This document shows, piece after piece, positions 1 to 42,371 of a DNA stretch of 42,371 nt (positions within the stretch are counted from its first letter, which is position 1; the number at the start of each line of letters is the position of its first letter). This DNA comes from a virus. Position numbers and translations under genes: made by a program. The notes under the pieces are model-generated. The model did not search any database. It saw nothing but the letters and a program-made list of their open reading frames with translations, and was not told where the DNA came from. The stretch spans positions 1 through 42,371 of IMG/VR virus record IMGVR_UViG_3300038548_000077; one strand, 5' to 3'.

Positions 1-127
1 ACTTATCGCTCTTGTTACAGGGTGGCTATTCCACTCCTGTAGGTCCTGCTTGGTTAGCACTTGCATTATTCAGCTCCTGTGGCTGTTGTAATTCCCTCAA
101 TACCTGCTGGTTTTGAAGTTCTTGGTT
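1..127. repeat. Left copy of the 127-bp terminal direct repeat
   Basis: These bases are identical to the last 127 of the window (42245-42371). The repeat covers the end of the portal gene and the start of the 75-aa gene that overlaps it, so it is coding DNA read through the circle junction, not a special terminus. An exact 127-base overlap is what a de Bruijn assembler run at k=127 leaves on a closed circle. The natural reading is therefore a circular or circularly permuted genome of 42,244 bp. A true short direct terminal repeat cannot be excluded from sequence alone. Confidence 0.93.
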
Positions 128-2230
128 ATCAATCTGACCCGCTGCTGTATGGGTCGAGATTTGATTCTTAACATCCTCTGTCTCAGCTTTCTCTAAGTTA
201 AGGATGGTTTGAGATTCATTTTTAGCAATCTCGCTTTCTTCTTTATCAAGCTTACTAGCTGTTTCGGCATCTTTTCTTGATGATTCATCATCTTTACGAG
301 ACTCTTCTCGTTCAAATGCGTCAGCTTGTGATGCTGCTATTAAATCTAATCGTTCAGCTTCGCCGCTTATTAGTTCAGCTAAGTCTGGATTCTCAGATAA
401 TAGTTTTTGTAACTGTTCTTGTGGTCCTAAGTCTGGGAATATTTCATCAATATCCTGTGCACCTATAGACTTAAAAAAGTTCTTAACAATTATCATTGCA
501 TTACCGCCAACACTAGCAACTAATTCAACTTGACTAAGTTCAGCTTGTGCTTGTTGGATGCGTTGTATTTTACTAGATATTTCAGGGTTAGCAACAGGAG
601 TTATATTCATTGTGCGTAAATTAAAATCAGTTTCAAAGTTAGCTTCTGGATCGTCTAGTACTTCTTGGTATTCTTGAGGATCTAAAAACTTAGAATTCAA
701 TACAAATAGCTTATTAAACTCCGCTGTCATTGATCGATAAATACGCAATATAATAGCACCTGCTGATTGCTGTTGCTCTTGAACTAATGCAAGTGTTGTT
801 GTAGCTGGTGCGTTTGCGCCTAATGCTTTTGACAAGTCTGCAGATGCTGATAATTCTTGCGATGAGCTAATCATAAACTGCATCAATGCAAATAATGTTT
901 GGCTTGGTTCTTTAACTGGTAATGGCACGACACCACTATGTAAGTCTTGCGCAGATATACCTGTTTGTTTCCACTCTCCAGGCTTAAAGGATGAATTACC
1001 CATCTTGCGCCTAAAGCCTTTAGCTAACCAGCCACCTTGTCTGTTTGATAAAGTACCAGCATCGACTAATTGGTTTGTAGTAGCATTGATGCCAGATGTT
1101 AAAGCACCTAGTATGTAAGAGTAACCTACATCTAAAAATCCACCTTCCGGATCACGTAAGAAACCATACTTAGTAATATTATTAACTGGCTTTATTCTTA
1201 CTACTTCACGATTACCACTTGTTTGTGGTAACCCTTCAGCGCTTAATAAGTCTGATAACTTAGCAGCTCGTTTGTTCTGTTCGTCTTTAATTAATACATC
1301 AGAGGGCTCAAATCTTGGCGTTATACGCATAACTTGACGAGAATTCTGTTCAACTACAAATGTATAGGGTTCTTCGTATCCGTCACCATCTAAATCAAAA
1401 TAACCTTGCTGCTCAATAAAAGTTGTCATTTCATCTGCATCAGCTTCATTGTCTGTGCTGTCTTCTTCTGAGCTATTACCGAAAGATATCTCAACATCTA
1501 ACCAGATACCTTGGTTTTGTCTTTCTAATACTTCGTTTTTAGATAGTTCAATGATTTCACTAAATCTACGTAAACGAGTAATACTATCAGCATCGTTATT
1601 TACTACAAAGTTAGGGTGAATTATTACGTTTGATACTGGACGGCCTAATCTATGATCGAAGAATGTTTTCTTAAATGCGCAACCGTCATAAGGTAATTGA
1701 TAAAGCAACTTTTCATGTTCATCTCGCCACTCTTCCATTTCAACGTTTAATTGATAGTTAGAGTATTCAGCAACACGTTCAGCTTGTTCTGCCTTTAAAC
1801 CTTGTGTATCTTTGCCGATAACAGCAGTCTTTGCTATATCTTCTTGTCTTAGTAACTCGGTTGATGCTCGGTCACTAAATTTAAGTGCAGCTTGCATAAG
1901 GGTAGGTGATTTAAAATTGCTAGCTCCTTCCCAAGGGGTGGATTTAGCTGTCTTTTCTTGTTTAACTAACTCTAAGCCAATCTCTACAAAGTCAGACCAT
2001 TCTTCCATCGACTCAAGGTCAGCATCGAAACCATCCATAACATTAGAGCCAATTTCCATCAATGTATTGTTATCAAACATATCAGCAATGTTAGCTTTAG
2101 GTATAAATGATGCTCTATCACCGTCCTGTGTAACTGTTACTGCAACATCAAAGTAACTAGCGAGAAGATTAACACCTTCTTTACTTGTTTCCTTTTCTTC
2201 TTGTACTAGTTCTATAATTGGTTCAGCCAT
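26..2230 (-). CDS. Portal protein, P22-like
   Basis: The 734-residue protein matches the size of P22 gp1 (about 725 aa) and sits directly after the large terminase with 2 bases between them, the P22/Sf6 order. The portal is the dodecameric ring at the packaging vertex through which DNA enters and leaves. The N-terminal two thirds look like a mixed alpha/beta portal core. From about residue 630 to 710 the chain is almost entirely charged helix rich in Glu, Lys and Ser, as expected for the long helical barrel of P22-type portals. ATG 2230 is preceded by GGGAT. The last 41 bp overlap the start of the 75-aa gene across the circle junction (26-66 equals 42270-42310). Function rests on context, length and overall pattern. 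Confidence 0.88.
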   Translation of the reverse strand: MAEPIIELVQEEKETSKEGVNLLASYFDVAVTVTQDGDRASFIPKANIADMFDNNTLMEIGSNVMDGFDADLESMEEWSDFVEIGLELVKQEKTAKSTPWEGASNFKSPTLMQAALKFSDRASTELLRQEDIAKTAVIGKDTQGLKAEQAERVAEYSNYQLNVEMEEWRDEHEKLLYQLPYDGCAFKKTFFDHRLGRPVSNVIIHPNFVVNNDADSITRLRRFSEIIELSKNEVLERQNQGIWLDVEISFGNSSEEDSTDNEADADEMTTFIEQQGYFDLDGDGYEEPYTFVVEQNSRQVMRITPRFEPSDVLIKDEQNKRAAKLSDLLSAEGLPQTSGNREVVRIKPVNNITKYGFLRDPEGGFLDVGYSYILGALTSGINATTNQLVDAGTLSNRQGGWLAKGFRRKMGNSSFKPGEWKQTGISAQDLHSGVVPLPVKEPSQTLFALMQFMISSSQELSASADLSKALGANAPATTTLALVQEQQQSAGAIILRIYRSMTAEFNKLFVLNSKFLDPQEYQEVLDDPEANFETDFNLRTMNITPVANPEISSKIQRIQQAQAELSQVELVASVGGNAMIIVKNFFKSIGAQDIDEIFPDLGPQEQLQKLLSENPDLAELISGEAERLDLIAASQADAFEREESRKDDESSRKDAETASKLDKEESEIAKNESQTILNLEKAETEDVKNQISTHTAAGQIDNQELQNQQVLRELQQPQELNNASANQAGPTGVE

Positions 2231-2232
2231 TA

Positions 2233-3867
2233 TTAATATCCCATCACACCAACTTCGTTAAAGTCATCATAATCATCGTCAAAATCTTCTTCAGATTGTA
2301 ACACATACCCGCCAGCAAAACCTAAAGCCATGTATTGCTCTGCATCTGCTGGATGTGAGTATTTGTTTTTATCAGGTTTATCTTTGTATCTAGCCTCACC
2401 TGACATTTGAACTCGCTTGTATTGATATCCGCCTATCTTGCCCTTTCTAATCATAGGGCATTTACGACTAACTAGGTATCCAGGTTCACCATCGACTAAT
2501 TTAATAATATAAGAGTTTACTGCATCTATTCGTTTAGTAGGGTCATTGGTTGGAGCTGGTTCAGTTTCAAAACCTAGATTAAGAGGTTGGATAATATCAC
2601 CGTCTTCATTATCTTCTATGTAATCATCGTTAAGAATACCCATAGCGCTTTTAGCTTCTGCTTCACCTCTACCTTTGCCTGCAGGATCAATGTAACTAAA
2701 TGCTATTTCTATACCGTAAAAGTTTCTTTGTAAGAATGGCTTAACAATATCTCTTGCAAATTGCCTAACACCCATATCTTCACTGGTTAGCTCAGCGATA
2801 ACTCTTAACTGACCTCGTTTAGTTTGTTGGCCTATAATGCATGAAGGAGTTAACCCACCATCCCAACCCAAGCCAATTGGTAAGTCTTCGATGACACCTA
2901 AAGCTTTTTCAGGGCAATGTATTCTATCGTTATATTGTGGGTAGACAGGCTTACCATCTTTAATCGTGCCGTAGTTACCCATAACCATTACGTTAATATG
3001 GTCTTCAGTATTACCGGCTAACATATCGCGATAGTATTTAAACCCTCCAGGTAAAAACTTAATGTTTTCAGCTTTAGGGTTATCTATGTATTTATCACCT
3101 TGCTTTGTGAATGGAGATACACCGCGAAAGAAGTCGAATATTTCTGATACTGCGCGTTTAGCTTCTTTGGTTTGGTTAGATCGTAAACATCCATCTTCAG
3201 CTAGTTGATACCACCAATGGTCATCTTCTGGTGGGTTGGTATCCATTAGTAAGGATTTACGAGTACAAGGTTTAAGTTTTGGTGTGCCATCAGCGTTTAA
3301 TACAATGTCACCATTTGAATCTAGTTCTTTTGGTGCATCATAGGTTAGTTTACCATTGCTATCATAAACATCTTCATATCCGTCAATAACAGAAGGATAG
3401 CGACCTATTCTTTCACGTGATCCTTTAACTACCGCATAAGGTAATTCTTTAGACTCATTCATAAATACGCCAGTAACCTCTAATGATAGTAGTTTTTTAA
3501 CATCATCAGGTCTATCTAGTGCTAGGAATATAAACTTAGCCTCTACTCTTGTTCCATCTGATAAAGGATAGCTTAAATCACCGCGCATAGGTTTTAACGT
3601 GATTGAACAGACGTCTTGAGGTATCCATTGCTTGAACGTTGCTAGCGTTGTGGTTTCTAGCATATCGTAAGTATTACGAACAACAGCCCACTTAGTTTTT
3701 CTTATACCATCACAGTTAGGCTCTTGTAATACTGATATCCTGTGCATTTCATTTATGCAACACACTGACTTACCGTTACCTACTGGACCTAAAAAGCCCC
3801 TGACAACTTTGTCAGAGGCGTGAAATCTTGCACCGGTTGGTGATGCTATGTAGTTAATTGTTGGCAT
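2233..3867 (-). CDS. terL: Terminase large subunit (TerL)
   Basis: This is the 544-aa ATPase-nuclease that drives headful DNA packaging. Walker A is GPVGNGKS at residues 27-34. Walker B is VTGVFMNE at 131-138, ending in the catalytic Glu. In the C-terminal RNase H-like nuclease half, candidate metal-binding acids lie in GWDGG, SYIDPAGKG and SHPADAEQY. It lies between the small terminase and the portal, as in P22/Sf6. A leftward promoter is proposed in the 161-bp gap upstream (3978-4005), giving roughly a 100-nt leader. The assignment is secure; the packaging strategy (pac, headful) is inferred from the family. Confidence 0.95.
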   Translation of the reverse strand: MPTINYIASPTGARFHASDKVVRGFLGPVGNGKSVCCINEMHRISVLQEPNCDGIRKTKWAVVRNTYDMLETTTLATFKQWIPQDVCSITLKPMRGDLSYPLSDGTRVEAKFIFLALDRPDDVKKLLSLEVTGVFMNESKELPYAVVKGSRERIGRYPSVIDGYEDVYDSNGKLTYDAPKELDSNGDIVLNADGTPKLKPCTRKSLLMDTNPPEDDHWWYQLAEDGCLRSNQTKEAKRAVSEIFDFFRGVSPFTKQGDKYIDNPKAENIKFLPGGFKYYRDMLAGNTEDHINVMVMGNYGTIKDGKPVYPQYNDRIHCPEKALGVIEDLPIGLGWDGGLTPSCIIGQQTKRGQLRVIAELTSEDMGVRQFARDIVKPFLQRNFYGIEIAFSYIDPAGKGRGEAEAKSAMGILNDDYIEDNEDGDIIQPLNLGFETEPAPTNDPTKRIDAVNSYIIKLVDGEPGYLVSRKCPMIRKGKIGGYQYKRVQMSGEARYKDKPDKNKYSHPADAEQYMALGFAGGYVLQSEEDFDDDYDDFNEVGVMGY

Positions 3868-3977
3868 TATTCACCTTTTATTCACTTTTCAGGATATATC
3901 ACTGGGAAAATCTTATACTTTATTCAGTAATTGTGAATATTTATACATTTATGTAACTGTATTTAACGCTGAATTGA

Positions 3978-4005
3978 AATATATAGGCATACGGATTGAT
4001 ATCAA
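3978..4005 (-). promoter_or_regulatory. Putative leftward promoter for terL and portal
   Basis: On the minus strand the gap before terL holds TTGATA (4005-4000), a 16-bp spacer and TATATT (3983-3978), each box 5 of 6 to the sigma70 consensus. The -35 box is half of a perfect 10-bp palindrome, TTGATATCAA, a possible operator. It would let terL and portal be transcribed apart from the small terminase, which is separated from terL by this gap. Confidence 0.5.
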
Positions 4006-4028
4006 ACAGAACCCTGCACATAAACATA

Positions 4029-4496
4029 TTAAGTAGCATCTTTCTTACCCCCGAACTGCATGTTAAAAACCACACCTTCGGGCGCAGTTATCTCTTGCTG
4101 TATTTTATCACCATACTTTTTAGGTTTAAGCTTGGATGCTAACCATTTACGGGAATCTATTCTAAGACGTGAGCGCTGGACAGCCTCACCATTAATTCTG
4201 TAACCTTCGCTTTCACCATTATTTTCCATCCAATCATTAGTACAATTATCTGCAATATCAAGGATTTCATCGGTTAAAGCGTCTGCTGATTCTTCTTTAG
4301 CCTTTACGTATTGGTCGTTAAACTCTTCGTTAGTTCTCAACCATTTAAAGACTGTTGCCTTGTTTGGCATAGCGTCTGGTTTACATACTGTACGCATTGA
4401 ATCACCATCTGCTAACTGTGAACATATTCTATCAGCTAATTCTGGTGTGTAATCTGTAGGTCTTCCACCTTTCTTTTTGACCTTTTCTTTAGTCAT
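4029..4496 (-). CDS. terS: Terminase small subunit (TerS), Sf6 gp1-like
   Basis: The 155-aa DNA-recognition subunit of the packaging motor. Near the N-terminus GRPTDYTPELADRIC, then MPNKATVFKWLR (about 43-54), forms the HTH region seen in Sf6 gp1-type small terminases. Further matches are an EEILDIADN-like segment, here DEILDIADN, and RLRIDSRKWLASKLKPKKYGDK near 110-130, which matches the RLRVDTRKW..KYGDK region of that family. The lysine-rich start and acidic middle are also typical. It precedes terL in reading direction, with a 161-bp gap rather than the tight junctions found elsewhere. Confidence 0.88.
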   Translation of the reverse strand: MTKEKVKKKGGRPTDYTPELADRICSQLADGDSMRTVCKPDAMPNKATVFKWLRTNEEFNDQYVKAKEESADALTDEILDIADNCTNDWMENNGESEGYRINGEAVQRSRLRIDSRKWLASKLKPKKYGDKIQQEITAPEGVVFNMQFGGKKDAT

Positions 4497-4528
4497 AATT
4501 AACCCTCTCAGTTAACGTTTAGCTTTAA

Positions 4529-4699
4529 CTAACTCCAGCTCGCATTCTTTCCACACGAGCTATTAATAAACTTTGGTGCAGATATAACCCTAATAGCTTT
4601 AGAATTACACTTACATAATATAGTTATTATATCATCTTTGACTAGTTTTTCATAAGTGTAACCGGTCGAGTTACATTTGAAGTTTCTAAGTTTTTTCAT
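4529..4699 (-). CDS. Small zinc-ribbon protein, FmdB-like
   Basis: This 56-aa protein starts at ATG 4699; the in-frame extension to 4762 has no better start. It has FKC near residue 9 and CKC near 32, then a basic stretch with ISAPKF and a C-terminal GKNASW. That layout recalls the short FmdB-type zinc ribbons common beside phage terminases. Only three of four expected cysteines are in canonical places, so zinc binding is uncertain. The role is unknown; position suggests a packaging or virion accessory protein. Confidence 0.55.
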   Translation of the reverse strand: MKKLRNFKCNSTGYTYEKLVKDDIITILCKCNSKAIRVISAPKFINSSCGKNASWS

Positions 4700-4706
4700 A
4701 AATAGC

Positions 4707-4886
4707 CTATAATTGAAATTCTTGTTGAATATTCCATAACCCTTTAGAGTCAGTAGATACAATCACAAACTCTTGCCTAACCTCTCCGTTAGTCTCTAAC
4801 TGCTGAATAATTACACCGTTAGCCTTAGCCTCTTTTAATACTTCTGCTCGTTTATGGGTTAGGTCGCTGCTTTTATATGTTTTCAT
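4707..4886 (-). CDS. Phd/YefM-like small protein, orphan
   Basis: A 59-aa ORF. Its start overlaps the previous gene's stop (ATGA at 4883-4886) and it ends 8 bp before the zinc-ribbon start. The pattern MKTYKSSDL, then RAEVLKEA, GVIIQQ and a strand ending FVIV follows the beta-alpha-alpha-beta layout of Phd/YefM antitoxin N-terminal domains. The toxin-binding tail is missing and neither neighbour looks like a Doc, Fic or RelE toxin. It may be a DNA-binding regulator or only similar in fold. Confidence 0.5.
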   Translation of the reverse strand: MKTYKSSDLTHKRAEVLKEAKANGVIIQQLETNGEVRQEFVIVSTDSKGLWNIQQEFQL

Positions 4887-5245
4887 TTACAATTCCTATT
4901 CATAAATTCCCATACAGGAAGTAAATCACCGTAATCATTAGTTCCGCACTCTATATCTTTACTGTGTGATTCAACATAATTAATAATAGAGCCCCAAGCC
5001 TCACTTTGTATCTCCATTGGTACACAGCTACCTAGCTCGTTTAGTGGGCTCTCCTTCTTAGTTACTTTGTAATTATTGACTCTATTTATTTCTTGGTAGT
5101 GACCATTACCTAAAAAATCATATTCTTGATTTTGTTTTCGTCCTAGCGAATTAGCAAGATTTCCTCTAACTAAAGTTAACTCTCGATTGATATCAAACCC
5201 TAGCGCATCAATTAAAGCTCTTAATAGTTTATCTGTGTTATTCAT
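4883..5245 (-). CDS. Hypothetical protein, 120 aa
   Basis: Not recognised. The start is helical (LLRALIDALGFD, about 7-18), the middle polar, and the tail (about 80-118) holds two cysteines and WEFMNRNC. It overlaps the upstream gene by 8 bp and the downstream one by 4 bp (ATGA), so all three are probably translationally coupled. Its place just before the terminase genes is its only functional hint. Confidence 0.7.
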   Translation of the reverse strand: MNNTDKLLRALIDALGFDINRELTLVRGNLANSLGRKQNQEYDFLGNGHYQEINRVNNYKVTKKESPLNELGSCVPMEIQSEAWGSIINYVESHSKDIECGTNDYGDLLPVWEFMNRNCK

Positions 5246-5519
5246 CTTTTAACAACCCCATCTCGTTAGCGATATCTTTACAAATAGCATCAACCAAGTT
5301 CCTCTCTTTCGCAAATGCCATAGGTAGATAATTGTTATCGTTAATTTGATACTGAAAAAGTAACTTTTCCTTTATATTATTTATTACTGATTGATTATAC
5401 CTCTCTATACAATCTTTGCTTGCTTGTAATTTAATTGTATTTATTGATTTATCGTCAGACTCAACTTTTACGTTAACTTCTTCGGTATTACTTTTATTGA
5501 AAAATTTAAAATTTAACAT
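5238..5519 (-). CDS. Hypothetical protein, 93 aa
   Basis: Not recognised. Residues 1-10 (LNFKFFNKS) are basic and aromatic. The rest is a polar alpha-rich chain (IERYNQSVINNIKEKL, then NLVDAICKDIANEMG). It is the first gene downstream of the terminator-promoter element at 5552-5586. ATG 5519 follows an AAGG-type ribosome binding site. Confidence 0.7.
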   Translation of the reverse strand: MLNFKFFNKSNTEEVNVKVESDDKSINTIKLQASKDCIERYNQSVINNIKEKLLFQYQINDNNYLPMAFAKERNLVDAICKDIANEMGLLKDE

Positions 5520-5551
5520 AGCCTTTACCTTAATTAAAATTAGTTTTAGTA

Positions 5552-5580
5552 AATATAGTATTAAAAAGGGTATGTGTCAA
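5552..5580 (-). promoter_or_regulatory. Leftward sigma70-type promoter, -35 inside a hairpin loop
   Basis: Minus strand: TTGACA (5580-5575, perfect -35), a 17-bp spacer and TATATT (5557-5552, 5 of 6). The start would fall near 5545, about 25 nt before ATG 5519. The -35 lies in the loop of the hairpin at 5568-5586 and the spacer is that hairpin's T-tract. It would drive the small genes and terS. The same layout recurs at 16575-16609. Confidence 0.6.
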
Positions 5581-5586
5581 ATACCC
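5568..5586 (-). terminator. Leftward intrinsic terminator carrying a -35 box in its loop
   Basis: On the minus strand GGGTAT (5586-5581), loop TTGACAC and ATACCC (5573-5568) form a perfect 6-bp stem followed at once by TTTTTAATA. It lies 27 bp after the stop of the appendage cluster, so it can end that transcript. Its loop holds the -35 of the next promoter. Confidence 0.55.
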
Positions 5587-5612
5587 CTTAGTTTATTTCT
5601 AGGCTTTATAGA

Positions 5613-5942
5613 TTAACATTCATCACCGACAGTAAATACTGCATCACCACCGAAGAACTTTTTAGGAGTAGCATCGGTATAAGTTCCGCATACTGTCCAA
5701 ATACCTCCTTTAGTAAAATCCGTGCCTGTTGTTATATATTCCATGTAAGTATCTGCTGGTAGTATACCTAAATCTGGATCTGTTACTTGTGAAGCTGGAG
5801 CGGTTACTGCTGGATTAGTTGCTGTAAAAGTCGTTACTCCGTCCTCATGATCGAACTTTAATGATAAAGCCGTAGATGATGACATATCAAAGCCTGTAGC
5901 ATATCTAAATATTTTACCTATCTCTGTTGCGTTTATTGGCAT
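5613..5942 (-). CDS. Putative virion/appendage protein, 109 aa
   Basis: Not recognised as a named family. It is rich in Thr, Ala, Gly and aromatic strand motifs (DGVTTFTATNP, GGIWTVCGTY) and looks like a small beta-sandwich. It is the last gene of a run of six beta-rich proteins joined by overlaps or very short gaps, and starts at the base where the preceding gene stops. A structural or receptor-facing role is inferred from that company. Confidence 0.65.
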   Translation of the reverse strand: MPINATEIGKIFRYATGFDMSSSTALSLKFDHEDGVTTFTATNPAVTAPASQVTDPDLGILPADTYMEYITTGTDFTKGGIWTVCGTYTDATPKKFFGGDAVFTVGDEC

Positions 5943-6295
5943 TATATATCTCCGTCTACACCTTGACCATCTGGGTTGATTACGCCAGTTACACCCTGGC
6001 CTCGTTCTTGTATTGTTGATGATACAGCAAAGCTAGCTGATATAGTAGCAGACACGCCTTGACCGTTTTCAGTTATAGCAGATAAAACACCTTGACCTCT
6101 TTCTTGAATTGATCCAAATACAGCAAATGTTGAATCAGGGCTAGCTATTGGGGCGTCTGCAAGTATGCCACTATAAGTATTAGCTGACGTTTGTCTTGCT
6201 TGTTGGTCTACTGTTCCGCTAGGTACGACTAAAGCTAAGGCTATTATACCAAAGCTTAATGCTGATGCTCTTTTAGTAGCTGTATCAACTGCCAT
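5942..6295 (-). CDS. Putative virion protein with a 31-residue repeat, 117 aa
   Basis: The N-terminus (TKRASALSFG, then a hydrophobic stretch to about 25) resembles small proteins found in phage fibre regions. The C-terminal half holds two copies of one unit: residues 58-81 (FAVFGSIQERGQGV...ENGQGV) and 89-113 (FAVSSTIQERGQGV...PDGQGV). ERGQGV and GQGV motifs alternate, suggesting a repetitive beta structure. The hydrophobic stretch is not a convincing signal peptide. Role inferred from the cluster. Confidence 0.65.
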   Translation of the reverse strand: MAVDTATKRASALSFGIIALALVVPSGTVDQQARQTSANTYSGILADAPIASPDSTFAVFGSIQERGQGVLSAITENGQGVSATISASFAVSSTIQERGQGVTGVINPDGQGVDGDI

Positions 6296-7305
6296 TATGA
6301 ATCTTCACCTTTAGTAAAGGTAGTACCATCATCCGATACTGTTGCGGTTCCTAAGTTACCAGAATCTGCATCATTTCTAACAGTTAATGTTGTTGCTGTT
6401 TGAGTTGTTTTGTTTCTAACCCTGCTAAACGTATAATGTATCATATCTTTTATTGAAGCTGTTGCGCTCGGGACTGTAACCTCTGCAAATGTATCTGTTG
6501 CTAATACGTCGAGCATTTCAGCGTTAACTTGTGCTGAACTTAAATCATTGAATCCCGTCACTCCCACACCTTTAGCTAAAACTATATTAGTTCCGGCTGT
6601 TAACAATCTTGTTGTTTCAGCCCATATTTGCGCAGTTGTCGGAGCGGCTGATACCATATCAGTATTGGTTGTGGTTGTTGCAACTAAAGTTACATTGGCC
6701 ACTGCATCTGTTGCAGGATCGAAGTAATCAGCGCTTAAGATTGTTCTTGCATTAAATTGCGCGACTGATGGAGGCACTACAGTATTGGCTGAATCTGTAC
6801 CTCTCATGTCTGTGTTTGTTGTTGTGGTCGCTACTAGCGTGACGTTTGCCACCGTATCGGCTGCTGGATCAAAGTAACCCGCTGCTAATAATGTTCTAGC
6901 GTTAAACTCTGAAACTGTTGGGATATCTGCAATCGCTGTTGTGTGGTCTGCTGTTTGTGCTGTACCGCCTAAGTTATTAAACGTACCTGTTTGTAATGCG
7001 TCATAAGCTGATTGAGTTAATACAAAGTAAGTTACCCATACAGGCAAAGAACCAGCAACATTAACTTGAATTTTAAAATCCCCAGTTGTTGCTGTATCTG
7101 TAGCATCTAAAGTTGTTGAATACCAACCATCAACATCATGAGTTGCATTACCGGCTGCGTTCTTTTGCGCGAATGCGCCACCATCTTTAGATAGCTGCAT
7201 ATCAGCTTGAGCTATTGTTAGGCCAGTTTCAGGAGTCACCCCATCTGTAGAGTCGAGAAATGGCCCGAACCTTATAATTTGAGAGGTTGATTGTCTTAAA
7301 AACAT
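6295..7305 (-). CDS. Putative baseplate/fibre-type protein with 50-residue repeat, 336 aa
   Basis: The first 100 residues (IIRFGPFLDSTDG, ADMQLSKDGG, GWYSTTLDATDT) resemble the beta-sandwich N-terminus of BppU-like or Ig-like phage appendage proteins. Then come two copies of a module, residues 131-167 and 181-217, each with FNART, YFDPA and VANVTLVATTTTNTDM. The rest is Ala/Thr rich, with an alpha segment near 280-295. Low-complexity composition and internal duplication are usual in host-facing fibres. It starts 2 bp after the preceding gene ends. Confidence 0.65.
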   Translation of the reverse strand: MFLRQSTSQIIRFGPFLDSTDGVTPETGLTIAQADMQLSKDGGAFAQKNAAGNATHDVDGWYSTTLDATDTATTGDFKIQVNVAGSLPVWVTYFVLTQSAYDALQTGTFNNLGGTAQTADHTTAIADIPTVSEFNARTLLAAGYFDPAADTVANVTLVATTTTNTDMRGTDSANTVVPPSVAQFNARTILSADYFDPATDAVANVTLVATTTTNTDMVSAAPTTAQIWAETTRLLTAGTNIVLAKGVGVTGFNDLSSAQVNAEMLDVLATDTFAEVTVPSATASIKDMIHYTFSRVRNKTTQTATTLTVRNDADSGNLGTATVSDDGTTFTKGEDS

Positions 7306-7306
7306 T

Positions 7307-7786
7307 TTATGCCCTTCTTAATCTGTATGAATGCATTATAACAGGAATTGATACACCTGACACTACGGCTGTTACTGTGTGTGTTGGTGTGGCAATTACA
7401 GGAGTTGCACTAGTTGTTAATGATGCTGCTGGAATTGTCCATGTGATAGTTTCCGTTCCTGGTATGTCGTAAGTTCCAAATGCTGGTAATGTGATTGTAG
7501 CAATAGTATCACCACCAGATAAAACAACATCAGTATTATCAAGAGCGGTCTTTATTAATGAATCCCAGTTTGTGCCACTTGCTGCGATATCTGAATCTGA
7601 ACCAGCAGCAATACCATCTTCGCTTGATGTACCTGTTACGAAAGTATCACCGGTTATAGTGAGTATTATTGTTTTACCACCAGTTACAATATCAACTTCT
7701 GTTTGAGTTGGTATTGCTGTTCCTGTTACTGTTACTGATATACCAGCATCGGCAGGAACATAATAACCTCTATGACGTAAGCTCAT
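7307..7786 (-). CDS. Putative appendage protein, 159 aa
   Basis: A Thr/Gly/Val-rich, almost all-beta chain with no charged helices: ISVTVTGTAIPTQTEVDI near the start and TITWTIPAASLTTSATPVIATPTHTVTAVVSG-type strands near the end. It ends in SYRLRRA. Probably one or two Ig-like domains. Flanked within 4 bp on both sides by the same kind of gene, so co-expressed. No family recognised. Confidence 0.6.
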   Translation of the reverse strand: MSLRHRGYYVPADAGISVTVTGTAIPTQTEVDIVTGGKTIILTITGDTFVTGTSSEDGIAAGSDSDIAASGTNWDSLIKTALDNTDVVLSGGDTIATITLPAFGTYDIPGTETITWTIPAASLTTSATPVIATPTHTVTAVVSGVSIPVIMHSYRLRRA

Positions 7787-7789
7787 TTG

Positions 7790-8113
7790 TTAAAGCTCCA
7801 CTACTTCCCAATCGTAAGCACGACCAGTTCCAGCGGTTTGCTCTAGAGAGAATATAATTTCATGTGGAGAGGCATCTGGAATAGAAAGCGCAGCTGTCGT
7901 TCCTTGTACATGGGCGTAGTTAGATATATAAGCAAGCTCTGAAGTGCCTACTGACCTTATCTTATCGTAAACCCTTAAAGTCAACTTGTCTCCAAGAGCC
8001 ATATTTTTAGTGTTTACCTTTAACACATAACTCCCTGCATCAGTTATAGTGGATAAAGTATGCTCTGTGCTTATAATCGCAGTCTGTGAACCATTCGCTT
8101 TACTTGTTGCCAT
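7790..8113 (-). CDS. Putative appendage protein, 107 aa
   Basis: A small beta-rich protein (GSYVLKVNTKNMALGDKLTLRV). It begins at the last base of the preceding gene's stop (TAATG) and stops 3 bp before the next start. No family recognised; structural role inferred from neighbours and composition. Confidence 0.6.
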   Translation of the reverse strand: MATSKANGSQTAIISTEHTLSTITDAGSYVLKVNTKNMALGDKLTLRVYDKIRSVGTSELAYISNYAHVQGTTAALSIPDASPHEIIFSLEQTAGTGRAYDWEVVEL

Positions 8114-8946
8114 TATTTAACTCCGTATATTGCATATTCATAATCTAAATCAGAGTTATTCGCGTTACCTACTGCTCTGATTGCTAACCTACTTCCTTTA
8201 GCTATATTTATAGGCTTGTACGGTGTAACCATGCCGTGCCCTGTCTCAGTAGCTCCTTGTGTAGCATACGAAAGCTCCATTATAATTTCCTCATTACCTG
8301 CGCTACCCACACCTACGTCATAAGCTAATGCAAGTGTGTTGGCCCAGCTATCCGCTGCTCTGTGTGCACACACTAGAAAGCCGCTATATTCATCTACTGT
8401 AGACGCTATAATCTCCACCCAAGAGCCAAAAACACCTGGAGTAGTAGATCGCGCCACTAGCACCGCGCCAGTGATTGATGTATCGGTTCCTATGTCTACA
8501 ACTTCCGACAATGATGCTGGTTGCTGAAATCCTGAATTAGTTAAGTTTATATGCAAAGGAGCTATAACACTGGCTAGGTCGCTTTGCATTCTTGCAGAAA
8601 TTCTAACCCCTTCAGGTATATTAATGGGAAAGTATGCTGTATCTACATTATGCAGTAAGCTATTGTCGGAGTAATACCATAGATTAGGTATTATAACCTC
8701 TTCACTACCAGCACCACCTATGGCTATGTCAATTAACAATTGTGCAGTTACAGTACCAGATACATTCATTTGTAAAACCACTTCTATACTTGTTGAATTT
8801 GATGTATTGTTAGCAGCAGAAAGAAGCTCTACATAAGCGCCTTTTGTATTTGCTAAGCCACTAGTTAAGTCTGTGCCTTCGACATTAGCGAGAACAAAAC
8901 CCGCTGAAACCTGCTCGGAACCACCATATAAGGGAAAATCAGCCAT
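8113..8946 (-). CDS. Putative virion protein with two tandem copies of one fold, 277 aa
   Basis: Two halves repeat the same motif order. First copy (about 40-120): YVELLSAANN, LLIDIAIGGAGSEEVIIPNL, PINIPEGVRISARM. Second copy (about 176-262): WVEIIASTVDEYSGF, ALAYDVGVGSAGNEEIIMEL, PINIAKGSRLAIRAV. Each copy looks like a jelly-roll-type beta domain of about 130 residues. It is the largest intact duplication in this cluster and a good candidate for an exposed appendage. It overlaps the preceding gene by 8 bp. Confidence 0.7.
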   Translation of the reverse strand: MADFPLYGGSEQVSAGFVLANVEGTDLTSGLANTKGAYVELLSAANNTSNSTSIEVVLQMNVSGTVTAQLLIDIAIGGAGSEEVIIPNLWYYSDNSLLHNVDTAYFPINIPEGVRISARMQSDLASVIAPLHINLTNSGFQQPASLSEVVDIGTDTSITGAVLVARSTTPGVFGSWVEIIASTVDEYSGFLVCAHRAADSWANTLALAYDVGVGSAGNEEIIMELSYATQGATETGHGMVTPYKPINIAKGSRLAIRAVGNANNSDLDYEYAIYGVK

Positions 8947-9316
8947 TTAATATAACCTCCGCTCTACCTGTGGATAGTAACCCTTGAGACTCCATGTAAT
9001 TTACGGAGTTAATTGTGTTCTCGGAACTCATACGAACCCGACCACGAAAGTTTAAAATATCCAAACTATCTTTTATAATATCATCTGTATTTGCCGCCTT
9101 TACTATACTTAACATTTCAGCATCAGTGAATAAATCTAGATAATCATCTCGACTTAATATTCTGTCTTGAATCACTTCATAAAAATCTAAAGCTGTAGAA
9201 TTCCATACGCCTTTTTTATCTGACTCTTTAACAGCCATTCCAGCAGGAATGTTATCTATAACCGTAGCTGAACTAATTAACTCACCGTTTGATATTTTAT
9301 ATAAATGCTTCATCAT
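8939..9316 (-). CDS. Hypothetical virion-cluster protein, 125 aa
   Basis: The N-terminus is small beta (LYKISNGELISSATVIDNIP) and the rest helical, with DDYLDLFTDAEMLSIVKAANTDD and a C-terminal YMESQGLLSTGRAEVIL. That layout is seen in uncharacterised proteins beside phage tail genes. Two in-frame ATGs (9316, 9313) overlap the upstream stop. It links the membrane-protein genes upstream with the beta-rich genes downstream. Confidence 0.6.
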   Translation of the reverse strand: MMKHLYKISNGELISSATVIDNIPAGMAVKESDKKGVWNSTALDFYEVIQDRILSRDDYLDLFTDAEMLSIVKAANTDDIIKDSLDILNFRGRVRMSSENTINSVNYMESQGLLSTGRAEVILNG

Positions 9317-9546
9317 TCTATCTCGTCATATTCAATTGATTCTCTACAGTGATCTTTATCGAACCAGAATAGAGCGTTAATAAATCTTTCTGCGTATAGC
9401 CAGCGTTTCTTGTGAGTGACTAAAGCTTTATGTCCTACATGACCACTTATTGTGTGGTCTTCACTACCATTTAATAATAGAACGTTTAGAAATTGGTCTA
9501 TTGATATCATTAATCTAAATATGTAACCTTTAGCCTTTAATGACAT
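9313..9546 (-). CDS. Hypothetical conserved-looking phage protein, about 77 aa
   Basis: The start is uncertain: ATG 9546 lies inside the preceding gene, and a later ATG at 9510 is possible. The core SIDQFLNVLL, a GSEDHTISG segment and FINALFWFDKDHCRESIE look like a conserved compact phage protein I cannot name. It is amphipathic rather than clearly transmembrane. Order suggests a host-interaction or lysis-adjacent role, but that is only context. Confidence 0.55.
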   Translation of the reverse strand: MSLKAKGYIFRLMISIDQFLNVLLLNGSEDHTISGHVGHKALVTHKKRWLYAERFINALFWFDKDHCRESIEYDEIE

Positions 9547-9883
9547 AAGCCGCAACCGATACCGATAGCACAAACATAAACAAGCCGAAATACATCATCT
9601 TCTTACTTAACTCATTCATTAGTTTAATAGCTGGTCTTGCTGCTGCTATCTCATCGTGTAGCGCTCTAGAATCTAGCTCTGTCGCATCTTGCCGTTTAGC
9701 TAATCTCTCTTGCATCTTAATTACTTCGTTGTGACTTGCTGTGTTGAGTATCATAGCCTCTGTGAGTTTATCTATCTTCTCAAATAAGGGTTTAATACTA
9801 TTAAAGCCATTTTCAAGCAGGCTTATTTTTTGCCCTTGCTCGTTCGCTTTCTGCTCTAATTTCTCTATTTTTTCGTGAGGCAT
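9530..9883 (-). CDS. Coiled-coil protein with C-terminal membrane anchor, 117 aa
   Basis: Residues 1-92 are charged heptad-like helix and 97-114 (MMYFGLFMFVLSVSVAAYV) are one hydrophobic segment followed by Lys-Gly. A cytoplasmic coiled coil with a C-terminal anchor recalls XhlA-type and other holin-associated proteins, though length and details do not prove it. It overlaps the upstream polytopic membrane protein by 19 bp, so the two may act together at the membrane. Confidence 0.6.
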   Translation of the reverse strand: MPHEKIEKLEQKANEQGQKISLLENGFNSIKPLFEKIDKLTEAMILNTASHNEVIKMQERLAKRQDATELDSRALHDEIAAARPAIKLMNELSKKMMYFGLFMFVLSVSVAAYVIKG

Positions 9884-10407
9884 GCTTTACCCTTAAGGAT
9901 TGTATCAGGAACCATATTGCACCACCGTTCAACACTATCATTAATAGAATTAATAAAGGCTGCTGCACTATGAAATTTCCTTTTAATTATGTGATCAGTG
10001 CTTAGTAATACCAATGTAAGATCAACAAATAAGCTTATATCTTGTAAGTCATTATACACATTTAATAGCGCGTTTGTTTCAAAACTTTGTGATATAGCCA
10101 TTAGCCCACAACATATAGCATCAAACAGTAACCATATAGCATATAAAACAATTACTCCCTTTTTATTAATAAATAAGTAACAAGAAGCCATAAAAAACGA
10201 TAACGAATAGCAGCAACAAAATAAATACCAATGAGATGAAAGCTCAAAATCAATATAAACATTACCGATAGTAAAGCTAAATTCTGATGCCTCTATAACC
10301 ATATAAAGAAGGTAATGGAAAACAACTAAATTCCCTATTACCCTGTCATTTTTGGCCGTGGTTAGTATTGAAGTTATAACTAGTAGTGCAATTATATTTT
10401 CAATCAT
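9865..10407 (-). CDS. Polytopic membrane protein, 180 aa
   Basis: Hydrophobic segments lie near residues 3-17, 26-40, 59-80, 84-105 and 125-136, suggesting four or five membrane passes, then a soluble basic tail of about 40 residues ending KACLTKK. A CCCY cluster sits in the third segment. No family recognised. Immediately upstream is a 15-codon ORF with a good ribosome binding site, a possible leader. Larger than most holins. Confidence 0.6.
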   Translation of the reverse strand: MIENIIALLVITSILTTAKNDRVIGNLVVFHYLLYMVIEASEFSFTIGNVYIDFELSSHWYLFCCCYSLSFFMASCYLFINKKGVIVLYAIWLLFDAICCGLMAISQSFETNALLNVYNDLQDISLFVDLTLVLLSTDHIIKRKFHSAAAFINSINDSVERWCNMVPDTILKGKACLTKK

Positions 10408-10413
10408 AACAAC

Positions 10414-10461
10414 TTACTTCTTAGTTTTGCCGCCAGTGCCTTTCTTTTTAACTTCAAGCAT
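10414..10461 (-). CDS. 15-codon basic mini-ORF upstream of the membrane protein
   Basis: ATG 10461 follows AAGGAATTAAC, one of the better ribosome binding sites nearby. It encodes 15 residues, MLEVKKKGTGGKTKK, and stops 7 bases before the membrane-protein ATG. Its spacing suggests a leader peptide or translational coupler. Expression is unproven. Confidence 0.35.
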   Translation of the reverse strand: MLEVKKKGTGGKTKK

Positions 10462-10497
10462 GTTAATTCCTTATTCATTGATAGGTTCCTTATTATA

Positions 10498-10923
10498 TCA
10501 TTTCAAGCCAAGAAAACCAAAGTAAGCTGCTGACCTTGTATCTTCGTTGCTTCTACCTGTCCAGCCAGTTACTTTTTCAAACTGTGCTTTGTCTTTTTTC
10601 CACATCTTAGATATTTTATGATTGATAACCATAATACTAAAGTGTTCAAATATTCTCTCTAATTCAACTTGTGATTGCTGAACCATACCTAAGCGTCTAG
10701 CTATTGATTGTTGAACTTTAAGCCCGTTCCCTTGTCTGAATATGGCATTGTTGGCGCAAACATCTTCCATGTGTACGGTTATATCAGTGTCGTACCATTT
10801 ATCTAAAGTTACAATAAAATCAACTAAAGTCATTGTATCTAATTCTTTTAGCTTACCGTCAACATAAATAGCCACACCATGTGCTTTACTGTCTGGATCA
10901 ATACCTATAATTATTTTAGACAT
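10498..10923 (-). CDS. RuvC-like Holliday-junction resolvase
   Basis: A 141-aa RNase H-fold endonuclease. The opening IIIGIDPDSKAHGVAIY gives the first catalytic Asp (D9) and the beta hairpin of RuvC-like enzymes. HMEDV supplies E53. The C-terminal SNEDTRSAAYFG supplies D128 (or E127) before a small-residue helix. It would resolve branched DNA made during recombination-dependent replication and before packaging. It overlaps the YbcO-like gene by 13 bp. A specialised phage subfamily, not cellular RuvC. Confidence 0.8.
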   Translation of the reverse strand: MSKIIIGIDPDSKAHGVAIYVDGKLKELDTMTLVDFIVTLDKWYDTDITVHMEDVCANNAIFRQGNGLKVQQSIARRLGMVQQSQVELERIFEHFSIMVINHKISKMWKKDKAQFEKVTGWTGRSNEDTRSAAYFGFLGLK

Positions 10924-11204
10924 AACAAACCCTTATCAATTAGTTTTTGCTGAGTTCTTTCTAATGCGATTAACTTTAATTCTGCAATTGACGGATAACC
11001 AACGTCCCAACCTACACGACCATCAATAATGTCGTGACAAGCTGAACAGGCATACACAGCGAAATGATCACCGCACTTTATACCCATACCTCTATTTTTT
11101 CCAATATGGCATAACACTACAGTTTCATTACCTGAGCAGTTACCTAGCAGCAAAGTACAATCCTCACCCTTTGCTGACTTAGTTATTTTTGTTTGTTTTG
11201 CCAT
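10911..11204 (-). CDS. DUF1364 / YbcO-like HNH-type nuclease
   Basis: The 97-aa sequence has the signature of DUF1364: SAKGEDCTLLLGNC, then CHIGK..GMGIK, then YACSACHDIIDGR. Cysteines 16, 23, 53 and 56 with H57 form the zinc site and H33 is a plausible catalytic residue. E. coli YbcO belongs to this family and lies in a lambda-like nin region beside resolvase genes, as here. ATG 11204 overlaps the stop of the preceding 27-aa ORF (TAATG). Confidence 0.8.
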   Translation of the reverse strand: MAKQTKITKSAKGEDCTLLLGNCSGNETVVLCHIGKNRGMGIKCGDHFAVYACSACHDIIDGRVGWDVGYPSIAELKLIALERTQQKLIDKGLLCLK

Positions 11205-11287
11205 TACCTTCTCCTGTATTTAACTTTACTCTTCTTTTGATCGCTTCTTGTTTTATGTGAGGGTGTTACTGGTTTAGGATTTATCAT
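11204..11287 (-). CDS. 27-aa very basic small ORF
   Basis: MINPKPVTPSHKTR-type start and a tail ending KYRRR: over a third Lys/Arg, so nucleic-acid binding is possible. Its final codons contain AGGAGAAGG, which is also the ribosome binding site of the DUF1364 gene, and the stop overlaps that start. It begins inside the preceding ORF. It may exist mainly to couple translation. Confidence 0.5.
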   Translation of the reverse strand: MINPKPVTPSHKTRSDQKKSKVKYRRR

Positions 11288-11408
11288 TACTAACCTTTAA
11301 ATGTTGATGATCACCATTATTTCTGACGAGCCTTTTTTCGAATGTGTATATAACCCTTTTACACTTTGCACAAATTTTGGTAGATGTACAGCTCATTGCT
11401 ATTTTCAT
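11274..11408 (-). CDS. 44-aa small cysteine-containing protein
   Basis: Cysteines at 7, 13 and 16 (CTSTKICAKC) and His residues near 34-36 could form a zinc knuckle. It starts on the last base of the upstream stop (TAATG). Part of a run of four tiny ORFs between the 47-aa membrane protein and the DUF1364 gene. Function unknown. Confidence 0.5.
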   Translation of the reverse strand: MKIAMSCTSTKICAKCKRVIYTFEKRLVRNNGDHQHLKVSNDKS

Positions 11409-11521
11409 TATGACTTCCCTGTACGTGATTTTTCGTATGATTCCATACACTCTTTAGAATGATTCTTTCCGTCACCTTTTGATTTACAGTTCTTACCTTT
11501 GCATTTCATTGTTGCTTTCAT
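11408..11521 (-). CDS. 37-aa CCHC-like mini zinc protein
   Basis: The arrangement CKGKNC ... NHSKEC gives C6, C11, H21 and C25, a C-x4-C-x9-H-x3-C knuckle. Similar tiny proteins with GKNC and HSKEC motifs recur in phage genomes. ATG 11521 lies 4 bp after the preceding stop. Function unknown. Confidence 0.55.
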   Translation of the reverse strand: MKATMKCKGKNCKSKGDGKNHSKECMESYEKSRTGKS

Positions 11522-11524
11522 AAA

Positions 11525-11668
11525 TTACTCCATAGGAAAATAAAGAATCTTTTTTAATTTAACGTTTTTTATTGAGTTATAAAGCTTTGTGTATATAAAG
11601 TTAATCGCTAGAAAGCACAGTAAAAAACTTCCAAGGATCCACAAAAATATAATTAAAAAACCACTCAT
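11525..11668 (-). CDS. 47-aa single-pass membrane protein
   Basis: Residues 3-26 (GFLIIFLWILGSFLLCFLAI core) form one transmembrane helix followed by a basic tail (NVKLKK). GGAGAATAACAATG at the start is the same 14-base junction found at the 21866 start. Possible roles include inner-membrane modification or regulation of lysis; nothing specific is seen. Confidence 0.55.
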   Translation of the reverse strand: MSGFLIIFLWILGSFLLCFLAINFIYTKLYNSIKNVKLKKILYFPME

Positions 11669-11680
11669 TGTTATTCTCCA

Positions 11681-12130
11681 TTATTTATCTTTAAATTTAA
11701 TCGGAAAGCCTTTGTCGTTAAAGTAAAAAATCATCTGCTCCATGTACTCTTTAGACTCTGCCGTATTGAACTTGCTGGTTATTTCTATTCCTTCCATTAA
11801 CTCAACTCTGGTTTCGTAGCTTCTTTTCCAGAAGTTACACATATCAAATAGAGTTTCATAAAAGTCACTATGTTTATCGCTATTAAGCAAGATAGGAACG
11901 CCAAACGTGTACTTACAAAACCTTTTAGCATAACCACTTATTGTATTGCCTTGCGTGTCTATCTGCCCGTACCATAAATGCTGCTGGTTGTTAGCTGAGA
12001 TACGTCTTTTTTTACCGACCTCAACAAGAGTTACATCGTATTTCTTTTGTGGACTCTTACCCATAAACAAATCAATTTTACGATAAACGTCTTGCCTTGT
12101 TGATAGTGTTATTAACTGGTTTTTAATCAT
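11681..12130 (-). CDS. NinB-like recombination protein
   Basis: About 149 aa from ATG 12130; the frame is open to 12154, but those codons overlap the upstream gene. The order RRISANNQQHLWYGQI (about 45-60), GNTISGYAKRFCKYTFG, then ITSKFNT..ESKEYMEQMIFYFNDKGF matches NinB-type single-strand-binding recombination mediators (R-x2-QN-x3-W early; ST-x-F/L ... EYM near the end). NinB would work with the annealase and resolvase encoded elsewhere in this genome. Similarity is by motif order only. Confidence 0.5.
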   Translation of the reverse strand: MIKNQLITLSTRQDVYRKIDLFMGKSPQKKYDVTLVEVGKKRRISANNQQHLWYGQIDTQGNTISGYAKRFCKYTFGVPILLNSDKHSDFYETLFDMCNFWKRSYETRVELMEGIEITSKFNTAESKEYMEQMIFYFNDKGFPIKFKDK

Positions 12131-12410
12131 GCTTGTACCACAAATCAGAAACATAAACCTCGCTAAGAAAGCACTTTTTAGCTATAGCTCTAATTAGCCT
12201 TGTTGGTTTGTCAGTAGATTTTAACTCTTTAATTAACTGTAGAGCTTTCTCGCCTCTTGTTGGCTCTTTTGGGTTTGAGTTATTATATTTTTTCTTATAA
12301 TAATTCTTGCTATCAACCTCAACAACAAGAGCCTTGTTTACTCGTTTAAGTTCGTATTCAAGCTCTTTAACTCTATCTTGTAAACTAAAATAATCAGCTA
12401 TTGTATTCAT
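12123..12410 (-). CDS. Coiled coil plus HTH-like protein, 95 aa
   Basis: Residues 10-45 are heptad-like helix and 72-93 (IRAIAKKCFLSEVYVSDLWYK) resemble a helix-turn-helix of the kind in phage initiators or terminase-like adaptors. The start overlaps the preceding stop by 4 bp. Possibly a small DNA-binding regulator. Confidence 0.55.
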   Translation of the reverse strand: MNTIADYFSLQDRVKELEYELKRVNKALVVEVDSKNYYKKKYNNSNPKEPTRGEKALQLIKELKSTDKPTRLIRAIAKKCFLSEVYVSDLWYKHD

Positions 12411-12595
12411 GCTGCCAATCCAAATTTAAAGCCGTTCTTTCTACCTGCACCAGCTACAGCATTTTCAGTTCTAACAACGGTACTTACTTTATTTACTAGT
12501 ATTACTATTTCATTAATAGGTAACTTACCTGCGTATTTTTTTATGACTTTTAACTCTTCAGGAGTCCATGATAAAGCTTTTATTTTCTTGTTCAT
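12407..12595 (-). CDS. SANT/Myb-like small DNA-binding protein, 62 aa
   Basis: ATG 12595 overlaps the upstream stop (TGATG); the TTG just before it is unlikely. The pattern SWTPEELKVIKKYAGKLP, then a second helix and RTENAVAGAGRKNGF is typical of SANT/HTH proteins in phages, with a recognition helix near 40-52. It sits between other small HTH and helical genes. Confidence 0.6.
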   Translation of the reverse strand: MNKKIKALSWTPEELKVIKKYAGKLPINEIVILVNKVSTVVRTENAVAGAGRKNGFKFGLAA

Positions 12596-12759
12596 CAACT
12601 TACCCTCATCTTTCTAATCTTAATTATTAACGTGTTATTGGCTATCTCTAAATGTGCTATTTCGCTTAATAACTCAACTATAAACTTTTCATCAGAGAGT
12701 TTTTGTTTTTCCATCTCTCCATTAGCTAGTTCTAAACATTCACGGCTTAACCTTTTCAT
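12595..12759 (-). CDS. 54-aa helical protein
   Basis: Found by its near-perfect ribosome binding site, AAGGAGGTAGCTAATG, inside the end of the upstream gene. The product is a charged helix (LELANGEMEKQKLSDEKF, then LLSEIAHLEIAN) with a basic end, probably a short coiled coil. Overlapped by 1 base with the SANT-like gene downstream. Confidence 0.55.
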   Translation of the reverse strand: MKRLSRECLELANGEMEKQKLSDEKFIVELLSEIAHLEIANNTLIIKIRKMRVS

Positions 12760-12892
12760 TAGCTACCTCCTTCATAGCCTCTTGCGTCAAAAAGTTGACT
12801 TCTTTTATCAACAGAGTAATAAACTCTTCTTTATCACTATCTTTTATTTTGCCAAAAGCGTGGTCTTGTCTTAATTGTTTAAGTCTGTTCAT
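12740..12892 (-). CDS. 50-aa helical protein
   Basis: Translated from ATG 12892, behind AAAGGACAAGAACA; the longer frame to 12988 needs a GTG and runs against the zinc-ribbon gene. The product is mostly helix (KEEFITLLIKEVNFLTQEAM). Its end carries the Shine-Dalgarno of the next gene. Unknown function. Confidence 0.5.
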   Translation of the reverse strand: MNRLKQLRQDHAFGKIKDSDKEEFITLLIKEVNFLTQEAMKEVANEKVKP

Positions 12893-13010
12893 TGTTCTTG
12901 TCCTTTCGCCATACTCTATTTTTACAAGTGTTGTTGAAGTACTTTCTTCTAGATGTGCCGTGGAATTTTTTACCACAACCGCACTCACATTCTTTTTCAG
13001 TTATTGCCAT
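12879..13010 (-). CDS. 43-aa zinc-ribbon protein
   Basis: CECGCGKKF (C8, C10, C12) and later NTCKNRVWRKDKN (C29) match the short phage zinc ribbons of C-x-C-x-C...CxNRxWRxR type, which usually bind nucleic acid. ATG 13010 follows AGAGGTTAACAA, part of a repeated junction cassette. It overlaps the next gene by 14 bp. Confidence 0.6.
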   Translation of the reverse strand: MAITEKECECGCGKKFHGTSRRKYFNNTCKNRVWRKDKNNEQT

Positions 13011-13026
13011 TTGTTAACCTCTACTT

Positions 13027-13236
13027 TTATGGGTTCTGACCTAGCGCACAAAGTACGTTATAGCCAATATCTTCGAACTCACTTTCATGAACCGCTTCAA
13101 CGGCACTGTTAACCTGCTTTTTAAGCGCCGCTATTTCTAGTCTAGAATCATTAGATTTTCGTATGAATTTACTAAATTGTTCAGCCACTTCTTCATGAAC
13201 TTCATACGATTGACTATTAATATTTACTTTTGCCAT
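13027..13236 (-). CDS. Hypothetical protein, 69 aa
   Basis: The N-terminal strand VNINSQSYEVHEEV leads into a coiled-coil helix (about 15-55). Resembles the many short beta-plus-helix proteins of phage early regions. Translation starts within the repeated AAAGTAGAGGTGAGTAATGG cassette. No family recognised. Confidence 0.6.
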   Translation of the reverse strand: MAKVNINSQSYEVHEEVAEQFSKFIRKSNDSRLEIAALKKQVNSAVEAVHESEFEDIGYNVLCALGQNP

Positions 13237-13245
13237 TACTCACCT

Positions 13246-13413
13246 CTACTTTAAAAGGTTGAAATTAGATTTTAAAATGTATTGCCAGCCTCTAATACAA
13301 TTGCCATCAAAATCTAGTGTGTGATAATGAAAACCCTGTGCATAAAGTCCTGATATTTTCCCGTAACAGTTGTCACCTAATAAAAATAGCTGACCTAATT
13401 TAAAGCTAACCAT
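13246..13413 (-). CDS. Hypothetical protein, 55 aa
   Basis: A compact, beta-rich, aromatic protein (FKLGQLFLLGDNCYGKI, FHYHTLDFDGNCIRGW). ATG 13413 follows AGAGGTGAGCA, and its own stop codon is inside the identical cassette that starts the next gene. No family recognised. Confidence 0.55.
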   Translation of the reverse strand: MVSFKLGQLFLLGDNCYGKISGLYAQGFHYHTLDFDGNCIRGWQYILKSNFNLLK

Positions 13414-13422
13414 TGCTCACCT

Positions 13423-13608
13423 CTACTTTTGTGTAATTAATTCTTTCTGATTAGCAGTAACATCTAGCTTTATCAGTTCCATTATGCCGATAAAGCTTAT
13501 TAGTGGCATTTCACCTTTAAATTCATCAACTAGATTAATTAGCTTATTAGTGAATTCTTTTTCTTTACTTGATCGCCTTTCGGGATCTAGTGTATGTATG
13601 GTTGCCAT
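13423..13608 (-). CDS. Hypothetical protein, 61 aa
   Basis: A basic start (DPERRSSKEKEF) then two amphipathic helices (FTNKLINLVDEF, SFIGIMELIKLDVTANQ). A small alpha-helical protein, 2 bp from the coiled-coil gene upstream. Function unknown. Confidence 0.6.
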   Translation of the reverse strand: MATIHTLDPERRSSKEKEFTNKLINLVDEFKGEMPLISFIGIMELIKLDVTANQKELITQK

Positions 13609-13610
13609 AG

Positions 13611-13994
13611 TTACCTCGAACGCTTAGCGTTAGTCGGCATCATTAAGTTTTTTATCTGTTTTTTGAGGTTGTCAACTTCCATTTGTAAGCCGCTTCTATG
13701 TTCGACTTCTGCGACTAAATCAGCCTCAAAACTTTCACATCGGTTTAATTGAACAACCAAACCAAGAATGATATTTTCTATACTTTCCATTGAATAAAAG
13801 TTTTTACTGCTTATATCTTCTGTTATATGCTCAATATCAATAGCTATTTCTTGAAATCTACCGCTAGAAAAATCAACTTTGTCATTGGCTTTTTCTATAC
13901 GCTTAATTATATTTGTTGGTCTTGAGATAACCGCTTGAGCTATTTGTCCGAACTCTTTAGCCAGTTTCATATCATAATCTTTAATTTGTGACAT
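13611..13994 (-). CDS. Helical/coiled-coil protein, 127 aa
   Basis: Almost entirely helical, with a C-terminal coiled coil (about 95-118, MEVDNLKKQIKNLM) and a basic tail NAKRSR. ATG 13994 follows AAAGGAAGTACG. No motif gives a function. Confidence 0.6.
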   Translation of the reverse strand: MSQIKDYDMKLAKEFGQIAQAVISRPTNIIKRIEKANDKVDFSSGRFQEIAIDIEHITEDISSKNFYSMESIENIILGLVVQLNRCESFEADLVAEVEHRSGLQMEVDNLKKQIKNLMMPTNAKRSR

Positions 13995-14099
13995 CGTACT
14001 TCCTTTTCTATAATCGTTTACTTTTGATTAAATAGAGATAAATACCACTATCAATCTACATTTAATCTCGTTGTGTTCGTTATTCTTGAGTTTAGGGTT

Positions 14100-14234
14100 T
14101 TATATTAAACCCTCTGACTCTAGTCCTTTTTTGACTAACTGCCTAACTGCCATATTAATATTGCCTTCGCAGTTTTCTTTTGCGTATTCTTTAACTGTTT
14201 CGTACAAGCTTTTTAAATCAATCCATTTCTTCAT
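14100..14234 (-). CDS. Ribbon-helix-helix-like small protein, 44 aa
   Basis: A short strand (KKWIDLKSLYE) is followed by two helices (TVKEYAKENC; INMAVRQLVKKGLES), the Arc/MetJ ribbon-helix-helix pattern. It lies beside the intergenic region that separates it from the rightward holin gene, a usual place for a local repressor. A weak leftward promoter is visible at 14270-14297. DNA binding is inferred. Confidence 0.5.
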   Translation of the reverse strand: MKKWIDLKSLYETVKEYAKENCEGNINMAVRQLVKKGLESEGLI

Positions 14235-14269
14235 TTTGTGTAATCTCTATATAGTTAAAATCTAACTTA

Positions 14270-14297
14270 AGTATAATCAATATATACGTTAAAGCAA
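14270..14297 (-). promoter_or_regulatory. Possible leftward promoter upstream of the RHH-like gene
   Basis: Minus strand TTGCTT (14297-14292), 16 bp, TATACT (14275-14270; 5 of 6). The -35 matches only TTG. Spacing to ATG 14234 is sensible. Weak evidence. Confidence 0.3.
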
Positions 14298-14357
14298 CCC
14301 TTATTTTAGATTGTTTACTAACCATGTTATTATTACCTTAACTAAAGGGGTTTAATT

Positions 14358-14849
14358 ATGAGTTGGAAAGATACACTAGCCGCAATAGCACCAACATTAG
14401 CAACTGCTTTAGGTGGTCCACTCGCTGGAGCTGCTACAAAGTTTTTAGCTAGCGAATTACTAGGTGATGAGAATTCTAGCATTGAAGATATTGAACAGGC
14501 GATAACTGGAGCGAGTCCAGAGCAGTTAGTTAATATTAAAGAATTAGATAATCAATTTAAACTAGGTATGAAGAAACTTGATATTGATGTATTCGCTTTA
14601 GAAGTTGCTTCTAGTGATTCAGCAAGAAGTAATCATAAAGATAGTTATACTCCAGCAGTTTTAGTTTATATGCTCACCGCTTTGATAGCTATAGTGGTTT
14701 ATTTTCTATTTAATGACACTGTACCAGAAGCAAATGAGAATACGCTTTACATGCTACTTGGTAGCTTAACAACAGCATGGTTACAATCTGTTAGCTATTG
14801 GACCGGAACAACAAGAAGTAGTCAAGATAAGACTAGGCTTCTTAAATGA
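14358..14849 (+). CDS. Putative holin, three-segment GTA-holin-like
   Basis: A 163-aa protein with a hydrophobic Ala/Gly-rich N-terminal segment (about 7-30), a charged middle ending in DSYTPAVLVY, a clear membrane helix at 99-118 and a second at 129-149, then YWTGTTRSSQDKT. The order and the YW-G-T-S-S-K ending resemble the 3TM holin family of gene transfer agents (PF11351). Holins form the inner-membrane lesion that frees the endolysin, which here lies 10.5 kb away. The strand is opposite to all its neighbours. AAAGGGG lies 7 bp before ATG. Confidence 0.68.
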   Translation: MSWKDTLAAIAPTLATALGGPLAGAATKFLASELLGDENSSIEDIEQAITGASPEQLVNIKELDNQFKLGMKKLDIDVFALEVASSDSARSNHKDSYTPAVLVYMLTALIAIVVYFLFNDTVPEANENTLYMLLGSLTTAWLQSVSYWTGTTRSSQDKTRLLK

Positions 14850-14855
14850 CAAATT

Positions 14856-14930
14856 ATGATAGACCTAAAAGCGCTGGCAAAAATGCCGAAGTATGTAGCG
14901 CCAAAACCAAAAACTCCACCACCAGAATAA
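14856..14930 (+). CDS. 24-codon proline/lysine-rich mini-ORF after the holin
   Basis: MIDLKALAKMPKYV then APKPKTPPPE. It starts 7 bp after the holin stop and ends before the terminator at 14953. No good ribosome binding site is seen, but the composition (helix then polyproline-like tail) is not random. Could be a small lysis regulator or unexpressed. Confidence 0.35.
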   Translation: MIDLKALAKMPKYVAPKPKTPPPE

Positions 14931-14952
14931 CTGGTGATGTTGGAATTTAAAT

Positions 14953-14975
14953 AAGCCTCTTCACTTGAGGTTTTT
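14953..14975 (+). terminator. Rightward intrinsic terminator after the holin island
   Basis: AAGCCTC, a 7-base loop and GAGGTTT pair over 7 bp (one G-T) and run into TTTTT. It ends the holin transcript. It also spans the stop codon of the convergent leftward gene, whose transcript would end with a weaker version of the same hairpin. Confidence 0.6.
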
Positions 14976-15173
14976 CGCGTTCTTACTCCTTTTTACAATT
15001 AACTTCTTAGCTGCTGCTATCGACTCAGCTATTAATTTATGTACCTTTGTAAACTGATTATTTTTATAAGCTTGTAAAGTCATTACTGCTGCGTCCCTTG
15101 CTTGATGTTCAGCGCAACCAGCTTTTAAGCAACCTCTGTAAGTTTCGTTATATACCATATCTCCAGGTGTCAT
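14961..15173 (-). CDS. Hypothetical protein, 70 aa
   Basis: The N-terminus MTPGDMVYNETYRGCLKAGC resembles short phage proteins with paired cysteines (C15, C20). The rest is a basic helix ending SKNAKNLK. It overlaps the upstream coiled-coil gene by 4 bp. Not recognised. Confidence 0.6.
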   Translation of the reverse strand: MTPGDMVYNETYRGCLKAGCAEHQARDAAVMTLQAYKNNQFTKVHKLIAESIAAAKKLIVKRSKNAKNLK

Positions 15174-15442
15174 ATTCCTTCTCCTATCTTAAAGTTTAAC
15201 CATGCTTTAATGTTACTCTCGTATGTATTACCTGTGTGATATGCTAAACCTGCATCTTTTCCTGATTTATAGCCAGAGTAAAAAACTCTTTCAGAGCGCG
15301 TTTCGTTATAAGAAATTGCATCTTCATAACATTTATTATCGTCACTATTGCTTTTAATTTCTTCTTTTAGGTCTTTATTTTCCTGCTGTAATTCTTCTAG
15401 CAATTCAATTAATTCTTCTTTTGATTTGTTTTCGTAGTTCAT
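15170..15442 (-). CDS. Coiled-coil small protein, 90 aa
   Basis: Residues 5-33 (KEELIELLEELQQENKDLKE) form a strong coiled coil. The C-terminal half (SGYKSGKDAGLAYHTGNTYES) resembles the short tail of various phage early proteins. Function unknown. Confidence 0.65.
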   Translation of the reverse strand: MNYENKSKEELIELLEELQQENKDLKEEIKSNSDDNKCYEDAISYNETRSERVFYSGYKSGKDAGLAYHTGNTYESNIKAWLNFKIGEGI

Positions 15443-15462
15443 TTATCTATCCTCGTTTAAAA

Positions 15463-15681
15463 TTATTTAGTAAACACGCAAGCGCTAACATTTCCAGACT
15501 TAAGTAATTGAACCCAGCAACTTAAACTATAATTAACATTAGAATATGAACAACTCTCCCAATCTTTGCCGTATTCTTCACGCTCCACGCTATCAATAAA
15601 CTGCATAGCGCAATCATTACCAAATCTATACATGATTCTTGTTAATTTATCTTCTCTAGTTCTTATAATTACCTTGTTCAT
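15463..15681 (-). CDS. Hypothetical protein, 72 aa
   Basis: An alpha/beta small protein beginning MNKVIIRTREDKLTRIMYRFG, with four cysteines (CAM, SCSYS, SCWV, ACVF) not in a clear zinc pattern. Separated by short gaps with CGAGGATAG-type ribosome binding sites from both neighbours. Not recognised. Confidence 0.6.
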   Translation of the reverse strand: MNKVIIRTREDKLTRIMYRFGNDCAMQFIDSVEREEYGKDWESCSYSNVNYSLSCWVQLLKSGNVSACVFTK

Positions 15682-15699
15682 GTTCTATCCTCGTTTAGT

Positions 15700-16116
15700 C
15701 TAATGGCCTTGGTATATTTCTTCGGCTCTAGTTTTGATTGATTTATCTATCCACTTTTGAAATCGTTTTATGTATAATGTTGGTAGCTCCATTTCTTGTT
15801 CTGTAGCTGGTAATACTGCCCAGCCTTGTAGTTGTGGTTTTTTATCTCTCCATTGCCTAGTGTCCCAGTAAATCATTTGATGAAGCTTTTTAATATAACC
15901 GTGATGCTCTTTAACAGCCTCAGTGATACATTCAGCGCTATAACCATTCTCTTTAAAGTGATAGGTGCAAGTTGGTCTATCTGCTTTAATAGTGGTCGGT
16001 AAGGGGCATCCAGTGTGACAACAGTTAGGCCATTCACTAGCTCTTGCGATATCTCTGGATTTAGAGCTTTTATTTACTTTTACGCCAGCTACTAACTCGC
16101 TCATTGATTTTTTCAT
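15700..16116 (-). CDS. Zinc-binding partner of the replication protein, 138 aa
   Basis: A cysteine cluster at 32-53 (NCCHTGCPLPTTI, then PTCTYHF) suggests a zinc site; the rest is helical with LPTLYIKRFQKWID (about 111-124). It starts on the last base of the initiator-like gene (TAATG). Phage initiator genes are often followed by a helicase loader or primosome accessory, so that role is possible, but no AAA+ motif is present. Confidence 0.5.
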   Translation of the reverse strand: MKKSMSELVAGVKVNKSSKSRDIARASEWPNCCHTGCPLPTTIKADRPTCTYHFKENGYSAECITEAVKEHHGYIKKLHQMIYWDTRQWRDKKPQLQGWAVLPATEQEMELPTLYIKRFQKWIDKSIKTRAEEIYQGH

Positions 16117-16538
16117 TATTCCTCCCAGAAACTGCCGTTAAGATAAACCGATAAATGTCTTTCAGGGTATCCAGGCTCATGCTTCTTGTCGTGAATATCT
16201 TTAACTAATATCATCGTGAATGATTCTAATACTTTATCTTCCTGTCCTTCTGCCATCTTTTTGAATTTATCGTATGCTTTTTGTTTGCTTCCTTTTTTTC
16301 CTTTGGTATCCCATAAAAATAAAAACTGCTCATCTAGGTTTGAAGGGTATGTTAATTGTTTACGCTTAGATTTTGGCGCTTTGTTGCTTGCTGGTTTATC
16401 TTGCTTGGAACAAAACTGAATTATCATTCTGTCGATTAACTTACCTTGTGGGCTGTCAAACTCTAATACTGCCGAATCTAGTAATTCTCTTGCCGTTTGT
16501 GATATAAACAAACTTATCTTACATTCTCGTTTAGCCAT
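16116..16538 (-). CDS. Putative replication initiator-like protein: RHH domain plus O-type C-terminus
   Basis: 140 aa in two parts. Residues 5-45 (CKISLFISQTARELLDSAVLEF, PQGKLIDRMIIQF) look like a ribbon-helix-helix. A basic linker follows. Residues 66-140 match the C-terminal module of many phage replication proteins: FLFLWDTKGKKGSKQKAYDKFKK, then PERHLSVYLNGSFWEE (usual form F..W..YP.K..K..A...WKK ... WLN..RW). The usual winged-helix origin-binding domain is replaced by RHH. First gene after the promoter-terminator element at 16575-16609. Confidence 0.55.
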   Translation of the reverse strand: MAKRECKISLFISQTARELLDSAVLEFDSPQGKLIDRMIIQFCSKQDKPASNKAPKSKRKQLTYPSNLDEQFLFLWDTKGKKGSKQKAYDKFKKMAEGQEDKVLESFTMILVKDIHDKKHEPGYPERHLSVYLNGSFWEE

Positions 16539-16574
16539 TGCTTTATATAACCTTATTAAATAATATTAAATATG

Positions 16575-16603
16575 ATAGTAGTTTAAAATAAAAGGACGGT
16601 CAA
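16575..16603 (-). promoter_or_regulatory. Leftward sigma70-type promoter, -35 inside a hairpin loop
   Basis: Minus strand TTGACC (16603-16598), 17 bp, TACTAT (16580-16575; 4 of 6). Predicted start near 16568, about 30 nt before the ATG of the replication gene at 16538. As at 5552-5580, the -35 is the loop of a terminator-like hairpin and the spacer is its T-tract. Confidence 0.55.
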
Positions 16604-16609
16604 GTCCTT
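16592..16609 (-). terminator. Leftward intrinsic terminator with a -35 box as loop
   Basis: AAGGAC, loop TTGACC and GTCCTT (minus strand) form a perfect 6-bp stem followed by TTATTTTAAA. It lies just downstream of the 66-aa gene ending at 16633 and could end transcripts from the zinc/HNH block while its loop seeds the next promoter. Confidence 0.5.
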
Positions 16610-16632
16610 ATGTATTATTGTTGTGTGTTAAA

Positions 16633-16833
16633 TTAATGCCCTGTATCTCTCGTTTCAAACTTCTTTAGCGCATCCACTATTAATTGATCTTTATGCCAGT
16701 CTAGTATGTCAATTTGTACACACTCGTCTTTATAGAATAATGGGCCTTGTACGCCCATCCAGTACATATACACTATGCGATTGTCTGATAACTTTAGCTT
16801 GTATATATTTGCAGTGGTGATACTCCAAGACAT
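16633..16833 (-). CDS. Hypothetical protein, 66 aa
   Basis: A beta-rich start (SITTANIYKLKLSDNRIVYMYWMGVQGPLFY) then one helix. ATG 16833 overlaps the stop of the 23-aa ORF (TAATG). Last gene before the 16.6-kb terminator-promoter element. Not recognised. Confidence 0.6.
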   Translation of the reverse strand: MSWSITTANIYKLKLSDNRIVYMYWMGVQGPLFYKDECVQIDILDWHKDQLIVDALKKFETRDTGH

Positions 16834-16904
16834 TATCTATATCCCCTAAGAAATTCACACATATCATCGGCAAAGTCCTCCGCTTGCTCTGTAGTTATAT
16901 TCAT
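16833..16904 (-). CDS. 23-aa acidic mini-ORF
   Basis: ATG 16904 follows GAGGACTGATT, a good ribosome binding site. The product (MNITTEQAEDFADDMCEFLRGYR) is one amphipathic acidic helix. Its stop overlaps the next start, so it may couple translation. Expression unproven. Confidence 0.45.
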   Translation of the reverse strand: MNITTEQAEDFADDMCEFLRGYR

Positions 16905-16917
16905 AATCAGTCCTCTG

Positions 16918-17148
16918 TTAGTCTAAAATGGTTTTAAACTCTTCCTCTGATAAATAATACATCAGGACGGTTTTAAAGGCGTTAATATGCTTTTTATCTT
17001 TACGTTCGACAGTTGATTTGTATTTAGACACTAGATCATTAACAGTCACCTGTAAGGCTTCACCATGAGATATTTTCACAGTAACACTTAAAGACTCCAT
17101 TAAATCGCTATGAACTTCCATTAACCTTATATCTCTTTCAAATGTCAT
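16918..17148 (-). CDS. Hypothetical helical protein, 76 aa
   Basis: A charged alpha-helical protein (LMEVHSDLMESLSVTVKI, KHINAFKTVLMYYLSEEEFKTIL). It starts 2 bp after the endonuclease gene stops. Not recognised. Confidence 0.6.
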   Translation of the reverse strand: MTFERDIRLMEVHSDLMESLSVTVKISHGEALQVTVNDLVSKYKSTVERKDKKHINAFKTVLMYYLSEEEFKTILD

Positions 17149-17149
17149 T

Positions 17150-17737
17150 CTATTCTCCTAGTATTTTGTAATTAAGTAGTGCACTTCTAAGTGGCTCTAC
17201 TTGAAGTTGCGCTACTTCTGATATTAAATTGTATTTGAAAGTTTTATATGCTTCGCTGGCTGCTTTAGGTGTGTCGAATAACCCTAAGTACTTCGGCTTT
17301 CCGTTTACGTTGCACTTAACTGTATATTTTTTAGCTTGTTTATCCCAGCAAACGCCTTGGGGTAATTTTCCTCTTGCTGATTTGCAATTAGTCAGTAGTC
17401 CATTAATATACTTAGTGACAAATAAACATGCTTCTGGCGAGTAGATTTTATTACCCTGAATCAATAAATCCTTATCAAGTTGCTTGCCTTGCCAATCTTG
17501 TTTTTCCATCCAAGCCTTGAAATTACTGAACGTCAACCATTCCTTTGATACCGTACAGCCTACGTATGAGGGCTGCTTGACTTGGTAATTGACAGAATAA
17601 CACCTTTTAAGCATATTATGCCATTTGCGATAAAACGGACACATCACCTGCTTACCATTAATTGTTGGGCTTATTATATAATCGGCATCGTTAATTCCAA
17701 CGACATAGATTGTTTTTACTTTAGTTATATCGTTCAT
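17150..17737 (-). CDS. HNH/AP2-type homing-endonuclease-like protein
   Basis: 195 aa. The middle has WHNMLKRCYS, KEWLTFSNFKAWME and LDKDLLIQGNKIYSPEACLFV (about 87-107), the modified HNH core of phage AP2/HNH proteins. Residues 124-165 (LPQGVCWDKQAKKYTV..NGKPKYLGLFDTPKAASEAY) are an AP2-type DNA-binding domain. Such proteins are usually selfish nucleases that spread themselves. The 540-bp gene-free stretch upstream may have arrived with it or be what it targets. It is free-standing, with no split gene evident beside it. Confidence 0.75.
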   Translation of the reverse strand: MNDITKVKTIYVVGINDADYIISPTINGKQVMCPFYRKWHNMLKRCYSVNYQVKQPSYVGCTVSKEWLTFSNFKAWMEKQDWQGKQLDKDLLIQGNKIYSPEACLFVTKYINGLLTNCKSARGKLPQGVCWDKQAKKYTVKCNVNGKPKYLGLFDTPKAASEAYKTFKYNLISEVAQLQVEPLRSALLNYKILGE

Positions 17738-17771
17738 TATCTTTCCTTATATTTTAATTATAGTTGTCTCT

Positions 17772-17803
17772 TAGATACGGTTACTTGGTTACCCTTGTAT
17801 CTA
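17772..17803. repeat. Inverted repeat TAGATAC / GTATCTA
   Basis: Perfect 7-bp arms 18 bp apart, enclosing two GGTTAC words. A third GTATCTA occurs near 18011. Could be protein-binding sites; 35-65 bp upstream of the HNH/AP2 start. Confidence 0.5.
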
Positions 17804-18065
17804 TATTTAATTTATTATTAGCTAGTCATACATAAACAATATTATCGAACATAGTTTTAACTCTTATCAGGAGCGGTTACATTTATTAAGACTCATCGGT
17901 TTTGTTAGTTTAAGTAGTATCCGTTAACTACCAATCTTATAAAATGATTTTACCAAGCGTTTAATTCTTTTATCAACTATTCCATGGCTAAGTTAGGAAC
18001 AGTAAGGATCGTATCTAAAATCCATTGTTTATGACGACAGTTTGATAGAGAAGCTTTGAAAGGGG

Positions 18066-18134
18066 TTGTGTCCGTAATTTGTATAAGTGTTAATACTGAC
18101 TTGAGCTGGCGTATTAAGCACATTACGAACACAA
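18066..18134. repeat. 69-bp imperfect inverted-repeat element, MITE- or ncRNA-like
   Basis: Outer arms TTGTGTCCGTAAT (18066-18078) and ATTACGAACACAA (18122-18134) pair at 12 of 13 positions. Inner arms GTGTTAATAC and GTATTAAGCAC pair with one bulge, leaving a 14-nt loop and one 8-nt asymmetric bulge. AAAGGG lies immediately outside both ends (18059-18064; 18136-18141), which could be a target duplication or chance. Reads either as a tiny inverted-repeat mobile remnant or as a long RNA hairpin. Confidence 0.6.
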
Positions 18135-18281
18135 AAAAGGGCATTTAAAATTGCTCTCTCTGTTGAAGAGGGGTGAAAGTAAGTAGATAACAAAACCCAC
18201 CAAAGATCACAATTCTAAATACCCTCTACATACATTTTCTTTCTAAGCAGTCTTCACACTGCGGTTTACTTAACTATTATA

Positions 18282-18452
18282 TTACTTTACCTCTTCGCTT
18301 TCAAGTAAATCTATAACTCTACTAATAAAACACTCTATATAATCAAGGTATTCATCTTTTGATATTCCTTGATCTATATCCCTCGCCTTGGTCACAAGTT
18401 CGCATTTATCCGCATCATCTAAATGAATATGCTTTATAATTTTAATCCTCAT
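18282..18452 (-). CDS. Hypothetical acidic helical protein, 56 aa
   Basis: ATG 18452 follows GGAGGGTAAGAC, a strong ribosome binding site. Short beta start (RIKIIKHIHL) then helices (DADKCELVTKA; YLDYIECFISRVIDLLESEE). Just upstream of the gene-free region. Not recognised. Confidence 0.55.
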   Translation of the reverse strand: MRIKIIKHIHLDDADKCELVTKARDIDQGISKDEYLDYIECFISRVIDLLESEEVK

Positions 18453-18474
18453 GTCTTACCCTCCTTTTGCAATG

Positions 18475-18816
18475 TTAATTATCGTTTGCTGCTTTACTTT
18501 TTGTTCTTACATCTACTATTTTAGAAATGTTTTTATCAATAAATAGCTCAGCATCTCCAATTGATACCATGCCTTCTTTGATCTTATTAGCTTCTACTGT
18601 AGATATTCTTTCAACATGTTCACAATAATCACAAACATTGCACTTTACCCATGGGCCGCAATCATATAAACAATCGCAACTGCCGTAAACACCATCACTA
18701 AGATATTCCTCACCAGTACCATTGCATATATCACAATCGAATCTAGCCTTTATGGATACCTGAGCTAGCTTTGCTGTTGCTTTTGATCCGCACACTATAC
18801 ATTTTAATTTACTCAT
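18475..18816 (-). CDS. Multi-zinc-finger-like protein, 113 aa
   Basis: Eleven cysteines in the first 65 residues: C6-x2-C9, CDICNGTGE (28-31, a DnaJ-like zinc-finger motif), CDCLYDC (47-53) and CNVCDYC (59-65). This suggests two or more zinc centres. The C-terminal 45 residues are basic and helical. Likely binds nucleic acid or protein. One of three adjacent cysteine-rich genes. Confidence 0.6.
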   Translation of the reverse strand: MSKLKCIVCGSKATAKLAQVSIKARFDCDICNGTGEEYLSDGVYGSCDCLYDCGPWVKCNVCDYCEHVERISTVEANKIKEGMVSIGDAELFIDKNISKIVDVRTKSKAANDN

Positions 18817-18834
18817 TTCTTTATTTGCTCCTGT

Positions 18835-19029
18835 TTAAATGTCGAGTTGCTGTATTTGTTTGATAGTTTCATTGTCGGTTGTTTGATCCTGCTCTATTGA
18901 TTCAAAATCTTCATATACAGCATCCCAACACTCAACCTCTTCTTCCATGCATTCTTGGCATATTAGGTTACCCATATCATCTATATACTTCGCCTTTGAG
19001 CAGCACAGTAACGATTCACATTCACTCAT
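18835..19029 (-). CDS. Small cysteine-rich protein, 64 aa
   Basis: Cysteines 4, 9, 10, 24 and 27 (CESLLCCSK, LICQECMEEE) suggest a zinc-ribbon head; the tail is very acidic (EEEVECWDAVYEDFES). Adjacent to two more cysteine-rich proteins. Function unknown. Confidence 0.55.
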   Translation of the reverse strand: MSECESLLCCSKAKYIDDMGNLICQECMEEEVECWDAVYEDFESIEQDQTTDNETIKQIQQLDI

Positions 19030-19054
19030 GGGGTTTGCTCCTGTTCTAGTTTAA

Positions 19055-19303
19055 TTACCAATCAAGACCTTTGACGTTAAATTCTGTTTTGCATTGCGAA
19101 CAAATAACCTCGTCACATTCAAAATCACTATGATCGCCATGTTTAGGAAACATCTGTTGAAGTAAGTCTCCGCAATCATTATGATCGTGATGGTCAGTAT
19201 CTCGCTCATCCAAAAGGTCTATATAATTACCACATTCATCATTAGGGCAGTCAACCCACATACCTATACTAAGTGTTGCTGAAACTGTTTCTATATCACT
19301 CAC
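19055..19303 (-). CDS. Zinc-ribbon protein, 82 aa
   Basis: Best start is GTG 19303, 7 bp after AGGAG and overlapping the stop of the 23-aa ORF. VDCPNDECG (C19, C24) and CDEVICSQC (C63, C68, C71) form a split zinc ribbon around a His/Asp-rich insert (DTDHHDHNDCGD) that may also bind metal. Third member of the cysteine-rich trio. Confidence 0.6.
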   Translation of the reverse strand: MSDIETVSATLSIGMWVDCPNDECGNYIDLLDERDTDHHDHNDCGDLLQQMFPKHGDHSDFECDEVICSQCKTEFNVKGLDW

Positions 19304-19374
19304 TACCACTCTCCTAACTTATAAAATATAAATGTTACTAATGCTATGTATGCTGGGATTATTAATATAATCAT
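19303..19374 (-). CDS. 23-aa membrane microprotein
   Basis: MIILIIPAYIALVTFIFYKL then GEW: a single hydrophobic helix. The reading frame carries the next gene's Shine-Dalgarno and ends on its start codon. Possible inner-membrane peptide or only a translational coupler. Confidence 0.4.
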   Translation of the reverse strand: MIILIIPAYIALVTFIFYKLGEW

Positions 19375-19389
19375 TTGTTACTCTCTTGG

Positions 19390-19710
19390 TTAATCTTTAT
19401 TGTGACGAATATCTATAAATCTAAACTTTTTACGTGCGGATATTTTCTTTATAAATTTAAGTTTAACTAAGCGCTTTTCAATATCTGATATTTCATCATT
19501 AAGCCATCTGTCAACACAGTCTTTTAAATTGTATTCGTCAGCATAAAGATCATACATATCTCTTTCACTATTAAATAAGTCAGCTACTATTTTTTTACCA
19601 TTGTAATCTGCCGGAATCCAACCGCCTTTAATTACATGTATTTCAACTTCTGACATACTATTTTTAATTAGCAGTTGAAAATCCCTAGTTGTAAACCCTA
19701 ACTCTTTCAT
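19390..19710 (-). CDS. Hypothetical protein, 106 aa
   Basis: An alpha/beta protein with a winged-helix-like tail (ISDIEKRLVKLKFIKKISARKKFRFIDI, about 75-102). It directly follows the LexA-HTH gene and may be co-regulated with it. No family recognised. Confidence 0.55.
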   Translation of the reverse strand: MKELGFTTRDFQLLIKNSMSEVEIHVIKGGWIPADYNGKKIVADLFNSERDMYDLYADEYNLKDCVDRWLNDEISDIEKRLVKLKFIKKISARKKFRFIDIRHNKD

Positions 19711-19727
19711 TATCGTATTCCTTTTAA

Positions 19728-20117
19728 TTATATACTTGGTGGTTGCGGTAGTGGTTGCCAGTGAGTAGCAACAACATCACCGAAAAATTTATCGTCATGA
19801 TGCACATAATACATTCTAGTTGTTATGTTTCCGCCATGACCAACTATTAAATATCTACCATCCTTTTCAGGAAATCTATCACTAACACTTATCCATCCGT
19901 TATTCTCTGTAAGCACCACAATTGAACGAGGAACTCCGTCAGTAGTGTTTATGTGTCCTTTCTTCGTTAGTGATATTAAATGGTCTCTTACTGCGTTCTC
20001 TGAGCTGTATCCTCTATGCTCCTTTATATCTTTGAATGAAGGAGAATAACCAACCTCACTAATATATGTTTTTATGTAAGTTAAAATTGCTTGCTGTACA
20101 ATTGTTAATGGTTTCAC
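19728..20117 (-). CDS. LexA-type HTH fused to a DUF551 domain
   Basis: 129 aa from GTG 20117. Residues 1-66 follow the LexA DNA-binding domain (PF01726): LT..Q.AILTYIKTYISEVGYSPSFKDI, then SSENAVRDHLISLTKKGHI and PRSIVVL. Residues 74-128 match DUF551 (GWISVSDRFPEKDGRYLIVGHG ... THWQPLPQPP). The LexA serine/lysine protease domain is absent, so it cannot self-cleave in the SOS response. It starts its own transcript, between a strong terminator and a putative promoter with short dyads. Likely a phage regulator; DUF551's role is unknown. Confidence 0.75.
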   Translation of the reverse strand: MKPLTIVQQAILTYIKTYISEVGYSPSFKDIKEHRGYSSENAVRDHLISLTKKGHINTTDGVPRSIVVLTENNGWISVSDRFPEKDGRYLIVGHGGNITTRMYYVHHDDKFFGDVVATHWQPLPQPPSI

Positions 20118-20148
20118 TTGATAGCCTTTTATTGATTAACTGACTATA

Positions 20149-20177
20149 AGGTTAGTGTAGAAACTATCAGTAGTCAA
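20149..20177 (-). promoter_or_regulatory. Putative leftward promoter for the LexA-HTH gene
   Basis: Minus strand TTGACT (20177-20172), 17 bp, TAACCT (20154-20149; weak), with TATAGT (20148-20143) as an alternative at longer spacing. The spacer contains ACTACTGATAGT, a short dyad that could be an autoregulatory operator. Confidence 0.4.
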
Positions 20178-20206
20178 GTTTATTTATACTTTATTCGGGG
20201 CAATAA

Positions 20207-20228
20207 AAAACGGCAATTAAGCCGTTTT
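20207..20228 (-). terminator. Strong intrinsic terminator of the 22.4-20.2 kb early operon
   Basis: AAAACGGC and GCCGTTTT form a perfect 8-bp stem around AATTAA, with a T-tract for leftward transcripts (TTTTTTATT). The stop codon of the 20.2-kb gene lies in the loop. It can also act weakly rightward. Confidence 0.75.
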
Positions 20229-20513
20229 AAATCTATGTTTACTTTTCATCTTATACATTCTATCTGATAAGGATTTTAGTAAGTCACTGTAACCTATACC
20301 TAGAGCCCCTTCTCTTAATTGTTTACACCAAACGTTAAGGGAATTAAATGGTAAACCTAAGTCCTTGTTAAAAGTTTCGATAGGTTTATATTGTATAGAT
20401 AATTTCCGTAGCGCTTTTATCTTATCTGATATTGTAAATTGCCTACCTCGTTGCTTTGGGTGGTCATGTGCTCGCTTTAGAGTGTTTAAGTAGTCAATCA
20501 TCAGTAACCCCAT
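20217..20513 (-). CDS. Hypothetical basic HTH-like protein, 94-98 aa
   Basis: Start is ATG 20513 or, overlapping the upstream stop as TGATG, ATG 20501. Helical and basic (QFTISDKIKALRKLS, LPFNSLNVWCKQLREG, RMYKMKSKHRFK). A possible HTH near 50-70 suggests DNA binding. Last gene of the operon, its stop inside the terminator loop. Confidence 0.6.
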   Translation of the reverse strand: MGLLMIDYLNTLKRAHDHPKQRGRQFTISDKIKALRKLSIQYKPIETFNKDLGLPFNSLNVWCKQLREGALGIGYSDLLKSLSDRMYKMKSKHRFKTA

Positions 20514-20644
20514 AACATAAATTGAATGAATAAATCAGCTTCTAGTGATGCTTGCTTGAGTTGTTTAAACGTCCCAAGCTCCCAATCACTTTGAGCTACC
20601 TTTTTAAATTTCCACGGTTTAAATTGTTCTTTATAATTAACCAT
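20501..20644 (-). CDS. Hypothetical protein, 47 aa
   Basis: Starts inside the end of the coiled-coil gene (8-bp overlap) and ends on the next start. KEQFKPWKFKKVAQSDWEL then TFKQLKQASLEADLFIQFML: two amphipathic helices rich in Lys and aromatic residues. Not recognised. Confidence 0.5.
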   Translation of the reverse strand: MVNYKEQFKPWKFKKVAQSDWELGTFKQLKQASLEADLFIQFMLWGY

Positions 20645-20921
20645 CATCTAACTCCAGGTTATGAATTCTGCTTTCTAATAAAGCCTCACATGAATAGTTG
20701 CTATTAATAAACTCGTCTTTTAATGAGTTATATAAATCTAGCTTGAGTTTATTTAATCCTCCTTTTTGATGGATATATGCTAATACCCCTACCTCTTCAC
20801 ATGATACCCAAATAAAATCCGATTTATCAGACTTAGCCAAGCATCTGTTGGTTTTCTCTAGGTATGCGATTTTAGATTCTAACCGGTTAATTTCTTTTTC
20901 TACCTCTCTTTCCATACACAT
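20637..20921 (-). CDS. Coiled-coil small protein, 94 aa
   Basis: Residues 3-30 (REVEKEINRLESKIAYLEKTN) form a coiled coil; then WVSCEEVGVLAYIHQKGG and a helical acidic tail. ATG 20921 lies in the junction TTAAGGATTAATTATG that is repeated at 21355. Function unknown. Confidence 0.65.
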   Translation of the reverse strand: MCMEREVEKEINRLESKIAYLEKTNRCLAKSDKSDFIWVSCEEVGVLAYIHQKGGLNKLKLDLYNSLKDEFINSNYSCEALLESRIHNLELDDG

Positions 20922-20923
20922 AA

Positions 20924-21355
20924 TTAATCCTTAATTGATATTTCGTTAATTATTTCTTTAACTTGTTTTAGTAGGCTTGCAATTCGTTGAGCTACCTCTA
21001 ATCTTTTGACTTTAAGTATTTTATCTGAGCTCCAATCAAAATATAAAGCATCCCTTACAATATTCAGTTCATTTTCATAGTTAGCCAAATCTAACTTTTC
21101 ACACCTAGTAACTTTTCTCTTTTCCCAAAAGCTTTTATCGCCCATACTGTATATGTTAAGACCTTCACCAATACAGTATCCGTCAACCTTTCTGTACCTT
21201 CCTGAGATTGTTGTGAACTGTGTTTTTGTTACTTTTGTAACTTTGCACGATATAAAAAAAGTTCTAGAGTACATAGTTTTGCCCCAGTAACTAATACCAA
21301 CACCTTTACTATAAAACAATTCATCACCTACTTTAATTTTACTGTAGTTATTCAT
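20924..21355 (-). CDS. Hypothetical protein, 143 aa
   Basis: Beta-rich N-terminus (KIKVGDELFYSKGVGISYWG, SCKVTKVTKTQFTTISGRYR), SH3-like, then a helical C-terminus (about 95-140). Starts with the same 16-base junction as the next gene. Not recognised. Confidence 0.65.
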   Translation of the reverse strand: MNNYSKIKVGDELFYSKGVGISYWGKTMYSRTFFISCKVTKVTKTQFTTISGRYRKVDGYCIGEGLNIYSMGDKSFWEKRKVTRCEKLDLANYENELNIVRDALYFDWSSDKILKVKRLEVAQRIASLLKQVKEIINEISIKD

Positions 21356-21364
21356 AATTAATCC

Positions 21365-21556
21365 TTAAAGTGTATTAAATAATGCTTCTAGTTCACTTGT
21401 ATCATCAGCATTCAAGAGCTTGCTCATGTCTAGCTTATCTCTTAAATCATCAGCACCCATTACCGCCTGTCCTCTTCTAGTTATTGCTAGCTTTTCTAGG
21501 TAAGCTTTGCCAGATTCTTTTTTGATAGCTTTTTTTTGTTGTTTGCTTATGTCCAT
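21365..21556 (-). CDS. Hypothetical protein, 63 aa
   Basis: A basic helical start (KQQKKAIKKESGKAYLEKLAI), then ADDLRDKLDMSKLLNADDTSELEALF. ATG 21556 follows AAGGATTATAACA. Charge-segregated; could be a small DNA mimic or adaptor, but no family is evident. Confidence 0.6.
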   Translation of the reverse strand: MDISKQQKKAIKKESGKAYLEKLAITRRGQAVMGADDLRDKLDMSKLLNADDTSELEALFNTL

Positions 21557-21584
21557 TGTTATAATCCTTGTTCGCTAAGTACAA

Positions 21585-21866
21585 TTAATCCATACGTGAG
21601 TTTTTATCTGCTTTAGTTCTTGGTCTTTTCCATATCTCAGTTTTATCAATACGTCTACACTTAATTATAGGGTAATAAACAGACCTTAAAAGCATATACG
21701 GAACGATAACGGCTACCTGTAAAATATTAAGTGACATAGTCAAAAGTATAACTATAGGGTAAAACAAAATACATAAAGACCTTCTAATGAAATCGTTTTT
21801 AATAAAACCTATATAAGCAGGTCTTAGTGAAAACGTACCTTCTTCATTTTTAAATATTACAATCAT
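21585..21866 (-). CDS. Small membrane protein, 93 aa
   Basis: Best start is ATG 21866 behind AGGAGAATAACA; the TTG-started extension to 21893 is unlikely. A hydrophobic stretch at 31-61 (one long or two short helices) is flanked by positive residues, with a basic tail (KCRRIDK, WKRPRTK). Early membrane protein of unknown role. Confidence 0.6.
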   Translation of the reverse strand: MIVIFKNEEGTFSLRPAYIGFIKNDFIRRSLCILFYPIVILLTMSLNILQVAVIVPYMLLRSVYYPIIKCRRIDKTEIWKRPRTKADKNSRMD

Positions 21867-21876
21867 TGTTATTCTC

Positions 21877-21993
21877 CTAATTGCTAAGTACAATTAAAAA
21901 CGATACCGCTAACATATAACTCCATGCTAGAAAGCAAGCTCCTAATATTATTTCAGTTGGTGTTGCGTTTAGTAGTCTTTTTATTATGTTCAT
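21877..21993 (-). CDS. 38-aa single-pass membrane protein
   Basis: MNIIKRLLNATPTE then a hydrophobic helix (about 15-37, IILGACFLAWSYMLAV core). ATG overlaps the upstream stop (ATGA). Function unknown; second early membrane peptide in a row. Confidence 0.5.
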   Translation of the reverse strand: MNIIKRLLNATPTEIILGACFLAWSYMLAVSFLIVLSN

Positions 21994-22265
21994 TGTTCGC
22001 CTCGTGCTTTAGCTAGTAAATTTTCAGCATCGTTAATAAGAACGTGATCCCAGCCTTGTCTCTCGGCAAATGATTTAAACTCTATTAGTAATTTATACAT
22101 ATCAGGAGCAGAAGATATTAAGTGTGCGTTGGCTACTCTTTCATCTGTTTTAGTTGCGCTAGATAATCCACAACCCCATACAATAATGTTTTCACCATCG
22201 GGATTTATTAAACATTCGCCTCTACTATCTTTTACCCATGGCCCTTTAGTAAATTTAGCCTTCAT
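21990..22265 (-). CDS. Hypothetical phage early protein (FTKGPW...ANAHLISSAPDMY type)
   Basis: 91 aa. FTKGPWVKDSRG, then ERVANAHLISSAPDMYKLLIEF and a C-terminal AENLLAKARGE are the landmarks of a common but uncharacterised phage early protein. It overlaps both neighbours by 1-4 bp, so is translated with them. Confidence 0.7.
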   Translation of the reverse strand: MKAKFTKGPWVKDSRGECLINPDGENIIVWGCGLSSATKTDERVANAHLISSAPDMYKLLIEFKSFAERQGWDHVLINDAENLLAKARGEQ

Positions 22266-22411
22266 TATTTATTCACCTTTTTATATTTAGCCATTATTAG
22301 TTCATTAACTACTGATTGCTTATTAGATGAAAGGTTTCCGTTGTCCCTTTCATGCTTAACTATCTTATCTAGCATTGCGTGAACACTATCTAATAATTTA
22401 ACTTGCTTCAT
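22265..22411 (-). CDS. Ribbon-helix-helix-like protein heading the leftward early operon, 48 aa
   Basis: First leftward gene from the divergent control region. A short strand (KQVKLLDSV), a first helix (HAMLDKIVKHER) and a second (SNKQSVVNELIMAKYKK) give the Arc/MetJ-like layout, with KQ and a small-residue turn between helices. A small RHH protein beside two divergent promoters is a natural candidate for a Cro- or Arc-like regulator. No DNA-binding proof. Confidence 0.5.
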   Translation of the reverse strand: MKQVKLLDSVHAMLDKIVKHERDNGNLSSNKQSVVNELIMAKYKKVNK

Positions 22412-22441
22412 ATTATTGCCTTGTTTAATTGATTTGAACTA

Positions 22442-22469
22442 AGTTTACTTTATTTATAATAAATGTCAA
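22442..22469 (-). promoter_or_regulatory. Leftward early promoter
   Basis: Minus strand TTGACA (22469-22464, perfect), 16 bp, TAAACT (22447-22442; 4 of 6). About 30 nt upstream of ATG 22411. Its -35 is 7 bp from the -35 of the rightward promoter. Confidence 0.5.
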
Positions 22470-22481
22470 ATTAAAGTTGAC
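22465..22481. promoter_or_regulatory. Candidate operator between divergent -35 boxes
   Basis: GTCAA-N7-TTGAC is a perfect 17-bp interrupted palindrome whose arms lie within the two divergent -35 hexamers. One bound dimer here would cover both promoters. The RHH-like protein (22411) and the LexA-HTH protein (20117) are candidate ligands; neither is shown to bind. Confidence 0.45.
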
Positions 22482-22505
22482 TATTAAATTGATAAGGTCT
22501 ATTGT
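22477..22505 (+). promoter_or_regulatory. Rightward early promoter
   Basis: TTGACT (22477-22482), 17 bp, TATTGT (22500-22505). It lies 41 bp before ATG 22547 and would drive the RecT/SSB/endolysin operon. Confidence 0.55.
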
Positions 22506-22546
22506 TAGTTCATCGAAAACGAATCAACTAAAGAGAGTAAATACAA

Positions 22547-22747
22547 ATGAGAAATTTTAATATACAAAATAGACATGAATCAAAATGTAAAAGATTTGTA
22601 GGATATTACAAAGTAACTGGCTCTGTGTTTGCTGTAGGGACTGAGCCGATGTGGATAATATTTGATAAAGTTTTTAAGCGTGAATATGCGCACTGTACTA
22701 GCCTAAAAACAATGAAAGGCGTACTTAAAGGTTTGTCTAACTTCTAA
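22547..22747 (+). CDS. Hypothetical protein, 66 aa
   Basis: First gene of the rightward operon. A basic, beta-rich protein (RFVGYYKVTGSVFAVGTEPMWIIFDKVF). AGAGAG-type ribosome binding site. Not recognised. Confidence 0.6.
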   Translation: MRNFNIQNRHESKCKRFVGYYKVTGSVFAVGTEPMWIIFDKVFKREYAHCTSLKTMKGVLKGLSNF

Positions 22748-22816
22748 ATTAACCATTCACCAGTCACCACCTTAATTAGTGGTTTCTGACCAGTAGAAAC
22801 GAACGGATTAAATATT

Positions 22817-22975
22817 ATGAGTTGCGGAATATCAAACCAAGTCGCTGAGCATTGCAATGAGAACGAATCATTATGCCCTGAGTGTAGCGCTAACATGTAT
22901 TACGATGACCTACATCAACATATTTTAGTCTGTGTTGAATGTAAGCACGAAATTGATACAGAAGAGGATGAGTGA
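22817..22975 (+). CDS. Zinc-ribbon protein, 52 aa
   Basis: Two CxxC knuckles, CPEC (20-23) and CVEC (39-42), 15 residues apart, form a classic zinc ribbon; C3 and C13 are extra. Acidic tail DTEEDE. Its stop overlaps the next start (TGATG). Upstream of RecT; may bind nucleic acid. Confidence 0.6.
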   Translation: MSCGISNQVAEHCNENESLCPECSANMYYDDLHQHILVCVECKHEIDTEEDE

Positions 22976-23166
22976 TGAGTGATTATTTAACAGTTAGTGT
23001 GAATCCACCACCTTTAGATGTGAAGATTATAGTTAAAAAAGAAACCGGTAAATTTACTTTTGATGATGGCGCCAAAATTATGACGCTTGATAGTAATTTA
23101 GATAGTATCGATGGCTATGTAATGGCATTAGTTGTCGATAAATTGACGTTATGGAGGTTAGTGTGA
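22975..23166 (+). CDS. Hypothetical protein, 63 aa
   Basis: ATG 22975 overlaps the zinc-ribbon stop; a GTG one codon upstream is also open. A beta-rich small protein (LTVSVNPPPLDVKIIVKKETG). Its last codons supply the RecT ribosome binding site (GGAGG) and its stop overlaps the RecT start (GTGA). Confidence 0.6.
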   Translation: MSDYLTVSVNPPPLDVKIIVKKETGKFTFDDGAKIMTLDSNLDSIDGYVMALVVDKLTLWRLV

Positions 23167-24128
23167 GTGATTTAGTAACATATATAGAGCAGCAGAAAGA
23201 ATTATTTCTACCTGTTATTGTTGACGATAAAATATCATGGGAGAGTGAAAAGCAATTTGCAATACAAGCATTTCAAGGTAATAAATTCCTGTATGACACA
23301 GCATCAAAAAACCCTGACAGCTTACAAAGTGCAATTATCAATGTTGCATCAATTGGTATTAGCTTAAATCCTGCCAGTAAACACGCTTATTTAGTTCCTC
23401 GGGACGGTAAAGTCTGTCTTGATATCTCTTACATGGGATTGATGCACTTAGCAATGAGCACAGGCTCAATATTATGGGGTCAATGTAAGTTAGTACACAG
23501 TAACGACACTTACGAGAATCAAGGCTTAGATAAAGCTCCTGCGCATTCTTACAGCCCATTTGGTGATAGAGGTAATGTGATAGGCGCTTACTGTACCGTT
23601 AAAACTTGTCATGGTGATTACCTAACTGATGAAATGTCATACGATGATATTGTTAAAATTCAGAATTCATCTAAAGCTAAGAATGGTCCATGGAAAACTT
23701 ACTGGAATGAAATGGCAAGAAAGACAGTAGTTAAACGTGCCGCTAAATATTGGCCAACAATCGAACGCCTTGATAATGCTATCCATCATTTAAATACTGA
23801 TAATAACGAAGGGTTAGAGGATGAGCGCAAAGAGTACTCTGATAAGTTCAACGCTCTTTATGATAACAATAGCGAACCATTAGTTTTATGGGGCTATATC
23901 GAGCAGTACAGAGATAATGACGAGATATCACAGTACATATACAGAAACTTTCCTAAAGGTCACAAAACAAAGGTTGCTGAAATATTAAAGGTAGCTAGAC
24001 AACAGTTTTTTGATTACAAAGCAATATTTGAAAGTGGTGATACTTCAGCTTTTGATGAAGCTAGAGCGGAATTATCAGAAACAGAAATGCGGATTATAAA
24101 CGCAGGAATTGAGTGTAGAAACCAATAA
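23163..24128 (+). CDS. recT: RecT-family single-strand annealing protein
   Basis: Start chosen at GTG 23163: GGAGG lies 5 bp before it and it overlaps the upstream stop as GTGA; the ATG at 23151 would contain that Shine-Dalgarno. About 321 aa. Core RecT landmarks are ...SAIINVASIGISLNPASKHAYLVP, VCLDISYMGLMHLA, and KNGPWKTYWNEMARKTVVKRAAKYWP near 180-205. It anneals complementary single strands and, with an SSB-like protein downstream, could support recombination-dependent replication. No RecE- or lambda-Exo-type 5'-3' exonuclease was found beside it, which is unusual for this pair. Confidence 0.9.
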   Translation: MSDLVTYIEQQKELFLPVIVDDKISWESEKQFAIQAFQGNKFLYDTASKNPDSLQSAIINVASIGISLNPASKHAYLVPRDGKVCLDISYMGLMHLAMSTGSILWGQCKLVHSNDTYENQGLDKAPAHSYSPFGDRGNVIGAYCTVKTCHGDYLTDEMSYDDIVKIQNSSKAKNGPWKTYWNEMARKTVVKRAAKYWPTIERLDNAIHHLNTDNNEGLEDERKEYSDKFNALYDNNSEPLVLWGYIEQYRDNDEISQYIYRNFPKGHKTKVAEILKVARQQFFDYKAIFESGDTSAFDEARAELSETEMRIINAGIECRNQ

Positions 24129-24138
24129 CTTAACTTAT

Positions 24139-24162
24139 GTTACCCTCACTAATAAGGGTAAC
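24139..24162 (+). other. Hairpin between recT and the coiled-coil gene
   Basis: GTTACCCT and AGGGTAAC form a perfect 8-bp stem around an 8-nt loop. No T-tract follows, so it is more likely an mRNA processing or stabilising structure, or an operator, than a terminator. Confidence 0.5.
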
Positions 24163-24192
24163 AATTAACTATTAATAACAGAGGAAACAATA

Positions 24193-24558
24193 ATGATGTT
24201 TTTTAAAAAGAAAGATAACGAAAAAGAAGAGTTGAAATTAGCAATTAAACAGTTAGAAAAAGATAAGCGTATTTTAAAAGAGGATTTAGCAGAATTAAAA
24301 CTCAAGAAAAAACTTGAAGAGGAAGATATCAAGCACATGGTTAAAATTAACAATGAGCGTAAAGATATCGAGTTAGAAAAAGAAAAAATTAAACTTGAGC
24401 GTAATGTAGCAAAAGAAATTGCGGCAGTTAAAGATAGTTATCAAAATAAAACAGAGCAACAACTTGAAAAGCAACTTGTTAATATGAAATCTATGTACGG
24501 TGAAATACTAGAGCGCTTACCTAATTACAATATTAAACACAATATTAAGGAGGGGTAA
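24193..24558 (+). CDS. Long coiled-coil protein, 121 aa
   Basis: After MMFFKKKDN, residues 10-85 are one charged Lys/Glu/Leu coiled coil (LKLAIKQLEKDKRILKED, ELEKEKIKLERN). The C-terminus has MKSMYGEILERLPNYN. GAGGAAACAATA precedes ATG. Located between recT and the SSB-like gene, it might be a recombination accessory. No catalytic motif. Confidence 0.65.
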   Translation: MMFFKKKDNEKEELKLAIKQLEKDKRILKEDLAELKLKKKLEEEDIKHMVKINNERKDIELEKEKIKLERNVAKEIAAVKDSYQNKTEQQLEKQLVNMKSMYGEILERLPNYNIKHNIKEG

Positions 24559-24764
24559 TGGCTATACTTAGCGGTCTTGGTGGTCTTGCTGGTTTTGGTC
24601 AGGCTGCTAGTCAGTGTCTTAGTGGCAGGCTTGATCAGTTAATGCGACAGCAATCTCAAGATATCAGGCATTTAAATCCATTCCCATCTGCAAAACGAGA
24701 GTTGAGTATAAAAGACGAACTACAAAAAGAAACTGATGAATGGTTGAGAGATATTAAAATTTAA
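24558..24764 (+). CDS. Hypothetical protein, 68 aa
   Basis: Starts on the last base of the preceding stop, behind AAGGAGGGGTA. A Gly/Ala N-terminus (LSGLGGLAGFGQAASQCLSG, weakly hydrophobic), then a charged helix (RELSIKDELQKETDEWLRD). Not recognised. Confidence 0.55.
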   Translation: MAILSGLGGLAGFGQAASQCLSGRLDQLMRQQSQDIRHLNPFPSAKRELSIKDELQKETDEWLRDIKI

Positions 24765-24793
24765 AATAAACAACTAAATAGGAAGTAAAGAAA

Positions 24794-25147
24794 ATGGCAA
24801 AACGATTAAGCGCAGTAGTAGGCGAATACACAGATAAGCAAAGCGGGCAGCAAAAAGCGGATTGGGCCAATATTGGAATCATTGGTGTTAGCCAAAAAGG
24901 TAAGGAGTATATGTTATTAGATCCAACCGTTAATTTAGCTGGTGTATTATTAAAACAGAATGTTCTTGCGGCTAATAAAGGTGAAAAGCTTAGTGATATG
25001 GTTATGATTTCTATCATTGAAGATAACAATAACCAGCAACAAGGGCAGAACAACAACCAACAGCAACAAGGCATGCAACAACAACAAAGCGGGCATCAAC
25101 AGCAGCAGCAAGGTTTTAATCAGAATACCGGCTTTCAACAACGATAA
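24794..25147 (+). CDS. SSB-like OB-fold protein with Q/N-rich tail
   Basis: 117 aa. The first 75 residues (RLSAVVGEYTDKQSGQQKADWANIGIIG, GKEYMLLDPTVNLAGVLLKQN, MVMISIIED) look like a minimal OB fold of the kind in phage ssDNA-binding proteins. Residues 78-117 are almost only Gln, Asn, Gly and His. SSBs have a flexible tail but usually an acidic tip, absent here. RecT four genes upstream supports the reading. Shine-Dalgarno AGGAAG. Confidence 0.55.
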   Translation: MAKRLSAVVGEYTDKQSGQQKADWANIGIIGVSQKGKEYMLLDPTVNLAGVLLKQNVLAANKGEKLSDMVMISIIEDNNNQQQGQNNNQQQQGMQQQQSGHQQQQQGFNQNTGFQQR

Positions 25148-25184
25148 CTTAACAAACGCTCAAGGATGAGCGATAAGGATACTT

Positions 25185-25310
25185 ATGAGTAATATAGATT
25201 TAAGCGGCTGGCAAGGCACAGATATTGTAACTTGCTTAATATTATTAGTGCCATGTATCTTTATGTGCATTGTTATTTTATGTGTAAATATTAATCAAGG
25301 TTATTTATAA
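25185..25310 (+). CDS. 41-aa single-pass membrane protein before the endolysin
   Basis: MSNIDLSGWQGTD then a hydrophobic helix (about 14-35, with four cysteines) and NINQGYL. AAGGAT precedes ATG and the endolysin begins 9 bp after the stop. Position suggests a role in lysis (pinholin-like, antiholin or regulator), but a second, larger holin candidate lies at 14358. Function inferred from place and one membrane segment. Confidence 0.55.
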   Translation: MSNIDLSGWQGTDIVTCLILLVPCIFMCIVILCVNINQGYL

Positions 25311-25319
25311 GGGGGAGTT

Positions 25320-25679
25320 ATGATTTGGAAAGTATCAGAAAATTTTAACCGTTCAGAATTTGCATGTAAGTGTGGTTGTGGTTTTGCTACGGTAGATATT
25401 GAGTTAGTTAAACTGCTAGAGCTTATTAGAATTCAATTCAGACAACCGGTAACTATTAATTCCGCTTGTCGTTGTGAGCTTCATAATACAGCAATAGGTG
25501 GTAGTTATGGTAGTAAGCACAAACAAGGGATAGCTGCTGATATAGTTGTTAAGGATACTGATAGCTACGATGTTTATAAATTTATTGATAATCACGCGCC
25601 TAATAAATACGGTATAGGCTTGTATGTTGGATTTACACACGTTGATGTTAGGCAAAATAAAACAAGGTGGAGGCAATAA
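25320..25679 (+). CDS. Endolysin, M15-type peptidoglycan peptidase
   Basis: 119 aa, about the size of a single-domain Peptidase_M15_3/M15A protein. NFNRSEFACKCGCG, INSACRC..HN, then the zinc site SKHKQGIAAD (H67, D74) and FTHVDVR (H107) are the family pattern SxHxxGxAxD ... HxD. It cleaves peptide cross-links or stem peptides. There is no signal peptide, so release needs a holin. GGGGGAG-type ribosome binding site. Last gene of the rightward operon; its stop abuts the A-tract of the leftward terminator. Confidence 0.88.
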   Translation: MIWKVSENFNRSEFACKCGCGFATVDIELVKLLELIRIQFRQPVTINSACRCELHNTAIGGSYGSKHKQGIAADIVVKDTDSYDVYKFIDNHAPNKYGIGLYVGFTHVDVRQNKTRWRQ

Positions 25680-25715
25680 AAAAATGCCGACTATCAATGA
25701 AGGATGATAGTCGGC
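25678..25715 (-). terminator. Leftward intrinsic terminator of the late operon
   Basis: A perfect 11-bp stem (GCCGACTATCA / TGATAGTCGGC, 25686-25696 and 25705-25715) with an 8-nt loop. On the minus strand it is followed by seven T (25684-25678). It ends the tailspike transcript. The T-tract overlaps the endolysin stop, so the two convergent operons are packed with no spare sequence. Confidence 0.85.
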
Positions 25716-25759
25716 TAACGTGTCAGATTAACTATAGATTATTATTAGAATAAAGCAAA

Positions 25760-27886
25760 TTATTTCCATCTTCCTTTAGCAATATAATGAATTCTAAACG
25801 CTGTACTGCCTAATGTTACGGCACGAGTTAACAGAACTATAGGCGGTGTTCCTAAAGTACCTAGTACGCCAGTTGAGCCAATACTAAACTGAGCGCCATT
25901 TGATTCCCCGAAAAATGTAACTTCAGGAAGGTCTCCTACAAATGCTTGTGCGTATGCCGGAAGTCCAATTACGCCAGTAAATAACGAGCCCCACACTGTA
26001 GATATAGTTGTTGTCGCTTCATGTATATGACTGATTATCATCGTACCATCAGGAAATTTACTTATAGTTCCAGCAGCTGCTGAGGTGCTTGCTATACCTG
26101 TATACATATCCATCGGAGATATCAAGCTAATAAAATTCTTTGTAACAACGTCTGATATTGTAGCTTTAAAAAACTGTTGTTCGCTAATCCTTACGTCTCT
26201 AACTTCAATAAAACCATTCGCTGCTGATGTATAGTTTGTTGTAACAAGACCACCGACAGTGGCTTTATCTAACGTGTTTGCAATATCAGTGTTGATCATT
26301 AAATCAATTTGAATTTCAGCAGTTATAGAAGATGGTTTATCATCAATAAGCAAATTAAAATCACAGTTTCTAGCGTCAATGTTTTTAGTAAATAAAGTAT
26401 TGGCGAATGACGCACCAGCACCGGCAGACGATAGAACACCCGCGATAAATGAGTTAAAATTATGAGCGGCATTAATAAAAGGAGCCGCGATATCTGCATT
26501 GTTAATCTGAACATTAAACATAGTGCCGCGAGTTATTGCACCGATTGCCCCGTAACTAGTTTCATTAATTAATCTGAGGCTATCAATTCTTAGGCCAAAC
26601 CCTCTATCGCTCAGTATAATTCCAGCCTCTGTTTCCATGCCTCCTGGTGTACCTGTGACATTGTTCCAGTCAACCTTACCGCAATTGTAACACTCTAATG
26701 ATTGTATAAATAAGCTACAACTACGGGTATCACCTCTATGATCAGTTGTGCCTGATAATGTGTTATTTAACAGTACAGGTATAGCTACGTTGCGCATAAC
26801 AACACTAGTATAAACAATGTCGGTTATATTAAAAGCTGTGTCATTATCTGCTGCTTGTTGACTAATACCAATATCACAATCTACAATTAATGTGTTAGGG
26901 AATATTATACCTTTTCTAGAAGGACCTTCCATCTGAACGGCTTTACCTCCCGCTCTAGTTGCATGCTGCCTTACATTCTTATATGTAATATCAAATGAAC
27001 AATTATCACCTACACATCCTATCCCGTTTTCTCCTGCAATATCATTACAGTTAACAATCAAGCCTTTAACATTTACATTGTCAGTTCTAACACTTGTATT
27101 GTCTACACCTGGATCAACTAATGGAGATGAAATAAAAGCACCATTAAAGCTTTCACCTAATAATTTAAATTCGACATCTTTAAACTCTATGTTTAAGTTT
27201 TCTTTCCAGTTAACGCCATTACTACCAGCGGGAACGATAGGTAATACGCCAACAATCACACTAGAACCCACTAAAGTTAAATCATTATCAGCTGTATAAT
27301 CCATAACAGATTGAAGCGCTGCTTGACTATCAGCCCCGCCAACAATAACACCCCATTCCACAAGGTCTATTTCTCCGTTAACATCAAGAGATAAAGCTAA
27401 ATCTGTTGCTGCACCTGTGTTGTTACCCCACGAAACAATATTACCAAATGCCGGTTCCCCGACGGTTACTATTACAGATGATAATAAAACAACATTCCAG
27501 TCTGAATTACCGCGATCATTAGTTAACCTAAATGTATCTCCATCAACAAGCCCTTTATCTGCAATAGCCACCGCTAATGTGGTGAAGTTTTTAATAAATA
27601 TGCCATCTGTTACCGCTGCAAACTCATTAATATCAGCAAGCCCAAATTTCTGAGAGCCATTTTTGTCTTTTAATGTGATCTTGTAATCGCCAGTTATATA
27701 AATATCAGGGAAAACACCCTTACTATCTGCTATAACAGGATTAGCATTAGCTATCGTTGCCGCTTTGGTTGTATGTGTATCTTTTGGGGTTGCGCCATCA
27801 GTTTTAAAAAAGAATAACTGGCTACCGCTGGAAGGGGTAATTCCAGATCCAACATCGTAAAAAGGTGGTATAAATCTGCTAGTCAT
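25760..27886 (-). CDS. Tailspike with P22-type head-binding domain
   Basis: 708 aa. Residues 1-105 (FIPPFYDVGSGITPSSGSQLFFFKTDG, NPVIADSKGVFPDIYI, GDYKITLKDKNGSQ) match the head-binding N-terminus of P22-like tailspikes. From about 110 to 560 the chain is beta-helix-like, with repeated short strands and asparagine turns. The last 90 residues are a separate beta domain ending KGRWK. Tailspikes bind and usually cut surface polysaccharide; no catalytic residues can be assigned here. Last gene of the late operon, overlapping the gp16-like gene by 1 base. Confidence 0.85.
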   Translation of the reverse strand: MTSRFIPPFYDVGSGITPSSGSQLFFFKTDGATPKDTHTTKAATIANANPVIADSKGVFPDIYITGDYKITLKDKNGSQKFGLADINEFAAVTDGIFIKNFTTLAVAIADKGLVDGDTFRLTNDRGNSDWNVVLLSSVIVTVGEPAFGNIVSWGNNTGAATDLALSLDVNGEIDLVEWGVIVGGADSQAALQSVMDYTADNDLTLVGSSVIVGVLPIVPAGSNGVNWKENLNIEFKDVEFKLLGESFNGAFISSPLVDPGVDNTSVRTDNVNVKGLIVNCNDIAGENGIGCVGDNCSFDITYKNVRQHATRAGGKAVQMEGPSRKGIIFPNTLIVDCDIGISQQAADNDTAFNITDIVYTSVVMRNVAIPVLLNNTLSGTTDHRGDTRSCSLFIQSLECYNCGKVDWNNVTGTPGGMETEAGIILSDRGFGLRIDSLRLINETSYGAIGAITRGTMFNVQINNADIAAPFINAAHNFNSFIAGVLSSAGAGASFANTLFTKNIDARNCDFNLLIDDKPSSITAEIQIDLMINTDIANTLDKATVGGLVTTNYTSAANGFIEVRDVRISEQQFFKATISDVVTKNFISLISPMDMYTGIASTSAAAGTISKFPDGTMIISHIHEATTTISTVWGSLFTGVIGLPAYAQAFVGDLPEVTFFGESNGAQFSIGSTGVLGTLGTPPIVLLTRAVTLGSTAFRIHYIAKGRWK

Positions 27887-29622
27887 TATTGTTGTTCCTC
27901 TAATGTGGCGGGTGCGGCTATTGTTGCTGCACTTGCTGATTGTTTCATTCTGCGTTTAATTTCTTTAGCGAAGAATATTGCATCAGATACAGTTTTATTT
28001 GATGTTGATTTAATTACATCAACACCTCGTAAATTAGGATCTAACAATAAATCAGTTAAATCTGAAATACTACGATCAGATATCGGTGTGTGTTTTAAGT
28101 ATGCTTTCGTTACTTCGTTAGCGTTTTTGCCTGCTCTAACTAAGTCATCTGCTAATTTTGTATTTTTTAAAGTTATACGCTGCGCTGTTTTCTTAGCTAA
28201 TTGACCTAATGCAGGAACAGTTAACGCTCCAATAGCAGCACCACCAGGACCAAACATAGCACCAATAGCGCCACCACCACCTATACCTATTGAGGCTCCT
28301 AGCATACTAGTTGCTTGTTGTTCTGATATTCCAAATTTACCAAGGAACTTTGCAACGTTTGCTGATTTAGTTCCTTGTTCTATTTTTCTAAGTGCCGATA
28401 ATTCATCACTAGTAAATCCACGGCGTTTCTTTTTATTTTTTAATATTTTTCTTGCTTCAATTCTTAATCCGTTTTCCATCCCACTAGCTGTATGACTTGC
28501 GTTTTCAATCATATCTGTAATCGTTTGAGACTTGAAAGCTCTTTGTGCTAAACCTCTTGCTTGTTTGAATTTACCACCAATTTCATTGGATAACTTATCA
28601 AGAGCTAAGTCTATATCCTCTATAATCATAGAGCCTAATCTAGCATCAGATGATTCGATGCTTTTAGCCGCTATCTGCGCTTTCTTTCTTAATACTTCAA
28701 TCTCTCCGGCTGTTTTTGCTGTGCCTTTAGATTCTATAAGCCTATCTAGCGCTGTTGTTGCTTTCGGAGTTAAATCCTTATCAAGACCTTGCTTGTTTAA
28801 TTTTGCTTGAAGATTATCAACAAAACGATCATAAACTTCTGGTTTAATTTTTACCCCTAAATCATCAAGCTCTTTATAAGCTGCTGTAGTAGCGCTTTTG
28901 ATTGCTTTAATATCTGGTGCAGATTGCTGTATTGCTTCTGCAATATTACTAGATAACTTTACATCCTTTAATTTAGTGGACTTTAATCCTTTAACGCCTA
29001 TTAACTCCAATACTGCTGTTGGTAATGAGTGTGCGGCTGCCGCTAATGATGGGCTTCCTGTGGCTTCAAGCACACTATCACCTAATAATGATTCCGCTTG
29101 ACTAAACGCTTCACCTATTGGTTTTAATACTTCGCCTATAGATTGTAATTGCGCTTTACTTTCTTCGCTTTTTGGTTGAAAGGTCAATGAATCTCTTATT
29201 GAGTCTATGTTCTTAACAGCTTCTTCAATACCTACGAATGGCGCAGTAATTAAGCCTGCAAACCCTGCTATAGGTTCAGCAACAGCAGAACTAACAATAG
29301 CCGCACCTGTTTCTAATCCTGTTGTTATATCCTGACCTACTGTCGTTTGAGGTTGTCTTGCTGGTGGTATAGCTAAATTTTCCTCTGTTGGTATAAAGTC
29401 TTGTTCTACTGGTGTAGCCGCTTGTTCTGGTCTTAATTCCTGTGTTACAGGTTGTAAACTATCCACAGGCAAAGCATCACTATCAATAATATTTGCATCT
29501 TGTACCGCCGGTTGTTGAGTGTTAGAAATCATTCCTCTTACTGTGTTTTGAATTACAGTAGGATCAGTTCCATCTGGAAAGTTTAAAACTCTTCCATCTG
29601 CTAGGTTAGCTGTAATTGTCAT
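27886..29622 (-). CDS. gp16-like DNA ejection (internal virion) protein
   Basis: 578 aa (P22 gp16: 609). N-terminus NLADGRVLNFPDGTDPTVIQ is a common start motif of phage internal virion proteins. Most of the chain is helical. Residues near 430-480 form a Gly/Ala-rich hydrophobic segment (GASIGIGGGGAIGAMFGPGG) that could insert in the host membrane. It lies just before the tailspike, as P22 gene 16 precedes gene 9 in map order. Ejected with the DNA to form a conduit. Confidence 0.75.
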   Translation of the reverse strand: MTITANLADGRVLNFPDGTDPTVIQNTVRGMISNTQQPAVQDANIIDSDALPVDSLQPVTQELRPEQAATPVEQDFIPTEENLAIPPARQPQTTVGQDITTGLETGAAIVSSAVAEPIAGFAGLITAPFVGIEEAVKNIDSIRDSLTFQPKSEESKAQLQSIGEVLKPIGEAFSQAESLLGDSVLEATGSPSLAAAAHSLPTAVLELIGVKGLKSTKLKDVKLSSNIAEAIQQSAPDIKAIKSATTAAYKELDDLGVKIKPEVYDRFVDNLQAKLNKQGLDKDLTPKATTALDRLIESKGTAKTAGEIEVLRKKAQIAAKSIESSDARLGSMIIEDIDLALDKLSNEIGGKFKQARGLAQRAFKSQTITDMIENASHTASGMENGLRIEARKILKNKKKRRGFTSDELSALRKIEQGTKSANVAKFLGKFGISEQQATSMLGASIGIGGGGAIGAMFGPGGAAIGALTVPALGQLAKKTAQRITLKNTKLADDLVRAGKNANEVTKAYLKHTPISDRSISDLTDLLLDPNLRGVDVIKSTSNKTVSDAIFFAKEIKRRMKQSASAATIAAPATLEEQQ

Positions 29623-30785
29623 TGTATTAAGTTACCTTGAGCATCAAAATTAAATACTTGGCTGTTTTGCTGTGTAGACTGCCTTTCTTTTTCTCTCAAA
29701 AATCCGGCAACAGTACCACCCTGATCTAAAAATTGTATCTGTTCATTAAAATAATTTCGCAACTTCTCCTGTGCAACCTTTCTCGCCTCTAAATCTGCTA
29801 TTAACTCAGGACCATCAAGGCTAGTGTTAAGAGCTACGGTTTTAGCTAAATCTAACTCCCCTTGTGATAGTGCGCCAAATGTTACAGCACCAATCACATC
29901 TAACGCCATAGTGCTTTGTAGGTTATTTAGAGCTACAGTTGAGGCCTTTATTGATGGGAAATTACGCTCTATAGCGCCCGTCCCAGCTCCACCCTTAACC
30001 AACTCAATAGCCTTATCTATGTTTGATATTCCGACATTTATTTTTTGTATTTTGGATATACCAGAATCGATAGCTTTCGCCCTAGATGAACCAGTTAGTT
30101 CGCCAAACTTTTCAGCTTGTTTTATTGTTGCTTTTGCGTCTGCTAAATTCTGAATATCACCACTTTTAATTGCGGATAATACAGCATTACTCACTGCTCT
30201 ACCCACAAGCCCAGCTTTAACTTTTTTTGCTGTTACTTGCTGCTCTGGAGTAAAGTCTTTTATTAAATCATTAAATGCTGCTGATTCTGAACTTACTGCT
30301 TTAGCAGGTTTTAAAAACCCAGTTTGAACGCCTGCATTAATCACTCTATCTATTAAAGCATCACCACCAGCAATATCGCCTGATTCATAAAAAGCTATTG
30401 CCTCATCTGTATCTGATGTTGGCAAGTTATTAGCTGTTAATTCGGCTTTCCTATTTTTTAAAAAAGCTAATTTATTAGATGGGTTTTGTATAGATTTAAC
30501 CTCTACAGCACCTCTAACAACTGACTCAAATCTCTGTTGACTTTTAACTGCTTCGCTTCTTTGTTGTTCAAATAAAAATTGCTGTGCTTTTTGTGCTTCT
30601 CCTGGAGCTATAGACGCCAATTGAGTTAATGCTTGCGCATCACCTGTAACAGCCTGTTGCCTTAATTGATTTATTTGAGGCTGGAGCCTTGCTTGTTGTA
30701 TTTGATTACCAAGACTTAAGCCACTACTAATAGCTTGTGCAGTATTTGGCTGTAATTGAAACTGATTAGCTGTAACTAATGGCAT
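29619..30785 (-). CDS. gp20-like DNA ejection protein
   Basis: 388 aa (P22 gp20: 471), helical and Gln/Ala rich at the start (QIQQARLQPQINQLRQQAVTGD), typical of gp20-class ejection proteins. Overlaps the gp16-like gene by 4 bp and the gp7-like gene by 10 bp. Named by composition and its place in the 7-20-16 order. Confidence 0.72.
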   Translation of the reverse strand: MPLVTANQFQLQPNTAQAISSGLSLGNQIQQARLQPQINQLRQQAVTGDAQALTQLASIAPGEAQKAQQFLFEQQRSEAVKSQQRFESVVRGAVEVKSIQNPSNKLAFLKNRKAELTANNLPTSDTDEAIAFYESGDIAGGDALIDRVINAGVQTGFLKPAKAVSSESAAFNDLIKDFTPEQQVTAKKVKAGLVGRAVSNAVLSAIKSGDIQNLADAKATIKQAEKFGELTGSSRAKAIDSGISKIQKINVGISNIDKAIELVKGGAGTGAIERNFPSIKASTVALNNLQSTMALDVIGAVTFGALSQGELDLAKTVALNTSLDGPELIADLEARKVAQEKLRNYFNEQIQFLDQGGTVAGFLREKERQSTQQNSQVFNFDAQGNLIQ

Positions 30786-31903
30786 CTTATAACCTCCGGC
30801 TTAAACTCTTCTGTGACTTGTAAGTACCCTGATTTATGTAAACTAACTGCGTCAGGTCTTAATTTTTGTAACTCTTGCGCTATTCTTCCAGAATAAACTA
30901 TAGGACTTCCGAGATATTTAAAGTTATAAATATCCCCGTTTTTATCATTACCTACAATTTTAATATCTTCTTTTAATCTTTCGTCACTAAAAAATGAGGC
31001 TGCGGTTGTTGCTAATTGCTGTTGTTGCTGTTGTTGTTGTGCTGCTGCTTGTTGTTGCCCAAATATACCCGATGCCCTAGCTTGACCACCAGCAATTGAT
31101 AAATTACCAGTATTTGTAGCGAAATTTTGACCGAACTGGCCCTGTCTAGCTGCTGTGTTTATTGCACCCGCACCTGTTAATTGTGCTGCATTAAATTGAG
31201 TGTTTGCAATATTAGCACCGGTAGTTAAAGCGCCTTGACCAATATTTGTCGCTGCATTTTGTCCAGAAGTTCTTAAATCACTAAGTCTATTAAATTGATT
31301 TCCGAAATCTTGAGCGGCAAAACCAGCTCCTTGCTGTACCAGTGCAGATCTAATATTACCCCCACCGATACCGCCTATAGCTGAAGAGTTACGTAATAAG
31401 CTTTTTTGAGCGCGCTCTCTAATAAATCTCTGCCCTGGACTTTCAGAAAAAGCATTGAATGCCGCATCTTGTTCGCTTTGTCCGCTTAAACCTAAAAGTG
31501 CTTGCTGCTGTGATAGCGCGCCTCTTCCCGCTTCAGCAAAAGGATCTAATTGTTCTCTCTGTAATCTTGCACCACCCCTTAACGCACTAATAGACCTAGT
31601 TCGCCCTTGCTCTAATTGTCTGCGGTTAAATGCGTCTGCTGAAGATAATTGACCGGTAGTTATATCAAATTGCCTACGTTGCTCTCCAATCGCTGTCTGT
31701 ATAGCATCTTCCTGTACTTGAGCCCCTTCTTTAGCCGCTTTTTTAGCATCTGATCCGCTTTTTGTTCCAGCTAAATCGCCAGGATCAAAAAGTGCTGTGC
31801 CTGGGTTTTCTAAAAAATTAGCTGCGCCAAGACCTGCATCATCAAGGGCATCATTAATACCTAATTTATCACCTAAACCAAGCGGATCTGTAAATATACT
31901 CAT
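30776..31903 (-). CDS. gp7-like DNA ejection protein with S74-chaperone-like C-terminus
   Basis: 375 aa, longer than P22 gp7 (229). The central part is helical with Ala/Gln/Arg repeats and a poly-Gln tract (about 283-296). Residues from about 305 (FFSDERLKEDIKIVG, YNFKYLGSP, GRIAQELQKLRPDAV) match the start of the Peptidase_S74 intramolecular chaperone. The domain is short, ending about 20 residues after the usual A-Q-E motif, and has no clear remaining catalytic core. Position (gp14, 7, 20, 16) fixes the role. Confidence 0.75.
   Translation of the reverse strand: MSIFTDPLGLGDKLGINDALDDAGLGAANFLENPGTALFDPGDLAGTKSGSDAKKAAKEGAQVQEDAIQTAIGEQRRQFDITTGQLSSADAFNRRQLEQGRTRSISALRGGARLQREQLDPFAEAGRGALSQQQALLGLSGQSEQDAAFNAFSESPGQRFIRERAQKSLLRNSSAIGGIGGGNIRSALVQQGAGFAAQDFGNQFNRLSDLRTSGQNAATNIGQGALTTGANIANTQFNAAQLTGAGAINTAARQGQFGQNFATNTGNLSIAGGQARASGIFGQQQAAAQQQQQQQQLATTAASFFSDERLKEDIKIVGNDKNGDIYNFKYLGSPIVYSGRIAQELQKLRPDAVSLHKSGYLQVTEEFKPEVIRCH
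31018..31062. repeat. CAA/CAG (poly-Gln) low-complexity tract
   Basis: A run of GTT/GCT units on the plus strand encodes about 14 glutamines with alanines in the gp7-like protein. Such tracts can change length by slippage. A similar Q/N tract ends the SSB-like gene (25024-25139). Confidence 0.6.
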
Positions 31904-32337
31904 TCTTTAAACCTCGTTATAGTCTGCTGATAACTCTTGCCATTTTTGGTAAAAACTTCATCATGCACCCCGTAAACCTCAAAACCTATATTTAATGCAA
32001 AATTAATAACAGCCTTGTAACAATTAGGGGTAACCGCAAATAACGGACTTTTACCTCTAAAATCTAAGCTTTTTACTGCGAATTTCTTCGCGTATTTCTT
32101 TCTATAATCCGGCAGCACCTGAAAATGAACTATAGTTACATCTTGTTTCTTACAGTAAATGCAAAGCCCGAAAACAATATCTTTTATATATCCGGCTATA
32201 TATCTGTAATTCTCATTAAGTGGTAAGGTATCAATAGTTAACCTGTCTTCTTTGTCGCTAGTTATTCTATCTTCAATTTCAGGATGGCATAACACGGATT
32301 TAATATCGTCCATGTTTACCGTTTCCTTAACCATCAT
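31900..32337 (-). CDS. gp14-like protein (DUF2824, GNAT-like)
   Basis: 145 aa, near the size of P22 gp14. The pattern YIAGYIKDIVFGLCIY, TIVHFQVLPDYRKKYAKKFAVKSLDF and NCYKAVINFALNIGFE resembles a GNAT acetyltransferase fold with a partial acetyl-CoA loop. P22 gp14 (DUF2824 class) lies at this spot between gp26 and gp7. It overlaps the gp7-like gene by 4 bp. Whether it has enzyme activity is unknown. Confidence 0.6.
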   Translation of the reverse strand: MMVKETVNMDDIKSVLCHPEIEDRITSDKEDRLTIDTLPLNENYRYIAGYIKDIVFGLCIYCKKQDVTIVHFQVLPDYRKKYAKKFAVKSLDFRGKSPLFAVTPNCYKAVINFALNIGFEVYGVHDEVFTKNGKSYQQTITRFKE

Positions 32338-32672
32338 TAGAATTCAATACCTGAAGCTCTAACTGTTATTTTTAACGTTGTTGATGCTAATGCTTGAATA
32401 GTTCCGCCAGCGGGTACCAGTTGATTGATAATCTCTGATGGTGTGTCTGATTCGTTATCTGCTAAGGACCTAACAGAGACTAACATATTACCTGTATCAG
32501 CAGACCCACCATTTTCAACAATATGAAGCGTGTAAGTTTCTGTTGTTCCACTGTTGTTTGTAGCGGTAAAAGCAACTACTCGCGTCCCACCTCCGTTAGC
32601 TGGTGATGTATATAAAGCAACAGCGCTCGCAGTAAGTTGGATGCCATCGATTAAAGTTTTATTAGCTGCCAT
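32337..32672 (-). CDS. Hypothetical beta-sandwich virion protein, 111 aa
   Basis: An Ig-like run of strands (TRVVAFTATNNSGTTETYTLHIV, PSEIINQLVPAGGTIQALASTTLKITV). Inserted between tail needle and gp14-like gene, which are neighbours in P22. Small beta-rich proteins here could decorate the needle or tail. Not recognised. Confidence 0.6.
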   Translation of the reverse strand: MAANKTLIDGIQLTASAVALYTSPANGGGTRVVAFTATNNSGTTETYTLHIVENGGSADTGNMLVSVRSLADNESDTPSEIINQLVPAGGTIQALASTTLKITVRASGIEF

Positions 32673-32722
32673 GTTTATTCCTTAAATTTTAGTCAATCAT
32701 ACCATAAAATGGTCATTTATAC

Positions 32723-33424
32723 TTAGGCTATTAGGCCATGAGCCCTCACTCTTGATAATAACGCGTTTATTGCAAGCCTTGCCTCTGCGTCAATAGTAGT
32801 ACCACCGGTTGCGTCACTAACGTTTGCACCTTGTAGTTGCACTACTTGTGTTCCATTGACAGAGTAAGTTGTTGCTACGTCTATTCCAGCAGTTATTATT
32901 AAATTTTCTATTATTGCTGTTCTAATTTGTAATTTATCGTATCTAGTTTTAAAGTAAGGGGCCATTGATTCAACTTCAAGCTGACTTATCTTTTTATTAA
33001 GGGCGGTATCTTGCTTGCTTAATAGTGTGGTTTCAAGTTGTTCTATCTTTTTATTTAGCTTTGAAATTATAGCGTTTTGAGATATTAGCCCTTCATTAAC
33101 AAGTTCCGATACTTTTTTGCTTATCTGTGGTGATTGATTGTTAGATAAGATAGTGTTTTCTAGCTGAACTATACGTTTATTTAGCTTCGATACAAGCGCA
33201 TTTTGCGTTATTAAGTTCTCGCTAACTATATCGCCTATCTTTTTATTTATTTGTGATATCTGAGCATTAGATAAGTTTATAGATGAGGGGTCAGCTTCTG
33301 TTAATTCTGTAGCGTTATTTGTTTGATCTGCATTATCCTCTAAGTACCTTAAAAACCTTAACTCGCCAATACCTTTTTGAGAAAGTATCTCATCTCTGCG
33401 AGGTGGTATTATTTTTTCAGTCAT
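32723..33424 (-). CDS. gp26-like tail needle with repeated coiled coil
   Basis: 233 aa, the same length as P22 gp26. The C-terminus carries the gp26 landmarks: TTYSVNGTQVVQLQGANVSDATGG (about 185-208) and the final RVRAHGLIA, against RAHGLID in P22. Residues 56-96 and 101-141 are two copies of a 42-residue coiled-coil unit (I.KK....V.E.LI.QNA..SKLNK.I.QLE) with a third partial copy. The N-terminus (IIPPRRDEILSQKGIGELRFLRYLED) is unlike gp26 and resembles a short motif found alone in other phages. It plugs the tail and pierces the outer membrane. Abuts the gp10-like gene. Confidence 0.85.
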   Translation of the reverse strand: MTEKIIPPRRDEILSQKGIGELRFLRYLEDNADQTNNATELTEADPSSINLSNAQISQINKKIGDIVSENLITQNALVSKLNKRIVQLENTILSNNQSPQISKKVSELVNEGLISQNAIISKLNKKIEQLETTLLSKQDTALNKKISQLEVESMAPYFKTRYDKLQIRTAIIENLIITAGIDVATTYSVNGTQVVQLQGANVSDATGGTTIDAEARLAINALLSRVRAHGLIA

Positions 33425-34887
33425 TATTGCGTACCAGTTTCAGGAGTTGCAGCAAGACCAAGTAAATTAGCTACCACTGGCTCTGTAATTCTTAGCCTGA
33501 TACTTCTTGATAATGGGAATTCTCCTTGCCTACGCCATACGCTGCGCTGTTCGTACTTGCCTATTTTACCAATACCTCGCTTAAACTCACTTGAGAAAGT
33601 TCTTCCTCCATCATCTGAAAAAGAGTACCTTACTTTAGGGTCTGAACCTTGTCCGGTAGTTAGCCCTACGCCACTTTCAAATGTAGCCTCTAATTCACCA
33701 GCAAATACAGGTAAACCATTTTGGCTAAATGGCTGTGTTGTTGCTTCTATCAAATAAGCTTCACCATAATAAGTTAATGTGTTTTTATCTAACTCACCAA
33801 TTAAACCGGTTGTTAAATCGCTCACTAATAACTTACCGTATGCTTTTACAATAGATGCAACTTGCCAATTATTACCATCTTCACTTAATCCTGATTGAAA
33901 CTCAAACCAGACCTTGCCACCAGATAACGCTGAAGCTGTGGCGTTATAAACAAATGTTCTTGAAGGTATACGTTCAGATTCGAAAGTGAACACAGCGAAA
34001 AACTGACCTCGTTCTGCAAATGTCATTGCAAAAGAGTTAGCTATTTCATCCTCTGTAAACTTTTGTATTTCAGTGTCTATTGCATCAGTAGACATTTTAG
34101 AGGCGCTAGAACTACCGGTAACTTTCCATATTGCTGCCTTTTCATTAACACCAGCACCGACAAAGCAAAAAGAATTGTCGAACTCAATAAGTGAGAATTT
34201 AGATAAGCAACCTTTCTGAATATTAGCGCCTGATATACGTTGAAATACAAAACCAGCACCGCCTACATTCTGAAATAACTCAGTAGTAAGTGAATTCAAT
34301 ACAAATAATTCGTTATGATTTACATGTAGTGCAACAATTGGATCGGGATTTATTTCTGATGTACCAAAGTCTAAAGCGCTAAAAGATAAAGGATCATTCA
34401 ATGCTGAGTGAAAAAACACCAATCCGTTACTAGCAGAAAACACAAAGAAAGAATCTTTAAATACTACTGTGTCTGAAATTATAAAATCAGGGTCTGTTAT
34501 TTGGGTTAATGTACTTGTTGCTTTAGTAAATACAAAAGCATTTAACCCTGGGATAACTATTACTAAATGTAATGCGCTACTTGCCATTGATACGCGACCA
34601 CTACCAGGTATTGTTCCGTGATTAGTTATTGTTCCATTTGATGATACAGATATTAAACTATTTCCATTTACAAAGAATGGTACTTCATCTAGTAGCCAAC
34701 TACCGCGACCACGAGGATTTAAAGTATCTGTAAACTCTTTTATACCTAACGGCTGACTGAGTTTAGTTTGATTTAATGCAGGACCTTCTGCAACTGTAGG
34801 TATCCAATTAACACAGCGTTGAGCTGAAAACGGCAAACTATCAGAAGTATAAAAACCTAATGGTATTGGTACTGGTACTCTAGGCAT
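33424..34887 (-). CDS. gp10-like tail hub / packaged-DNA stabilisation protein
   Basis: 487 aa (P22 gp10: 472). The start VPIPLGFYTSDSLPFSAQRCVNWIPTVAEGPALNQTKL is the gp10 N-terminus, followed by a beta-propeller-like chain. Ends RLRITEPVVANLLGLAATPETGTQ. gp10 sits between the gp4 ring and the needle and plugs the portal. Its stop shares a base with the needle start (TAATG). Confidence 0.85.
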   Translation of the reverse strand: MPRVPVPIPLGFYTSDSLPFSAQRCVNWIPTVAEGPALNQTKLSQPLGIKEFTDTLNPRGRGSWLLDEVPFFVNGNSLISVSSNGTITNHGTIPGSGRVSMASSALHLVIVIPGLNAFVFTKATSTLTQITDPDFIISDTVVFKDSFFVFSASNGLVFFHSALNDPLSFSALDFGTSEINPDPIVALHVNHNELFVLNSLTTELFQNVGGAGFVFQRISGANIQKGCLSKFSLIEFDNSFCFVGAGVNEKAAIWKVTGSSSASKMSTDAIDTEIQKFTEDEIANSFAMTFAERGQFFAVFTFESERIPSRTFVYNATASALSGGKVWFEFQSGLSEDGNNWQVASIVKAYGKLLVSDLTTGLIGELDKNTLTYYGEAYLIEATTQPFSQNGLPVFAGELEATFESGVGLTTGQGSDPKVRYSFSDDGGRTFSSEFKRGIGKIGKYEQRSVWRRQGEFPLSRSIRLRITEPVVANLLGLAATPETGTQ

Positions 34888-35831
34888 TAGTTAAAGTCCG
34901 GTTGCAAGTTAAGTGATGTCATTTCTTCATCCCACCCTAATAAATCATCTAAAAACAGACTTGCTTTAGCGTCAATAGATTGTTGTTTTACTGGTGGAAC
35001 TGAATAATCATCTGATAAACGAGAGGCTAAATTATATATAACAGCTTCTAACCATTCTGGTGGAAAATCAATATTTTCAGTTTTTGATGTAATATCTTCC
35101 AATTGTCGTTCAAAAGTAAAACGTAAAAAGTCATTTACACTACTAGCTGTTTGCCATACATACATACGACCATTAGTTAATTGTGGTGAATAATAGCAAT
35201 TAACTACCGTTCCTTGAGAAACCTTATTGACTTGATTAAAGTATTGGTCACGACTCCATGTTATAACGGGTATTTCATTATCATTTGCAAAGGTTTTGCG
35301 TCTGCATGATAGGATTCTATTAGGTCGCTCTATTAAGTCTGTAAAAGTAAAAACAGTACTGTTAGATTTTGATGGAGAAGGAATACCAGTGGTTAATGTT
35401 ACTTGAGTGGCGCTATCAACTGTTAATATAGTTGACCAGTGCCTTGTCTTATCATCTAGCTCAATACCTATTTTATCATCAACCAGCATTCCAGCAGATG
35501 AGGTAATAGGTATAATAACAGTTAATGCAATTTGTGCCGCTGTGGTGTTGGTTCCTATAAAATCATCTAATTGTGTGGCTTCATCACCGGACGGCCCTAG
35601 ATTAAAGTCTGTTTTACCTACATCTAAGAATAATACACCTTCGTCTTTAGTCCATAAGTGTAAGCCTTGAGCTGCCCATGCTTTGATCATTAGATTAAGA
35701 GTATCAATACCGTCTTGCTCTTCATCAGGCTCTAAGGGTATCTCTGCTTTTTTAACACCGATTTTACTAAATGCTTTTTCGATGATTTGCAATGATGTTA
35801 GATTAAATGAAACTTTGCCGCTTGTTGCCAT
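34887..35831 (-). CDS. gp4-like tail adaptor with a large internal insertion
   Basis: 314 aa against 166 in P22 gp4. Residues 10-58 (LQIIEKAFSKIGVKKAEI, DTLNLMIKAWAAQGLHLW) match the N-terminal helices of gp4. Residues 262-305 (LEAVIYNLASRLSDDYSVP..KQQSIDAKASLFLDDLLG) match its C-terminal helices. Between them are about 170 residues of beta-rich chain absent from P22. Flanked by gp10 and an 82-aa protein, the gp4 position. The insertion would face outward from the tail ring. Confidence 0.75.
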   Translation of the reverse strand: MATSGKVSFNLTSLQIIEKAFSKIGVKKAEIPLEPDEEQDGIDTLNLMIKAWAAQGLHLWTKDEGVLFLDVGKTDFNLGPSGDEATQLDDFIGTNTTAAQIALTVIIPITSSAGMLVDDKIGIELDDKTRHWSTILTVDSATQVTLTTGIPSPSKSNSTVFTFTDLIERPNRILSCRRKTFANDNEIPVITWSRDQYFNQVNKVSQGTVVNCYYSPQLTNGRMYVWQTASSVNDFLRFTFERQLEDITSKTENIDFPPEWLEAVIYNLASRLSDDYSVPPVKQQSIDAKASLFLDDLLGWDEEMTSLNLQPDFN

Positions 35832-36079
35832 TATAAATCATCCTGTGTTATTTGTTCTGGGAATTCATCTACAGGACGCAAACGAACATTTGTTACTGAC
35901 TGATCATCTTCTCTCGCACGAATTTTTAACTGTGGATGAGCAGGATTCCATTCAGATTTATGCACTAATAAACCAGCTTGTTCACCGGTTAATTTCATCA
36001 TTTCAGATGCAGGAAATTTAAAGCCTGAGATATCACTAATTACCCAATGATCACCTAATTTTAATCTACCTTTCATCAT
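35831..36079 (-). CDS. Conserved-looking virion accessory protein, 82 aa
   Basis: DHWVISDISGFKFPASEMM, GLLVHKSEWNPAHPQ and SVTNVRLRP are landmarks of a short protein that sits beside capsid or tail-adaptor genes in many phages (often ...GLLVHK.DWEPRHPQ...). Structural role inferred; overlaps the gp4-like start by 1 base. Confidence 0.65.
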   Translation of the reverse strand: MMKGRLKLGDHWVISDISGFKFPASEMMKLTGEQAGLLVHKSEWNPAHPQLKIRAREDDQSVTNVRLRPVDEFPEQITQDDL

Positions 36080-36085
36080 TAACCC

Positions 36086-36460
36086 CTAAGTCACTGAGTT
36101 AATACCCACCGAGTAAGTAATAGAGTCAGCATCACCATGAGTCATAATAACCCTATATTTTTGAGGTAAAAAATCCTTTGCGGTAAGATTTGCTGCTGCT
36201 GTTAACTCAGGATGTATACGCAATATCGCTTGTCCAGTTCCTGTGATAGCTGAGCCTGTCAATAAGTTATACCATGTTTCAGATAACGGATCGAAACCGT
36301 CTATTGTTGGCACTACTGATGGTGTTGCAGCAATTGCTGTAATATTAATAATTACCTGTATACCTCTAACATAACGATCATCCACCTCTACTGTTGCAGG
36401 GGTTGCTGTTCTCGCTTCAGAGGGATAAGCACTTTTGTTATACTTGTCCATACTATTCAC
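36086..36460 (-). CDS. Putative virion protein, 124 aa
   Basis: A beta-rich protein (GIQVIINITAIAATPSVVPTIDGFD, LPQKYRVIMTHGDADSITYSVGI) resembling small head- or tail-decoration proteins found downstream of capsid genes. 6-bp gap to the next gene. Role inferred. Confidence 0.6.
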   Translation of the reverse strand: MNSMDKYNKSAYPSEARTATPATVEVDDRYVRGIQVIINITAIAATPSVVPTIDGFDPLSETWYNLLTGSAITGTGQAILRIHPELTAAANLTAKDFLPQKYRVIMTHGDADSITYSVGINSVT

Positions 36461-36489
36461 CTACTTCATTAATTAATTTGATCTATCCA

Positions 36490-37779
36490 TTATCTAGCTT
36501 CTACCATAAAGAAAGAATCTAGCTCTGCTGTAATATCATCGGTTGATGGAGAAACTTGAGCTACCTGAAGTTTAACGTAATCGTTTTTATCAAGAGTAAC
36601 ATTATCATCCAAAGCAAAGTAAGCGACATTTCTACCACCTAACAGATTATTTATAACTCTGCGAATGGTTTTACCATCCTCAAAGCTTGTAGTTGCATCT
36701 CTAAATATAACAATCTTTAAGTCCACCTCGTCATTAGCTCCAGACTCTAACACTAACTGACCTCTTACATTGTATTCTCTAGGGGAATCGCCTAAATGTC
36801 TTAACTGTCCGTTTGCAGGACTGTCAAAATGTTGTAAATCAGATGCCGAGAATGTACCCGCTAAATCAACGAAAGTAGCTGTGGTGGTTATTGTTGTTGT
36901 TACTTCTGTTGATATCGTACCCTCACCACCAACAAAAGTATTATTAATGCCGTTATTACCCATCCATTCACTAATAAGATCACTAGCGGACACATTAGGA
37001 GTTACATTTGCGTCTGATGCGTCAAACACTCCGTTTCTGGTTACGATACAGCCATCTAACTGCAAGGTTGACGGGTTAACAAAGTTAGCTGGGGCAAAAT
37101 CAACAAATGAAGCGCTTGCAGGTAAATCTATATTTTGATTTGACCTAAACCTTGAATTCATACTAAATCCAGCACCCGCTTTAAATAAGCTGTAAGCACC
37201 ATCATCTAAACTTCTGACTATTGACGTGTCTATAAAGTAGCCACCTAACCAAGTCCCGACTAGTGTTAGTTCTGGTTTTCCACCAAAGCGACCAGTACCG
37301 ACTTCTAAGCCTTGCCTGTAGTTGTCAATAGATCCTAATGATGTACAGTCATTGTAATTTATACGAGCAAATTCAAAAGCTTCAAATCCTGTATCACTTA
37401 CTAAATTATAAACCTGCGATCCTGTACCTGTAACCTCGATAGCATAGTCTTTACCTAGTACGTTACCAGAACCGCCAGCAGGAGAAGTAAACATTGTATA
37501 ACTTGTCGCTGATGATATTAGTTTTGATATATCGAAATTGTAACCGGATAAATTTAACCCTCCTTGAGGTACTTCTATTAACTGGCTACCCATATCAATA
37601 ATACCATCAAGAAAGTATTCTTTTGTGCTATCCAAAGTTCCGGACAAATCAGAGGCTTGAGTTACCATTACGCGATTATTCAAACTTGCACTAACCTCGC
37701 TACCTTTAATGAGTAGCTTATTGGTTATATTCAGCTTTTCTAATTGCGTAAATCCCGCTTCGCCATTAATAACAGACAT
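36490..37779 (-). CDS. Head-fibre-like protein, 429 aa
   Basis: Residues 30-250 look like a right-handed beta-helix (short strands with Gly/Asn turns, e.g. GLNLSGYNFDI, FDASDANVTPN), then a Thr-rich linker (TTTITTTATFVDL) and a beta-sandwich C-terminus (about 310-429). In P22-like phages, genes between coat and gp4 are head or appendage proteins. It has no tailspike head-binding domain. A second host-contacting appendage is plausible. Confidence 0.6.
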   Translation of the reverse strand: MSVINGEAGFTQLEKLNITNKLLIKGSEVSASLNNRVMVTQASDLSGTLDSTKEYFLDGIIDMGSQLIEVPQGGLNLSGYNFDISKLISSATSYTMFTSPAGGSGNVLGKDYAIEVTGTGSQVYNLVSDTGFEAFEFARINYNDCTSLGSIDNYRQGLEVGTGRFGGKPELTLVGTWLGGYFIDTSIVRSLDDGAYSLFKAGAGFSMNSRFRSNQNIDLPASASFVDFAPANFVNPSTLQLDGCIVTRNGVFDASDANVTPNVSASDLISEWMGNNGINNTFVGGEGTISTEVTTTITTTATFVDLAGTFSASDLQHFDSPANGQLRHLGDSPREYNVRGQLVLESGANDEVDLKIVIFRDATTSFEDGKTIRRVINNLLGGRNVAYFALDDNVTLDKNDYVKLQVAQVSPSTDDITAELDSFFMVEAR

Positions 37780-37793
37780 AAGAAAATCCTTTT

Positions 37794-38204
37794 TTAAGCT
37801 TCTTTAGCCCAGATTCCACGAGCATCAACAACTTGCCACGCAATAACGCCATCTAAACTAGCTAGTGTTACATAGTCACCTTTTTTAGATGTTGCTTTAG
37901 TGTTAATGATATCTTTATCATCAGTAGAGCTACCAGCGTATGTAATACCGTCTGCAGCAGCAGGACTAATGCTAAATTTTGCTTGTCCATCATCAGCCAT
38001 GTTCACGAAGGTAACAGTGTTACCAATAGCGATACTTGGAAGAGTAGCAACAAAACCATCAAGTGTTGATATAATTGTTTTACCTGAATCTGTTGTGATT
38101 ACTACAGTGTAGTTTGCTGTTTTGATTTCTGCGTTGTTATCTACAATGAATGTAGCAAAGCCGTTAGGCATTACAGTTAAACGAAGTTTTGAAAGTTCTG
38201 ACAT
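37794..38204 (-). CDS. Putative virion protein, 136 aa
   Basis: A beta-rich protein (FATFIVDNNAEIKTANYTVVITTDSGKTI, YVTLASLDGVIAWQVVDARG); the C-terminus recalls short modules on phage fibres. 14-bp gap to the head-fibre-like gene. Role inferred from location after the coat gene. Confidence 0.6.
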   Translation of the reverse strand: MSELSKLRLTVMPNGFATFIVDNNAEIKTANYTVVITTDSGKTIISTLDGFVATLPSIAIGNTVTFVNMADDGQAKFSISPAAADGITYAGSSTDDKDIINTKATSKKGDYVTLASLDGVIAWQVVDARGIWAKEA

Positions 38205-38223
38205 TTTATCTCCAAAGCGCTGC

Positions 38224-38240
38224 CACTGATTCTAACAGTG
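38224..38240 (-). other. Small hairpin in the coat/136-aa gap
   Basis: CACTG and CAGTG (5 bp) around 7 bases. Second of two hairpins in the 96-bp gap after the coat gene. Confidence 0.35.
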
Positions 38241-38272
38241 ATTTACCCAACAGGAACGCAATTATAGGTTTA

Positions 38273-38288
38273 AGGGGCTTTCACCCCT
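38273..38288 (-). terminator. Weak leftward terminator after the major capsid gene
   Basis: AGGGG and CCCCT (5 bp, all but one G-C) around six bases, 13 bp after the coat stop. The T-run is poor. TATAAT (minus strand, 38266-38261) lies just downstream, so a new start here is possible. A partial terminator here would raise coat over downstream proteins. Confidence 0.4.
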
Positions 38289-38300
38289 ATTTATTGCTTT

Positions 38301-39224
38301 CTACACACCTGCACTTGCATAAGCGCCACGAGGATCAGACCAACCAAACGAATAACGTTCATCAGCTTTAAATCGTGCGTTGCTTGTGCCAAAGTCCATA
38401 TCTTGATCAAAGTCAACTTCTTGACGGGTAAAGTATTTCATACCGTCCGGTGCATTAGTTTTAATAAACCATGCAGTGTTAGAAGTTAAGTAGTTATTGA
38501 CCATATGACCAGCCGGTAACATACCAGTTGAACGAACAGCGTTAATAGCGTTATTACCTGTATCGTTTTGTAATACAGAGTTTAAAATACGCTCTGCTTC
38601 AAAACCAAGCTTAGGAGGAACAACCAATCGCTCACCACGTAAAGCTATACGTAAACCGCGGGGGTCTGTAGCTTCATTGATTTGGATTAATAGATCTTCT
38701 AATGATGCTTCAGATAATGCCGCCGGAGTAGCTAATTCATTACTAAAAGTAGTTGAATCAGATGGTCCGTTAATGTGAAGTTGTGAAAATAATTCAACAC
38801 CATCACCACCGGTCATTAAGAAAGCAGAGTTAAAGCCACGGTTATAAACGTTAGCACCTACATTCTCTTTGGTTTGCTGCATACTAAATGCAAGAGCACG
38901 AGCACGTTTAGCAAATAAGTTATAAAGGTTATCTGCCATAGCTTCTTTAGTAACAATAAAGCCTTTAGCGTAAGTTAAGTTAGGAAACTTAGGGCTAAAA
39001 CCTTCTTGTTGACTATCATAAGCAACGCCATTACCTTCCAGCTTAACTGGAGCTAAACCAAAACCTTCAAATTGTTGGTCTTGTTCAAATGCTTTTTGTG
39101 ATTGTTCAGTATTAAAAAGCATGTTCCATTGCATAGAATGTGAAGCATACGCCTGCCCGAATACGTTCTTTACGCCTTCTTGTAGAAGACGACTAATATT
39201 GCCTGTTGTAATTACACCAGCCAT
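38301..39224 (-). CDS. Major capsid protein (HK97 fold, Mu gpT-like)
   Basis: 307 aa. The start MAGVITTGNISRLLQEGVKNVFGQAY and middle (LTYAKGFIVTKEAMADN, RARALAFSMQQTKENVGANVYNRGF, LVVPPKLGFEAERIL) match the Mu gpT-like major head subunit pattern. The C-terminus (KADERYSFGWSDPRGAYAS) is typical too. It is shorter than P22 coat (430) and appears to lack P22's I-domain, so the capsid gene is of a different HK97 branch from the P22-like tail genes. Preceded by the decoration protein. Confidence 0.85.
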   Translation of the reverse strand: MAGVITTGNISRLLQEGVKNVFGQAYASHSMQWNMLFNTEQSQKAFEQDQQFEGFGLAPVKLEGNGVAYDSQQEGFSPKFPNLTYAKGFIVTKEAMADNLYNLFAKRARALAFSMQQTKENVGANVYNRGFNSAFLMTGGDGVELFSQLHINGPSDSTTFSNELATPAALSEASLEDLLIQINEATDPRGLRIALRGERLVVPPKLGFEAERILNSVLQNDTGNNAINAVRSTGMLPAGHMVNNYLTSNTAWFIKTNAPDGMKYFTRQEVDFDQDMDFGTSNARFKADERYSFGWSDPRGAYASAGV

Positions 39225-39226
39225 GA

Positions 39227-39766
39227 TTATACTCCCACTACGTTGTTAGTTGATTCATTGATGCGACAAAAGATAGTTGAACCAGAAGCGGTTAACCCGT
39301 CTTTTAATCCTACAATACGGATTTGTGCTGTTGCTGCTGCGGGAGATGTTGTGTTAACCACCATATTGGAATTAACCAATCCACCAGATGAAGATGCGAC
39401 AGTTGCCACAATATCAGCGTTAGCGCCAACATCAACTAAAGCTACAGTTGTAGATGCTTCAGCCTCCATTAACATATCGCGATCGACGGCTACTTTAACA
39501 GTTCCAGCAGTTAAAGCTGGTAAACCTTTTTGTTCTAGGTTTGAAATATTAAAGTCAACGGCAACAATTGGACCTGTTACGGTTTGCGCTGCTGCTGCTG
39601 CATCTACTTCTGCCAGACCATCGGCAGCTCGTGCTGTTCCTGTAATGCGAACAATATCACCTACAGCTAAAAGCGTTGTATGCGCTGCAGCTACGGCGAA
39701 AGTTTGAATTTTCCCAGTGTATGAATTACCTGAGATATCTTGAATGGGGCGGAATCCACCAGCCAT
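39227..39766 (-). CDS. Putative head decoration protein, 179 aa
   Basis: Ala/Thr/Val-rich beta protein starting GGFRPIQDISGNSYTGKIQTF, with GDIVRITG and a long strand series; 2 bp before the coat gene. Many phages place a decoration or capsid-stabilising protein here. GGAGAATT ribosome binding site. Function inferred. Confidence 0.65.
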   Translation of the reverse strand: MAGGFRPIQDISGNSYTGKIQTFAVAAAHTTLLAVGDIVRITGTARAADGLAEVDAAAAAQTVTGPIVAVDFNISNLEQKGLPALTAGTVKVAVDRDMLMEAEASTTVALVDVGANADIVATVASSSGGLVNSNMVVNTTSPAAATAQIRIVGLKDGLTASGSTIFCRINESTNNVVGV

Positions 39767-39797
39767 AATAATTCTCCAAAATTAAAAAGTAAACAAA

Positions 39798-39810
39798 GCC
39801 CATTAAGGGC
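39798..39810 (-). other. Terminator-like hairpin in the decoration/coat leader
   Basis: GCCC-TTAAT-GGGC (minus strand) followed by TTTGTTTACTTTTT, about 30 nt before ATG 39766, in a 222-bp gap. As a terminator it would block the coat genes, so an attenuator or 5' leader stabiliser is more likely. No good promoter is seen in the gap. Confidence 0.4.
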
Positions 39811-39988
39811 GTTTAGTTGTACAAATCAATCCGGAGTTTCTTTCCTGGCCAATGATTTGGGGTTGGCTTTTACCTCTATAAAAGCGACCACTTATTCATT
39901 ATTCTAATCATTTATAAGTTAATTACACTATTTTCTATAATGCAAATAACTTATATTAACCTATTCTACTACATATTGGCAAATATAC

Positions 39989-40387
39989 CTAAATTATGTC
40001 TCTTTCTGCAACATGAGTTTTGCCTAAAGGAACATACTCTTCTTCGCCTAAAGATTGAGCTTGCTTAGCTGTTGCATCAATATTTTGCTTTTGCTGTGCC
40101 GCTATATCTTCATCGTGATACTTTGTTTCTATGCACATAGCGTAATGAGTTTCACCGCCACCAGCAGGAACTGTTAAAGGCTTGTCATCATCACCGATAA
40201 CTTTTTCATAATAGGCTGCTTCCATTTGTTCAATCATACCTTTACGATCAATAGCCCAGTAATAAAAATAACCTTCTTTTTTTAAGTGTGCAGGTATGTG
40301 TAATTTATTACCAGCGCTTAACGGTACTCTAGCAGGGCGTTGTTTATTATCATGTGCGTTTTTGTTAGCGTTTCGGTTATTGCTCAT
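39989..40387 (-). CDS. Conserved-looking virion/capsid-region protein, 132 aa
   Basis: A basic Asn-rich start, then RPARVPLSAGNKLHIPAH, GYFYYWAIDRKGMIEQMEAAYYEKV and PAGGGETHYAMCIE, a pattern seen in capsid-region proteins of podoviruses. It may aid head assembly or be structural. Overlaps the previous gene by 11 bp. Confidence 0.7.
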   Translation of the reverse strand: MSNNRNANKNAHDNKQRPARVPLSAGNKLHIPAHLKKEGYFYYWAIDRKGMIEQMEAAYYEKVIGDDDKPLTVPAGGGETHYAMCIETKYHDEDIAAQQKQNIDATAKQAQSLGEEEYVPLGKTHVAERDII

Positions 40388-40817
40388 TGTTTTTACCCTC
40401 TGACAGCATAATTCTTGCCATTGACGCTTTATTAAGAAGGTCAGCGGCTATTAACTTTAAAACCCCGTAAACAGTTACTAGAGGTATGTTGTTTTCTTGA
40501 TTTATTAAAGTGGTAAGTTTTAGTTCGAAGTTATTTACATCGTTACCATCTAGAACAACAGTTACAGTATATCCATCTTCGAATATATGTTTAGGGCTCC
40601 AACTAACGTATTCATCATCACTACCTCTATTGTAAACAACTAAATACCCATTATCGTTAGGGTTTTCATCCTTAGGTATATCCCACCCTTTAACTTTATT
40701 GTAAGCACCTCTATTCATTGGTAGTGCGTGAACTTGTTTGTGACAGTCATATTTATTCATTTTTGCATGACTCATGGTTTTATTTTTTATGCACTCAGCA
40801 ATATTTACTTGTTCCAT
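40377..40817 (-). CDS. Phage protein with GYLVVYNRG..SWSP domain, 146 aa
   Basis: ALPMNRGAYNKVKGWDIPKDENPNDNGYLV and YVSWSPKHIFEDGY belong to a common small phage domain of unknown function. The C-terminal 60 residues are helical (FELKLTTLINQ, VYGVLKLIAADLLNKASMARIML). Such C-terminal hairpins in related proteins are sometimes anti-defence modules, but this one does not clearly match them. Starts at the scaffold stop. Confidence 0.65.
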   Translation of the reverse strand: MEQVNIAECIKNKTMSHAKMNKYDCHKQVHALPMNRGAYNKVKGWDIPKDENPNDNGYLVVYNRGSDDEYVSWSPKHIFEDGYTVTVVLDGNDVNNFELKLTTLINQENNIPLVTVYGVLKLIAADLLNKASMARIMLSEGKNNEQ

Positions 40818-41647
40818 TATCCTTTCCTCGTATCAGCGACAGTTTTTAAAAATTCAGCTTCAGTAAACATTTGTGATCCAAACATGCTCCATTGTTGTCG
40901 CTCGTCATTAGTTAGATCGCTCATGGTTAAAGATTTGTTTTGCCTGCTGGTTCTACGTGTATTGTTTTCTGTTGTATTCGGCTGATTACGTCTAGGGTTA
41001 TTATTGTTTGTTGGGTAAAGTTGATTTATCTTTTTATCAAGATACTCAAGCACCTGTGACGTTGTAGCGTTAGGGTTGGCATCTGCATAACTATTATAAA
41101 AAGCCTTAGCATCATTGGACTTTTCACCAGATTCAAAAAACCAAGGGTTCTTTTTATTCCAATCCTCTATGTCTCTATCTGGTTGTTGTGCTACTTGCTC
41201 TGGTACGTCCTCTTTTTGTAACTCTTCGATCTTAGATTGTGCAGAATCAAAGGCTTCAGTATCTGACATATCAACAGCACTTCGTTGCTCTGCTTGTAAG
41301 GACTTTATTTTTGCATCTGTTTGTGCTTTATTAAATTTATTTACGTTATCAATACGTACTTCAAAATCACGCTCAATACGATCTAATCGTTGGTCTTTTT
41401 CTTTTAATTTAGCTAACCATTCGCCATCACGTTGGAATTCTTTAGCTGTCTTCCAGTTATCCTCTGGACCACTAAAGTCATCAAGTGGACGCCAACCTTG
41501 ATCGTATTGTTTTTGCTCAAAATCAGATAGGTTGTTTTCTTCTTGCTGTTCTTCATGTTGCTCTGTTTGATCACCGGCATTTGCTAATGCGACTAAATCA
41601 ATCTCTTGTTCATTGCTTTGGTCTAAATTCTCTTGTTCATCAGACAT
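40817..41647 (-). CDS. Scaffolding protein
   Basis: 276 aa, acidic and almost all helix (first 50 residues mainly Glu, Gln and Asp; WLAKLKEKDQRLDRIERDFE near 80-96), with a short basic C-terminus (about 225-245). Position upstream of coat and composition are those of scaffolds such as P22 gp8. It guides procapsid assembly and then leaves. FVSS-like HTH not evident. Confidence 0.75.
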   Translation of the reverse strand: MSDEQENLDQSNEQEIDLVALANAGDQTEQHEEQQEENNLSDFEQKQYDQGWRPLDDFSGPEDNWKTAKEFQRDGEWLAKLKEKDQRLDRIERDFEVRIDNVNKFNKAQTDAKIKSLQAEQRSAVDMSDTEAFDSAQSKIEELQKEDVPEQVAQQPDRDIEDWNKKNPWFFESGEKSNDAKAFYNSYADANPNATTSQVLEYLDKKINQLYPTNNNNPRRNQPNTTENNTRRTSRQNKSLTMSDLTNDERQQWSMFGSQMFTEAEFLKTVADTRKG

Positions 41648-41648
41648 T

Positions 41649-42086
41649 TTACTTATCCTCGTTAATAAGTTGTTTAACTATTTCTTTACTAAGTACGCCT
41701 ACAATATCGTCATCTACGACATATCTAAGGCTTTTGTGTTGATTGTCATAATCTGCAAGTCTTGACTTCTTGCCATCATAACGACCGCTTAACTCTACAA
41801 TATCACCAACTTTAACACCCCAATCTTCAGGAGATTCACAGTTAGCAAACCCTTTATAACAAATAGGGCCAAAAGCTAAAATTTCAGCTACGTCACCTGC
41901 TCCCTCTTCCTTTTTAATTACAGATTCAGACATTAAGACTATACCGCCAGTTGATTTAAACTGAACAGGTATAAGTTTGACTAGGACGTAATGACCTAAT
42001 GGTTTAGTGGGTGGTTGTGTTAGTAATGCGTTCTTTTCTTTTTCTTGCTGAGCAAGTAATGTGCTAATTGTGCCTGATGTAATCAT
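41649..42086 (-). CDS. GroES-like co-chaperonin (Cpn10 fold)
   Basis: 145 aa. From residue 29: PLGHYVLVKLIP, then KSTGGIVLMSES (the GroES mobile loop, SAGGIVL in E. coli), VAEILAFGPICY, VKVGDIVELSGRY and RYVVDDDIVGVL; the whole Cpn10 order. It has about 28 extra N-terminal residues and a longer insert at 77-92. GGIVL is what docks on GroEL, so it probably partners host GroEL to fold coat or other virion proteins, like T4 gp31. It sits immediately upstream of scaffold and coat. Confidence 0.87.
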   Translation of the reverse strand: MITSGTISTLLAQQEKEKNALLTQPPTKPLGHYVLVKLIPVQFKSTGGIVLMSESVIKKEEGAGDVAEILAFGPICYKGFANCESPEDWGVKVGDIVELSGRYDGKKSRLADYDNQHKSLRYVVDDDIVGVLSKEIVKQLINEDK

Positions 42087-42310
42087 TCTGAAGCCTCCGA
42101 TAACATATCTTCATAGACTTCGTTCAGCATCTCAATACCTTCGAGCATACCCTCATTCCTTGCGGTTTGCATTGCTGTCCGGTCGCATGTATCTCTTAAA
42201 CACGATTCAGACCTTACTTCTTTACATTGTTCTTCGAGCTTTTTACTTATCGCTCTTGTTACAGGGTGGCTATTCCACTCCTGTAGGTCCTGCTTGGTTA
42301 GCACTTGCAT
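42083..42310 (-). CDS. Small helical protein between portal and GroES, 75 aa
   Basis: All-helical, with four cysteine or Arg/Glu pairs (CKEVRSESCLRDTCDR) and an acidic tail. Its first 41 codon bases lie in the portal C-terminal coding region (42270-42310 equals 26-66), an out-of-frame overlap across the circle join. It overlaps the GroES start by 4 bp. Function unknown; it may belong to head assembly. Confidence 0.65.
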   Translation of the reverse strand: MQVLTKQDLQEWNSHPVTRAISKKLEEQCKEVRSESCLRDTCDRTAMQTARNEGMLEGIEMLNEVYEDMLSEASE

Positions 42311-42371
42311 TATTCAGCTCCTGTGGCTGTTGTAATTCCCTCAATACCTGCTGGTTTTGAAGTTCTTGGTT
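42245..42371. repeat. Right copy of the 127-bp terminal direct repeat
   Basis: Identical to 1-127; see that entry. Bases 42245-42310 encode the start of the 75-aa gene and 42270-42371 also encode the portal C-terminus. Confidence 0.93.

Follow-up and report, generated by a model that had tools for sequence, protein, structure and literature searches.

A module of about 75 bp, in which a predicted terminator hairpin carries the -35 box of the next promoter in its loop, probably stands at the leading edge of an accessory-gene cassette that phages can exchange. We read its parts from the sequence: stem pairing, the -35 loop, a T-rich 17-bp spacer, a -10 box, a dyad, a ribosome-binding site and a constant cassette gene, fam0. 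The module was analysed in a virus record of 42,371 bases (the window) and in related viral contigs. The window comes from a podovirus-like phage, whose recognised genes include those for terminase, the head-to-tail connector, the coat and DNA ejection.

The hairpin-promoter site in the window

The initial annotation had described, on the minus strand, a perfect stem with a perfect -35 box as its loop and a 5/6 -10 box 17 bp further on, and this description is exact to the base (copy 1 in Table 1). The boxes were scored against the sigma70-type consensus TTGACA/TATAAT. The stem comprises 9 pairs, one of them G-U, and the 24-nt hairpin has a predicted stability of -7.8 kcal/mol.

Table 1. Coordinates of the module, its surrounding genes and the second site in the window.
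Feature	Position	Strand	Basis or remark
Upstream gene fam12, 109 aa	5613..5942	-	ORF; ends 24-26 nt before the stem
Copy 1, whole site: AAGGGGTAT-TTGACAC-ATACCCTTTTTAATAC-TATATT	5589-5552	-	
Copy 1, pieces: GGGTAT; TTGACAC; ATACCC; TTTTTAATAC; TATATT	5586-5581; 5580-5574; 5573-5568; 5567-5558; 5557-5552	-	
Terminator-like hairpin AAGGGGTAT(TTGACAC)ATACCCTTT	5565..5589	-	9-bp stem, covariation
-35 box TTGACA within the hairpin loop	5575..5580	-	6/6 match
Promoter spacer, 17 bp (loop end, 3' arm and terminator T-tract)	5558..5574	-	
-10 box TATATT	5552..5557	-	5/6 match
Dyad TAAAACTAATTTTA over the predicted start (~5545)	5535..5548	-	candidate operator
First cassette gene, 93 aa, variable accessory	5238..5519	-	ORF
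Cassette gene, 120 aa	4883..5245	-	relative behind the module in G002
fam0, 59 aa, MKTYKSSDLTHKRAEV..., constant cassette gene	4707..4886	-	
Terminase small subunit, after the cassette	4029..4496	-	phrog_1482, E 2e-49
Terminase large subunit	2233..3867	-	tblastn to annotated phage TerL proteins
Copy 2: AAGGAC(TTGACC)GTCCTT TTATTTTAAAC TACTAT	16575..16609	-	sequence

The upstream protein fam12, taken for an appendage protein in the initial annotation, had no Pfam or PHROGs match that would bear this out or contradict it, and has relatives in L002, L004, L006, L007, L012 and L013, while the 93-aa protein of the first cassette gene had no relatives in viral contigs. The promoter had been annotated as leading the terminase transcript; the terminase genes do follow, but a small accessory cassette (5519 to ~4530) comes first. 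Elsewhere in the window, the same hairpin (CAGCTCCTGTGGCTG) with the same flank stands at both ends (71-85 and 42315-42329), an end repeat that points to a genome which is complete or circularly permuted. The protein encoded at 17150-17737 (minus strand) matches an AP2 domain weakly (E 6e-4, short of the Pfam cutoff) and possibly derives from a mobile endonuclease.

A family of modules in viral contigs

Terminase relatives of the window led to the syntenic contig L013 and to G002. L013 reads GGGGCAT(TTGACAC)ATGCCTT followed by TATATT, a compensated change from T-A to C-G compared to the window. G002 has the same design (TAAAGGGC(TTGCAACT)GCCCTTTA...TATATT), but after the portal gene. A downstream element, TATATT-NN-TAAAACTNNTTTTA, is common to the three, and scanning viral contigs for this element plus TTG gave further members. 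The scan for the downstream element alone, blind to the -35 box and the hairpin, returned 11 contigs, and in all 11 the hairpin is present, the -35 box is TTGACA or TTTACA and the spacing is 17 bp. Searching with fam0 alone gave 33 loci, and a hairpin with a TTGACA-like loop was present in 25 of the 25 that had enough upstream sequence (the remaining 8 have at most 725 bases of it). A hairpin-only scan added members, to a total of 30 distinct modules, which are not 30 independent events because several members are closely related. A search of related phages for the design had been proposed in the initial annotation, its absence there counting against the reading, and at least 30 phage contigs carry it.

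Genome contigs scanned for the module gave five matches, all without the hairpin and judged to be chance, and no host genome was found. BLAST of the module against isolate phages returned a single partial match of 43 bases in an unannotated record, and Rfam had no match in the window. At the syntenic junction of a close relative (G001, contig L002, ~8745-8800), a stronger terminator (GGAGTC-AGAA-GACTCC-TTTTTT) precedes TATATT; the -35 box in the loop is lost there and fam0 is absent. The module-bearing genome G025 has a second hairpin-promoter-like site (L183:18852, minus strand), GCCCG(TTTTAAT..)CGGG TTTTTATTTG then TATAAT, with -35-like bases in the loop.

The module lies closely after the stop codon of the upstream gene, and the next start codon is about 55-65 nt on in most members. 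The upstream gene encodes a small uncharacterised protein in the window and in G008, and a portal of the window's type in G002; in most others it is a P22-like portal gene (PF16510) or a small gene after it. A homolog of the window's large terminase was undetected in 13 of the first 16 members, and although some of these 13 contigs are short fragments, those of them that do show a terminase have a different one. The head-gene backbones around the module are unrelated, some having the window's type of terminase and others a P22-like portal. Unrelated phages share homology only from about -20 to +50; the genes on either side differ, and those between the module and fam0 vary. Two contigs, L235 and L236, have cassette-less sites in which the hairpin is kept, TATATT and the dyad are absent and a scaffold-like gene comes next. 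Among isolates, the relatives of the portal and terminase come mostly from phages that infect proteobacteria, for example Vibrio, Shewanella, Salmonella and Cronobacter, so a TTGACA/TATAAT promoter would be expected to be read.

Conservation of the stem, the loop and the spacing

Two-sided changes were found in all nine stem pairs among 25 gap-free sequences, in which 87.6% of the stem cells pair compared to 70.8% after shuffling. The pair counts leave out G002 and G032, whose loop is 8 nt long, and also L227, L228 and L234, which use another register. Stem covariation was 0.513 versus 0.187 in shuffled alignments, none of 500 shuffles reached the observed value, and sliding the stem partner destroyed the signal. 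The most conserved part of the module is TTGACA (1.4-2.0 bits per base, 26 sequences) and the least conserved positions are the arms adjoining the loop. Loop variants (TTTACA, TTGTAA, TTGCAA) remain -35-like, the 17-bp spacing is retained in nearly all members, and TATATT is present in all of the first 16. The -10 box is weaker in L207, L212, L213, L218, L220, L227, L231 and L234 (3/6 in L218 and L220, 4/6 in several others).

All 30 modules have a G+C-bearing stem with a T-tract at once after it, as in intrinsic terminators, although the stem of L218 has only two G-C pairs. The hairpins are predicted to be modestly stable (about -7 to -14 kcal/mol), and the T-tracts are interrupted. Arms that vary while pairing is kept are the signature of a terminator; a protein operator would conserve its arms. 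The conserved loop, spacing and -10 box are the signature of a promoter, and the two occur together. The earlier proposal that the same bases stop one transcript and start the next is thus strongly supported by conservation, as far as sequence can speak for activity.

A chance test and the second site

Copy 2 (-35 box 5/6, -10 box 4/6, spacer 17 bp) had been cited as a second site of the same design that makes chance less likely. We used a fixed definition: a -35 box of at least 5/6 at the loop, a stem of at least 6 bp with at least three G-C pairs, a T-rich tail and a -10 box of at least 4/6 at 16-18 bp. Exactly two minus-strand sites in the window match it, one at 5580 and the other at 16603, and there are no further matches. 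Among 2000 dinucleotide shuffles of the window, 29 had one site and none had two (mean 0.0145), figures that serve as a guide only because the definition was made after the sites were seen. The comparative evidence does not depend on them. In 0.72 Mb of other phage DNA, nine of ten matches to the definition were members of the copy 1 module family.

Both sites are real in the window, but copy 2 may have arisen by chance. It has CCTTTTATTTTA in common with the module family; the dyad is absent and there is no fam0 gene behind it. The proteins encoded on its two sides (16116-16538 and 16633-16833) had no relatives in viral contigs. Copy 2 is likely an analogue or a diverged copy of the module, to judge by its bases.

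The start-site dyad and fam0

The dyad TAAAA-CTAA-TTTTA, where present, occurs once per genome, solely at the module. Its arms covary in the same register (TGAAA/TTTCA in L231, ACTGA/TCAGT in L238), and the common form has no RNA fold (0 kcal/mol), which makes a DNA operator more likely. The start-site dyad is a probable operator, and a better candidate for this role than the palindrome at the -35 box.

The fam0 protein (MKTYKSSDLTHKRAEVLKEAK...) has 50-80 aa, with the first 42 residues strongly conserved and a variable C-terminus, and is found in more than 30 related contigs from uncultured phages. It is encoded behind every module on a long enough contig, except in the cassette-less L235 and L236 and in L237 and L238, which carry type II. 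No fam0 was found in isolate phage records. By sequence it looks like a DNA-binding antitoxin of the Phd type, although the best phd_fam match, from the distant G004 variant, is not significant (E 0.071). The AlphaFold2 model is alpha-beta-beta-alpha (pTM 0.39), and comparison with the PDB by fold and by profile gave no significant match.

In L237 and L238, which represent two different backbones, fam0 is replaced by a second type (MKxFNASDLSKKPSQVFAAAR) and the dyad arms are changed too (CTGA-CTAA-TCAG versus AAAA-CTAA-TTTT). The dyad forms TAAAACTAATTTTA and ACTGACTAATCAGT thus stand beside fam0 types I and II. This joint change suggests that fam0 binds the dyad, and the two contigs may represent a swap of regulator-operator specificity. 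Against such a match, the change may be a single event, and L212 is an exception, with type I fam0 and a different dyad.

Alternative explanations

Chance juxtaposition in AT-rich DNA has a negligible probability for copy 1. Promoter-like matches as a class are no commoner in the window than in shuffles, but the blind scan for the downstream element, the fam0 scan, the shuffle test and the stem covariation all speak against chance, and the conservation of copy 1 refutes it; the hairpin and promoter are not side by side by accident. Palindromes over -35 boxes are often operators, and the initial annotation had suggested that this one may be such a site. A palindrome that serves as repressor-binding DNA in place of a terminator is nevertheless very unlikely. 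Many members do have a perfect dyad around the -35 box, but the arms change freely and with compensation on both sides, even beside a near-identical fam0 (GGGTAT in the window versus GGCAT in G028), and a T-rich tract on the same strand always follows the palindrome just past the gene end. We therefore rejected the stem as an operator.

A terminator only, with the TTGACA loop kept for another reason such as a protein that binds the RNA loop, is very unlikely. The poor -10 box in some members would fit it, as would L235 and L236, which keep the hairpin and the loop with a -10 box that is weak or absent. It does not explain why the first 16 members all keep TATATT at the 17-bp spacing, why the loop variants resemble -35 boxes or why a gene starts 55-65 nt on in most members. 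That the conserved block is mainly a recombination or insertion site for cassette exchange, with transcription secondary, is highly improbable. The confinement of homology to the module between differing flanking genes, the presence of at least two insertion sites and the RecT-like annealing protein encoded by the window phage agree with it. However, each genome has a single module, which sits at just one edge of the cassette. Its conserved bases have the look of promoter elements, none of the cassette genes was recognised as encoding a recombinase, and shuffling may be a by-product.

Proposed mechanism

In the composite terminator-promoter that we favour, polymerase coming from the upstream structural gene would end at the T-tract (~5567-5560), and host sigma70 polymerase would restart near 5545 with the loop bases as its -35 box. 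The dyad would be a repressor site, possibly for fam0. The cassette would be expressed as its own insulated unit inside the structural operon, and the common module would supply homologous sequence through which phages could exchange cassettes. With hairpins of modest predicted stability, termination may be incomplete. A terminating polymerase must cover the T-tract because the T-tract sits inside the promoter, which it might either occlude or feed. The modest stability, the interrupted T-tracts, the poor -10 boxes of some members and the loss of the -35 box in G001 count against this reading.

A further idea, which we consider unlikely, is that the fusion is a mechanism and more than a saving of space: the polymerase terminated at the T-tract, its footprint still on the promoter spacer, picks up sigma70 and passes directly to the -35 and -10 boxes, so that upstream transcription feeds the promoter until fam0 fills the dyad. 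We know of no natural conserved site built for reinitiation after termination. Both retention of RNA polymerase after termination and its reinitiation are known from cells as well as in vitro (PMC6978322, PMC6978380).

Conservation in about 30 phage contigs points to simultaneous selection on one stretch of DNA, for its hairpin in RNA and for its promoter box in DNA. With the module, reinitiation after termination and the occlusion of a promoter by a terminating polymerase could be studied at a natural site. Synthetic biology could use it as a ready-made insulated part, and it could serve as a search key for accessory genes of uncultured phages.

Comparison with known systems

We found no phage terminator with a -35 box in its loop in the literature, which is weak evidence given its limited coverage. 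Overlap of a promoter with a terminator loop has a precedent in Assolrna of the Clostridium sol operon (PMC9402939); that is a single chromosomal case, antisense, neither a tandem stop-and-restart nor mobile. In the haloarchaeal virus HGTV-1 (PMC3950731), a repeated motif of promoter box and inverted repeat stands ahead of variable genes, but the box is of the archaeal TATA type, the motif precedes many ORFs and no terminator loop bearing a -35 box is described.

Phage morons are inserted among core genes and bring a promoter and terminator of their own. The moron segment of SPP1 (ORFs 8-10) interrupts late genes and is bracketed by transcription signals (PMC6316719). Likewise, the cassette consists of small accessory genes between packaging or portal genes and capsid genes, and is absent at the same site in L235 and L236. 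By contrast, the module's terminator precedes the genes and is fused with the predicted promoter where the cassette begins, and it is the module that is conserved while the genes vary.

The closest likeness is to the promoter-early stem-loops (PeSLs) of T4-type phages (Arbiol et al. 2010 and Comeau et al. 2014, as cited in PMC4503421 and PMC3950731), which, in the accounts given by these citing papers, combine a terminator stem-loop with a sigma70-like promoter, border small variable genes and are thought to mediate gene shuffling. Sequence and covariation indicate the same pairing of stem-loop terminator and sigma70-like promoter in one cassette, and sequence is shared at the junctions of exchanged genes (homology only from -20 to +50, with differing neighbours). 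The module differs in occurring once per genome, as marked by the dyad, in podovirus-like and P22-portal phages, and not in many copies within the hyperplastic regions of a T4-type phage. Its geometry is also tighter, with the loop as the -35 box and the T-tract as the spacer. In 100 kb of RB49 DNA, no terminator with a -35 box in its loop was found: those upstream of consensus promoters stop 16-32 nt short of the -35 box, and two further hairpins lie over or after the -10 box. An invented PeSL-like probe gave no match and was not used. In RB49 (AY343333), near 115033, 117409 and 121736 (minus strand), the 17-bp spacer of early promoters is a perfect hairpin (TTGACAGGGGATCGGTGATCCCCTATAATG and the like) with no T-tract. 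The module appears to work like a PeSL, and we do not class it as one; it would take mobile promoter-terminator cassettes of a PeSL-like kind beyond T4-type phages, into small phages of the podovirus-like and P22-portal types.
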